Of a stretch of DNA of 64,000 bases, positions 1-64,000 are shown piece by piece (the first letter of the stretch is position 1; each line of letters begins with the position of its first letter). The DNA is from Fragilaria crotonensis (Eukaryota > Bacillariophyta > Fragilariophyceae > Fragilariales > Fragilariaceae): contig JAKSYS010000030.1 of assembly GCA_022925895.1 (NCBI GenBank), forward strand, positions 124,001 through 188,000, in the 5' to 3' direction. The notes below the pieces were generated by a model, which saw only the letters and a list, made by a program, of their open reading frames with translations, was not told the origin of the DNA and made no database searches. The translations under genes were made by a program, and so were the position numbers.

Positions 1-3000
1 TGCTCTAGTCTGAATGTCAAGATAGAATCATTGAACTGTTCTTACAAACAGCTCCATTCTGCTTAATGTCGTAGGGAATCATGGAACTCTTACTTGACAT
101 AAAGCTATATAAAAAACTAATTATAGGGTTATCACCATCCATGCCCGGTAGAACATAGCGCGTACCCCGATCCGGCGGTTATCCGCGAGATCTTTGTTTT
201 TTCAGAGTCCTTTTCCCCGTATTATGGTTTTCTCGCAAACAAGTTGCTGTCGGATGATTACCCGGGTAGTAAGTACCTTTTACCTGGGTAAAAGGTTATT
301 ACCCGAGTACTAAAGGGTAAAAGTAACAGCCTCTGGTAAAGGGTAGGGTACCGTAAAGGAAACCCACTTTACCTTTTACCCTTTGACATTTACCTTACCC
401 TGCCGAGTTGCAATACCAACAATAAAACACGCATTTTGCCACTTGGCAATACACAAATTCAATCAAGAACTATCACAAAGGACACAATGATATTTTGGTG
501 AAACGCCAGAATTCCTCCATTCAAGAAAGAAATCGGTCGAGTGGGACGGAATAGATGTGTAGTTTTCTGCAACTTTTTGGTATACTATATCTGCGTTTGC
601 AGATTTTGTCACATGATGACTTCATCACGCCCCCCGATATTAGAAAACTCATTTTCCTTAAGAAATCACCTTTTGTCGCTTGCCTTGTCATTTTTCAATG
701 GACTATGGTTCACCATGATATAGTACTCTGGACTCTGGAGTACCTAGTAACAAAAATAGATTTTCTCTCTTTCATTGCCAAGCCTTTGACTTCCAAGCCA
801 TCATCTGCTTGGAACTTCATTAGAATCAATTCTTGAGATTGGTCATGATGTGCTTCAGAGGTACTCCAGTGAAATTTTACACTGAGTGCAAGCAGGGGTA
901 TTGGTGAAGAGCTTTGTGCAATTCATCAGAGGTGCTAGTACTATTGTACACATATTTCTTATACGCAGCAGTTATAAGCGTGCACCAATCAAAATTTCAC
1001 TTTCCCGAATTCCGATGTCATATTTCAAGATTCCTGGGTGCCCTTTGACTTTTCCAAGATTCCCTTAGGTGCACTGTGTGATTCTGACCAGCCAAGTTGT
1101 ATTGAGGAGTGGACCATTGTTGGCATCATTGCTGTTTTGGTAGTTATTTCTTTATGAAAGACACTAATCATGATGTGTCTCACCATAACTCTGCAACGAG
1201 ACTTCAACAAGGGCAACAATTCCTACAATGAGGAAGTCCTGACTGCGGTAGCTAAAAGCATCACTACAAAGCACCACACTCAAGCATTAATGCATTCCAT
1301 ATCAATCAGAAAAACAAGGACAACAGGGAAATGCCACCCAATTTTCTCCAAGAATTTATGAAATGGGAACGTGGAGTCGGTGAACGCCTTTAATGATGAT
1401 GAGGAACAAAAATATAAACCTCTGTTTACGAGCTGAATGGCAAACACCTCCTAGTATTGCTTGATTAATGATCCAATCAGGATACTACCCAGCCACTTGA
1501 GGCCAGTGTTTTACCTTTGTACAGGGCCAGCCCTCCTCGTCATGAGGCAGCAATGTGACACCACATAAAATAGATCAGGGAATTTTGCTTTCTGGGTTGT
1601 GATTGAGCAGGCTACTATCTGAGACAAAGCATAATGTACTATGTAACACAGCAAGTTGCAAAGTTAATGTCTAGAACTGCCAAATAGTTCAGATCAGTTT
1701 TGAATCTTGTTGTTTGTGAACTTTAGGATGCATGTTGTTATCCTTGCTACCAACAGCCATGGGTCAGCACTGAATTGTTTGCATTGCCTATGTGTGCTTT
1801 CATGGAGGACGAGCATGCCATTGCTCTCTGTATTTTGCTCCGATGACAGGGAGTTTGTTGGCATGACGGACTGTGGTGGGAACTCCACCTTGAACGCAGG
1901 CAAGTACTGTGTTCATGGTGGTGAGCATGAAGCTGGGTCATTGAGCCGCCTGAAGTTCATGAAACAGCCAACATACCCACGGTATTATAGGGCCTCACAA
2001 GTTCCGGCTTGGATTCAAAATGATAGGCCTGAATGGGTGGAGATGCAAGAAAAAACTACTATCAGGCTCTCCCTTTGATTGATTGGGGCTCCTATGAGGA
2101 AGCTTAAAGATATTTGCATTTCAATGCATAATCTGGCACTTCAACAAGGAGGATTTGGGATTTAGAAAACATGTGAACCGACAAAGTATGCCTGAGACAC
2201 AAACACAGAATGAGTTCTAACAATTTTCTATTGTGTGGTCAGTGTACGTGTATGTTACTATATACACAGCAGGACATTCATTATTGAGCTGTTGTGATAA
2301 AACGTGTTGTGAAGACATGATGACGAGTAACAGCATCCAAAACCACACAGCAACTGCTTGTCACTTATCCTCATGTTAGTGCAAAGGGGCCCATTTCACG
2401 AAGCAAATAGTAGGGGCAATTCTATCAACAAGAATTCACCAAACGATAAAATTTTTGGCATTCTTTGCTATTTACGCATGTATCACAATAAAATAGGGGT
2501 CTTGGTTTAAATATTCATGGTCATATCACACTGTTCTTAAGAAGCTATAAGTAGTTGCCATCGGTGTTGCCCGGAACCTTCAGGTCTGCTTTAGAGGACC
2601 TTTGTTGGGCCAGACAACGATCAAGAACTAATCAAAGGAAAAGGTAAGGAAAAAATCTTTTCAGATTACTGCTGTTGACATTCAAAGAGAAGGACAATGT
2701 TCCTGAGGCCATCGTTACATGGTAAAACAAATCATTGAACTTTGAAGTTTCGAACATTCATGGTATCCCATTGTATTTTGGGTTATTTATGAAAATCAAT
2801 TTTGTTGTAACGTTGGTCGTCCATTATCATACAGCAAATCAACCCCTTGCTCAAACATGCACTTAGCATATGAGCAGAAAGATCAAGCCACCCATGTTGC
2901 CTAGTTCCTCTTCTGTAGTTGCCGAAGCAAGGGCGGATGTGTACCTCTAGCTACTAGCATCATGAGTGTTGCAGTCCAGTCAGGTGTTGCTTTGGCCGTA

Positions 3001-5900
3001 TCAGGAGTGACTCGGCAGCCAGTCGTGCCAGCATGTACTAGGACGGCAATGGCAACATTACTATCATGGCTTCAAACAAGAGGAACACACCAATGTACAA
3101 GGAGGAACAAAGCGAAACATATCTATCAGAACCAACCTTCTTCAAACAAGTACACCGAATGACATATTGTTCCTTCACAAGTGTTGTACAAAAGCGTCGA
3201 CATGGCATCATTGAATCGTTGCTGGTGAAAAAGGAAGGAACAGTTGCTCCTCAGACGTACATAGCAACCAGCACTACCGGCAGGATGTTCCCCACGACCA
3301 AATCATGCCATTAAATCAACATACTCATGCACTTTGCTAGTTTGTTGCAGCTGACTCCCCCATATCATAATGACTTCATATTGCATCGGGTATGCTGACA
3401 TGATGCAAAGTGGTGTCTAGTACTAGTATGTTGTTGATGCTATCAATGGACACTCTGACATTAGACTCTCATACAGAGCTGACCATGACAAACATCATGC
3501 AGTAGTAGTGAGCCTTTGAAAGACATCTTTTGGATGTTGCACTACGCAAATGATGGAACCTTTGTGTGGTTACACAATCTAGAGAATCAACCACTGGCTG
3601 ACTCTTTGGCATTTGAAGGGATGTATCTCTTGTCCCAATTTGAAGGTGGGCTTCTTGCACCAGACCTGTGGAGTTTCTGTTAGGCAATACTATGCTTGCC
3701 TCGCTTAACTCAATGTGTATGACAACTCCATATTCTGCAGTCCCTGCTGGTAAGTTTAAATATGCTTGCAATTTTAATCACTCACAGCCAGATTGAGTTT
3801 GCTGCTTTTGATTTGTTGATTTGTAATCCTTTGGAGAGCTGCCATTGCAATGCCAGTCTACATCAAGAAAGCCGTTCCTCTTGTGAATGCACTGTTCATG
3901 CTGCATGAAGTTTGTCAGCGCAATTGATCAACTCCAAGCTGAGATACAACGAGGCATCCCCTTGAAACGACACAAACGCCCTGCAGTGGGGGAGTGGAAG
4001 ACAAAAGTGCCATCCACATTAACTCATGGATGGTGGATTCCAATATTGGGGATAGTGTTGATGTGTTGATCAAGGTTACCGTTGCAACCAAACACGCCAA
4101 TACCACAAGAGCAGGTGCATTCCTTACATGGAGACCTGCCTCGTGATTTTCTGCTTGAGTAGAGACGACGAGCGACTAACCCAAATTGAGTCTGGTGGAT
4201 TCGGACAACGGCATGGTACTGCATATTGTGCTGCTGGGTCTAGAGAATGCTTTTTTACCAAAGGTTGCAACAAATATCTGAGGAGACAGAAAGCTTTTGT
4301 TTTCTTCATTAGACCAAGATTGAGTGAAATACAGCCAGAGATGAGGTCAAGAAATAGTACAGTCCGGACTCGAATGAGATATGGTTTTAATTCAAAACGA
4401 AAGTGATCCAATTTTGGGTGCGCCTTCGGCAACTATTAGCTAGAAAAGTCCTTCTAAAGATGTTTTAGAAAAACGAATAAGATCTAGGTTTGGGAAAGCC
4501 TGAGGAAGGAAACTCTAGCTATAGTAATTAGATACCTCAATTTCTTGACATTGTTGTAATGGACCACCATATCTCACTCAATCTCGGTCTTACATAGTAG
4601 AGGAACGTAATTTCACCACCTCATAAAGTTTGAGCCTGAGAAGCAGTCTCTGCATATATCTGTCAAAAGTTTGTGTATTGTAGAACTGCTGCTAGTCAGC
4701 AATAACAAGGTAGAGTTGGGAGTTATCTTCTGCTTTGACCAGGAAGCAAAATGACTCTTGACTCTTGCGACTGTTCATCTTGTTGTTGACGACATCCAGT
4801 ATAACCAATAGCATGGCTGCTTGTGGCACTAAACGCCGATGACGCAGCATCCGATGCATTAATGTCATCATCCAATTGCTGAAAACTTGACTGCAATAGT
4901 TGGTGACGGTTGGCTAACTCAGAGAAGCAGAAAAAAGATATGATAGTATCACTGAGGAAATGCCAAGTATAATGAAGTCCTTAGGATACTTGTGATCTTG
5001 TTCTTCATTGCCATTAGCATGTCTGCCACCCTTACCTTGCCCACTTCTCTCCCAGTTCTGCATGATTTGAGAAAAGGTCGGACCAAATACTAAGCTTTGC
5101 TTGTCTACACATGAAAAAATTGATGGATCAAAAGACCCATTCAAATGCATGGGAGGTATCAGCCCTGTTGAGCTCAGCATTGTTGGTGGACCATGTGGAG
5201 GCTACCCCTCCTGCATACCACCTTCCCATATTGGAAACAGTGGTATCCTTGACAACGTTTTGACCAGCCACAAACCTGCTGCCACCATCTTTTAGCTAGA
5301 TAGTTTGTTGACAGTTTTCAGCAAAATAGAGAGACTCCTGGCACGTCAGCATCAGCCTCAACATCCCCTATAGCCCGACTGTCACAACTTGCATTACCGG
5401 GTTCAAGGCACAAGCACCTCCCCCTGCTACTACCCCATGCTGTCATACCCCGCAAATACGACGAAGCCTTCGCGGGTACTACCAGGGATCCTGTGAATGA
5501 CAGAGGGGGTGCCGGTGCTGTGTCTGCACCTGCTGCACTCAGGGTTCAGATGTGGCAACTCTGTGATCGACGGGCGATGGCATTCTTATTTCTACTTCCA
5601 GGACTTGATAGTGGGCCGGAGGTACGAACCTCCGTCAATTGATGTGGTATGTGGAATTACAGGGGAACGACAACAGGATTTCAGGAACAAGTCCTGCGCT
5701 TGATCGGTGACATATGACCCCGCCAATATCCTGTCATTGAGACAGGCCATCCAAGTGCCTACACTAATAGTGGCGATGGAAACAGTGCTGGTGCTGGATT
5801 GGGATGAACAAGAGGATGCCCCGCTCCTAGGACCCAACTATGCAATCAGGACACACCCCAATAAGGAGCTAGTGCACCTGCGGCACATGCAACTCCTACC
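1..5900. other. gene-poor stretch, no supported gene
   Basis: I see no convincing gene in this stretch. Open frames are short, overlap on both strands and show no recognisable domain. Bases 240-400 are low-complexity, with repeated GGGTAAA/TTTACCC runs and self-complementary pieces. Bases 105-165 hold a segment related to the small insertion at 7257-7318. Confidence 0.6.
240..400. repeat. TACCC/GGGTA-rich imperfect inverted repeats
   Basis: Short runs such as TTTACCTGGGTAAA, TACCCGGGTA and AAAGGGTAAAAG alternate in both orientations over about 160 bases, so the strand can fold on itself. No coding signal is seen. It resembles a degenerated microsatellite or foldback. Confidence 0.5.
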
Positions 5901-7237
5901 CGAACAATTGCCGCAACGAGTGAAATTCAGGCAGGCATACCTCCCTGCGCGATAACAGCAGATGAGGCCATTGAAGCCTGCGTTAACATGCTGGCATGGC
6001 TTCGGGCCTCCTGCATGACGAGAGAAGGCTCAGGTCCTCTGGTGTGCTTCATTTCTTCATTCCGGTCCATCTGCCCAACCCTGTGTACGAGTATGTGTTT
6101 ACGAAGTTCAATCAAGAAGATCTTCCAGGACACTTGGCCGCCAAGCCCTTGCGGGTGCCAGGGGGACCCACTGGCAATGGCAGTGTCTCCCCCAAGGAAC
6201 TCAGGACTATCATGGTTGCATACAAGAAACGACAAATATGATAACGTTCTTGCAAGCATTGAGGAGGTTGCACTGCTATGGCACTGCTTGGCCAATGCCC
6301 ACAAGAGCATTCAGACGGCCGCACTTGATAAAGAAATGAACAAGGTCTTCATGGCCAGAGGATTGACTACCAACATCTACTGTCCAGTCATCACTAGTAG
6401 CTAGCAGTTGCAACAGATGATCACAAGTTTATCGGACTAGTACTGGATGACTGCATGACCATTTGCCATATTTCATGGTGACCTACTATTCTGGCAAAGC
6501 CCATCATCACCAAGCGCAGGCTGTAGCTATGATGGCCAACCAGTTGTCCCAGAGGCAGCAGAACCCCACTTTCCCAAAACACTGGTCCTGTCAAGACTCC
6601 CAAAAATTGAACTACAATGCAGTGATTTGCCATCCAAGCACAAACCTGTTCCAAGGGACCGGAAGCACTCAACCATTGGTGGAGTCCCCTGGTGGAACCT
6701 GGCCTTAAGCTTCCGGAACCAGCTGGTTCCCTTTACTGAGCTGAGCCGATCAATCATATCCCAGAACCCAGGCTTTCCCATATGCTACTACTATCGTCAA
6801 ATCCTATGTCATTTGCAACTTTGAGTATGCAACTACAACAAGCAAAGTGTAGCCATGAGTGTAGGCAACGCCTGTGAATGAGTGAAAACCCCTTCTTCCA
6901 TGCCCTGCTCCGCAATCTGAAGTATGGCATGATGTTCCACCACTCTAGTCATAGCGGGCGGGAGCCTCATACCTGAAACCTGAACGCATACTATGTGCTG
7001 CCTCTGCCAACAAAGAGACTGTCACAAGCCAGGGTACACCCACCTCCACAGGGAAAACAATGCCCTTAGAAATTGTTGCAAGATAAGGTAATCCCATCAA
7101 CAACACCAACTTTACTAGTACCCCCCTCACACTTTGTGGAAGCTTGGGCAGCATCCTCAGACCAAACTAACAGGCTATCCACTAACAATGCAGAATCTGC
7201 TCAGCTTTGTCCTTCCTAGTAGGTAGTGGGTGACCAG

Positions 7238-7337
7238 CCAGGCTGCCTTCAATTATAAATAAACTAATTATCGGGTTGTCACCGTCTACGATCTTTGGAC
7301 AAGACCATAGTGTGTACCCCAGGCTGCCTTCAATTAT
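7238..7337. repeat. 62-bp insert between 19-bp direct repeats
   Basis: The 19-mer CCAGGCTGCCTTCAATTAT occurs at 7238-7256 and identically at 7319-7337. Between the copies lie 62 bases that resemble bases about 105-165 of the window: both share an ACTAATTAT-GGGTT-TCACC core and a 3' GTACCCC. This is either a small insertion with a target duplication or an 81-bp tandem duplication. Confidence 0.6.
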
Positions 7338-9350
7338 CAACCATGTCCTCGTCCACCCCCCCTTGGTGCTGGGGGCATGTACGTTGAAGATTTTCTCCTT
7401 GTCTCTCAATCACAGGCAATGCCCATCAAGGTCCTTCCCTTGGAACTGCAGGACGCCAATGACGCTGTCTTGCACCCTCTCACACCACAGGACCCCCATC
7501 CGGAACAAATGCGCGTCGGTCAAAAAAATCTCCTGCAGGGTGATGTGCTGGCCTGGACCAGGAAGAAAACGATGTTGGACATCGACACCGTGGCCGACAC
7601 AATATCCTTGCTTTCTCATCATCCCGACCGGCTTTGCAAGCTTTTCCAAACCGTCAGGCCTCGGAAACATCTGCCCACCGGGCAGTGGCATCAAATTCTG
7701 GGAGAACTCCGCATGATAGTGATTGCACTTCCTTCTTATGCCCACGGCTAGTTCTCTGTCCTTCAGGATACACTGGGATGTACTGGCAAGCCTTGCATAC
7801 GTCTGAACCGGCATACTTTTGCTGCAATCAAGGCAATTACGGACTCTCTGCAGTCAGATATCACATAGCTACCTCATGGAATTGGTGCCCTGGCCTTGTC
7901 CAACATTGGTGCAGCATGCTGTGATGCTCATTGCCAGAGGTTCGGAGGCATCTGGTGATTTGATGTACTCAACCCGGATGCCCATCTGGCGGTGGCCTGG
8001 TGGCAACCAGCCATCCACCATTGCAACTTGGTCACCTCCAACCATCCACACAGCAGTTTATTTCCTTTCCAATCTCAAGCTGACTGGCATCATTTCCCAT
8101 CACGGCCTCCTGGTGCAGCATTGGCACATTCACGAGCACATCCTCTGGATTGCCAGCAACAACCACTAATTGCTTGCTTTGGCCACCAAAGGCTCATCCA
8201 CAAGCACCTCAGCGCATGCCTGTCTGCTCTGCCTCAGCACTCTCCACTAGCATTGACCTTGTTATGATGCATCCCTGGCCCTGTCAACCTGATGGCAGAT
8301 GTTGCCAATCATCTGTGGCACTGGTCTGATGATGCCCATCTTACCACCAGTGCAACTTTTGGCTGGATCATACTTCTTTTCCTTGTTCTGGCTGCGCTCA
8401 CCTCCTTGCTGACTGGCGCTTTGCAGGCAACAGCCCATGAGCACGCACTGCCGGACTCAGTCCACATCAGCCAAAGCTGCTGCTGTATGGGTGATTTGGA
8501 TGGCCTTTTGTTCCAGCACAGGCATCTGCCTCCACTCCTAGGGTCCAGCAATCCCATACCTCTTCTTTAACTCTTTGCTCAACACCACTACTGGCCTGGT
8601 GGTAACCTTTCCCCCAGCCAGCCACCTCCTCACCTTCTATGGAGGATGTGCGCCCTAGTAGTATGAAGTGTGGTAGTACAGACATATGCCACACTAAGTG
8701 TCCCATATCCTTGTTTGAATGTATTAAGGCACCTCAATTTTTGCCTCATAACCCTATTTGCCTCCTTGTGGACACCTTAGGATGACCCTCCCACTTAGTA
8801 GTAGGTCCGGCCACAACATTGCTGACTATCTCATCATCGGCTTTTATTTCCTGTTGAGACCCGGCAAATACTTTCCATGCACTCCTTATGATGATGAACT
8901 GATTCGCATCCAGGATATTCAGTGCTGGATTGGCAACTGCCATACCACCTACTAAGCCCTGCCCCAAATATGTTTGTGTCCCTCATCATGTTCACGATGC
9001 AGAAGTACGACATCCGCAACAAAGCAAGACCATCATTCACTCTCATGCTGGCCACCTTCTCCTCTGCCCAGTGGTACACCTCATCTCCCTCCTCTTTGCC
9101 TTGCACATCCAGAGTGGTATCCCGGGCACCTCACTTAATGCCATAGGTTCCATCCCCCCTCGCAACCGCTTTCCCTTTGTCTACACCAGCACACCTACCA
9201 TGCTCACGACACACATTCGCATCATCACAGCGGTGGCAGCATGGTCATGCTTTGCATGGGCATTCATGATGACTGCATCTGCCTCACTGGGTGCTGGTGG
9301 TTGGGCAAGATATACAGATACCTTCATGTATAGGCACAGCCAGATATGAC
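7300..9350 (+). mobile_element. decayed DIRS-like (tyrosine-recombinase) retroelement
   Basis: Several short frames on the plus strand, separated by stops and frame changes, match successive parts of retroelement proteins. At 7377 the peptide MYVEDFLLV matches the reverse-transcriptase Y-x-D-D catalytic block, but with Glu in place of the first Asp. From about 7670 the text GQWHQILGELR followed by an LF-S-LQ block fits the RT-to-RNase H junction. At 8100-8350 come RNase H-like blocks (HILWIASNNH, then VNLMADVANHLWHWSDDA). At 8820-8890 the peptide DYLIIGFYFLLRPGKY is the pre-catalytic segment of tyrosine recombinases found in DIRS-type elements. No intact frame spans any domain, so the copy is inactive. 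Family placement is from memory of these motifs; upstream boundaries and terminal repeats were not found. The flank 5900-7300 may be its 5' part. Confidence 0.65.
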
Positions 9351-11266
9351 AGGCATGGCTGCCACCACGCTCCGGGGTGGCCACTTCTATTATCTCACTC
9401 CGGCCGCACTACCCACCCCAGCCCAGTCTCAAACTCTTTGTTAACTGGGCTCCCGTCTGCAGTTGATCCCCCCTTTGACACAACTTAGCACACCATACCC
9501 CTCCAATCACTTTCACCTGCTCGAACATGTGGTATGGTGGTATGGAGGTTTGAGTACTTGCACTGGTACCGGGTGCCAGGTGCAACACACTATATTTGAC
9601 TACTGACGACTGACGACCTAAGCAATACGGTGGTCTAGGTAGTGTACTGGTTTTTTACGGTGTACCGGCACTGCAGTATGAAATATGAGTATCTATGAGA
9701 TGCTCCTCGTTCCTCGCGTCAAGGTGGTGGTGACTTGTGACTTGTGACCTGTGACCGCAACCCGCAACCCGCAACCCGCAACATTGGCAAACTGCGTGAA
9801 GTTGCGTTAAGAAACGGTTTAGAATTTGTTTTAAAATCCCAACCATTGCTGTAGTATGCACGTATATTCATTTCGACTCTGCAACACTGCAACTACCGTA
9901 TTAACATAGTACTGTAGTATGCTGCATCGAAGATACTGCCTGCAGCAGACATGCATACTGGTCCTGTTTTGCTTCCATTGGCGCTGTCAACCCTTCAAGA
10001 ACTTGCAGGGACAGGAAATTCCCTTCGGAAGTTCCTGGTTTATTGCTTCTGAACGAAACGGCAGTTACGGATAATTCGTTGCCTTCAATCATTCAAACAT
10101 TCCAACATCCCCAGAAAAAAAGTCTTCTTCAGTCACAAATGAGACGGCCCAACGACATCACGAACGGACATTTCAAGCTGGAGAAGGGCGTCATCCAGCG
10201 AAACAGTTCAGCGAAGTTTCAAAACGACACCTTGGCAGAGACATGACGACATCACTGAAACGTCGAAATAATCTCAGGTTGGGCGTTAATATAACTTTAC
10301 GTAATACTCCAATACAGTACTGTGGTACGCCAGTACCAGGTATCGGTAATGGTTCGGAAGTGCATACATGTACCTGGTATCATACCGGTATCGAGCGTGG
10401 AACATGGGTGCAGTAATTACTTGCACCGAGGAAATCACGTAGATCTATAAATTTAGCTTTCGTCGCTCAGGTTTGACATCGAGTTTTTCTGGACCTCCCA
10501 GTACAGTACCATATTGGAGACATGGTCGTACCCGTGTTAAATGTACTACTACTAGCATCGTAGGGCCGATTGAGAGAAAATGATTTATATTCTTACTGCA
10601 CATAAAAAGCAATACTATTCCTCCACTATTCCAAAAAAAGCAGGTCACCGTCGGCTCAATTGGTCATTGAATGTCATTCTTTGTGACCCCAACCCTGGCA
10701 TCGTACATGTGATTATTTGTTGATCACGATCGATTGGAAACTGAGTAAACTAATGAGTATTGGGACTAGTACTGCCCTGCATTCTTTGGTCTCATTCGAA
10801 AGAAAAGTCATGCACCTGTCATTTGAATAAGTAAAAGGCATTTTGATTGTCTTGAGAATGTCGTGAAATTTCATCGGGGACATATTCGTGGAAATAGAGA
10901 TCGGGAGTAAGTTCGAAAAATAGTGGACATTTGATCCTAAGATTATGTCTCGGGTGGGATGTGTGTCTGATCGTGATTTGATTGCTATCGTTGTGTTTGG
11001 TCTTTCAGACTTAGATGCTACCTCACATCTGTACCAGATCATACTATCGTTTTGATTGTCGATTGCGACAATTGTTAAATGTTTTATACCTTTCTCCGTC
11101 GTAGAATTTCACGAGATATCCTCGGTATGTCAGGCCCAGAGAAAAAAAATCCGAGGGGAACACTTTCCCCTTTTCCCGGAAGCACACAAAACCGGTCCCG
11201 ATCACTCCCGAAACTGTCACGCTTTTCATCCAGAGTTCGCACCTACTTGACTCATAACATTCAACC
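9351..11266. other. intergenic stretch, no supported gene
   Basis: No gene is recognised. Bases 9729-9780 hold two micro-tandems (GACTTGT-type and CAACCCG-type heptamers). GTAC-rich text such as AGTACTGTGGTACGCCAGTACCAGG is frequent near 10,300-10,400. The last 200 bases precede the gene at 11,267 and probably contain its promoter and 5' leader. Confidence 0.5.
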
Positions 11267-11932
11267 ATGCCAGTTGCCAACCGCTTCCCACAACATAAGC
11301 TCTTGCAGCCTGAAGGCCTTACTACCGCTGAGAGTGTCAAACGCTCAAGCACGCCTGCCCCCAAGCCAATTGAACGTCGTCGCGTTCACTTCAAGGAAAC
11401 TGTCTCTGTCAGACCTATACCTCACGTAGACAACATCCCCGTCGACGAAGTGGCCGCTGTTTGGTTCTGTAAGAAAGACTTTGAAGATATGAAGAAATCC
11501 TTCGCCACCACTCTACGATTGATCGCCTACGGAGAGTTCAAGGCAGACGACGCGGAGCACTGCGCTCGCGGTCTTGAATTTCGCACCCGGGCCGGTGCTC
11601 TCGCACGAAGAGAGAACAAGTGGAATGCTCTTAACGCAGTTCTTGACGAACAAGATCGCCAACGAGAGCTTGGAATCAACAACGACAAATTGTTGAGCCA
11701 AATCTACATCACCGAGAACCGACTCTGCAGACAATCTGCATTGGAACTCGGTCGCCAAGACGAAGAAGAAGCGCGAGAATATGTGGTTACACCTGTGGTT
11801 GAAGACGATGTCATGGCTGACAGCTCTTCGGAATCTGATGAAGAAATGGACTACTGTGAAGAATATGCAACACGATCAACGCTGAGAGCGCCTTCATCAC
11901 AAAGAAAGACAAGGCATGGAATACAGGAGTAG
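11267..11932 (+). CDS. diatom-type conserved hypothetical protein (221 aa)
   Basis: Single-exon frame from ATG at 11267. The protein has an N-terminal stretch with a basic VHFKETVSVR-type block, then PVDEVAAVWFCKKDFEDMKK, then ARGLEFRTRAG and NAVLDEQDRQ, and an acidic Ser/Glu-rich tail. This order (V-x-F then W-F/Y...DF, then RGLE-RT, then AVL-EQ) is one I recognise from a large family of hypothetical proteins expanded in diatoms; its function is unknown to me. No signal peptide or membrane segment is seen. An AATAAA-like signal follows the stop at about 11953. It converges with the exonuclease fusion gene, whose stop lies 246 bases away. Family recognition is from memory; gene reality is well supported by length and composition. 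Confidence 0.75.
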   Translation: MPVANRFPQHKLLQPEGLTTAESVKRSSTPAPKPIERRRVHFKETVSVRPIPHVDNIPVDEVAAVWFCKKDFEDMKKSFATTLRLIAYGEFKADDAEHCARGLEFRTRAGALARRENKWNALNAVLDEQDRQRELGINNDKLLSQIYITENRLCRQSALELGRQDEEEAREYVVTPVVEDDVMADSSSESDEEMDYCEEYATRSTLRAPSSQRKTRHGIQE

Positions 11933-12178
11933 ACACAGCTGCCTCTTGAATGAATAAATTGTATCAATAGTCATCAAATATTCGCGACGAAACTTTCTTA
12001 TTACTTTGCCCGTACAGTACACATGTGACATTTTCGATCGAATGATCCTTATTGTTCCACCCACCCGGTTCCCATTGCAACTATGATACTTCAGTACATC
12101 GCACCGACGGGAGACGGGTTATATCCTGTACTTCATCTCGGCAGATTTACGTTTTAGGTATATACACTGAGGTTGGGC

Positions 12179-15100
12179 TTATGAGTAGTTGTTAAATTTG
12201 CGCGACAGATCCTGTAGTTTCAACAGTGCCGATTCGATACTTGGGGAAGTCTCTGTGGCGCGGCACAAGGTTGTTGTCAACTGCTGAAGACCAAACCCAA
12301 TTGACTTCTCATTCTCCGGATAGCCCAGCAAGACAAGAGCCATGGCATCAACGAGGTTGCCCCCAATAATCTTTTCGGCCAGCATAACCGTAGAAATCTC
12401 GTGATCATTGCGCCCAACTAGTGCCAAGTCAGATGGCAAGGGTGTATCACACCGGAGTTGAGTCGACAAGTCTGCGTCCTGATCTTCGATTTTGAATGCC
12501 ATAGAGGTGAAATCGACACAGTTCTGCAAATGCTTCCAGTCTAGAAGTTCAAGATAAAGCTCTTCTAAACCCCAGTCCTTCACCTTAGCTTTCGACTCCT
12601 GATGTTGGGATACACGGCAGTGACCACAACATAAAAAATCTCCTCGGCCCATTCGGACAAAAAGGATCGCTCTGTTTGGGCTTGCATCGGCTATGCCACT
12701 GTCAACCAGCTTCTTTGCAATCCTCGAAGTGCCTTGATTCCACTCGTTTTCCCTGAGGAACCAGGTCATGGATTTTCCGTCGTCCAACCAAAAATTGGGA
12801 TATCCGCGAGGGGAAGGGTCGCCGGGCCTTACTGGCATGTTCACAAAAAGGGCGACACCATCCGTAAACTCAACGTATCCAGCACGCTGAGGATACTCAA
12901 GCCTCGACCCCACCGGCATATCAAGGTTGCCGAACAACAATGCCTGCAAACAGCTTTCTTTGGACCTGCCAACGCGTTTGCCAATGAGATTCGTTAAGAT
13001 GTTCTCGCGTTGATTGCGACCCAGACTCACGACAAGCGATGGTATGCGACGGATACCACTGACGTCCGTGTAGCCTTCGCCATCCTTAGACGGAAGAGAG
13101 GGCATGGTAGGCATTTCGTGACCTTCTACCCAACTTTGAGTCACGATGTATTGATCTGAAACAACTTTTTTCGCCTTCAGCTTTTGAACTGCAGCAGGGT
13201 CCTGGTCCTCGAGGAAAATGAATCGAATCGACGATACAGAACGCATGAAGGACGCATCATCCTTCCATCGTCCTAGCTTGAGGCCATCGCCAAGCCAATC
13301 CGCGTCAGCAAGCTTCAACGATCTCTCAAACAAAGCTGGCGCGACGGCGGCATCTAGAGAAGCGTACTCCAGCTGCGCATGCGTCAAAGGTCGCAGTGAC
13401 CAATCCGAGATTTGTTGTTCCTTGTCAAGGGGCTTGTCCAGCAAGTACTGAGTTAACCGAGACAGTGATGTTATCACGTGGCGTGCATTGCGGATCTTTG
13501 CAAGTTGCATCGTCTTTTGGGCAATGGCTGAGACTTCAACCACAGCGTGAACGACGCGGAATGCATCTACATGAGGATAGCTACCAGCCAATCGTCGCAA
13601 GTCCGAGAGAAGTTGGAATCCAAGTTTGAGAAATTGTGTCGAGCCAAACAATTGAGATAGGACCCGCGAAGTCGCAGATTCGATCTCGTTCATCGCAACA
13701 GACGTGTGTAGACACGGGCGAAGGAGATTTTGGAGATCGAGGAGATACACACTCTGCAGCTTTTGGATGCTGATTTGTAGCAACAAGACTGGTTGTGACT
13801 CAGACGGTGATTTCAGCATGAAAGACGGCTTCCACTCGCAATCGATACCCACTATCGACACCGAACTAGCTTCCCCACTGAGGTCACCTGACGATACAGA
13901 CTCCAAGGCTTCAGCAAACATCGCAACACCTGTGAGATTATCCACCACGTGAACTCTCGGATCGGAGAATATGTCAGATAACTTGAGGAACACGGCGTTA
14001 TTCGATAAGGAAGGTGTTTCTTGCACTTGCCCCGTTGACAACAGCAAACGGGGCTTCCTTGGCTAGCCATGGAAGGTGGCACTGCGACGTTCAGGAACCT
14101 TGGCACTCTCCCTAAAGGAACAACATCTTCTTCCAGAATTTGGTAGTCCCAAACGACGATATCCAGAGACCGCTTGTCCACCCAATGACCCAACGACTCT
14201 CGATTCCCAACATTTGTTTTCCCTTCCACCAGCACCAATTGTCCAGGCCTGATGCTCCGGAGCAGCTCCGGTCCGTCGACTTCACCTCTGTTCTTACAAA
14301 ACGTCTTTCCAGCAATCAATTGAACCGCCATCTCCTCTCCATCTGTACCTGATTTCCATGGTAGATCGTAGGAATCTAATTTGGAACCAGTTCCGGTGTA
14401 ATTGGGAGGAGCGAAATCGCAAAATACGAGACGCCGGGCCATACGCCGAACACCACTTATGCGACCCACAACGGTGACCGGCTGTGGTTCGAGAGGATTC
14501 GGCTCGTCAGGATTCTGAATGACATGTTTGACAATGTCAGCGTCGGGAGGTGCAATGGGGAAGAATGGCTTGGTTAAAGGGATACCTGATGCATCCATTT
14601 TGCCTTGTACTGTTATCGGTGATGGCACCGGTGTACTGCTGCCACTACAAATGTCAGCAACTTCCGTACCCTCCATCATCAAGAGCGTCTCCACGGCTAT
14701 CTTACAACTCACGTTTGGGTGACCACCTCCTCCCAGCAGCATCACTCCTTGTCGTTGAACGAGCTGTACATCCACAAGCGTTCGAAAACTTCGCGGAATG
14801 TGTCCGAGGGGTGGGACCGATTTTGGAGGGAATCCACAGAGTTGCTCGACCGACTCTGGAGGCACTAGATAGGTTGATATGCGTTCATCGTCGTCGCCTT
14901 GTTCCAGATATGCCTCTAGTTTCTTGGTATCGACACGATCAGAAGATGGGGCGATGATCAGAATGGGATCTGGGTGGCTAGTGACTTGGAAGACCAAGGA
15001 GTTGATAGGTATGGAAGGTGTATCTTCTTCCAAGTCGTCGTTGTAGATCAGCTTGATCTTGTCTGTACCTTCAAAATCCGCTAACGATTGTATTGTAGAT

Positions 15101-15351
15101 TGTAAGCGCTCAAACGCAGTCCTCCTTGCAGATTGAAGAATGGGGTCTTCATGTGAAAAAATGAGACCCGCCGACTGGATGGACACAGCGACCGAGGACG
15201 CAGAGTTTGGTTTTGTCATTCGTCGCCTGTGATCGGCAAGTCCGTGTCTCGCACCCAACAACAGGTGTGGAGAAAACGATGACGAAAGCTTAGCGACTAT
15301 GCAGATAAGACAGAAGTGCAGGAACAACGACGGATGCATTGTTCGGCCCAT
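12179..15351 (-). CDS. plastid-targeted YbaK-type editing domain / OB-like / DEDDy 3'-5' exonuclease fusion, one frame break
   Basis: The gene runs from ATG 15351 (or 15339) to the stop at 12179. The N-terminus HPSLFLHFCLICIVAKLSSS-FSPHL reads as a signal peptide with Phe at the cleavage site, as in diatom plastid proteins. Next is a YbaK/ProX-like deacylase domain (LVFQVTSHPDPILIIA, then CGFPPKSVPPLGH, then GGGGHPNVSCKIAVETLL), which in that family removes wrong amino acids from tRNA. An OB-like segment follows (VTVVGRISGVRRMARRLVFCDF). After a break at the C-run 14050-14053 comes a DEDDy exonuclease with ExoI GIDCEWKP, ExoII KLGFQLLSDLRRL and ExoIII LEYASLDAAVAP, then a long C-terminal region with the pattern DFLCCGHCRV. 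Adding one C to the run rejoins both halves into about 1,057 residues. The exonuclease half has no ATG near its start, which argues for one gene. It could still be two overlapping genes. The C-terminal region is not identified. Confidence 0.75.
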
Positions 15352-17019
15352 CAGGTCGGAGTTGAGCCACCATGGCCTTATATGTCAGACTTCTATGTAC
15401 GCGGAACAGCCAACGAACTACTCTTGCACTAAGTCGTTGAAGGCGACCAGCTCACAGATAATTCATTTCGGCCGCAACGAAGAATCCACTGTATACTGTA
15501 TCATATAAATAGAGGGTAGAGGCCGACAAAACCCCTTACTGAACCGGTAGGAGTACTTGTCTACTGTCTACTCTACTTGGAGTACTACTACAACCGGTAC
15601 AGTACATAATAGAAAAGGATGTAAGATCCGGACACAGGACACACCGAAGGTGCACTGTTTGAGTCTACCGTACTTATTGTAGTACCAGGTACTACAGTAC
15701 CAGATACTGACTCACTGTCACAAGCACAGTACGGATAGCGCATCCGATCGCAACTGTGAATGAACTGAGGTCGTCCTTTCCTTCAACCGGCACTCAACTC
15801 ATTTTTACCGAATTTGTTCATCACACTTCGATAAATGTGAGAACGACCGTCGGAGGCGAAAAGACCTTTGGAGGCAAAAAGACCTTCGGGCTTCGGGCAT
15901 CCGTAGACACTGACATTTATGAGATCCCTTCACACATCAAAAGAGAGGCCCAATCATGACATTGGACCTTGTTTCATTGGAAGGGAGGCCCAATCATAAC
16001 ATTGGATCTTGTTTCATGGGACGGTGATGACCACACTGTCGCTCTTTATTCACACATCTGCGAATGCCGATAATGAATCTACAGCATCGACACACATTTG
16101 CATATCAAGGCTACAAGAGCCCTACATGCTCCATTCCCTTTTTTCGACGTTTAAACCTTAACTAAGTTCGTAACATTACATACAATTTGAAGGTTTTCTC
16201 CCGTCTAGCGCTATCTGCCATTCAACAATTGTGAGGTCGACAGCTTCGTCCCGACCGAAGATGCTATCGCCGCACCTTCCCTCGCTTACCTATTTGCCCT
16301 GCCGCATCAGACAAAACAGACGTCCAAATGTGACGTCTCTACTGCACCTGTGGAGATTGATGTAACCCACAACCTGGTATCCAACTCGCAGAGTATGACT
16401 TATAAAAAACAACGGAGGATGGAGGAGACGATACAGCAAGTGTGAGAGTAGATTTTCTTGCTGTCGATCAACAAGAAACATAATTTTACTCCACGAGTAA
16501 TCCGATTTCTATCTCATGTATCGTTGCACTCAAGTAGACTACTATTGATAACAGAAAGGACATTCGGTTAGATCAAAAGTGTTATATAAGCTACTCAAGT
16601 TTAAGTTCTCAATAAGCCCTGGCATAACCAAAGGAAGAGGAATAACTTGAATCTTTGACGGCAACCTTTTTGTGTTGCACACTAAGGTCCGACTAGAGTA
16701 TCTTTGGTGTCGCCAAGGTGCCAAAGTGCCAAAGCGAATCTACAAACACCTACGCCGATTTTCCGCCAGTGGGCCTGTATGTATAATCTTTGAGACAACG
16801 CGAAGAACCAATGTGCAAGGTGCTACGACCTCGTCTCAGGCTGCATCTGCCTTCGCCCCAGATACCAGATTCAGAACAAATCAGTGGCTAACACTGTCGC
16901 CGTGGCATTATCGTCCAACTGCAGCGAGAAAATGATGCAGTACCATTCCGGCCACAACAGCTGCCAAAGCAATTCATAGAAAAGACACTTCTTACGAGTA
17001 ACCTATGGCTAATCCGTAC
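15352..17019. other. intergenic stretch, no supported gene
   Basis: No gene is recognised between the fusion gene's start and the release factor's stop. Bases 15540-15720 are rich in GTAC/AGTAC text. Bases 15941-16020 hold a two-copy tandem: a unit beginning GAGGCCCAATCAT and ending TTGTTTCAT repeats after about 41 bases. Confidence 0.5.
15945..16018. repeat. two-copy 41-bp tandem repeat
   Basis: Two neighbouring copies of a unit starting GAGGCCCAATCAT and containing ACATTGGA(C/T)CTTGTTTCAT, with a few substitutions. It is non-coding. Confidence 0.7.
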
Positions 17020-18215
17020 CTAAGCTTGCTGTTCTTTTGCTAGCTGCGCCAATTTCTCTTCCTGGTCCTTAGCGATCATAGCATCGATAATTGGACCTAT
17101 ATCCGCATTCAGGAATTGCGAGAGAGGGAAATTTTGCCCTAATCGGTGATCGGAGCAGCGTGAGTCCTTCCAGTTGTATGTTCGAATCTTCTCCGAACGC
17201 CCCCCAGTACCAACTTGTGCTCCACGACGCTCGCGTTCTTCCGCCTCTCGCTTCTCGACTTCGATAGAATACAGCTTGGACATGAGCATCTTCATGGCCA
17301 ATTCCTTGTTCTTCAATTGCGATCGCTCCTGCGTACATTTGATTCTGATTCCAGTTGGCTTGTGCAACAAATCAATAGCAGTTTCGACCTTGTTGACATT
17401 TTGTCCACCAGCGCCACCGGAGCGCATCGTCGACATGTCAATATCTTTGGGGTCAATCTTCACGTCGACTTCGTCACACTCAGGCATGACAGCCACTGTA
17501 GCTGTGGAGGTGTGTACACGGCCCTGAGATTCAGTTGCTGGTACTCGCTGCACTCTGTGGACCCCTGCCTCCCACTTCATTTCGAGTAAACCGACTCGCC
17601 CTTGATATCAAGGGTGACGGACTTGTAACCGCCGTCATCACCCGGTGAGGATTCAATTTCTACCGCCTTCCATCCTTGTGCCTGAATAAACTTTCGATAC
17701 ACGTCCAGTAAGTCACCAGCGAAGATGTTGGCCTCCGACCCGCCCGTCCCAGCTCTAATTTCAAGGAGGATGTTGCGATCGTCGTTTGGATCCTTCGGCA
17801 GGAGCAATAGTGTGACCTTCTTTTCCAGTTCATTCATGCGTGCATCGAGATCCTTCATTTCGGCGCGAGCCATTTCCTTCATATCGGGATCGTCTCCGGC
17901 CTCCTGGAACAAGTCTGTCGCGCCTCGTAGTTCCTCCTTGAGGCCAACGTATTCTTCGTAAGCAGCAACAACCTCTTCACTCTGAGCTCGATCAGACATA
18001 ATTTTTCGAAGCAAGGCAGCATCTTCGAGGACATCTGGGTCGCCCAATCGTTCCGTTAACGACAAGTAGGATCGACGAATGTTCTCGAGACGGGCCTCGG
18101 TCGACTCATCCATTAAACGCAAAACAACGGAGGCCGATCGGCTTGTGGGTGCGACAATAAAACCCTCAGACGCGGACGTTAGTAGGAGTGTTAGCAAGGC
18201 ATGATAATATCTCAT
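17020..18215 (-). CDS. prfA: plastid peptide chain release factor 1, frame break in the middle
   Basis: Class I release factor that recognises UAA/UAG and triggers peptide release on plastid ribosomes. The chosen start is ATG 18215: [23 protein letters not shown] is a signal peptide with the diatom Phe at the cleavage site, followed by a Ser/Arg-rich transit part. The PCRF coiled-coil domain follows, then [19 protein letters not shown], and, after the break, [20 protein letters not shown] and the catalytic GGQ in [15 protein letters not shown] (about residues 270-272). The frame stops at TGA after VYSK (17577), and the continuation [10 protein letters not shown] begins at an ATG overlapping that stop (ATGA). 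Family members read VYS-K-(L/M)-K-(W/F)-E here, so one A is missing from the A-run at 17580-17582. With it the protein is about 398 residues, the usual RF1 size plus presequence. Upstream ATG 18332 is less likely. Confidence 0.9.
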
Positions 18216-18399
18216 GGTTGTATGCTTGATCTCTTGACGGGCTGTTCTGATGTCGAACAGAACGACGGAAGTAGGTTGTTTACTTGTGAGACTAATGGCA
18301 TGACAAAGAATTTCAGAGAGAAAAGATGACAATCACGGATCTCGTACGTACTGTCGTAAGCCAATGGTCGGCGGAGGTCGGAGGGACATATCGACAGCA

Positions 18400-19600
18400 A
18401 TCTCATACGATGCCCAAAGCAACGGAGTTTCGTCGTTGGTCTACGGTCTACTGTACCGGCAGTACCCGTAGTACTGTTTTAGTCCAGTACTGAAATGCTC
18501 GAGTACGGAAGCGATTAGAATGCAAGGAAATGACGTCAACATTTTTGTCGCAGAATTTGATTTTTTGGAATCTTGATTTTCTCACTTCGCCGGGAGCAAT
18601 TTTTCAAGAAGTTGTATTCAAAGCTTCATTGTAGATAAAGATCATAAATGTGCCCGACATTTGTTTGAACAGAAATAAAAAATCTTCCTGCATTGTTGTG
18701 ATGATATCATTGCAATGCCCACAATTTCCGTCCCTATACACCATAATTTTACCATTTCATGGTCAATACCATGGTTCGTTTGTTTTTGTTGCTTCAATCC
18801 CTGTTGCTTTACAATAATCTGTGATGCTGACACAACACGACTCTCTCCATTCATTGTCCTGCCATTGTGATCCAGAAGAATGGGTAGATTCAAAGAAGAA
18901 CGTGAACTGTAAGTGAAATGTACTGCTACGCAACATGGTTTTGTTGCTTTAATCCCTGTTGCTTTACTGTAATCTGTGATGCTGACACGACACTCTTTCC
19001 ATTAGTTGTCCTGCCTTTCTTAGGATCCAGAAGAATGCGTAGCTTCAAAAGAAGAACTTGAACTGGCTGTAAGTGAATCTGTGATGCTGACAACACAACA
19101 CGAAAGAATGTGTAGCTTCAAAAGAAGAATATGAACTGTAAGTGAAATGTACTGCTACACAACATGGACCTCATTTACTATTGCTAATATTATTGTTGAG
19201 GATGCTATAGAAGTACCATAACTCTGGTGTTCTGACGGCAAATAACACAATTCCATCATAGCGGTTGCTTTGAAAGGAGTATGTAGTTGCTGTAGAAAAG
19301 GTGGGACAATCAGGACTTCCAAAGTGTGAGGCAATGCTGCAATGGTGCAGGCCACAGGTTGAGCAACGTACAGCCAGAAGCTACGTAGGGAGTGGCAAAG
19401 TTTGTCACAAAGTGCAAGATGAAGCCATCTCTTTGTCCATGTCACATCGAAATCAGCCAGAGGAGTCGTGAGGTAGCTTTTAAGAATAAGTAAGGGAGAG
19501 GAATTGCTGCTGTGGGGAGTAAAGAAGCCAAAAGATGCAATGATTCAGTTCAGCATGGACAATGCTTTCTAAATTAAAATCATTGTTGCATTCACGTAGA
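18400..19600. other. intergenic stretch with ~155-bp repeat units
   Basis: No gene is seen. Related units with GTTGCTT(C/T)AATCCCTGTTGC, then AATCTGTGATGCTGACA, then AGAAGAA and TGTAAGTGAAATGTACTGC occur at about 18784-18937 and 18940-19167, the second carrying an internal partial duplication. Confidence 0.5.
18784..19167. repeat. direct repeats of ~155 bp (two full units, one partial)
   Basis: Two head-to-tail units share GTTGCTT(C/T)AATCCCTGTTGC, TCTGTGATGCTGACAC and the end block AAGTGAAATGTACTGCTAC-CAACATGG. Unit two contains an extra internal copy of the GTGATGCTGACA...AGAAGAA part. The units are non-coding and diverged by substitutions and small indels. Confidence 0.65.
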
Positions 19601-19639
19601 CAAACAGCATTGCTTTCAATGCTAATGTTGCCAACTTCG

Positions 19640-20800
19640 TAAATGGCGGCATTTCCGAATAATTTTCTACCAGTAATGTCGCCGCTTGTACGATGTCGAC
19701 ATTAGTGGATTTTCTACCAGTAATGTCGCGCTTGTACGATGTCGACATTAGTGGATTTTCTACCAGTAACGTCGCCGCTTGTACACCATGTCAACATTAG
19801 TGGATTTTTCTACCAGTAATGTTGCCGCTTACTGACGATGTCGACATTAGTGGTTTTCTACCAGTAATGTCGCCAATTGTTTGGAGACTTTAGGGAATAA
19901 TACGCTGACTGCGCCAAAATGGCGGCATTTGCAAAAATGTATGCAACCAGTAACAATGGCAACACCATAGATAGCAGCCTTGTGCTTGCTTCTTCACAAC
20001 TGTACTCCATCTCATGGTGGTTTCCCTGTTGATCTCGGATCTGCTGCTACCATGAACATGTCACAGCTAGCGGTGTCCTTTTTCACAACTGTACTACGCA
20101 CCACAACAGTTTCCTAATTGTGCTTGTCACAAGAGATAGGTTTTTAGCATTTTTTGGGGATTGAACCCCAAACCTTGCTTCAAAAAACAAGATCTGAGCC
20201 TACTAACCTACTCATTTCTGCTAGTTTTTGAAGATGAAACTAAAAAGTATAAAGTCTCCAAATAATTGGCGACATTACTGGTAGAAAAAATCCACTAATG
20301 TCGACATCGTGTACAAGCGGCGACATTACTGGTAGAAAAAAATCCACTAATGTCGACATCGTGTACAAGCGGCGACATTACTGGTAGAAAAAAATCCACT
20401 AATGTTGCCGTGTGGTACAAGCGTCGACATTACTGGTAGAAAAAAATCAACCAATGTCGCCGCGTGGTACAAGCGTCGACATTACTGGTAGAAAAAAATC
20501 ACACTAATGTCGATGTCGCCGTGCTGTACAAGCGTCGACATTACTGGTAGAAAAAAATCACACTAATGTCGCCTTGTTGTACCAGCGTCGACATTAGTGG
20601 TAGAAAAAAATCCACTAATGTCGCCGTGCTGTACAGCAAGCGTCGACATTACTGGTAGAAAAAAATCCACCAATGTCGCCGTGCTGTACAGCAAGCGTCG
20701 ACATTACTGGTAGAAAAAAATCCACCAATGTCGCCGCGTTGTACAAGCGTCGACATTACTGGTAGAAAAAAAAACACTAATGTCGCTGCGTTGTACGAGT
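19640..20800. repeat. large foldback: two inverted satellite arms around a loop
   Basis: The left arm (about 19640-19885) has about five units of the form TTTTCTACCAGTAATGTCGCC...GTCGACATTAGTGGA. The right arm (about 20262-20790) has about ten units in reverse orientation, GGCGACATTACTGGTAGAAA...ATCCACTAATGTCG, with a period near 52 bases. The inner edges match as inverted copies: GTCGCCAATT(G/A)TTTGGAGAC at 19868 and its complement at 20253. The loop (19886-20252) holds a tRNA-like sequence. No coding capacity is seen. Confidence 0.8.
20145..20223 (-). other. tRNA-like relic in the foldback loop
   Basis: On the minus strand, 79 bases start TAGCA and end TGCTA (possible acceptor pairing). 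They contain a GAG...CTC D-arm-like hairpin with loop TAGGTTAGTAGG, a CTTGT/GCAAG anticodon-arm-like hairpin, and GGGGTTCAATCCCC, which fits a box B/T-arm that is one base short in the loop. Acceptor pairing beyond five pairs fails and no clean seven-base anticodon loop forms. It is therefore likely a degenerate tRNA or tRNA-derived SINE head, not a working tRNA. Confidence 0.35.
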
Positions 20801-21351
20801 TACCAATTCAAATCATTCGGTTATCATACAACGCAACGGAGTGTCGTATCAAGTATGCTGTTGCACGCATAACAAATTTCAAAAATTAACTGGCTGGCGT
20901 GAACAAAGGGTGGGCAGGCGTACTGGAAAACCCATGAAAGAAATGAGAAACAAAGATTCCATGTTTTCTTCGGCCTATGCGTGTCACAGGTGCTCTACAT
21001 GATGGTCCCACGCAGCTTCATTACTGTGACGAAAATGTTGACGTCATTTCCTTGCATTCTAATCGGATCCGTAAACTGTGAAGTTGTGTTTGCCAACTGT
21101 AGATGTACAGAAAAGTAAAAAAATCTATTCTACTATGCATAGCTACCGGTAGTAGGCTAACATAATAATCTTTGGGAGCTGCGATCATGCTATCATGATC
21201 TATCGTACGAGTACTCCGAATACTGATTGTACTATCACTATCACACAATTGGGCTATCTTGCAATGTCTCTGCATATCATGCAGTAGATGTAGTTCATAG
21301 GTACAAGTCAGGATCAACCAGTTCCCATTACTGTTGTACTCAGAGTACTTT

Positions 21352-21985
21352 AAAGCAGGGATGCACACAATAATATTGTCAATATATTGCAATACACGTT
21401 TCTTGCAATACAATATATTGCAATACTCGTTTATGCCAATACAATATATTGGTATTGTGATTCGAACCAATACAATATATTGTATTGTCAGGACAAACCA
21501 ATACAATATATTGTATTGTCACAACGAACCAATACAATATATTGTATTGTCAGGACGAAGCAATACAATATATTGTTAACAATATATTGCAATACAATAT
21601 ATATTGTGCACATCCCTTGTGATCCTGAGATACAGTTGTATTAGTACAGTGCTGTACTTCGGAGTACACCAGTAACACCAAACAGCCACTGCTTTTGCAC
21701 GTATCCGTCAGTATTATGCTACTTACAATATATTGTACAATATATTGTACAATATATTGTACAATATATTGCAATACTTGTTAACGACAATACAATATAT
21801 TGGTATTGTAAGATGAACCAATACAATATATTGTATTGTCAGGTCGGACCAATACAATATATTGTATTATCAGATTGAACCAATACAATATATTGTATTG
21901 CCAGATCGAACCAATACAATATATTGTTAACAATATATTGCAATATATTATAATACAATATATTGTTGCGCATCCCTGCTTCAAA
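21352..21985. repeat. nested foldback of palindromic AATACAATATATTGTATT units
   Basis: The ends are inverted copies (AAAGCAGGGATGC at 21352 and GCATCCCTGCTT near 21970). Inside, two arrays (about 21370-21610 and 21722-21968) repeat the self-complementary core CAATACAATATATTGTATTG, spaced by about 15 variable bases such as TCAGGACAAAC. The first array has its own inverted ends (GGGATGCACACAATA and TATTGTGCACATCCC). The 100-bp spacer between arrays is unrelated. The open frames that cross this region come from the repeat and are not genes. Confidence 0.85.
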
Positions 21986-22019
21986 GGGCCAGGCATGTAC
22001 AGTACGGAGTACTGAGAAG

Positions 22020-22120
22020 ACTCAGAGCTCAGGGCTCAGGGCTCAGAGTACTCATCACTCATCACTCATCACTCATAACTCATAACTCATAACTCATCAC
22101 TTATCACACATCACTCATCA
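22020..22120. repeat. CAGGGCT and ACTCATC/ACTCATA micro-tandems
   Basis: Short tandems of a CTCAGGG-type heptamer followed by about ten copies of (A)CTCATC/ACTCATA run next to the AT palindrome arrays. Non-coding. Confidence 0.75.
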
Positions 22121-22580
22121 ACGAACAATTTTACCGGTACAGTATGGTTTCTTATTGGAACATACTCCGAGAATCATAGAACATACAACAGCATACCCAG
22201 TATATAAAGTTTGAAGTCTACCATCTCGTATTGGAGTACACTTCAGTATCATGCAATGAACAATTTTACATGTTTTACTTTTGACTGGTGCACCTTCTGG
22301 TTTCTGATGGATGTGTCAGGAATCCGGAACCTCCGGGCTCCGGGGAGCCCGATCCCTTGCCCTCATGATTATCATAGAGTGAATTCCGCCGTGTCCAAGC
22401 TCAGAACTGCTACGGTGATTCCGTAGTGTATCAGGTACTGGAGTACTGCAAATGTACGTGCACTGTAGGAAAGATGGATGGGTACAGGGTACACATAGTA
22501 ACTGAGTTCTACTCACCGGCCAAACGACTTCGTTGAAGTCACTTGTGTTTCCGATCCACTTTTGGATGTCTGTACCTGGG

Positions 22581-22650
22581 AGGTCCGGTAAAATGACGTT
22601 TCTTCTCGTAGCTTCTACATGCAATTAATACCAAGCAGAGGTGCGTGGCC
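22581..22650 (-). repeat. partial copy of the 76-bp AGGTCCGG element
   Basis: Near-complement of the element at 41184-41259: it begins AGGTCCGGTAAAATGACG and runs through CTTCTACATGCAATTAATACC to GTGCGTGGCC. The far terminal AGGTCCGG is absent here. Confidence 0.7.
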
Positions 22651-22817
22651 ATCTGCAGAGTGTCACGTAAGTGCGACCATTTTATGCGACTACAGTGTAC
22701 GATACCGCAAGGAGTTCCAGCTTCGCACTCGAGTCACAGACTCCACAGTGTTCATGAAGAAAGAGTTGTAGACAGTTCGCTTCCCAGATCCAACAACCAA
22801 CAACCAACAACGAGACT

Positions 22818-23597
22818 ATGAAGACCTATGCCGTTGTACTCGCCTTATTTGTCGGTGCGGATTCCTTTGCTCCGGCATTCCAGAGCCGCAGAACCTTTGG
22901 TGTTGTCACTAGTACAGGTGAGACTCTGGAACGTAACTGTTCGGAACCCCCAGCCGCAGTATGATACCACTATCATTACACAGACTTTAACCTGCTGTTA
23001 TACGTGTTCGACTTTCAAAATGCCTGAACTGCATCAGCATTTCACTAAGATACCTGCTTTCCTTTCCCTTACGTCCTCCGCAGGTGCTGAAGAAGACAAT
23101 GTGGCAGAAGCCGAGCCTGTAGTTGCTGAGGAACCTGCACCCGAGCCGGAACCTGTTCCCGAGCCGGAACCTGAACCGGAACCAGAGTTAGAATTCCAAG
23201 GTAAGGAGAAAAGATATTATATCGTTCTCAGAGCGTGGAGAAGTTGTTGCGCGTGGTTTCTCACTCCTTGCGCGACACAGCACTTACCCGTCCCATCCCG
23301 GAGGAGGGCGATGACGAAAACGGGTTCTCGCAGATTGAGAAGGATCGTATTTCTGAAAACGCATTTGAATGCCACGGCTTCTTCCCTGACCTGCGAACGG
23401 AGGCTCAGTTGCCGCCATCTGTCTTGAAATTCCGCGAGCAGCCCAAGTCAGAGAAGGAATTGGCCGCAATCAAGGCAAAATATGCCTCAATGAGCGAGGC
23501 AGACGCTGCCTTCTCCATTTTGGTTGACCTTGGCATGATGGAAGATTACGACAAGTTGGGCGAATACTCAGACGACTTTCCCGATGACGCTTTGTAG
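22818..23597 (+). CDS. plastid-targeted protein of unknown function with Pro-Glu linker (three exons)
   Basis: Spliced gene: exons 22818-22917, 23084-23200 and 23281-23597, with GT-AG introns that keep phase, giving 177 residues. It starts MKTYAVVLALFVGADS-FAPAFQ, a textbook diatom plastid signal with FAP at the cleavage site. Exon 2 is an acidic hinge of repeated Pro-Glu (PEPEPVPEPEPEPEPELE). Exon 3 carries the conserved part, from NGFSQIEKDRISENAFECHGFFPDL to KAKYASMSEADAAFSILVDLGMMEDYDKLGEYSDDF. The inverted neighbour at 23925-24301 encodes a shorter paralog without the hinge. I do not recognise the family. Splice sites were chosen because they join the signal peptide to the conserved region in frame. 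The hinge suggests a spacer between a membrane or complex contact and the C-terminal domain, which is inference. Confidence 0.75.
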
Positions 23598-23924
23598 GAC
23601 GTCAAAAAGGCGACCTTTTTTATTACGACGGGGATAGCACGACTGGATTAAATCCCTCCAGAGGGACGAGTTGCGGCGCTTCCATCCCAACATGACGCTA
23701 TAGCAAACTGGAGTACTCGAGTAATAGATACATCTGGGAAAGCACTACTGTAGGGATCGTCTGTCAGAAAAGAGGTGAATGGCAAAAAGTTTGTTTAACC
23801 ATTCTTATTGAACTGGATGAACAAGGAGGAGTGCAATCAAAAATTCGTTGACCACAAGCTGAGTTCGAACCCTCCCAGCTCTTATTCAACGTTCTCGACT
23901 GTCAATAACACATCCAAACCCACC

Positions 23925-24301
23925 TTAAATGGCGTCATCGGCGAAGTCATCGCTGTATTCGCCCAGCTTATCGTAGTCTTCCATCAAACCAAGGTCAACC
24001 AGCATGGTAAAGGCAGCGTCGGCTTCGCTCATGGACGCGTATTTTGCCTTGATTTCCTTCAACTCATCAGCAGACTTGGGTTGATCACGCATAGAAATAA
24101 CCTCAGCTGGCAATTCACTGTCGTCCCTCATGTCAGGGAAGAATCCGTGGCAGTCAAAGACATTTTCGACAATCCTATCTTCTCGGCTTGCGTGAACGTA
24201 TCAGTGGCAGCAGCCAAATTGAAGGCAGTGCGGCGGGAGACCACAGGCACAAAGGCCGCAGCAGTGGCAATAATTGCGGAGAAAGCAACAACAGTCTTCA
24301 T
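23925..24301 (-). CDS. paralogous plastid-targeted protein of unknown function, one frame break
   Basis: The minus-strand start ATG at 24301 gives MKTVVAFSAIIATAAA-FVPVVSRRTAFNLA, a signal peptide with plastid-type Phe. It leads into TFTQAEK and then breaks; in the next frame follow ENVFDCHGFFPDMRDDSELP and KAKYASMSEADAAFTMLVDLGLMEDYDKLGEYSDDF, very close to the neighbour at 22818-23597. One missing G near 24179 (AAGAT for AAGGAT) explains the break; with it the protein is about 125 residues in one exon. It lacks the Pro-Glu hinge and both introns of its partner. The genes are tail to tail, 327 bases apart, so an inverted duplication is likely. Function unknown. Confidence 0.75.
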
Positions 24302-24951
24302 GGTTCAAACAAAAGAATGGAAACAACGAACGCAGGAAAGAGGTGGCTACAATGCGATGTCCTCGTTCCCTGTTGGTGAAGCAGATGAATCTCACGCATG
24401 GCTCTGCGCTCTCTGCCTGCATTGATCACCCGAAACGCAGACGCACTCAGATCCATCGGAATCACTACGTCATCGAAGTGCACCACTTTAAGGATAAGGG
24501 TAGAATTGATTTTCTCCAGAGAATTTGTTCGAGTGGTAACTGGTAGTACCAGGTTCCAGGTACTGTCGTACTTCTACTCTGAGCTCATAGTGGTATTATG
24601 ATATGGGATTCCATTGCAACTACTCTGTAGTAGACCTCAGTACAGTGACGTGCCACTGGAGTGCAGCAAGTGCTCCAGTACACCAGTACACAGGGGTACT
24701 TGTACTAGCACTTGAATACTGCTACGGTAGTACTCCAGTTCTACTCAAACCAACCATACTTGTAACTTGTACCAGTTCTAGGCAGTTCGGCAACGACTTC
24801 CTACTGCAGTACAACGGTGCTCAGTACACTTCGAGTAATACCGGTAGTACACGCCAGTACATGGTGCACCTTGTGCGACAATTGCTACTTACACCCCATC
24901 GGCGCTAATACTCGCCATTCGCCATCATCAGCAACCTCTGTCGCTGTCATC

Positions 24952-25173
24952 ATGAGCAGTCGAATGAACTCTTCCTTCAGCAGCACACCACGCAAGGATA
25001 TGCGCTATGAAGAAATATTAGACGAGAAGGATCACAAGCGTGTTACTGATGGAAACAAGACGGCGTTGCTGCATGAACAACTAGAACATCTGAGAGCCCT
25101 GAAGTATGAGATTCTGCAAGACGATTGGAAGTACCAGCCAAGGAACTCACGAAGTAACGCAACCAAGTTTTAG
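24952..25173 (+). CDS. possible small charged protein (73 aa)
   Basis: A frame from ATG 24952 encodes a hydrophilic protein: a Ser/Arg-rich start (MSSRMNSSFSSTPRKDMRYEE), then a helix-rich part ending LLHEQLEHLRALKYEILQDDW. Its composition looks coding compared with the GTAC-rich flanks, but the size is small and I do not recognise a family. Splicing to other exons is possible. Reality uncertain. Confidence 0.35.
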   Translation: MSSRMNSSFSSTPRKDMRYEEILDEKDHKRVTDGNKTALLHEQLEHLRALKYEILQDDWKYQPRNSRSNATKF

Positions 25174-25659
25174 TGGACATTAGCAGAGTCCAGTAGATCG
25201 TTCGGTCGGTTTCGTCAATGCAACATTGGTGCCTACTCAAGCACGCATACAGTTCCTCGTGATCGCCGTCCTTGAAGGGATAGTTGGAATGAGATTATGG
25301 GGATCACTGCCATGAGTTTCGATTGAATATGTACCTGAATTTGTACCTCTGTCGTTGCTATTGTACATCGACCTTCATAATGGCGAGAGCAGATGTCAGA
25401 TGTGGGAACGGTTAGGGAATGGATTACACAAACTGTCACCTCGAGTAGACACGTAACAATCGATAGATTTCTGCAGGTCTCACCCACCCACGCTATGCAT
25501 AATGAATTGATCTCCAGTAGACTTCTTATACGTCAACGCAACAAACGTTGGTCAAGGTTTGGAGTGTTAAGATCTCAGCTCCCCGGAAATTCCGACATGT
25601 CGCCGCAGTATCATATACATACAAGGACTCCGGTCCGTACAGTCTCTTTCTAAACTATG

Positions 25660-25736
25660 AAGTTCTACAGTGTACAGTGTACAGTGTACAGTGTACAGTG
25701 TACAGTGTACAGTGTACAGTGTACAGTGTACAGTGC
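25660..25736. repeat. TACAGTG heptamer microsatellite
   Basis: About ten perfect head-to-tail copies of GTACAGT (TACAGTG in another register) follow the text AAGTTCTACAGT. Just downstream is the palindrome-like CTACTACTACCGGTAGTAGTA. Confidence 0.95.
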
Positions 25737-26229
25737 ATGAACCGGTGCTACTACTACCGGTAGTAGTACCTGGTACCTGGTATTACAAGTGGTACTGTAC
25801 ATAGATCGGTGGTCGGGAGTCGGGAGTCGGGAGTCTATGCATACACTGACCGCTGTTTACTCTCTACTAGCAGCACCAATCTGACGAGTGGAAAACAGAT
25901 ATCCAATTGGCCGTTGCTTTGTCACAGAAAGTGCGCCAAAATAAACGACGCAAGATGCATGATTTCGTGTTTCGATTTGAAAGCCAACGACAGAAATTTA
26001 GTATGCATATGTGTAATGGAGGTATGTACAACGAGCGAGGATCAGTATGAATATATGAATGCATCACACTGGAACGCCTTCATTCCTCCTTCCTCACATT
26101 GGATTAGTACAGTACCCATACTCGTACTCAAGCAAGTAATACCCCTGGTATTAACGTTCGAAAGCAGACACGAGATCATCCCTCTTAAACTATATCTCTT
26201 GAAGCAGTATATGCCGAGAAGTTATCTCC

Positions 26230-27665
26230 ATGACGACAACAATTGCCGAGCTTCGATCCACTTTGGAAAGGCTGCAAGCCTATGAACTTCCAGAATCGCT
26301 TCAAACAACCTCAGACGTCACGGTAGACGGTCACAATTTCGAAGAGAGGTATGGTACGGCTCGAGATGAGTATCTCCAAAAACGATTCCAACAAGTATTC
26401 TACGAACACCTAACTAGCTTCGATGGTCACTCTGTCCCACTTCCTGACGTGCCATCTGAAGAAGAATGCCTTGAGCTGCAAGAGCAGCACAAGGCTGCTC
26501 AAATCGAGCTTAAGGCGACTGCTGCGCGTGTGTACGAAAAGCATCAAGAGCTGCAATCCAAATACGACATGTTTGTGAGCCGCCGGGAGGAGATTGCTAG
26601 AATGATCGCCGACATGGATGAATCAGTCACTGATAGCGACGACGAGGATAAGGAAAATGACGACGGCAATGACGATGATGTGATGGAACAAGAACTTGTT
26701 GCCAAGGAACAGAAGTGCCTCGCGTTGGCACAACGCAAAAACGAGTTGCTACGTCAAATTGCTCGAAGAGAAGCGGACTTGATGAGCCAGGAAAAGAACT
26801 TAGCCGAAACGACGCATCGTCTGGCAGAATTACGCAAAGCAAACCCGAACATTCCTGATGTTACACAAGATACGTTGGCAGATATTGAGGCGGGGACGGA
26901 CGAGGTAGAGCGAGGAGTCCGAAAATACGAGGAGATTACAGAGTGGAATGATGGTACGCGTTGCATGATTGAGAAATTGACGGGCATCACTATTTTGTCT
27001 GTTACGAATGCTGAAGATGGCAAAGCAATTATCCTGGTAGTGCAACTCCTTGGTGTTCACGAACTTGAGTTTCGACTTGAACCAGACCCAAGGCGACAAA
27101 GTAACCTTCGCATTCAGAGTGCCAAGTTTCTTACGTCGACCATCGTCCGGGGTGCATCGGTTGACAATACGAGTCAGGTGGAGCTACGGATCCCGGAAGT
27201 GAGTGACCTGGTTCGCCTCTGCAGCACCATGGGTCCTGCTGAGGATCTGAGGTTCGTGCTCCGCGAGGCTGTAGCCCGCATTGATGCCATGGTTGCTCGT
27301 GCGCATGAACTGACTACCCTTCGTCAAAAGTACTTGACAAAGATTGGTGCACTTCATCACTCAGGACATTCCTTCGGGGGAGAGGACCAGGAGATCGTTT
27401 GCAGTATCAACGAAGGTGTCACTGTCGTACTGAGGCTGACACCCGATTGCCCAATCGGCGATGGTAGTGCATATCTAGATCAAATTGTTGGTGTTGGTGG
27501 ATGGGACCAAGGAATCCTTGAGGGGCTTAGGGGCGCGTGAACGATGCTCGCCACCGAAGTCCTGTGAAGCTCATGGATTCGCTGAAAGACGAACTCTCCC
27601 GCTTGCAGGAAATTGGAAGTATCTCCCTCCCGACAACGCCAACTATGCCGACACGAACTAGGTAA
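26230..27665 (+). CDS. coiled-coil protein with C-terminal globular (RWD-like?) domain, one frame break
   Basis: From ATG 26230. Residues about 75-235 are heptad-rich with long Glu/Arg/Lys/Leu stretches, split by an acidic insert (DSDDEDKENDDGNDDD, about residues 136-155). Residues about 240-340 look globular, alternating strands and helices: MIEKLTGITILSVTNAEDG, then ILVVQLLGVHELEFRLEPDP. The order coiled coil then small strand-rich domain resembles kinetochore RWD proteins of the Spc24/25 or Knl1 kind, but this is fold-level guesswork. The frame stops at 27540 just after LEGLRG. One extra G in the run 27530-27533 continues it as RVNDARHRSPVKLMDSLKDELSRLQ to a stop at 27665, about 478 residues. 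It converges with the cold-shock gene 170 bases downstream. Confidence 0.75.
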
Positions 27666-27834
27666 AATATGTGTACCAGGGGATTGATTATATGTGTAGG
27701 TAAATGGAGAGTGGTGATGGCTCGAACCCTGCTCGTCTAATCTCATTTGAACAGAACTTCCCGTACAGCATAAGCTAATCTGGGACTTCCCTATATCCAG
27801 TTGGAAAAGCATTTCCTTCAGCGCATAGAACTGC

Positions 27835-28381
27835 TTAATAGTTGCTTGAGCCACCTCCGTATCCACCGCCACCGTATCCTCCCCCACCGCCTCCACTGCT
27901 GTATCCTCCTCCTCCACCACCATATCCACCTCCACCGCCGCCACCGAAGCCGGGGAACTCTCTTCTCGGAGTACCCTTCACTGGAGCTCCACCTGGTCCA
28001 GTAACATTCAATGCCTTGAGACGTCCATTGCCCTCTTCGATTATATCGAATTCGACTTGTTCGCCATCCTATCGTACAGCAAAAGGGTTAACAATTCTGG
28101 ATAACCTCAATTAAATATGAGCAACAAAACGAGAATACCCAATAACTTACTGCCAGACTCTTGAATCCATTAGAGTGAATGCAACTGTAATGCACAAACA
28201 CTTCTGGGGATCCATCATCAGGGACCAAAAATCCAAATCCTTTCTTTCCATCGAACCACTTTACGACGCCTGATACGCCTGTCTTCTCCGAGGAGAAGAA
28301 GGCGACACGAGCGGCAAAGGTAGAAGGGGCCTGCACCCGAACAATGCGACTGGCCCCGAGACGAAGCGATGCGGAAAACAT
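27835..28381 (-). CDS. organellar cold-shock-domain RNA-binding protein, Gly-rich tail (two exons)
   Basis: Exons 28151-28381 and 27835-28068 join in phase across a GT-AG intron, giving 154 residues. The basic start [17 protein letters not shown] ending in RVAFFSS looks like a mitochondrial presequence. The cold-shock domain has [20 protein letters not shown] (RNP1), [17 protein letters not shown] (RNP2) and, after the intron, [24 protein letters not shown]. The rest is a Gly/Tyr tail (GGGGYGGGG type) ending GGGSSNY. Such proteins bind single-stranded RNA and unfold it, often in organelle RNA metabolism or cold response. Mitochondrial placement is inferred only from the presequence. It converges with the coiled-coil gene. 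Confidence 0.85.
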
Positions 28382-28594
28382 GGTCAATTTTTCGAAGGTG
28401 AAAGATAATGGAGGAACCTGACAGCACAGCACCAATGGACGCTGAGGATTTCCGTATCCAAGTAATTTTGTACGGGGGTAACAAGGGGATGAAAAGGACG
28501 GCACATGACAGGCGAAGGGGTGGTTGTTAATGGACGTTTGCAATCCCGTTCGCCCTTCACCAGGCCTTCGTGTGTGCCCTTCAGAACTCAGAAC

Positions 28595-28915
28595 CAGAGA
28601 CGGGAATTTCAAACCCAGCCCACCCAAACCCACGGCCCACCCAAACCCATTGGGTTAAGGGTGGGTTTTGGGTGAGCTCAGGATTTCATGGGTGGGTCTG
28701 GGTGGGCCGGCAAATCATAGCAAAAAATGACAGTAGATGTTTGCTACCGGTAGTAGTAGAACCATCTACTCCAGTACTAACTACTGGGTTTGGGTGGGTT
28801 TGGGTAGGTCTTGGTGGATCGTATGGGTTCTGGGTGGTTTTGGGCTGGTACTTCCGTGAGCGTAGCTTTACGTGGGTACCCATGGGTTTGATATTTTCAG
28901 AAATTCCCGTCTCTG
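28595..28915. mobile_element. hAT-like MITE with 16-bp terminal inverted repeats and 8-bp target duplication
   Basis: Left end CAGAGACGGGAATTTC (28595-28610); the right end 28900-28915 is its exact complement. The octamer CTCAGAAC stands directly outside both ends (28587-28594 and 28916-28923). Eight-base target duplications with CA...TG ends fit the hAT superfamily. The 321-bp interior carries no gene but many GGGTTTGGGTGGG-type tracts, C-rich near the left end and G-rich toward the right, so long stem and G-quadruplex formation are possible. Confidence 0.85.
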
Positions 28916-29150
28916 CTCAGAACCCTTCTATCATAGCGAAATTGTACAGTAGTACAGTACTTACAACATAACAGTACTCTCTCCGGAGCGTAACATCAAA
29001 AACTTTCCCTGATACTGTATCTCCCTCTCTACTACTAGCGCGCATCCGAACAAACAACAGTTGATGTTTCCAGTTCCACCAACCAACTCCTTGATGTGGT
29101 AAAATGGTGGACAAGCTGTCAACTCAACTAGCTGAAGAAGTCAAGGGAAA

Positions 29151-29213
29151 CATTAAAGATGTCTAAGATGTTTGGGATGTTCATTAAAGATGTCTAAGAT
29201 GTTTGGGATGTTC
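29151..29213. repeat. 31-bp perfect tandem duplication
   Basis: A unit starting CATTAAAGATGTCTAAGATG and ending GGGATGTT occurs at 29151 and again at 29182. Confidence 0.85.
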
Positions 29214-29713
29214 ATTCTTACAACCAGCCAGATTTTCCAATTTGATACATGCTACTAGAACAATTTTAGCTAGCTACTCAAAGTCCATGCTAGGACAAGA
29301 TCATGGGACATCAATTTATTGGAAAAATCCAAAATCACATCTACAATTATAATTTTTTGAAAAGATGGAGGTGGAGAATATATTAAGGATTGGGTTAACT
29401 AGTTGTAATGCAGGCATTCAACCCTGTTGATGAATGAAATAATGCCTGCAGGAGGTTGCAAACAAGTTTACAGTTCTGCCTCATCCAAAGTAGGTACTTG
29501 TTCTACTGGTAATGTTGCTTAGAAATGATTATACATTGGATGCTGTCTCCATGCGAATCTTTAATAAGCTGCAAAGGAACGTTATCACAATGGTGCATGG
29601 ATGACAGTGTTCCTGCTATACTTGATACTGCTCATGTTGTATTGGATGCTCAACCACATCATGCATTGTCAGATAGCATCTATTATTCCGGACCATTTGC
29701 TTTTATTAATCCT

Positions 29714-30027
29714 ATCATCAGCCTTAATTAACCCCATCACAGGATTTTGATTGTGTGTACTTAAAAAAGTTGCTGCCTACTCTAAAATGGTATCGACCAA
29801 GAAAGCCATGATGAAGATGTTGACACTCATGAAGGTGTATATTGAGACTAGGATCATATTAATAATTCAGATCATCAGCCTTAATTAACCCCATCACAGG
29901 ATTTTGATTGTGTGTACTTAAAAAAGTTGCTGCCTACTCTAAAATGGTATCGACCAAGAAAGCCATGATGAAGATGTTGACACTCATGAAGGTGTTTATT
30001 GAGACTAGGATCATATTAATAATTCAG
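29714..30027. repeat. 157-bp tandem duplication
   Basis: The text from ATCATCAGCCTTAATTAACC to TTAATAATTCAGAT occurs at 29714 and again at 29871, nearly identical (one A/T difference seen, TGTATATT versus TGTTTATT). It is a recent local duplication of non-coding DNA. Confidence 0.9.
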
Positions 30028-32607
30028 ATAAATGTGGGTGGTTACAACGCAGGTGTTCAGCAAATCACCGTTGATTAGACAAAGGTTAACTGATTCAATT
30101 GGAGCAGTGCCATGTGGCTTTCTTATGACACACCTTGCATCTCCTTGATACCTGAATCACGCCTTCTGACCTCTGCTGTTCTTGAGCCACTTCACAGGAG
30201 TAAGGTGGACAAGCGCACCTGCTCTGGGACTTTCAGCCCACTTTCTTTGATATCCCTAGGGCAAGTCTCTGCTTGAAATGTCTGTACACATGGATATGAA
30301 TGCTAACGCGCCTACCGTTCTCCTGCCTGCTGGTTGAAGCAATTGTCTATGAGCACTTCAGCAAGCACTGAATACTAGCAGCTAGAACTCTTTTGATTAA
30401 GCTGCTGGACATCTGTCTGCTTTCTGAAAGCATTGAACACAAGCCAAGTATCCACAACCACCATAACAAATTGACAAATTTCCCTTCATTGCCCAATTGT
30501 GTATTTCAACATTGCTTCAGATGCAGATCATCCTGTGAGTACCTGTTGTGCCTGTAAATGGCAGTGCAGGTTATAGTAAATCTTAGCAACTGCTGGTTGC
30601 ATAATTGCAATTGTCAACTTTAACATATTGGTACATTGTACTTGGATCTTTGTTTAGCTACCCGTTGCCAATGATGATATTGACAAATGTATAGAGTTCC
30701 AGCAGTCACAATAAATACCTTGCTCTTATGACCCATCCACATAAATGATGCCATGGTAGGATCACTTTCATTGGTGGCAGGCTCTGAGATCAGAGGAATG
30801 AAGTAACTATGACTGTGAAGCTCATCTCTTGCATGAGATGTCTTTGGGAAACCTTTGGTTGCTGTCTTCACCCTGCGATGAACCTCAGTCCCTTTCTGAA
30901 TAAATCCTTTGCTGCCCTGACAGAAGTATGGTACAAGTTGGCACACACAATTCTATTTGTCCTAAACCAGCCATGGTGAGACCCCTCCTGCTTTAATATC
31001 CTTATATCATGCATCAAGCCATCTTCATTTGGAGTTTCATCATTGTTGTCACCAACAAGGTCCACACCCTTCACCAACTTGATTTTGCAACATAAACCCA
31101 CTTCAATTGCAGAAAATGCCCATTCAGACCTCAAGTCTTTTGCACATGCTCTTTCCCTCAGAAACAGTTCCACCATCATTTGCTGTTCTTGTTGAGTTCT
31201 TTGAGATTGAATCCCAGATTCAGTCATGAGTTCATTGTCCTCATTGGGGATAGCTGCAACATGACCAGCCTTGAAAGACCTTAAATTTGAGGTAGCAACC
31301 ATGTAGCAATTCCCACCAAGGGTGTAATTGGCTGTGATCATGGTCGCGGAGCACTGTGTTGTTGGCTGCTGATATGAGAGTCTCCACTGTAGGCACTGTT
31401 CCATTCACAAGCTTTGTCTTTGCAAGGCTCCCATATCTGCAATGACATTTGAACACACTGGTAACATGATAGCAAACCGAGGATCAGATCCATTCATGTT
31501 CAGTAGATTGATTGGTAAAGAATTTGATGATGACAAGCAATTGCAATGTCAAAGTCAAGAATTCCAATAAAAGAGCAAAAATTGGGATGGTCAAAGATTC
31601 ACTCCAGAATGCTTGTTATAACTGCCTACTGCCCATTGAAACCATGCTCTTTCTTATTGTTCTTAAGACACTGTAAATGTTAGTAGTCCAATGGAGGATG
31701 TGCAAGACAAGAGGAACTATTTCCAACATGAGCAAAAATGGGAATATCGGGAGCATGGACACTAGATCAAGAATGAAGTATAGTCACCGAGGCTGCAGGT
31801 GATGAAATTGTGGATGATGCGAGAGTACCACCAGTGCAAACAAGCAATTCAATTGAAAGTGTTTACCGCAACTATGATTAAGCGGTATGATGCGCTGCCT
31901 TTATTCCTGATTGTTTTAGCCATTTGAGTTGTGCTGACAATTTCTCCTTGTTGGAGATATCTGGCCTAAAATGATTGATCACTTTGATGCTTGTTGTTTA
32001 TTTTGAGCATTCACCTGCAAAAAGTGTAGTATTCCAAAATTGGATTCTACCTCGTCGTACAAAGAAAAATGTAGTGGCAAGTTTGCATGCTAACTTTGAG
32101 TCATACCCAGTGGGTACGCCTATGGCCAGAGTCTCGCAAGGTGATCACGCCCCGTATGTCATAGGGCCACAGCCTTCAGATGTGTTGATGGACTTCGTTA
32201 AGTTAATGAAATGGTGCGTGTCGCATCCTTCGTACTCACCAGTCTCTGTGTTTCGAGGTCGCTACGACATGCCTTCGGTACTTTGTACTGTGTCATGCAT
32301 TAGTCTGCAGCACATTAGCATCCCGAACCATTATATCGTAGTTGTGAAGTGTGAATCCAAAATCAACAGGCGCTCATTGACAAAAAAATCCCCTGCAATC
32401 ATGTCAGGTTCAGATTTCAGATGTAATTGAAATGAACTCATTATTTTGCAGCCATGAACAACAAGCATCCTGTAGACTACTCTTGAGTGACCATTTATGA
32501 ACGCTAGCTACAGATATCAACACTCAAGAACTGGCAAATACCCAGTAGATCGTCTCAAGCCTTGGGGGTTGGAGCAAGCGCTGCTCACGACTTCCCGGAA
32601 AAGGCCT

Positions 32608-33687
32608 CTACAAATGCCATTGCAATGGTGCGAGCCAATACAGCTGCAGCAACCCCATCGGAATACTTAGAGCCAGCAGCAGATACAGCACATAGGTTTT
32701 GCCAGGGCGCAGCGTGTGCATTAATCCCTTCTTCAGCACATAAGAAGCATCAGACCACAGTTGGGAGACCACCTTCCACCAGAGAACCACACGATACACC
32801 GTGAAAGTCAACGCAAAGCATGGGCCGCAAATGGCTACCCAGACATCCATGAGCGAACCAGGGGCAGGAGGGAAATACTTTGCAAGACTGACAAAGACGA
32901 GAAAGATACTACTGAACTCGGAGAGTCCAAGAAAAAAGACTGGCGAAAAGAGCACGAAATGGTTCATGAGCTTACCACTGAAGTCACATATCATCATAGC
33001 GGTACCCCTTTCTTACACTCACCCCCATAGAAATGTAAGAACTGTTGAAAGGAAGATCCCGACGGTCGAGTAAAAAAGTGTGAGAAGCGAACCCTGCAAA
33101 GTCGTTACCAAGAATACGCATCAATAACTTACCTGCGATTCAAGTGAAGCCCAACTGACAATCGCAGCCAAGATATGATGGGACATCATAATAGGTTCAC
33201 AATGCTCCTCAATGAAAAGCGATGCAATGAAGTCCCATACCTGAAATGTAAAAAAGCTGCTGCGAGTTTTCGCTTTCTGGCAGATAACCAAAGATGCGGC
33301 CTTCAGGTGTCTGTGGTATGGCAGTGTGTGCTCGTTTGGAGATGTGCCAGGTATGAAACCCAACGATTCCGCAGTAGGCGAGCGCAGCGAAACATGCCAC
33401 CTGAAACGCAAAAAGATCAGGTCGAACACAAAGAGGGTTCTCCTCAGGGCAATACTTCTCTGCAGGAATGGCCAACTTCTACTACAGGTTGGGTAAATCA
33501 GTGTTAGTCGATGAAAGTTGATTAAATCTGACGTACTCGAGCGCACTCATTTTTCACGCACCGAATCTTTTATCAGCAGAGCCGCGCCATTGTAGATGAC
33601 CGTGAGCCCAAAAAATTCAAGGAGCATTGGAAGCTTCATCCGCGCTACACCCGATGGAGTTGATGCTGTGATCACCTTGGTCCCCAT
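32608..33687 (-). CDS. TLC-domain multipass membrane protein (four exons, one a 19-nt microexon)
   Basis: Exons 33562-33687, 33133-33478, 33023-33041 and 32608-32939 join through GT-AG introns with consistent phase. The protein starts MGTKVITASTPSGVARMKLP and a hydrophobic helix (LLEFFGLTVIYNGAALL). Blocks then seen are KYCPEENPLCVRPDLFAF, GFHTWHISKRAHTAIPQTPEGRIFGYLPE, QVWDFIASLFIEEH, MMSHHILAAIVSWASLESQ, FLHFYG-VFFLGLSEFSSIFLVF and LAKYFPPAPGS, ending with two more helices. The His-rich MSHH centre and overall order match the TRAM/LAG1/CLN8 group, which acts in ceramide synthesis or lipid sensing; my recall is of uncharacterised protist members, so the reaction is unknown. Exon 2 has an extra T in the run 33250-33255; removing it connects GYLPESENSQQLF to TFQVWDF. 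Length about 273 residues. Confidence 0.75.
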
Positions 33688-34744
33688 GCTCACTACTCTG
33701 AATGGTATGTATGTGCTATGTCCCGGAGCAAATGCGAGTGAAAAGAATTTGTGTTCTGCGTCTTCAACTAATAATTGTACTTCGATCGCGTGATATGAAG
33801 CGATGATGAATCTTAGTGACGACTGAATAGGTACTGTGCCCTTACCCCGTACCGTAGAACGCTGATCTGCATGGATTACTGCTGACTTTAATATGGAAAT
33901 ATTCAAGAGATTAAATCGTGAAAAGTGTTGAAACGCTCTCTGTTTTACAAACTGGCACGAATATGTACGCGTTTTGCATGCACATTGCACATGATCATCG
34001 CGTATGAGTGCGATACCCATGTATGACTGCGATATGATACATCCATACGATATGATACCAGGTACCTGGTACATGTACCAGGTACCTGGTACATGTAGAT
34101 AGGAGCCCGGAATATCTGTGATTTTGAGGTACTAGTAGCCGTGTAGCCGTATGTATGTACAGTCTACAGTAGTACTACTGTACAGTGTTGAAATAGTGTA
34201 AACAAAAACTACTGTAGTACTTTGTACTACTGTACAGTGTATGCATAGTATGACATAAACGCAAACGTGTTCCCATACACTACTCCACTAAAGTTGAGTT
34301 ACTACAGTACTCCGTGCACGTCAATACGAAGTACGAGTAGTGTATCAAAATCATAAAATCATGCAGCGTTTTAAGACCAAAAAACCAGTACACAGTACAC
34401 CACTACCACGGTACCAGGTACTCCAGTACTCAGCACTCTACCGTACAAGTACCGGTACCAATAATGGATTGGGGTAACTGGCACTGGGTAGTGGGTACTA
34501 CCGGTAGTAGTGCAAAACCATCACGTGCATGGCATTTGTTTTAGGACTGCACTTTTATGTAGTCGTTTGAGGTTTCAAGTGTTCGCAGGACAGCAACAGC
34601 ATCCAGGTGCGACCAGGGATGTGTTGGTGCTTCGATCTATATCCAATCCATCTAAAAAAGAGACTGAGTTGAGACGAGGAGACTCTGTCCCACTCACGTC
34701 AGCGCTAGTGGATCTGTTTATCTCAGGCCGTCGATGACCGCGAG
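33688..34744. other. intergenic stretch with GTAC palindromes, no gene
   Basis: No gene is seen. Near 34060-34100 the string GGTACCTGGTACATGTACC repeats and is self-complementary. Near 34150-34520 GTAC, AGTACT and ACTACCGGTAGTAGT motifs are dense. It must hold the promoters of the diverging TLC and ankyrin genes. Confidence 0.5.
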
Positions 34745-36142
34745 ATGGACGCGACAAACCCCGAGTACATCAACACGGACGAAATTGCAGCGGAACTATG
34801 TTCGCAGTTGAAGGCCCTAAATCACGAACGCGTTCAAGATCTTATTGACTTAGTTCCCGAAGGTGAATTCCTGCCGGCTCTCACAAAATCTATGAAGGAA
34901 AGGCCATTGCACATTGCTGTAGGATTCGATGCCAGTCCGATCATTTTGGAAGGCCTGATCCGTGTGATGGATATGAAGGCTGCGAATCATCCAGACTCGC
35001 GTGGCCATACGCCGCTTCACTTGTGCTGTCAATGCGGCGTGGGCTCACAGATTCTCGCCCTTCTCGTGGCAGCTTGGCCAGACGCTATCTTGGCAGAAAG
35101 TCGTGCTTTGCAAACCCCTCTCGATGACCTGCTCGCGTATGTTGGCGATGACGACGACGCCGTAGAGTTCCCGTGGGACCTCGTCGAAGCCTTTTCCATG
35201 TTGCTGGATGCCTGTCCAGAAGCGATCTGTCACGTGAATCGATTGGGACAGACTCTCCTTCATAGGGCCCTGATGCACGGAACTGAACAAGTTATGATCC
35301 AGGCGATCCCGCAGCTACTGCTTGAGCGAAAACCAGAACTTGCGCATACTGTCGATCACCGTCTCGTCACACCACTTCACGAGGCCTGCAAGCGTGATGA
35401 CTCTGTTCCCATTGTACAAATTTTGGTGGCCCGTTCATCGCAAGAACAGCTGATGGCTAGAGACGAAAAGGGTCGCTCGGTCATGCATTTTGCAATTCAC
35501 TGGGGTGCGCCGGTCGATGTCGTCAAAGTGTTACTCGAGGCGTGTTATGATCTCGTTCGTGTCGAGGATTCGGAAGGGAAGACGCCGATTGATTACTTTG
35601 TATCGTTCTATCAACTTGACACCTGCTGGCGTACTACTGACGATGTCGACGATGAAGTGATTCGGTGTTTTTTCGTCGACAGTTCTCACAGGAACATGAC
35701 ACAATCCGGCATGCCGCTGTTGCACTCAGCTCTTTACACTCAGCACTGCCCTTTGTGTGTCATTGGATACCTCGCGTGTAAACACCCCGATCAAGTTGGT
35801 CAGGTCGACGATGAGGGTAATCTACCGCTCCATTTAGCAGCACAACTGGAGCTCCCGCCGGAGGAAGCGCACATATCGGACTACGCTGCCGTCATTCAGT
35901 CCCTCTTGCAGCAATTCCCAGAAGGAGCTCGAGCGACCAATCCTGACGGTCTCTTGCCGCTGCACTCGATGATCCAGGCCGGACGCAGCTGGAATTCCGG
36001 AATTCAGCTGCTGGTTCAAACCCACCCAGCAGCAATTTGCGACCTGAATTTGAAATCATGTGCTCTCAGCACTCTATTGTCGAGACTTGATCATGATAGC
36101 ATGTATCGTCTACTTCGAGAAGCACCATTTTTGGTCAGCTAA
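34745..36142 (+). CDS. ankyrin-repeat protein (465 aa)
   Basis: Single frame from ATG 34745. Degenerate ankyrin repeats run through most of the protein: ERPLHIAVGFDAS, DSRGHTPLHLCCQCG, NRLGQTLLHRALMHG, DHRLVTPLHEACKRD, DEKGRSVMHFAIHWGAP, EDSEGKTPIDYF, DDEGNLPLHLAAQLE and NPDGLLPLHSMIQAG. Ankyrin repeats mediate protein-protein contact; no catalytic domain, signal peptide or membrane segment is seen. It is the kind of Leu-rich, loosely spaced ankyrin protein common in diatoms. Its stop lies 52 bases from the stop of the convergent E2 gene, so the 3' untranslated regions probably overlap. The partner or pathway is unknown. Confidence 0.85.
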   Translation: MDATNPEYINTDEIAAELCSQLKALNHERVQDLIDLVPEGEFLPALTKSMKERPLHIAVGFDASPIILEGLIRVMDMKAANHPDSRGHTPLHLCCQCGVGSQILALLVAAWPDAILAESRALQTPLDDLLAYVGDDDDAVEFPWDLVEAFSMLLDACPEAICHVNRLGQTLLHRALMHGTEQVMIQAIPQLLLERKPELAHTVDHRLVTPLHEACKRDDSVPIVQILVARSSQEQLMARDEKGRSVMHFAIHWGAPVDVVKVLLEACYDLVRVEDSEGKTPIDYFVSFYQLDTCWRTTDDVDDEVIRCFFVDSSHRNMTQSGMPLLHSALYTQHCPLCVIGYLACKHPDQVGQVDDEGNLPLHLAAQLELPPEEAHISDYAAVIQSLLQQFPEGARATNPDGLLPLHSMIQAGRSWNSGIQLLVQTHPAAICDLNLKSCALSTLLSRLDHDSMYRLLREAPFLVS

Positions 36143-36193
36143 ACAAATACTCTAAAAAGCAGTCAGCCTAAGAAGTTATTTTCATTATATATA

Positions 36194-36860
36194 TTACGGT
36201 CGATTGGGTGGCTGCTTCATTGCGAAACTCTCAGTGAATTCTCTTGCTCGCCTGAGTGCTTCTGGTTCGTCCTTCTTCCAAACTTCGGCGACCTGATTGT
36301 CCAGTGGGTCGTCCGGATTTGGAGCCGACAGCAAGGCCTGAATGGACAAAAGGACCGTCCGAATTTGCAATGCTGGTGACCACTTATCCTTCAGAATATC
36401 CAAGCAAATTCGACCCAATTTATCAACATTTGGGTGGTAAATTTTGGTCAAGAATCGAACCTTGGGAGGAGCCATGGGATAATCTGCGGGAAGGAAGAGT
36501 TCCAATTGAAAGACTCCATTTTCATACGGAGAATCGCCGGGACCTTCAATAGCGACAGCAAAATATCTCAAATTATCTTCGTACGGAGTGGCACTAATTC
36601 CAGCGACTGGCTCGGCAATGAGGCGCTGTGTTTCCTGCAATCATGGAAGCAAACATGGTTACAAAAAAGACTCAAAATGTGAACAAAGTCGGCGATATTA
36701 CGTTGCGTGTCCAGGGTCGAACGAGTCAAATCGATCAACGAAAACACGACGCTGTAAAATGACCAATGTTACGGTGCCTTCTCTTGCGCCAACCTTCGAT
36801 TAACAAGTCCAAGTTCCGTACCTTTACAATTCGACGAGGAAGAGAGCTAGTTGATGCCAT
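36194..36860 (-). CDS. UBC13: ubiquitin-conjugating enzyme E2, Ubc13/UBE2N type (two exons)
   Basis: Exons 36822-36860 and 36194-36634 (intron 187 nt, GT-AG, phase 0) encode 159 residues: [13 protein letters not shown] then [25 protein letters not shown] and the E2 core. The core has the HPN motif in [27 protein letters not shown]; the catalytic Cys is in GRICLDIL. The sequence [22 protein letters not shown] is typical of Ubc13, which with a Uev partner builds Lys63-linked ubiquitin chains in DNA-damage tolerance and signalling. The first intron position near the N-terminus agrees with the short first exon. Identification rests on strong recall of the family sequence. It converges with the ankyrin gene. 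Confidence 0.95.
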
Positions 36861-39763
36861 TGTTCTCTCACTTTTGAGCGACTTGATTGACCTATTGACT
36901 TGGAACGTAAATCTCTGAAGTTCACTTCCTTCTGTCGAACTGTTCAACGCCAGTATGTATCATACGATGCATGACATGTTCCGACTTCCACGCCTGTATC
37001 GTACGACCGCACATGGAACATATAACGCAAAGATTAAGTACGACGATGCACAGTACTCTCGTCCTCGTCTGTACTAAAAAAACTGGTACTGTAGCTGAAT
37101 TGTTGTGTGTTGTGGATTGTGAATTGTGGCAGACAAGAAAGGAATCCGCCGAAACCCCGCGCCGTAGTGGGCTACTGTGCTACTGTACATTTGTATGTAT
37201 TATTATGTCCCTCCTACTACTGGTACTGGTATACAGCATACGAACGTACATGCAGTTCGGTACATGCCTATCATCTACTGTAGTATCATACTCCTATAAC
37301 ATACATGCTAACGCAATTGACACATAACTGGCTGATGGTGAACAATGACTTGTGACTGGAGAAATGGCTTAGAAAAAGCACATCACATGTGCAACAAGAA
37401 GATGTCAAGGATGGAGCAAAAGTGCCTTCAAGCAACACCCGTGTTGTTGTTGCTAGTTGGTGAAAAGTGATGAGGTTAAGGCACCAACAACAATGACTAT
37501 AAGGCCGGAGCATAACGATAAACGATGAGGATAAAGTATGGATTTCATACTTCCTTAGTTTACTGCTTTGTTCAATAGTGAATGCAACATCTGTCAGATA
37601 CATCTGGGCTACTAGGAGATGGCATCGGCTGCAAAAGCCACATACGGAGTACTGACAGATAAGGAGGTGTCAAGTGGAAAGGAAAACTGTCAATAGGCAG
37701 CATTAGAGATGCTCGCATGCTCATCTTCGACAACTTCAATCAAGATATCAGATGCCAGAAAGTTCGGAGTTTGTCATACCTCCTTGACATCTCGATTTCG
37801 TTAAAGGTGACAAAAACAATAACAATCTTCTCCTAGTAGTAGTATTTGCTACTACTATCCCAATGTGAGACGAGCAACAAAATACTGTGCTGCTGGTGTA
37901 TTCCAGTTAAACCTGGTTCTATATCTTTTGGATATCTGTGCTCTAAGACTCCGGAAGCATCCATTCATTAGGATTACGACAGATTGTGTATCAACCAAGT
38001 GATTGTATTTATATCAAAAAGCTATGCTATTACTAGCTCTTCACACAGCACCTTCCAAATCTGGTGTGGAGCACACCATCTTGATCTTGCTTGTGCTGGT
38101 GATGGAAGAGTTTGTAAAGCTGTGTAACGAGAAGTTCCCTGGCACACTCAGAACTGTCACGTAGGACTTGTTGTCTGTTACCAGAAGAACTTGATTGCTG
38201 ACATCATGATGAACTCAATCGTTACAATCTTTGAATGATGTGGTGACAAGCAATGGGTAAGATTTTGAAGTGGTTGATCTCCTAGAAAGGACATTAAATG
38301 AGGCTTAAATAAAGCCTACATGCTAACCATTCAGGTAGTATTTTAGCCTCAACAGGTGCAATGTATCAAGTGGACATTCATTGCTGCTGTCCAAGGTATG
38401 AATATTCTTGTGTGTAAACAAAACAGCATTTGCTCAATCATGTTTATGGGTCCAGTATAGAAGTACAAGCAATGATGAGGGTCCCATGAATGCTTGAGAC
38501 TGTTTTCTTTTCCCATCATTGGTGAAAGAACATGCTCGCATTATGAGTGTATTCTTACCCATTCAGTTTGAAGAACATTACAACATTGGAAGGATACATA
38601 TTGAAGTCGCTAGCCCAATGCGATTGTCTCATCATTGTTTACTACTGTTGCAAGAAAGAAGAAAGTGAGCTTGGATGAACCAATTCAAATTCAGAGGACA
38701 CTTCAGATGTAAACCTCATCAATTGGAAGAAGAGGGATCCGCATTCACAGCCATTCACAGACATCTAGTTGGAATCAATATTACACTAGTATAAACAATA
38801 CAGAACCATGGAGAGCCTGTCTCATTTGTGATCCCTTTGTAATGGAAAGAAAATTGGTACTTCAAGCTATTGAATGTTGAGTGAACAATGGCAAAATCCC
38901 CAATTATGACCTACATGAAGCTTGCAATACTCCTGGAAGGTCCGGCCCATGCACGTTCCAGCCGTACCGTTAGGGGCAGTTGAGTTTGCGCGCCAGCCTT
39001 GCTCCGATTTGCATGATGCGAGAATTTTAGCAATCGTAATGATCCATCCGAGCCGGCAAGGTTGCTGCATCGTAAGCAAATTTTTCTTGACAGTAAGCAA
39101 AATCAGTAAGCAAATTATGCCGGTAAGCAAATTTTGTAAGCAAATTTTTTTCGGTAAGCAAATTTGATTTTCGTAAGCAAATTCTTCTTTGCTGTAAGTA
39201 AATTTTATTTAGGTGTTTGAAAATTGGTATGTTTTTACGTAGAAAAGACAGTCCCCGTAAGCTAATTTAATCTCCCAGTAAGCAAATTTTGTAAGCAAAT
39301 TTCTGCTTACAATAGATTTGCTTATGGTAAGCAAATTCCGTCAGCAATTTCATTCCGTAAGCAATTTTTTTTTCGCTGTAAGCAAATTTTCTTACGGACG
39401 TCAGCCGTGTCACCACCACGCCGGCACATCCAATTTTGCGCCAGCCAGACATAGATCGGAACTTGTTTCCCCCTCCCGGCGGGCGCGCATACTTCCTTTA
39501 TTCAGGACTTCGCCCGTATTGCCGGACCTTCCTGTCAAATCCCTCCGAACTCCGAACGCCGTGCTCCGCATCCGCACTTCTCCGAGTGCATTGTCCGACA
39601 TACTTGTATTTCATACCAGGCGCACCTACCCCACACCCCACAAGTTCACGGTATCGTCACGGTACAAGTACAGTACCTGGTTTTCAGTACTTGTAACTGG
39701 TACAGTACCATGTATTGCAGTATGTACAGTACCTGGTAGCGAGTTGTTTGAGAATCGACATTC
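36861..39763. other. intergenic stretch, no supported gene
   Basis: No gene is recognised in about 2.9 kb. Frames are short and without domains. The last part contains the GTAAGCAAATT array (39070-39400) and a terminal AGGTCCGG motif at 38938. Confidence 0.5.
39070..39400. repeat. irregular array of GTAAGCAAATT motifs
   Basis: The 11-mer GTAAGCAAATT and close variants occur more than twelve times in about 330 bases at irregular 11-40 base spacing, mostly in direct orientation, with a few inverted (ATTTGCTTA near 39305-39325). Spacers are mostly T-rich and unrelated. Non-coding. Confidence 0.85.
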
Positions 39764-40927
39764 ATGACGCCGCATACATCGAAGAAATTGAGTCAGTGGT
39801 CAAGTGGTCAGGTATATTCCGTCGCAAAATTCTTTGCGCTCATGTTCACAAGCACGTTTGCAGCGTCGCCTGACTTTTTCATCGTCGTCTGGACCTTCTT
39901 CTCCGCCATTCTTGTTGGAAGCTTCTTGTTTGATCTCTGCAAAGCTTACAAGATGCGATCGGCGAATCCTACTAGACAAGTTTCTTCGGCAGATGGTCAA
40001 CCACGCACTGCTCCATCGAATGCGCGGGTATTTCACCAGTTTTCTGAACTTCATGAAGATCTCATGATTAATATCTTGTCCTACATCGCCGATATACCTC
40101 TCGAGCAGCCTCTTACGAAGCCGCGATCCACAGTGACAGGAGTCCTGCCTCTCGTCTCTCGACAATTTCGTCAATTTTGCAATAGTGACTACTTTTGGCA
40201 ATTGTCGATGAAGAGGATGCGCCTACGAGATTCGTACTTATGGGAACCAGGGATTCTGAAATTGCTACCTCCAGGAACAACCCCCGAAGATGATCCGTTA
40301 GAGCAAGTGCACAACCTCCTTCAACTTGACTACAAGTCGATTTATCGTCGCGTCGTGGATACCCACGTTCGTTGCACTGCTCCAGTATTTTTCATGACTG
40401 GTCACGTACGGTTGGGCCACACTATACAGTTGCACTTTTTCGAGCCTCGCTATCGACTGCTTATTGCTCTTACAATGGACGGGTGGCCTGAATCCGCTCG
40501 TCGGGGTGTGCCCATTTGCGCCAATCGACAAGGAGAGTGGCCGACGTTTCTGTACGCCTTCAAGTCAGAATTGAAACCTGGCGCGCCGGCCTGTTTGGTA
40601 CAGGTAAAGCATTGTTTGATCTATCCCGACGGAACTGCCGATGTTAGCTTATTGGTCCATGCATATGTCAGGTTAGAACAAGTGTGGGAGCGACCACATT
40701 CCGGTCGACTGTATGAAGCGACGGGTTTTCGAATGGGACGGGAGGAATCTCGACAAATGGAACGGCCAGGACGTGGTGGTCTTGCGTCGCATGATCTAAA
40801 TGCCATTCTTGGGGCATATGGAAACGCAATGCATGTTGTCGTGTCCGGGTTGGCAAGATACACGGCCGCAGACGATGACGAAGATGATGACGACGACGAT
40901 GAAGATGATGACTGGATTCCTGAATGA
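39764..40927 (+). CDS. F-box-like / LON-substrate-binding-like protein with N-terminal membrane segment (387 aa)
   Basis: Frame from ATG 39764. A hydrophobic segment (FFIVVWTFFSAILVGSFLFDL, about residues 38-58) suggests a membrane anchor. Residues about 88-150 resemble an F-box: FSELHEDLMINILSYIADIP, then VTGVLPLVSRQFRQFCNSDYFWQLSMKRM. Residues about 205-300 resemble a LON/cereblon-type substrate-binding fold (VFFMTGHVRLGHTIQLHFFEPRYRLLIALTM, then LIYPDGTADVSLLVHAYVRLEQVWE). F-box proteins present substrates to SCF ubiquitin ligases; LON-like domains bind small degron-type ligands. The protein ends in an Asp tract (DDDEDDDDDDEDDDW). The neighbour at 41626 is a tandem duplicate without the membrane segment. 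Roles are inference from domain order. Confidence 0.8.
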   Translation: MTPHTSKKLSQWSSGQVYSVAKFFALMFTSTFAASPDFFIVVWTFFSAILVGSFLFDLCKAYKMRSANPTRQVSSADGQPRTAPSNARVFHQFSELHEDLMINILSYIADIPLEQPLTKPRSTVTGVLPLVSRQFRQFCNSDYFWQLSMKRMRLRDSYLWEPGILKLLPPGTTPEDDPLEQVHNLLQLDYKSIYRRVVDTHVRCTAPVFFMTGHVRLGHTIQLHFFEPRYRLLIALTMDGWPESARRGVPICANRQGEWPTFLYAFKSELKPGAPACLVQVKHCLIYPDGTADVSLLVHAYVRLEQVWERPHSGRLYEATGFRMGREESRQMERPGRGGLASHDLNAILGAYGNAMHVVVSGLARYTAADDDEDDDDDDEDDDWIPE

Positions 40928-41625
40928 TGTCGTAGTCGCCGTGCTCTATATGCATGGGAGGTAAACTGCTTTGAATTATTGTACCTTGTTTATTCATCAT
41001 CTTGATTTCCCCCCTTACGTTAGACGGTGTGTTGTACCTCCCTTTTCCGCTTTAATCGTCCGAGGTCCGAGGTACGAAAGTGAGAATCAGTGGACAGATT
41101 GGGGTAACCTACAGGGAAACATAGTCTTAACTCGAAAGTAAAAGCCTACCGGTTGTCATCACTATTGCAGAATACTCAAGTGAAGGTCCGGCCACGCACC
41201 TCTGCTTGGTATCAATTGCATGTAGAAGCTACGAGAAGAAACGTCATTTTACCGGACCTCCCAGAGTAGGCTACGACAGTACTACAGTAGAAGTTACAAA
41301 ATCTATGCATAAAACCTGAACATCCGGACTACTTGTACTAGAGAACTCCGTACTGCGACTACGAAGTCCAAAGTGTAGACAATTTCATATGCTACAGGAC
41401 TATACAATACTGTCGTACAGAAAGGAATGAGAGATCTTTTTAAATTTTACACCTGTTGTCTACTACTGCAGACGTGGAAAATTCAATTATATATATATAG
41501 CTGTTGTGCTCCGAGTACAATTGTTCTTTCGACTGATGCTTGACATCACAAAAGAGTGGTGCATTCGTCAATTCCGGCAGTGCGTAAGATCTGCGGTTGC
41601 TTCACCTTAGAAGCAACTTACAAAT
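40928..41625. other. spacer between tandem duplicates, holds a 76-bp element
   Basis: No gene is seen. The spacer contains the AGGTCCGG element at 41184-41259 and a short TA run (TATATATATA near 41491). Confidence 0.5.
41184..41259 (+). repeat. 76-bp dispersed element with AGGTCCGG inverted ends
   Basis: It begins AGGTCCGGCCACGCACC and ends ACCGGACCT, so the outer eight bases are inverted repeats. A copy in opposite orientation lies at 22581-22650. Single ends of the same kind occur at 38938 (AGGTCCGGCCCATGCACG) and 44140 (GGTCCGGTAAATGACG). No target duplication was found. It is too small to encode anything and may be a MITE relic. Confidence 0.7.
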
Positions 41626-43029
41626 ATGGAACTTCCAATTGATGCCTCGACTTCCACTCGATTGTTTCCCTATTTTTCAGAGCTGCAGGAGGATATAATG
41701 ATTAGTGTTTTATCGTTCGTGGCAGAAATCCCTCTCGAACATCCCTGTCGCCCCTTTTCAAGACCAAAATCCACGGTAACGGGGGTGCTGCCTCTGGTCT
41801 GCAGGAAATTCCGCGAACTTTGCAAATCCGATTACTTTTGGAAATTGTCCCTGCAGAGGATGCAGCAATCCGACTCGTTTCTATGGGGTGCAGGAATACT
41901 CCGATTGCTCCCACATGGGACCGTTCCCGAAGACGATCCATTGGAGCAAGTGCATCATCTCCTACAACTTGACTACAAGTCCATATATCGTCGTGTATTG
42001 GATACCTCGCTTCGTTTCACAGGTCCTGTCTTTGTCAAGACAGGTGACGTGAGATTGGGTCAAGACATGGAATGGCACTTTCGCGAGCCTCGCCATCAAC
42101 TCCTCATTTCTTTGGTGATGCAGGGGTGGCCCGACTCCGCCCGTCGTGGTGAACCAGTTTGCGCCAATCAAAACGGTGAATGGCCGACATTTGTGTACGC
42201 CTACACATCCCCATTCGCCCGCGCAATGCCAGCATGTTTGGTGCAGGTACACACCTGCTTGATCTTCCCCGATGGGTCCGTCGATGTCAACGTTCGTGTA
42301 CGTGCACATGTTTGGTTGGAGCGAGCTTGGGAACGACCCAATTCCGGTCGTTTGTTTGAAGTAACGTGTTTACGTATGAGACGTGAGGAAGTACGACAAA
42401 TGCAAGACGTAGAGGGTGGAGGTTTTGCGCAAATGGCAGCTGGTGACGATGTGACTTCGCCTATTGTTCGCGAGAGGGTGCCGCAAATGACACGTTGGCA
42501 GCACATTATGGATCCAACACCTCTTTATGCGTTTGGCTCAAGATCATGTCACTTGGAAAGTGATGAACGCATCAACGACGACGTCGATGTCAACGAGAAT
42601 AACGCGGAGAACGACGTTGCAGGAATCACGTCGAACAAGACCAGCGAGGTCAAAAGCAAAGACGACGACGTTGCAGAGGAGGAGGATGGTGGTGATGATG
42701 AAGATGATGAAGACAGCGAGGACATGATAGACAAGGATGAAAACCACGAAGTGGACGACATCGAAAGCAATGCTGAGGACGACGACGCGAGCGTGAGTGT
42801 TGACGTTGAGAGCACGACTGATTATGATAGCGATGAAAACGACGATAGTGATGATAGTGGATGGATTCCCGTTCCCGACTGGGCAAGAAATCATCGTGAT
42901 CGCCATGTGGCCATCATGATCTTACCTCCACCCCCACCTTACAGAATCGTCCTTGGTAATGTCAACAACAGTGACGACAACGACACAGCCGATGATGAGG
43001 ATGAGGATGGCGACAACTACTCACTATAA
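41626..43029 (+). CDS. F-box-like / LON-like protein, tandem duplicate with long acidic tail (467 aa)
   Basis: Frame from ATG 41626. It matches the protein at 39764 through the F-box-like part (FSELQEDIMISVLSFVAEIP, VTGVLPLVCRKFRELCKSDYFWKLSLQRM) and the LON-like part (VFVKTGDVRLGQDMEWHFREPRHQLLISLVM, LIFPDGSVDVNVRVRAHVWLERAWE). It lacks the N-terminal membrane segment. From about residue 310 it has a 150-residue tail rich in Asp, Glu, Asn and Ser, encoded by GAY-rich DNA. The EPRY motif of its neighbour is EPRH here. Tandem duplication followed by divergence is clear; the substrate is unknown. It converges with the small membrane protein gene at 43202. Confidence 0.8.
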   Translation: MELPIDASTSTRLFPYFSELQEDIMISVLSFVAEIPLEHPCRPFSRPKSTVTGVLPLVCRKFRELCKSDYFWKLSLQRMQQSDSFLWGAGILRLLPHGTVPEDDPLEQVHHLLQLDYKSIYRRVLDTSLRFTGPVFVKTGDVRLGQDMEWHFREPRHQLLISLVMQGWPDSARRGEPVCANQNGEWPTFVYAYTSPFARAMPACLVQVHTCLIFPDGSVDVNVRVRAHVWLERAWERPNSGRLFEVTCLRMRREEVRQMQDVEGGGFAQMAAGDDVTSPIVRERVPQMTRWQHIMDPTPLYAFGSRSCHLESDERINDDVDVNENNAENDVAGITSNKTSEVKSKDDDVAEEEDGGDDEDDEDSEDMIDKDENHEVDDIESNAEDDDASVSVDVESTTDYDSDENDDSDDSGWIPVPDWARNHRDRHVAIMILPPPPPYRIVLGNVNNSDDNDTADDEDEDGDNYSL

Positions 43030-43201
43030 GCATTATGATGATTGCGAGGAAGGCAATGATAGCATGGATAATAATGATTGAGTTCCTATTTTTCTGATTG
43101 GGCGAGGAAGCATTAAAGGAAAACCGTAGTATGTGCACTTATTTCGACGTCCTCGATATAAAAGCAACGCATTATATATCCTAACGTGCTTTCTTTTGTT
43201 T

Positions 43202-43681
43202 TCAACTTTCATCATCATCGTCGTCATCATCATCATCGTCCTCGTCGTCGTCGTCATCATCAAGCAAGATTGCTCCACTTTCAACTCGCTTCCAGTACTC
43301 GTATGTCTCTGGATCATTGTTATAATATATATAGATCCCAAATCCAACACAGATGAGAAACATAAGAGGATTAAGCAATTGCTGCAAGCCGGGCTTTGGT
43401 GGAGGTGGGATGAGCATAGGGGCAATCGGCGGAGGCTTAGAGTAGTCCACAGGGTTGAGGCCGTACGGGTATTCTTGATTCCGGATCTTCCCTTTATTGA
43501 CTTGTTCGATTTTCCGACGCCTCACTCCGAGCTGTGCGCTGACGCTGTCCGTTGCATTTCCTCGACAGGACTGGCCAAATGCTGTTCTTCGCGGTGCTTT
43601 TCCGGACAACTGCTGCCACAGGACCCCACGGGCTATTGGAAGAGCTGTCTTGCAGGAATGTGTTCTCAGCAGCGAGTTCAT
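43202..43681 (-). CDS. small single-pass membrane protein with polyaspartate tail (about 158 aa)
   Basis: Minus-strand frame from the ATG near 43679. A basic N-terminus (MNSLLRTHSCKTALPIARGVLWQQL, then KAPRRTAFGQSCR) looks like a mitochondrial presequence. A middle block (NQEYPYGLNPVDYSKPPPIAPMLIPPPP) is followed by one hydrophobic helix (LLNPLMFLICVGFGIYIYY), then NDPETYEYWKRVESG and a pure Asp/Glu tail. The size and layout (presequence, Pro-rich loop, one helix, YEYWKRVE) resemble small inner-membrane subunits of respiratory complexes, but I cannot assign it. Unknown function. Confidence 0.6.
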   Translation of the reverse strand: MNSLLRTHSCKTALPIARGVLWQQLSGKAPRRTAFGQSCRGNATDSVSAQLGVRRRKIEQVNKGKIRNQEYPYGLNPVDYSKPPPIAPMLIPPPPKPGLQQLLNPLMFLICVGFGIYIYYNNDPETYEYWKRVESGAILLDDDDDDEDDDDDDDDDDES

Positions 43682-44555
43682 TGCAGCAAATCCCGTTCGT
43701 TGAATCTTGCAGTCAGCTTTTTCTTTAGTTGGATGAATGAGTCAATAAGACAGATCAACAAATCCAAAGCGCAATAGGAAGCAAAACGATGCAACTGCTT
43801 TCTTGAGTGGATTTCTGACTTACTTCGTCATCACTTGTTTCTTCCACTGGTTGTCGTAGATGTCGGATCATAGTGGACAGCGGACGTTCAATGATGGATG
43901 GAGAATGAAAAGAGCCTGCTCGATTGAGTCAGGATTCCATCTCGAACCCTTTCGACTTTCGCTACCAGGAAATACCGGTGGTACCTGGTACTGTCAAAAC
44001 AGGTGCCTGTGTATTGTGGAGTACTCGTGTATGATGTGTTGCCTGTACATCTAAATTGTAAATTGTACAGTACTCGGGAGTACTGGTACCACTGTGCACA
44101 ATGAACCAGGTAGTCCAGTACTCCAGTGCCATTAGAAACGGTCCGGTAAATGACGGTTTGAACCCCGATCGAAGACAGCTACAGTAGATACAGTGTTCCA
44201 TCTGCCGAACCTTTCCTGATAGTACAGTATACAGTACTGGTAACAACTGCAGAACACAGACACCTGGGACGTATGCACATACGGCGAGAACGTGAGAACA
44301 CGTCTCGCTTCACTCCAACAACTCTTTTTCGCGGCCATGGACCGCTCAAGTTGAAGGCTATGAGTCGACTCCACTCCGTAATGAACATACATACAAAACA
44401 CAAGTGCGCGGTATCCTGCAAGGATTTGATTTTTACCTTCACTGACACTCACGTCTATCAACCTGAATCTGATCAGATTGGTCAGGTCAGCAGAGCAAAT
44501 TGTCATTGGCTCTGTTATTAAAAAAAAAAACAATACCAATACTTCCTTTCTTCCG
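43682..44555. other. intergenic stretch, promoter side of the FNR fusion gene
   Basis: No gene is recognised. It contains AGTACT/GTAC-rich text near 43970-44120, a GGTCCGGTAAATGACG element end near 44140 and an A10 run just upstream of the FNR gene's start. Confidence 0.45.
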
Positions 44556-45998
44556 ATGATGCACCGTATCGCAATTGTCGTTGCATCGCTCGTTCTCCTT
44601 GGCGCAGATGGGTTCACCACCTATTCGCCGTCCCAACGGTAAGTGCTGTTTCGTTGATTGGATTGATTCATTCTTGGGATCGACTTATTCGGCGTACGAC
44701 ACACGGCGAGGCGAGGCGAGTGATCGTTTCGATAGTTACCAAGGTCGCGATCTATCTTGCGAGTACCTACAGGGTGGATGGGGAGATGCGAATCTGCAAC
44801 CTGTCGTATTCTCCCGTCGACAACTAAATCTCTGAACGACTCCCTTACACCCCTCCTAGGTCCAGGAATGCTGTCACCTTGCAGGCCTCACCTCTGCAGC
44901 TGAACCGTTCCATATTGGGACTTAAGACGAGCCGCGCTAAGAATCATGGCAACTCCTTGTCACCGTCGGCCAAAACGAATCCTACGCGCCAAATTGCCAT
45001 AACGGTAGGATCATGGAGATTTTGTACTATATCTGCGTCACCGACAACATTCTCAAAACATCCCATTGCGTCTTAGGTTCTCAAAAACGTCGCCACATCC
45101 TTCTTCATGCTAGCTCTCCTTCACACGCCAGCCGCTCTAGCGGCCAAGAAATCCACCGTCGTTGTAGAGCACTTGCACACGGGACAAAAGATTGCAAACT
45201 TTTTTCGATCATTTGGATTGCCGGATGTCGCTGTCTTGGCCCTCATTTCGGCCCTCCCAGTTGTGGAGCTCCGAGGTGCCATCCCCGTGGGGATATGGAT
45301 GGGATTGCCTATCACTACGGTCCTTCCGGCTTGTGTATTTGGGAATATGCTGCCCATCATACCAATCTTGTACCTGCTACGCAATGAACGACTCAAGTAA
45401 GTGACAAACAATGTTTGTTCAATGTGTATCCGTTGTCCCGCATCATGCGGTTGATTGGTCTCACTCATTCAAAAAAATTCGATTTCAGAAAGTTGATGGC
45501 CCCAATTTTGGATCGCGCTGAAAAAAAGTCGGCGAGTTTGGGTGTCGGTTCCCTTCAGAAGCAATGGGTTTCGCTAGCTGCCTTTGTAGGTGTTCCCCTT
45601 CCTGGAACGGGAGCTTGGACTGGAGCCATGGGGTCCTTTTTACTTGGAATGCCCACAGCTGTCGCTCTCTCTTCCATTTTTGCGGGTGTTGTGTCGGCAG
45701 GACTTATTATGTCCGCAATTACCTTGGCTGGCAAGAAAGGGGGGGAATCGCTGCCTTGGCTGTGTTGTTTGCCTTTACAGCGAAAGAACTCTTGTTTGGT
45801 GAGAAGAAGCAAGACTTTTTGGAGGCTAGTCCATACTGGGATCAGACTGACGTTCCAGTCAATGTGTACAAGAACAAGGAACCCTTCATCGGCAAGGTCA
45901 TCTCCACCAAGAGAATTGTCGGGCCACAGGCCACTGGTGAGACTTGCCACATCATCATCGACCACAAAGGCAAATTCCCATACTGGGAGGGACAATCT

Positions 45999-46033
<35 letters not shown>

Positions 46034-46737
46034 TGGAAAGCTACATTCTGTTCGTCTGTATTCCATCGCGTCATCCCGCTACGGCGATGACATGACTGGA
46101 AAGACTGGTTCACTTTGCGTTCGTCGCGCTACCTATTGGTGTCCCGAGCTCAAGGCCGACGATCCTGCGAAGAAGGGCATCTGCTCCAACTTCTTGTGTG
46201 ACACCATGCCTGGAGATGAAGTGCAAATGACGGGACCCGCTGGCAAGGTCATGTTGCTGCCCGAGGAGGATCCCAACACCGACTACATCATGGTGGCGAC
46301 CGGTACTGGTATCGCTCCCTACCGTGGTTTTGTCCGACGTCTCTTCGTTGAGTCAACACCCGCGGCTGCTGCCTACAAAGGTCAGGCCTGGTTGTTCTTG
46401 GGCGTCGCCAACAGCGATGCGTTGCTGTACGACGACGAGTGGCAGTCGGTTAAGGCGGCCCACCCCGATCAGTTCCGGTTGGACTATGCGTTGTCCCGTG
46501 AGCAAGAGAACAAGAAGGGGAGGCAAGATGTACATTCAGGACAAAGTTGAAGAATACGCCGACGAAATCTTCACCAAGCTCAACAACGGTGCTCACATTT
46601 ACTTTTGTGGTTTGAAGGGAATGATGCCTGGCATCCAAGATATGCTGAAGGATGTTGCGTCGTCCAAGGGCTTGGACTATGAAGAGTGGTTGAAGGGACT
46701 CAAGGCTAAGAAGCAGTGGCACGTTGAGGTGTACTAG
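44556..46737 (+). CDS. plastid small-multidrug-export-type membrane domain fused to ferredoxin-NADP reductase (four exons, two frame breaks)
   Basis: Exons 44556-44638, 44860-45004, 45077-45396 and 45489-46737 join in phase. Exon 1 gives [28 protein letters not shown], a plastid-type signal. Exons 2-3 add a transit region and a hydrophobic stretch ([14 protein letters not shown]). Residues about 120-280 match the COG2426 small-multidrug-export family: [14 protein letters not shown], then [22 protein letters not shown]. Without a stop the frame runs on into [28 protein letters not shown], the FAD motif [28 protein letters not shown], the NADP motif [24 protein letters not shown] and the terminal Tyr (WHVEVY). 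Breaks lie at the G-run 45739-45745 (one more G needed) and 46517-46520 (one fewer); together they give about 598 residues. FNR passes electrons from ferredoxin to NADP. The fusion is odd; a hidden intron near 45768-45785 (TTTGCCTTTACAG) could separate the parts in some transcripts. Confidence 0.8.
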
Positions 46738-46939
46738 GTTTCCTTGCTGTCCGAAGATTATCCCCGAGCAGAGCTAACTCTAGGCGGGCCTTGTGCTCGC
46801 ATCTGACATCGAATCCACTACATGCGTTGCAAATATCAACTGTAACAGTATAATTTCTAATTGAATTAATTATGTTACGGTAGGCGTCCTCAATTGAGTG
46901 AAACACAGAAGTGAGTGCACACTCATTGGGAGTTGCGAA

Positions 46940-47413
46940 CTAAATCTTCGGTTTCGGTTGTCGCTCATTGTCTTTGCGTACATCGGAAGGAAGTAGCAGT
47001 CCATGGTCCACTGCAATTTGCGACTGACTCGACATGAGCATGGCGAGATCACTCAGTGGCATCAGGTTCCCTTCGGTTGGTCTCGGCATGTGCTGGATTC
47101 TTCTTGCTCGAGTTGGCGTTTCGAATTCGATCCACTTCGGGATCGGTGTTGCAGTTCGGTAAATTTGTGTACCACGGCGCGTCTTCAACTCCTTCAGTTT
47201 ATCACATTGGGAAGAAGTAGTGTTCCTTCTGCTTTCCGGGTCAAGATGCCCATTCGTAGTGCCGACTTCCATGCCAGCACCACCATCGCACATTGGCACA
47301 ATGCTTGTGGCCTTGGCCTTTTCGCTTCCGGGAGAAGCACATTTCTCTGGGGTGGGATCGTTATACTTGCAATGGCGGGAAGAAGAGAGTGTTCGGTTGC
47401 CATCGTCGTTCAT
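46940..47413 (-). CDS. possible hypothetical protein (157 aa)
   Basis: A minus-strand frame from ATG 47413 with Ser/Thr/Pro/Lys-rich, low-hydrophobicity text (MNDDGNRTLSSSRH, then KELKTRRGTQIYRTATPIPKWIEFETPTRARRI). No domain, signal or membrane segment is recognised. It converges with the FNR gene 202 bases away, which fits the gene spacing here. A longer spliced protein is possible because plausible splice motifs flank it. Reality uncertain. Confidence 0.45.
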   Translation of the reverse strand: MNDDGNRTLSSSRHCKYNDPTPEKCASPGSEKAKATSIVPMCDGGAGMEVGTTNGHLDPESRRNTTSSQCDKLKELKTRRGTQIYRTATPIPKWIEFETPTRARRIQHMPRPTEGNLMPLSDLAMLMSSQSQIAVDHGLLLPSDVRKDNERQPKPKI

Positions 47414-48063
47414 ATTTCATCGAAGGTATGTAAATTGAGGCTCGTGCGTGTGCAAACAGATTCTCACTTGATTTCCTTCGAGTTCTCGATCTATTGCATT
47501 GATATCTTGTGTGAGTACGTTAATGTCTGTATGATTTCTGTCTTTGCACTCCTCCTTCTCATTCATAGCGTGCTGTACTGAAAGAATGTCAAGCAAAACG
47601 AGCTATATTCTACGTGCAAACCCGACCAAATCCATCTATTACATTCGATGACAGACCACATATAGATCAATGTGAATACGTGAAAGAATTGATGACGAAA
47701 CTGGTATTGATGTATCACTAAAAATGCACAGCGTAAACAAGAAGCGGGAATCGTGGGAATTTGTACTGTCGGCGACGATACGGCACCACGTCAATTGAGC
47801 AATTGACATGTACCTCTGTCTGCTACTGATTTTGTCGATTCTACTTGATACTCAACCGGCGTAAAGGTGAAGGAGCAACACTCGTGTGTGCAATACACAA
47901 AGGTTAACTTCAACCTTCAACCAACAAACATCTGTTGGACCTCCTTTCAGTCCTCTGCAGGAGCATAAATGCGAACTTTTACATTACACGGTATTGTCCG
48001 TTCACTGGACATTTATTTACCTTGGTTCTTTGACGTTCGACCGGTTATGTCTTATGTCCCGCC

Positions 48064-48421
48064 CAGGCTGTGTTATTTTGGGAACTTTTTCTTATTTTGG
48101 GAATTTATTCCCAATTAAACATTTCAAAAGTTCCCGATTTAAACCGTGTAGAATACGTAGGATTCAGTAGAGATCAACTGGCCATCGCCCGAATCTTTGT
48201 TGGATTGGCGTCGTACTGGACTCGGTCATAGTATTACTGAATTACTGTATTACTGTATGATGTCATCGATATACTGACGATCCACGTAGGAATTACGTAG
48301 GACTCACACTGTACTGTGTACTGTAACGTTCCCAATTAAAGTTCCCAAAATAAGTTTCAAAAATGTCCCGAAATAAGCTATTTTGGTGTTTTGGGGAACT
48401 TTCCCAAAATAACACAGCCTG
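48064..48421. mobile_element. hAT-like MITE with >19-bp terminal inverted repeats and 8-bp target duplication
   Basis: Left end CAGGCTGTGTTATTTTGGG and the right end (…CCCAAAATAACACAGCCTG) are exact complements over at least 21 bases. GTCCCGCC stands directly outside both ends (48056-48063 and 48422-48429). Ends of the CAGG type and an octamer duplication fit hAT. The 358-bp interior has further inverted pieces of TTTTGGGAA and TTCCCAATTAAA and no gene. Confidence 0.9.
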
Positions 48422-49270
48422 GTCCCGCCTGTTTGTTTATTCGTGCCTACTGTGGTACTGGGTACTGGAGTCTGGACAGGAAAAGCAAACAGTGTCTACA
48501 TGGAACAAGTACTTTTCGTTAGGTCTACTATGAATACGACGTACAAGCTACAAGTATTTGTACTCCGAGTACTTCGTTCTCCGGGGTACGGAGTACTTGC
48601 ACGGTAGTACGCGTTGTTCAATTTTCGCAGTTCAGGAGTACAAGTACAAGTACTTGTACTCGAGCACGATTTTACCATGTGGTGCCTGGTACTGTACGTC
48701 AACTGCTTACATGTTCAAGTACTAGTACGACCTGTACTTTGTACTGGTACTATGCACATGTTGGGTTTCACAACAGTACAAATAGTATGATATCTGACGG
48801 CTGAGCGCATGGGTCTGGTGTGGCAGTGGCTGCAAATACGGCAGGCCCCTTCAGTAGTTCATCATTGGGTCTATGCTAAAGTGCTACACCCGAAGTCCTG
48901 TGTTCGGTGACCGCGGCCCTGTACTTGCACAGTTGCAACTTCCGACTGAACGTTGCACTAACTGCCTCAGGTCGTGGTGCGATGGATCTCCAACACCATC
49001 TGTCACCATCCAACCCACTCTACTGCACTCACACGAAAAACACCATGGTAGGGAACAACAAAAACTCGAGTTGAAGGAGAAATTTCATGCGTCGCACATC
49101 CCACAACCAACCATATCCGTCCATAGTTATGACAGGCACCACAGGATTCAGTGTTCACAACAGTATCAATTGAAGTTGCTTTCTCCTGCCATCCAGGTGG
49201 TGTTCGACTTCGCAACGCGTTCACCTTCAAATCCCAATTATTTTACAGCAGAAATGCATTGGCATCTGGA

Positions 49271-49735
49271 TCATGTTGGAGGAGGCTGTCTCCCTCCATT
49301 AGATTGAAGTTCTCGACGCAAAAAGTGTCGGTACGGGTGTCGTGGTGGATCTGATGATGGGCATGCGACATCCACAAAGTGACCCCAAGAATCAGGAGCC
49401 GACTCAACAGCGGACAGGTTTAAGGTGGACGGCGACCTTCGTGGCTGAGTCCTATGACTGCTGGCGCATGACCCACCAGACAAGGTACTGATCGTCACCA
49501 TAGAGCCGCTTCTTGTAAGCCCACGTCGAGGCGACGTAGAAGAGCAGACTTTTGGTGTTACGAGAGTTAGTAGGGTTTTGTCGTCGTCGTCGTGCTCCTC
49601 GCCGTGTTTCCCGATGCTTGCCGATTTTAGATGTTTGTGCAATTGCGCGATTTTGGCTTCCTGATAGCGTGGTGTCTCCCAAGGATACAGGGTCCCCTCA
49701 CCTTGCACCACCACCACGTTCTTGTCCAAATTCAT
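49271..49735 (-). CDS. possible hypothetical protein (154 aa)
   Basis: A minus-strand frame from ATG 49735 with a mixed start (MNLDKNVVVVQGEGTLYPWETPRYQEAKIAQLHKHL), an Asp run (EEHDDDDK) and a long Ser/Thr/Arg/Pro-rich rest. No domain or targeting signal is recognised. The N-terminal 40 residues look more protein-like than the tail, so this may be one exon or a chance frame. Confidence 0.35.
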   Translation of the reverse strand: MNLDKNVVVVQGEGTLYPWETPRYQEAKIAQLHKHLKSASIGKHGEEHDDDDKTLLTLVTPKVCSSTSPRRGLTRSGSMVTISTLSGGSCASSHRTQPRRSPSTLNLSAVESAPDSWGHFVDVACPSSDPPRHPYRHFLRRELQSNGGRQPPPT

Positions 49736-50810
49736 GTCCTCTGTCGCTGGAAATGGTTAATGGTAACCGCTGCACCGAGTTACTACAGTGGGCTGCCGAT
49801 GGCGAGACAGTGGAGAGGTCGAACGAGAATAGGCCTGGTCGGAAGCAATATCATTTGTTCGATTTATGTTCATGCCGAGTTGAAGTCCATAAGAAGTTCT
49901 GTGAAGAGTGAACCTGTGCTGATGAATCGACTAAGTGCCCTAGGGACTCCATTGTATTTTGGAGTAGTATTCTGGAGAATTCGAAATTTCAATGTTCGCG
50001 GGCGAAGTTTGAATCAATCCGATTGTATACAAGACAGAAGCAGTATGTCATAGTAGTATTCATACATACATACCCCCTAAACAAATACTGGAGATGTACT
50101 TGTACTACTAGTCAAGGATCCAGAGCATGCATAATGCACATGCATATCATATATGGATTACAATACACTGTACTCGCAGTACAGGTACACGTACTACCGT
50201 ACAAGTAGTCCGAGCTCTGAGTATTGAGTATCGCGAGTTCATAATGAGCCCTGTCCCCTGTCCCGAGTCGAGTCACATGTCGAATCTGGACACTGGACAC
50301 CATTCTTCGTCAATTTTAAACTATACAGACAAGGGAATAGGATACGTCTGCCGACCGTCGGGTTGAAATGCTTAACGCTACATACCTCTATGAAAGAGCC
50401 ATGGCCTCCAGAACTTTCGTCAAACTTCCCTCCAACCGAATCTGCCATCTGCCGTCTGGTTATCACCTTCCGTCGGATGCGATTCTGTCGCATGAAGGCA
50501 GGAATCAAGTATGTAAAAGTATGTAGGTCTACCAAGTAGAATATCGAGCATATGGATGGATTAAAGGTTTGTCCTTCGTGACCTGCATCGTCAAAACTTC
50601 TTCCCCACCTGCTGTTGTACATAATTGCTCTCGTATCACATACGCGCTCTGCCATACGATTCCAGAATTGCAGAAAGCAAGAGTTACATTTTTTATTGTT
50701 CCATCGAGACTTGTCTCATTTTATACTCCGTGTACTACAGGTTGGACCTTCCAAACAAAACATGATACGAACGACAATACTGGAGTCACGTTGTGCCCTG
50801 TTTGTGGTTG

Positions 50811-52009
50811 ATGTTGCACATATCGTTGCAGGGGGCAGCGGCGAGATTACCACCGATGAATGGTGGTCTGGCATTTGTCTCATCCGTTGGCAGTCGGCGA
50901 CGTCGTCATCTCAACAGCCCATCCTTGGGTCGCCTACAATCGAATCTTGCCATGGCACCGAAAGCAATGATCGCTGAAGTTGGTGGAACATCGAATGGTG
51001 TGAAGGTCGATAACGAGTGGGGAATCCCAGACAGCGAGACATTGGAGCCCCTCTCCCCAGTACCTCTCGAGGAACTTCCTAACGGAGGCAGAATCACCTT
51101 GGTCGGTGCAGGACCTGGTGATCCAGAACTGTTAACCATGTCTGCCTATCGTCTATTGAGAGATCCAGACGTCATGGTCATTGCGGACCGCTTAGTTTCT
51201 GACGAGATTCTGGACCTCATTGCCTCGCAAGACGTCAAAGTCGCTCGAAAAATGCCTGGATGCGCCGATTTGGCACAAGAAGAAATTTATTGGTGGGCCC
51301 ATCGTGGCATTCAAGAAGGGAAACATGTCGTCCGACTCAAGATTGGAGACCCCTTCGTCTTTGGTCGGGGTGGGGAGGAGGTACTCAAATTTCGATCTTT
51401 GGTGTCGAATCGACGGTCATTCCGGTACGTTACTTTCTGGCGGAATCGTCCGTCGCGAGTCTTGCATTCCTTTGTTGACCTCAATGTGTTCGTATAATGC
51501 TAACCGAGGTCTTTCTCCAGGGTGTATCAGCAGCATTTTCCGCACCACTGCTTGGGTCCATTCCCGTCACACATAGAGGGGTTGCAAGTCAGGTGGTCAT
51601 GTGTACTGGATACGGTCGAAATGGGACGTCGCCTGATTTGATTCAATATCACAAGGAGCAAACGATTGTGTTTTTGATGGCAGTAGGAAGACTGGATGAG
51701 TTATGTCAGCGTCTTATCAACCTGGCGGGATATCCGTCCAAGACACCAGTTGCAATTGTTGAACGCGCTGGGTGTCCAGACCAGAGAACTGTGGTCGGCA
51801 ATATGGAAACTATTGCTGATCTAGCAATCAAATACAATGTCAAGCCGCCCAGCACGATCGTTGTTGGTGATGTTGTGAACGTTCTTCTTGGTCAAGACGA
51901 TGAGAGTGGAGACTGTAACTGGCTTGATTCAAAACTTCACCACGGCAGTCGTGTAAAAACTGATGAGATTAAATTAAGAAGCTATAGGGCTCTAGCATAC
52001 TGTCTATAA
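50811..52009 (+). CDS. uroporphyrinogen-III C-methyltransferase, siroheme pathway (two exons, one frame break)
   Basis: SUMT methylates uroporphyrinogen III twice with SAM to make precorrin-2, the siroheme precursor used by nitrite and sulfite reductases. Seen: ITLVGAGPGDPELLTMSAYRLLRDPDVMVIADRLVS (SAM loop and YDRL-like region), RLKIGDPFVFGRGGEE, then across the intron VIP-GVSAAFSAPLLGSIPVTHRG and VFLMAVGRLDELCQRL, NMETIADLA and STIVVGDVV. Exon 1 ends at 51424 and exon 2 starts at 51521 (GT-AG, phase 0). Just before the donor one G is missing at 51401-51402; with it the text reads GVESTVIP. The start is unsure: ATG 50811 gives a weak leader, while ATG 50762 would give a hydrophobic leader if the G-run at 50831-50835 were one shorter. 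Plastid location is expected from the pathway, not proven. Confidence 0.8.
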
Positions 52010-52218
52010 AATGAGTTAAGGCGTCTTTTATATCTTGTTGTTGCATTTGCATGACATTCTCATCGGACACAACCTCAATGTCCTTTGTCCGGTCGTCAAC
52101 AGCGACTGGCGTCAGCGAAATTCCGCGTCGGAACCTTGATCGGATCAACGCATTCACAAAGTTGGCTCTACTCGTCCGCACAACGTAAACATTCCAGCAT
52201 CATGGCAGCGTAAAAAAA

Positions 52219-52709
52219 CTATTTGATTTCTAAACCCTTCTCGATCAAACTCTTAAGTTTTGGTTCCGGTGGGACCTTCCCCACGCACGCCTTGATTCGT
52301 TGTCCTCCAACCGATATGGTGCACGATGCACATTCTCCTCTGAGTTTTTTTTTCACAAAGGAAATGTAACCAGGTGGAGTGAGTCCGTGAGAAAATGAAA
52401 TAGAGTCCATAACGTAACATTTTGATGCGATCACCACCATCGACACACCTAACAACCAGATATTCGTACTTACTTCTTGCAGGAGTATTTTGGCTTCACT
52501 CCCAGTGCAGCGCAAGCATTCTTGAGTGGAGAACCGGCCTTGAAATCCTTCTTCTGCCCATTGTAGGTCAAGAGTGTCATTTTCAGTTCACTCGATTTGG
52601 AAGCAGCGGAGACAAACGAAGGCTTCGTCGCATAGCTACCAATAAAGGCCTCGGTTACAAGGCAGTGACCTGCGAAGGTCAGAAAGGCGAGGATAGCGAA
52701 GAATTTCAT
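52219..52709 (-). CDS. plastid-targeted [2Fe-2S] ferredoxin-like protein (two exons)
   Basis: Exons 52474-52709 and 52219-52339 join in phase across a GT-AG intron (118 residues). The start MKFFAILAFLTFAGHCLVTEA-FIGSYAT is a plastid-type signal with Phe. The mature part begins near MTLLTYNGQKKDFKAGSPLKNACAALGV and holds the cluster-binding Cys set C-x4-C-x2-C-x11-C (YSCKKGECASCTISVGGQRIKAC), ending PKLKSLIEKGLEIK. Classical photosynthetic ferredoxins have about 29 residues between the last two Cys; this spacing is that of succinate dehydrogenase iron-sulfur subunits and related short domains. It therefore folds as a beta-grasp 2Fe-2S carrier, but is probably not the main photosynthetic ferredoxin. 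The intron lies exactly between the first and second cluster Cys. The gene is divergent from atpC and convergent with the methyltransferase. Confidence 0.85.
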
Positions 52710-53260
52710 CGCGGATATGGAACGAGCGCCAATTGTAGCAGTTGAACTGTTGGTGGGGTGCTTGAAACTGATTATATGATACCTCGAATTCGAAGGAGTA
52801 AGATAACTCCGTAAAAGTAATGTGAGGGTCTGGCACTAGTAGTAGTACACGGTAGGACTCCTTGTATAGACTCTATAGACCGATTGTAGAGAGTGGAGAG
52901 TGGAGATCCGTGATACCAGTATGAATAGTGTGCGTCGTCTCGGTTCGAAGTGCGACGTTCGAAGGGCCATGCTGACATGTTGAGCAGTGCTGAGGGATGC
53001 GATGGATGATGGATGACGGATGACGCAACCCAAATGATAGAAACCCTTGACGTCATCCGGTGTTGAACTTCAAATTATCCCTACTACGATTTTGGGAAGG
53101 AGTTCAACAATAAGGTTTTGAGAGATTCCCGGACAGATGGTTCAACTACCACCGGATTGGATAGGGGTAAAAATACGTAGCCGACCAAGTGACGTTCGTC
53201 AAGGATACGCGGTCAAAATCGTGAACCGCACAAAGAGCAGTGATCAAGCAACTGGCGACC

Positions 53261-54672
53261 ATGAAGTACCTCTGTTTCGCAACTCTTTTGGCTGCTGCCA
53301 ACGCCTTTACGACCTCCCCTAGTGTTATCTCCACTGTTGGTGAAAAGTCGATCAACAATGTTTTCGCTGACTCCTCTGCTCACAGAACTCGCCGCTCAAC
53401 CATTGTTATGGACGGCAAGGCCAACGGTAAGGCTACGAGACTTTTGTACTGTCGCTCGTTGAACGGTGTACGGTGGTCACTTACGTACCTATTTTTGGAA
53501 CGATGAGGCATAACCATCATTCATCATACTGGAGTATGAGGAACCCATCAATAAACTCTTCTTCTGTTGTTGCTGAGGATTAATTACGACCGACGACGAT
53601 TGTTTTGGCATCGTTGGACTCGTGGGATGTAATCTATTCGCTGTGTCGATTGCTTGTTCGTGGTCGTTGCTGTAGTTTTGTGTACACACCCCCAGACGTG
53701 CGTCTCACCATGTACTACTGTATCACTTGAACCAAAACAGCCATCCGCGACCGTATTAAGTCAGTGAAGAACACCCGTAAGATCACCATGGCCATGAAAC
53801 TTGTCGCTGCTGCCAAAGTGCGTCGTGCCCAGGATGCCGTTCTTGCTACCCGTCCCTTCTCGGAAACTCTGCAATCAGTTTTCGGTGGACTTATTGCTCG
53901 TCTTGATGGTGAATCTATTGATCTCCCTTTGTTGACCCAGCGTGAAGTCAAGAAGGTTACCCTTTGCGTTATCACTGGGGATCGTGGTCTTTGCGGAGGT
54001 TACAACTCCTTCATGATCAAGAAGGCCGATGCCCGGTACAAGGAGCTCAAAGCTCAAGGTGTTGACGTTGATTTTGTGCTCATTGGTAAGAAGGGAATTT
54101 CTTATTTTGAACGTCGTGCCTATCCAATCCGCAAGACCTTCGAATGTGGGCAGAATCCAAATGCCAAACAAGGCCTCGCCATCTCGGAGGAACTCCTCAA
54201 CACGTACCTCTCTGGCGAGACCGACGCTGTTGAGCTTCTTTACACGAAGTTCGTTTCCCTCATCGCCTCCGTGCCTGCGACCCGTACCTTGGTACCCTTC
54301 TCTGCTTCCGATATCACCAACCAGGCTGATGAGATCTTCCAACTCACTTCTGCCGGCGGAGACTTCGGCGTTGAACGCACTGCACTGGCTGCTGCTGAGC
54401 CACAGGAATTCCCTAATGACATGATCTTCGAGCAAGAGCCACTCCAAATCGTCAACTCCATCCTCCCCCTCTACCTCAACGGACAAATCCTTCGTACTCT
54501 CCAAGAATCTGTTGCCTCCGAGCTCGCAGCCCGTATGCAGTCCATGCAATCTGCAAGTGACAACGCAGGAGAGCTTGCTAAGAACTTGAGCATGGAGTAC
54601 AATCGTGCTCGTCAGGCTGCCGTGACTCAAGAGATCCTTGAGATTGTATCGGGTGCTGCGGCCCTCGACTAA
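53261..54672 (+). CDS. atpC: plastid ATP synthase CF1 gamma subunit (two exons)
   Basis: Exons 53261-53426 and 53741-54672 join in phase across a 314-nt GT-AG intron (365 residues). Exon 1 encodes the bipartite presequence MKYLCFATLLAAANA-FTTSPSV up to MDGKAN. The mature part is IRDRIKSVKNTRKITMAMKLVAAAKVRRAQ, then LCVITGDRGLCGGYNSFMIKKA, and the C-terminal helix ELAARMQSMQSASDNAGELAKNLSMEYNRARQAAVTQEILEIVSGAAAL. Gamma is the central rotor linking proton flow to ATP synthesis. The redox-regulatory Cys pair of green plants is not seen in the region around LTSAGGDFGVERTALAAAEP, as known for red-lineage plastids, so thiol control is not expected. The intron separating presequence and mature protein is typical of transferred organelle genes. 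Confidence 0.97.
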
Positions 54673-55190
54673 GGAAGAACATTAATGAGTGCTTGTGTTT
54701 GCTGTCCTGCTCTCCGGGTCGCGCTATCGATCTCCCTTCTATTGTCGTACCCAAGTTTTCCTCCTCTAAATAAGTTCCATGAATGCCGATGGATGTGTTA
54801 GGAGAAATATTGGATTGAATCATATACATGAACTCAATCCGCATTTTGTTCCTGGTGTTTGCATTGGTTTTTTTTCAAGGTGGTAATAACCAAATAGTTA
54901 CTGCCTTGTCGTACGTTTCGTCCTATGTCTGTGTGCCTGGTACACCATAGACATAGTAGTACTTGTACTGTAGTACAAGGTACGATACTTGTACCTTGTA
55001 CAGTGTACCAGGTCTTACAAATGGTGTATGTATGGTGTACGGGGTATCGTGCATGGGTAAATCCAAGGAATCTGCGTTCACGATTCATGATTCATGATTC
55101 AAAATTCATGATGGTTCGCAACGCTATTTTCACCCGACCCTCTCGCTACGTATTCAAAGGAAAAACAATATTGTGCGTTTTCTGTTGAGA
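54673..55190. other. intergenic stretch between atpC and the metallophosphoesterase
   Basis: No gene is seen. It contains GTAC/TACAAG-rich text (54960-55020) and ATTCATGATTCATGATTC micro-tandems near 55085. Confidence 0.5.
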
Positions 55191-56947
55191 ATGACATTCG
55201 CTGTGTTCCCGCAGAAGCTGCTGCAGATAGTATTTCTCTTTGGTCTGATACCTCTCACTGTCGTCTGCGACGCAGCGGGAGGTTCGGCGATGGTCAACTT
55301 GCCAATGAACGAGATTAACATCTCGTCGTCACGGACGTGCATGCCTGGGTGGCAGGTCAGAAGCGCCACGAACCGCAGTGGGACGCTGATTATGGCCACG
55401 TTGTATCCTTTTACGAGCATCTTCGGGAAGAATGCGTCGCAAAACAACACAATCTGCTCTTTGTCATGAATGGGGATTTCACGGATGGGACCGGACTGTC
55501 CGCATATCCTCCGTCTCATTTGACGCCGATTCTAGAAAAGATGCCATGGGATGCTCTCAACATCGGGAACCATGAACTCTATGTCAATTCTACTATTAAA
55601 CATATCACGGAGGGCGGGTTCGCGGAGTTTTGGGGAGCAAAGTACGTGACGTCGAATGTACTCAGAGCGGATAGTGGGAGGGGCTTGGAACCGGTCGGCG
55701 GTGCTCGGCATATTGTCTGGGAGGGTCCCACAGCCAAAGTCCTAATATTTGGTTTCCTGTACGATATGTCCGACAATTCTCCGCTCGTTATCGTAGAACC
55801 AGTAGAGCAAGTGATGGAACAACCATGGTTTGCATCGGCTCTACGTGAAGATTATCAAGCAATTGTGTGCATGGTACACATGGATGTCAAGGATCCTCTC
55901 GTATCTGTGATTTTAAGAAAAATTCGCAGCATCACCGGTGATGCCATGCCCGTTCAATTCATCTCTGGCCATAGCCATGTCCGATCCTTCCAGCAGATCG
56001 ATAAATACTCTACGAGCTTTGAGGCTGGTCACTATTTGGATACAATTGGATTCGTTTCATTCGACACCAACGGCACCAACTTTCAATACGAATTTATCGA
56101 TGCCAGCGTAGATAGATTGCGGTCTATTCTCGGAGTCGATGACATTATGACGGAGAATGGTACTGAAGTGCAGAGCATGATACACAAAGCTCAAGAGGAG
56201 CTGGGGTTGCTCGACAAGGTCGGATGTTCTCCCGACCACTACCGAATTGACGTTGAGCTATTCCATCCTCAATCGTTGTGGCGATTATTCATGGACAAGG
56301 TGATAACAGAATACTACTTTAGTGGATCGCCGTCTTCGGTATTCCTTCAAAGCAGTGGTAGCTTCAGGTATGATCTCTATGAGGGACAGGTCACTCTGGA
56401 TGATATCATTTCGGTGAGTCCGTTCAATGACAGCATTGTCCGACTGTCCAAAGCAGTGAAAGGAAGGCAAATCATTCAAGTTTTGGGGGGAGAGATAAAC
56501 AGTCTTAAAAGCAGTGTTCCTTGGTTGCCACATCTACCGGACTATATATGTTCTGTGGACGACATCGACCCAGAAAAGACATACGACCTGTACACCGTTG
56601 ATGCTGATGTGGCTCATTTCGTGGAATGCGTCTCGAACATCACGGGCCGTGAGGTCGATCCCGAGTATCAAAATACGACAACAACAGGTTTGCTGTTAAG
56701 TTTTATCTCTCAAGAGTGGCAAAACGAGGGAAACTGTCAAGGACGGCTAAGTTACGCTAACCCATCCTTGTTCTTCTGTCTGGCGTTCTTATTCTGCGCC
56801 ATCATCGTGGTCGTGGTTGTCGTCTTACTAGTACGACGCAAGCAGGCCCTTGTCGGCTATGACAAGGCCACTACTGCAGCCGAAGAATCAGCGGGGATGC
56901 GAGATGATTTGGCATTCGATGATGAATATGCAGACGAATTGATCTAA
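55191..56947 (+). CDS. membrane-anchored 5'-nucleotidase-like metallophosphoesterase, one frame break
   Basis: From ATG 55191: signal peptide (FPQKLLQIVFLFGLIPLTVVCDA), then a frame break near 55321-55324. One added base joins NEINI to LVVTDVHAWV, the first metal motif (D-x-H), and gives about 585 residues. Further motifs: VMNGDFTDGTGLS (GD), NIGNHELY (GNHE), MVHMD and FISGHSHVR (GHxH), all of the calcineurin-like nuclease/nucleotidase fold with two metals. The C-terminal half (VFLQSSGSFRYDLYEGQVTLDDIISVSPFND) matches the 5'-nucleotidase C domain. The end carries one helix (FFCLAFLFCAIIVVVVVVLLV) and a basic-acidic cytosolic tail, so it is a type I membrane protein with an outward or luminal enzyme domain. 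It is nearest to YHR202W-type enzymes; the exact substrate is unknown. It converges with the START gene, 56 bases apart. Confidence 0.85.
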
Positions 56948-57003
56948 GAAACACGCAAAACTATCCGTCAACCATGTGTTTATGTAAAGAAAAAATTGTT
57001 TAT

Positions 57004-59694
57004 TTACGCACTTGTAGATAACGAAGTCCCTTTCGTTGGACTCCTACGGATGTGAAGCTTCAAGCGAGGCTGAGTGGTTTCGGTCACGTTGGGCAACGGT
57101 GGCTCTGGGATGACTGAAACATCATCATCCTCCCCCATACATGAGGCGCCACTTGGGGTGCTCCGCTCCAGTACTGGAAATGAGTCGCTCGGAGTTGTCT
57201 TTCCTAGTAATGACATCGATGGATGATTGACAACAGCGTCCCATTTCTCGTTCATTCTCTTATTCCATCGGGAAGATGCGTTGAAGAGAATCAACATGGA
57301 AAGGAGGAAGACCATGGTATAGGTGAGCAAGACTCGTGACGTTTCAATCGCGTCCAGTCGCCAACATCGAACCAAGCCAACATCCTCATCGATGTCGCGG
57401 ACATATGAATGGTGTACACCCAATCTGGAATACAAACCAGCCGCTAACTGGAAGGCAAAGAAGACAATGCTTTCGGCCAATCTGCCAAATGGATTCGACT
57501 TGATAAAGACCGTGTGCAAGAGCGCCAACATAAACTTCGCAATGATAGCGACATCAAGCACCGCATGCTTGGAAAGGGCACCACATAAGAACAGCACACG
57601 TCCGGGGAAATCAACAACAGAGGCCGGGAGAAAACCACAAAGAAGGGTGCGGACGTAAGCAACGAGCTCCTGTGATTGCTCGATACCACGAATGAAGTAC
57701 CAAACGAGAGCACGCGTCAAAGCAGCTGCAATCGCCTTTCCTACGCTGAACACTGCTACAGATCCAGACATGACAGCAACCACCATCCGGACCGTATCAC
57801 CGTAGAACTTCTTGGATTGTTTTCCTGTCTTCATGCCGATGTCGAGGGCGCCGAAGGCGTATAGCATAGCGACATCGCAGACAATGAAATGGACAAACGC
57901 GCAGAAACCAATGTACGCAACTGCGCACCCATCAATGAAGAGATTGAACCACCAGGTTGCGCCATGACCATCGAAAGTGCCAAACACATCACTGATGATC
58001 ATGCCTGGGTTGAGAACAATTGTCGCCACGAAACACAACGTGGTGATCGTCAGAAGTCTGGTTTTCCAAGAATGTTCTTGAAATTGTGAGACGTCCCATG
58101 TGGTCTTTCGAACTTCATTAACTTTTTCAACTTCTGTCACAACAGAAGGAATTCCGTTGTTAAGCATCCTTCGCTCTTTTGCCTCCTTCAATTCTTCCAA
58201 CCGAATCATTTGGTATTCTGATAGATGTTTTGCTTTCAATCGATGCTCCACCCGTTGACGAGCAGCGGCGATTCTAAGGGCTTTTTTAGCTTGAGCTTTT
58301 GCCTCCGTCTCGCGAAGGTATCGCGAAATCGGATTTTTAGTTGCCATGGATGCGACGGTGAGAGGGGAAACAGAGGATGTCGAAGCGTCATCGCTTTGCT
58401 TGGCAACTTCGCTGGAATTTTTCGTCTGAACCTGGTATTCAAATTCCTTTTCTTGCTGCTCATCGTTCAATTCCAACGCAGCGACTTTTGGCATTGTCCA
58501 ATTTCTCAATTCGCAGAAGGCTTGAAACTTGGGCAGAAGCCACCCTTCATAGAACTCATTTTCTTGGCGTATGCGTCGAGCATGTGGGTTTCGAACCGGA
58601 TCCTTTGCAACCTTCTTCGCTGCACCCATCACTTTTTGCATGACCACTCCACAAATCTTTCTGGTAACAAAGTCAAGAAGGCTCTGTGGGAGCGGTAGAT
58701 TTGGATCAACATTGGCCACCAGCTTCGTGTCGCAGCAGGTGGGAGATACAACGTCTATTCGAGCTGAGAAATGACGAAGGGTCATTCTCCCACTTCCTAT
58801 TCGAGTTGGTTTTGGTGGGAAAGTGATACCCTCCAAGCCCTCCGCCAGATAGGGTTCTGCATACGGCACTGTATCGGGTCGATCGTGCAGTCCCTGTCCG
58901 ACAATAAGAAAGGAGCCATCTTCTGTCATGTTATCACACCCAACGGCTCGAAAAATACCATCCCGCGACAGCCCCAGCTGCGGCGCACCCATGACGAACC
59001 AACCAACAGAGTCGCATTTATTCATTTCCTTGAGTGTCAAACTGGAAGTACAGAAAGGAGCCCACGTGTGATGGAGATCTACCTCTCTGATGACAGCAAC
59101 TTGGTCGAATAGTGCGACACCTTCCATCCTTCCTTCCATTTTGATGCTCAACGATCCATCCGTCTCTTTTCTATAGTAAGTCGTTATACCATGTGAAGTC
59201 TGCGAAAGAATCCACTGATCGTTCGTTTGCAACTTGATCAGTGCTCGTCTGAACAAAGCAGCCTTCGTCTGACGGATTAGAAAGAGCGTGTGAGACTCCT
59301 GCATTCCATAGACTATGCTGTTCATATTTTATAGCAACCATCCTTTTTCTCTTACCTCCAGCGTCGACAAGATTTGTCTATGAGATTCTAAGAATTTCCG
59401 AAGCGCAAGGTACTCTTCTTCTTGAACGGCTGTTAGTTTCTTCATTTGCCTGCGTTTCATCAAACCTAGTCTACGTGGGGATTTGAGCTGTTCTCGGTTT
59501 GTACCGGGATGTTTCTCCAATCGTTCGGTGACGGAAGAATACAACTTGTGCGCTGTCAAGTGGCGTTCATCCTCGATCAAGAGAAGGACTCGTCGACAAT
59601 CGTGCAATGGATCATCACTCGGACTTCCATCATCTTGAGTGGTTGATGGGTACTGAATACTATACGGTTTGTTCTTGCCATTCTGATGCGCCAT
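57004..59694 (-). CDS. START lipid-binding-domain protein with C-terminal membrane helices (two exons)
   Basis: Exon 1 59356-59694 (MAHQNGKNKPYSIQYP..., with LLIEDERHLTAHKLYSSVTERLEK) joins exon 2 57004-59298 over a 57-nt GT-AG intron in phase 0; unspliced, the frame meets TAA at 59329. Total about 877 residues. Residues about 130-380 are START-like: DQWILSQTSHGITTYYRKETDGSLSIKMEGRMEGV, then LFDQVAVIREVDLHHTWAPFC and VSPTCCDTKLVANVDPNLPLPQSLLDFVTRKICGVVMQKV. A charged coiled stretch follows (EAKAQAKKALRIAAARQRVEHRLKAKHLSEYQ). The C-terminal third has about five hydrophobic segments (LLTITTLCFVATIVL, FNLFIDGCAVAYIGFCAFVHFIV, MVVAVMSGSVAVFSVG, VLLTYTMVFLLSMLILF). START domains bind lipids in a deep cavity; a membrane-tethered one suggests lipid sensing or transfer at a contact site. 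Ligand unknown. Confidence 0.85.
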
Positions 59695-60519
59695 GTCGTC
59701 GTTCGGTGGCCTTGCTACGATCGCTTCACAACTGAATGAAAATGAATTCCTTCTCCGGCAGGGCTCCTTGCGAAGTCTCTAATGTGGGTTGTGTTGCTGG
59801 TTGCGGGACGCGAATTAGTCGGACGTGCAGGGAGCTGGAGTTTATGGGCTTTTATTGCCGTATACTCAGTACCAGGTACTCGAGTACTTGTACGCCAGTT
59901 TGCATTGAACTTGACCGGTCTCCGGTCACTTGCAGACCTCGCACCTCGCACCCCAAGAGGGCTGACTGCTGACTGCTGACTGCTGACTGCTGACTGCACA
60001 CACAGCACACAGTCAAATAGAATCGGGAAGAAACGGAAACGGCCGATCGTTCAACGCATTGGACATACATTGGACGCCAGACGCCAGTGCTGCATACCCG
60101 TGCTGTACTTCCAGTACAAATGTAACTCCTACCTTGTACCGGTAGCTACTGGTAGCTAGCTCTAGATCCGATTAACTGGCACTCTAATTTCGTAATCGTG
60201 ACATCATAGGAATCCTGGAAATCTGGGGTGTATCATAATTTTTGCAAACCGAATTTCCGCACATACATGTGTGTTACTTTAACCGTTTGCCAAAATCGAC
60301 GCCAGCCCGGTTGCCACATATTAGTTTGAAAAGTTCGAACTGCTCATTGTGTCTGCTAGTACTACATTTAAATGCTCATTTTTTGCACCAATTCATTACT
60401 GTTGCTGCTTTTGCTGCTGCTTTTGCTGCTGCTTAATACGTCGGCGTTGTTCCTTATTGTTGTTATTGCATCATTGTTGTTGCGAAGGACTAGCTGACAA
60501 TCATCTTTGACGAACCGCC
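59695..60519. other. intergenic stretch with micro-tandems
   Basis: No gene is seen. GACTGCT heptamers repeat four times at 59962-59997, and TTTGCTGCTGC trimer runs lie at 60410-60433. Confidence 0.6.
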
Positions 60520-60530
60520 GAACCGACACC

Positions 60531-61470
60531 AGTTGTGACGCTGCGATAGCCACTACCTGTCATACATCAGAGTGGTGGTTGCGCTCGCAATTTTGGTTCG
60601 GTGGTGGAGTTTGTGCTCGCGACGAGTTACTGCCGAACCGACACCAGTTGTGACGCTGCGATAGCCACTACCTGTCATACATCAGGAGTGGTGGCGCCTC
60701 GCAATTTTGGTTCGGTGGTGGAGTTTGCGCTCGCGACGAGTTACTGCCGAACCGACACCAGTTGTGACGCTGCGATAGCCACTACCTGTCATACATCAGG
60801 AGTGGTGGTTGCGCTCGCAATTTTGGTTTGGTGGTGGAGTTTGCGCTCGCGACAAGTTACTACCGAACCGACACCAGTTGTGACGCTGCGATAGCCACTA
60901 CCTGTCATACATCAGGAGTGGTGGTTGCGCTCGCAATTTTGGTTCGGTGGTGGAGTTTGCGCTCGCGACGAAGTTACTGCCGAACCGACACCAGTTGTGA
61001 CGCTGCGATAGCCACTACCTGTCATACATCAGGAGTGGTGGTTGCGCTCGCAATTTTGGTTTGGTGGTGGAGTTTGCGCTCGCGACGAGTTACTACCGAA
61101 CCGACACCAGTTGTGACGCTGCGATAGCCACTACCTGTCATACATCAGGAGTGGTGGTTGCGCTCGCAATTTTGGTTCGTGGTGGAGTTTGCGCTCGCGA
61201 CGAGTTACTACCGAACCGACACCAGTTGTGACGCTGCGATAGCCACTACCTGTCATACATCAGGAGTGGTGGTTGCGCTCGCAATTTTGGTTCGGTGGTG
61301 GAGTTTGCGCTCGCGACGAGTTACTGCCGAACCGACACCAGTTGTGACGCTGCGATAGCCACTACCTGTCATACATCAGGAGTGGTGGTTGCGCTCGCAA
61401 TTTTGGTTTGGTGGTGGAGTTTGCGCTCGCGACAAGGAACCGCCGAACCGACACCAGTTGTGACGTGGCT
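60531..61470. repeat. minisatellite, ~116-bp unit, about eight copies
   Basis: Each unit holds AACCGACACCAGTTGTGACG, CTGCGATAGCCACTACCTGT, ATACATCAGGAGTGGTGG, GCGCTCGCAATTTTGGTT and GTGGAGTTTGCGCTCGCGAC. Starts of AACCGACACC fall at 60531, 60636, 60750, 60866, 60983 and onward, so the period is 105-117, mostly about 116. As this is not a multiple of three, the long frames through it change frame at each unit and are not genes. Units differ by one or two bases, so homogenisation is recent. Confidence 0.95.
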
Positions 61471-61542
61471 ATCGTGGTTTTGGTTTGGAATTGAGACCGA
61501 TTGTGACGTGTAACAATTCTGCTAGGTACTATTTTCCGCATC

Positions 61543-62402
61543 ATGTTTCCAAATCCGAGTAATGACATTGCTCGTATCGCTCTAAAGAGGAGGACGTCCT
61601 CGTCTCGCACTGCGGTTCTACTCATGGGTGACTCCCCAAGACTTTTTCCCGCGTCATCATTTACGGACAACAACCTGTGCCCGAACGTTGACGAATCTGT
61701 TCGGGAGGGGGTATCGGATGGGAATACCGGGAAGGCAGTGACGACCGCAAATGGCGTTGGGAACAACGGCGGCATCGCTGATGCTGCCGCCGCAAAAAAG
61801 CAAGGCTCTCGATAACAATGTTCTTGTTCTGAAAAACAAGAAGTGCCGTGACATCTATATCGCGAAACGTCGTGCAAAACGTCGTGCGAGCAAGAAGACG
61901 AGCACGGCCACCGGAAAGCAACTGATCACACAGAACAGGAGTGCACCCAGAAAAGGAAGAGCCATTGTATTGATGGTGTCGGGCAACACCTTCCCATCGC
62001 TCACCCAGGAGTGTCTACCGTCACAGGAAGAAATGCTGTCCTTGCTCGTGAAGGCTCTCCCATTTGTACCTGATTCTCTGGAGCAAAAGAAATTGAGAAG
62101 GAATTTCGTGATGCCGTCACGGACGGCTCGTGTTCCCTGATGAGTCAAAGCTGTGCCGTACTCCATTTTCCTACATTGTGCGTGCACTGAAGCAGGTGTG
62201 TTATCCGTGTCCTCAGCTGGGTCAACTGTCATCGCTGTCCCAAATGTTTGAGGAAAACGGTGTGAAATTGGGGTCATCAAAGGATTCCTTGCGCGAAGTC
62301 TATCTGATGGATGTGGTACTTGACCGCACTGCCTGTCCTCGCATGTGCAAGGGTGCAGGCAAGAGTAGTAATTCTGTTGATCCTGATGTTGTTGCCCGAT
62401 GA
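61543..62402 (+). pseudogene. broken open frames, likely transposon-derived
   Basis: Three overlapping plus-strand frames (61543-61815, 61751-62140, 62130-62402) succeed one another with coding-like text: a basic nuclear-signal-like run (IAKRRAKRRASKKTSTATGKQ), then LTQECLPSQEEMLSLLVKALPFVPDSLEQKKLRR, then REVYLMDVVLDRTACPRMCKGAGKSSNSVDPDVVAR. They read as one decayed protein split by frame changes. I do not recognise a catalytic domain. The adjoining MULE-like piece on the other strand suggests mobile origin. Confidence 0.4.
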
Positions 62403-62535
62403 AGTGTTATGACTCTGGAGAACGTGACGACCCTCTCGATTACCTGTTCAGGACTTGCCTTGCATTCATTCCCAATGCTGGGATTTTCTATTGTGCGAGG
62501 GATAGAGTGCACCCGATGTTGGTGCTGACAAATCA

Positions 62536-63216
62536 TTGATCCCACTTCCAATGAGTTGGCTACGCCTCCAACGTTGTTATAACCGGACGGTACCCCGTAC
62601 TATACGTTTGGAGATGATAGTTATGTCAAGGGTTTGTTCCAGGATGACGGAAAGCTTATTTCTGTGTGGAAACTTGGTTTTGGGGCTACAACCTGATGGC
62701 CGCCGTCTCATCTACCGAGCAGGCCATTGTCTCGATAGCAATGGCCCCAAAATGCCACCAGACGTGTTTTCAGGAGAGGATGCTGGCACATGGCCAATAG
62801 AGGAGCTGAAATTATTATACAATCACAAATTGGCATTTTCAAACTCTGCAAGAGAGGGTGGTCGTCACTACGCAACAGGATGCCACCATTTCAATTTGCC
62901 CAGCACGTGTTGGGTCCTCGACCCTACGATCGATCCGATCATTGATGTGATGATTGATGTGGAACCCTCAGGAAATTGCCTGAACATGCAGACTGTTCTC
63001 CAAGTCAGGCACGCTGTGAAGCTTGGCAAGACTCAAAGTTCTGGCCGTCAGAAAGTTCAGGGATGGTTGCAGAGTATCACTACCTGCAATTCTGCAATTC
63101 ATGAGGCACTTTCCTCACCAAGCGTACGGAATAACACAGGCGATGTGGGGTCAATGCATGCTCTAGGTACCAGGGTGCAGAATGGCGACCTTGTCCATTT
63201 GAATCACGACCGGTAA
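62536..63216 (+). pseudogene. decayed coding-like frame (226 aa), unidentified
   Basis: A plus-strand frame with no recognised domain. Parts look protein-like (YRAGHCLDSNGPKMPPDVFSGEDAGTWPIEELKLLYNHKLAFSN), while other frames across the same bases also show short coding-like pieces (DDGKLISVWKLGFGATT near 62640). Its 3' end overlaps the minus-strand MULE-like piece. Best read as part of a decayed mobile element. Confidence 0.3.
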
Positions 63217-64000
63217 TGGTGAGGAAGGGACGATCCTCATGATTGGTGTCTGCAGTGCAATCGATGTGTAGCACCTCGCTGAACATCTTGAAGAGACGCT
63301 TTTCCCAAGGTGTGGTCCAAGCACATCCAATCATCAAATCTTGTTTATCCTCTACCAACAGTGAGTTTCGGTGGGCTTCTGCAAAGGAGTGCATATCATC
63401 AACCTCACTATTGGGAAGCATGACAACCTTTAGTGAAGTCAAAGGAGTCGATGGCAATGCATAACAATCGTCACCATCATTAGTGCCATAAGTCTCATTT
63501 ACCATCAGCTCTTTGGAACCCGGGTCGTCATTTTCATGAATCAAAGGTACATCACCGATCATCTCTGTTTCCCCAGGTTGGCCCAATCTAACATGATGAT
63601 ACAGCACGCAATGGTCATATCCCTTCCCTAAAGGACTTAAGAACTTATCAACCGTACTTGGTTCACATTCCAGTTCACAAATGTCCTTCTCAAGTTCAGC
63701 ACCAGCACGATTGCCACTCTGAAACCCATTGATGTAACGAACCTGACTTCTTGGAATGACATGCCCACATCGTGAAAATGCATGTTCCTGCCAACCCCAT
63801 CATTTGCTTTAGCACATCCAACCGACACAAGGATGTCCTTCTCGGCAGCACAAATAAGCCGCGTTGGAATTGCGAACTCTAGGTTTGATACTTTTGGGTG
63901 GTGTGCATGATGAGCACATCCTGAACCACCGACAAGGTAATATCCGATGTCATCGACACGGATGTTGAAGCGGAAAGGACATGAAACATTCCGGTGGAGT
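63080..64000 (-). mobile_element. MULE-type transposase fragment, cut by window end
   Basis: On the minus strand the frame 63607-63080 contains LMIGCAWTTPWEKRLFKMFSEVLHIDCTADTNHEDRPFLTITGRDSNGQ. This is the first catalytic-Asp region of Mutator-like (MULE) transposases (ID-x-T, then rP-x-x-x-x-x-G-x-D). Upstream (63640-63990) further pieces fit the same protein in shifting frames: FNIRVDDIGYYLVGGSGCAHHAHHPKVSNLE (possible Cys/His zinc knuckle) and ELEKDICELECEPSTVDKFLSPLGKGYDHC. Downstream of GRDSNGQ similarity stops. The copy is broken and inactive. The 5' part lies beyond the window. Family recall is from memory. Confidence 0.6.

Follow-up and report, generated by a model that had tools for sequence, protein, structure and literature searches.

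Plant ferredoxin-NADP reductase (FNR) is reported to be membrane-associated through tether proteins (PMC7984839), and TROL and Tic62 are described as these tethers (PMC13322767, PMC7984839, PMC10604066). A sequence-only reading of the DNA treated here had called FNR normally soluble and dependent on separate docking partners; the separate tethers stand, but "normally soluble" is too simple for an enzyme reported to be membrane-associated via them. FNR of green algae is described as binding to photosystem I with no need of further anchors (PMC13322767). The location of FNR is held to influence the balance of linear and cyclic electron flow (PMC7984839, PMC11912148), and for a PSAF-FNR chimera an increase of cyclic and a decrease of linear flow are reported (PMC11912148). 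The second protein family of concern here, PF06695 (Sm_multidrug_ex, COG2426), is described as a distant relative of the DedA/VTT proteins (PMC7818093).

The window, i.e. the whole stretch of 64,000 nucleotides that was analysed, corresponds to C241:124001-188000 in a 62.1 Mb, 881-contig genome of Fragilaria crotonensis and has a GC content of 46.7%. The published draft of F. crotonensis SAG 28.96 comprises 61.85 Mb in 879 contigs with a GC content of 47.4% and a completeness of 81%, and was produced from MinION R9.4.1 reads by Canu assembly and Pilon polishing (PMC9476933). Silicon transporters gave 19 matches in the genome analysed (best E 4e-193), and one of 14 control genomes gave a match, below the cut-off. 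Some of these transporters are tandem-fused, with three matches in one open frame of 1456 aa (C97:29749-33762) and two in one of 1008 aa (C771:21664-24330).

The region 44,556-46,737 of the window is compatible with a single four-exon gene encoding a presequence, a PF06695 domain, one more hydrophobic helix, and a plant-type FNR. It is fairly probable that this locus is one nuclear gene for a plastid-targeted fusion protein, whose FNR would be anchored in a plastid membrane beside anchor-free FNR copies. Its features are as follows:

44556..44638, + strand: exon 1, signal-peptide-like start (targeting read by eye); donor GTAAGT, phase 2
44860..45004, + strand: exon 2, rich in Ser, Thr, and Arg, taken by eye as plastid transit peptide; donor GTAGGA, phase 0
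45077..45396, + strand: exon 3, hydrophobic segment ending in ALA-AKK, then the first half of PF06695; donor GTAAGT, phase 2
45489..46737, + strand: exon 4, second half of PF06695, extra helix, FNR, and stop
45739..45745, + strand: run of seven G, one-base break between the PF06695 and FNR frames, taken as an assembly error
45741..45800, + strand: extra hydrophobic helix in the FNR frame (hydropathy 1.71 over 19 residues, and alignment)
45810..46520, + strand: main part of FNR with the FAD and NADP domains (3lo8_A, E 4.9e-97; PF00175, E 3.9e-15)
46521..46524, + strand: second one-base frame break, within FNR, overlooked by the sequence-only reading
46525..46737, + strand: C-terminal 70 residues of FNR, ending in WHVEVY, and stop (E about 1e-27)

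Exons 1 and 2 are read by eye as a predicted diatom plastid presequence. The consistent splice phases claimed for the four exons (2, 0, 2) hold, and so does the homopolymer break at the join that had been pointed out earlier. Both domains thus stand in one phase-consistent model, but as assembled their frames lie one base apart, which weighs against a fusion. The claim that the exporter domain runs into FNR without a stop fails, since a stop closes the PF06695 frame at 46093 and FNR is read in a frame shifted by one base at the G-run. Completeness, likewise claimed for both domains, is found for PF06695, whose match begins at profile position 1 and ends at 121, whereas FNR is whole only across the second break.

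The PF06695 domain is spread over exons 3 and 4. In a profile search (curated cut-off 30.7), positions 1-39 were matched in 45,077-45,400 (E 1.3e-9, 39.1 bits) and positions 54-121 in 45,490-45,804 (E 8.9e-17, 62.2 bits). Five standalone bacterial PF06695 proteins used for comparison stop near the join; here, a presequence precedes the domain, and the extra helix, missing from all five in the alignment, follows together with FNR. Both the profile search and a search with the protein sequence of the exon 4 piece place PF06695 at this single locus of the genome, with absence elsewhere to be read against the 81% completeness of the draft. Among 194 cyanobacterial genomes, PF06695 was found in three (G055, G067, and G077; L016-L018), in open frames of 154-161 residues that are therefore too short for a fusion. 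Because the family is so rare there, it is not obvious that the diatom domain came from cyanobacteria. The nearest matches in plasmid records were three clostridial ones with 30-36% identity, and scans of viral contigs revealed no relative.

The best solved chains for the second part are ferredoxin-NADP reductases (E about 5e-97 over 224 residues). Solved FNRs are matched over their full length, in two pieces flanking the second break, the C-terminal piece to the last residue. This part carries RLYS and GTGIAPYR, both of them conserved, and a C-terminal Tyr in WHVEVY; we take RLYS to be the FAD motif, GTGxAPxR the NADP motif, and the C-terminal Tyr a feature of FNR. With chains of the maize root FNR class among the matches, it resembles a plant-type FNR (petH product) and is root-type by its best solved match. 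It differs in that it lies behind a membrane domain in the gene model and lacks a separate presequence. From the stop at 45519 to position 46092, the FNR frame contains one ATG, at 45564; this was rejected as a separate FNR start, as it lies within the PF06695 coding sequence of another frame and is not followed by a presequence-like start (by eye). A scan of genome contigs (genome_contigs) returned one cyanobacterial FNR. Some 7 kb downstream, at 53731-54669 of the window (+ strand), lies an intact gene for an ATP synthase gamma chain (PF00231, E 6.8e-91), plastid-type by eye.

The two frame breaks bear on every reading of the locus. At the second, the FNR frame closes at 46550, and a different frame encodes the C-terminal 70 residues; the first piece of the match to 3lo8_A reaches residue 240 and the second begins at 242, which leaves a single residue for the four bases 46521-46524. 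Both breaks are best read, on sequence grounds, as assembly errors, because the genome agrees with the published nanopore draft, other genes are broken in like manner, and FNR is conserved on both sides. A release factor gene (PCRF + RF-1; window 17023-18332, - strand) lies in two overlapping frames at about 17580 with a gap-free profile match, and this one-base-type break is probably also an assembly error. The FNR gene on contig C31 contains two TGA and one TAA within one matched stretch, and its alignment with window positions 45808-46516 has ten gap places, eight of which have lengths not divisible by three (some adjacent pairs could be artefacts of the alignment). Homopolymer counts within the window gave no clear sign of truncated runs. 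A TP_methylase gene (50766-52006) was set aside as evidence for frame breaks, as an intron may separate its two matches.

The seven-G run may also be real. Runs of G are prone to slippage, and slippage or an unusual intron could then join the frames part of the time, yielding a short and a fused protein. This is extremely improbable: the frames could be bridged by 130 donor/acceptor pairs, with GTAGGT at 45586 as the best donor, but the acceptors available to this donor are weak, its introns would take out the extra helix as well as the second half of PF06695, and the second break would have no such function. For the same weak acceptors and the loss of the second half of PF06695, an intron across the G-run was rejected as the main cause of the break.

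More serious is the question whether two products arise from the locus. A stop lies at 45800 in the third frame; it would end PF06695 about where its bacterial relatives end if the G-run had another length, and so speaks against the fusion. PF06695 would then end near 45,800 and FNR would come from a transcript of its own, e.g. exons 1 and 2 spliced to FNR, giving a soluble plastid enzyme. An acceptor near 45780 had been proposed as such a route, but this site (45781) requires an upstream phase of 1 and so is out of phase with the three donors. It is one of 13 AG sites in 45640-45850, four of which require phase 1, provided by no donor. The remaining nine are in phase with some upstream donor, a count that also weighs against the fusion: four are in phase 2 (donors of exons 1 and 3) and five in phase 0 (45804, 45807, 45810, 45825, and 45846), from which the exon 2 donor would lead to the soluble plastid FNR. 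The in-phase sites look weak because of their pyrimidine fraction (0.33-0.60 vs 0.73 for 45781), and those in the exon 2 phase lie in or beside purine-rich sequence. The C31 gene is built in the manner of this alternative, with a presequence exon of its own (MKTAFCVATLFASASAFSPAAKPAF), a phase-2 intron just before FNR (by eye), and no PF06695. Conversely, the hydrophobic helix in the FNR frame straight after the G-run would have to be an accident. Taken together, two separate products are considered unlikely.

The paralogues permit an estimate of the constraint on the window FNR. A protein search against its own genome gave nine rows: the window gene itself, two for C31 (70% and 57% identity), one for C613 (50%), and five at 26-30%. 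The C613 gene (L014, 2720-3997), a third FNR gene with an intact frame, has about 190 N-terminal residues before its first, sub-threshold FAD-domain match; no Pfam family was matched by this long stretch. At the DNA level, C31 and the window are similar from window position 45810 onwards only, and hence the window FNR is without a C31-type presequence. The two copies share the same residue in 265 of 295 comparable codons, with dS 1.63, dN 0.081, and a ratio of 0.05 (by simple counting, with dS near saturation); judged from these codons, the window FNR is under strong purifying selection. Since, moreover, both domains are significant family matches, the PF06695-FNR locus is not a chance open frame. 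With C613 as outgroup, eight differences fall on the side of the window gene and three on that of C31 (19 undecided), for which reason the window copy may be evolving slightly faster, a skew that counts against the fusion.

These values also bear on the view that a decaying or mis-assembled copy is present, with real breaks and no working fusion. The two breaks in the assembled gene would fit such a copy; the dN/dS of 0.05 over 295 codons, the matches of PF06695 and FNR to their ends, and the breaks in other conserved genes of the assembly do not, and decay is accordingly thought improbable. As it is so well conserved, the window FNR is probably made and probably reaches ferredoxin, to which the presequence of PF06695 could carry it in fused form. 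The fusion remains the preferred reading because of the splice phases, the lack of a presequence and of a convincing start for FNR, and the selection on it, together with the bacterial PF06695 proteins ending near the join and the frame breaks in other genes.

For the fused protein, the following course is proposed. The presequence would take it into the plastid, where the observed DedA-related PF06695 domain is expected to fix it in a membrane. In a suggested model, each DedA-like repeat crosses the membrane once (PMC7818093); the extra helix would then return the chain to the side on which the loop RNERLKK lies, presumably the stroma, where FNR on a short tether could meet ferredoxin and NADP+. 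Loop charges agree with this topology in part only. As other FNR genes of the genome lack PF06695, and one of them carries a presequence, a fixed membrane-bound pool of FNR would exist alongside a mobile one and may steer electrons from ferredoxin at that membrane into cyclic flow or the local supply of NADPH. Which membrane is concerned is another matter: the Arabidopsis relative At2g02590 is listed among solute transporters of the chloroplast (plastid envelope), predicted or confirmed (PMC2246286), so placement in the thylakoid is not established and a location in the inner envelope is equally conceivable. Cleavage of the fusion after import, releasing soluble FNR, is very improbable; a short charged linker (FGEKKQD) lies ahead of FNR. 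It is also rather doubtful, though conceivable, that PF06695 works as a DedA-like carrier or lipid-moving domain that the fused FNR couples to stromal redox, as a natural enzyme-transporter fusion. Ferredoxin/NADPH would in that case drive or gate transport, or electrons would feed an enzyme acting on the moved substrate.

In the literature searched, by title and abstract and with most subscription papers outside the search, a PF06695-FNR fusion is not described. Chimeric proteins are reported in 42 ochrophyte plastid groups (PMC5462543), and the fusion may already stand in the tables of that study or, unremarked, in diatom annotations. What would be new here is a covalent multipass anchor, i.e. 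a new variant of FNR placement. It would tie a putative plastid membrane family, PF06695, to photosynthetic electron transfer and make the idea of control by FNR location testable by deleting one gene. In tethering by TROL and Tic62, FNR is likewise held at a plastid membrane (PMC13322767; PMC10604066), but these are separate, non-covalent tether proteins. In the CpcD-FNR of cyanobacteria, a covalent N-terminal domain places the enzyme (PMC9319322), but CpcD docks to phycobilisomes and is no membrane domain; a CpcD domain is absent from the window gene, which the CpcD-PetH model matched at FNR positions 110-334 of 405 only. In the PSAF-FNR chimera of Chlamydomonas, too, FNR is linked covalently to a protein of the thylakoid (PMC11912148), but this chimera is man-made and tied to photosystem I. 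If the fusion is confirmed, a diatom with a hard-wired membrane FNR would be the natural counterpart of this engineered tether.
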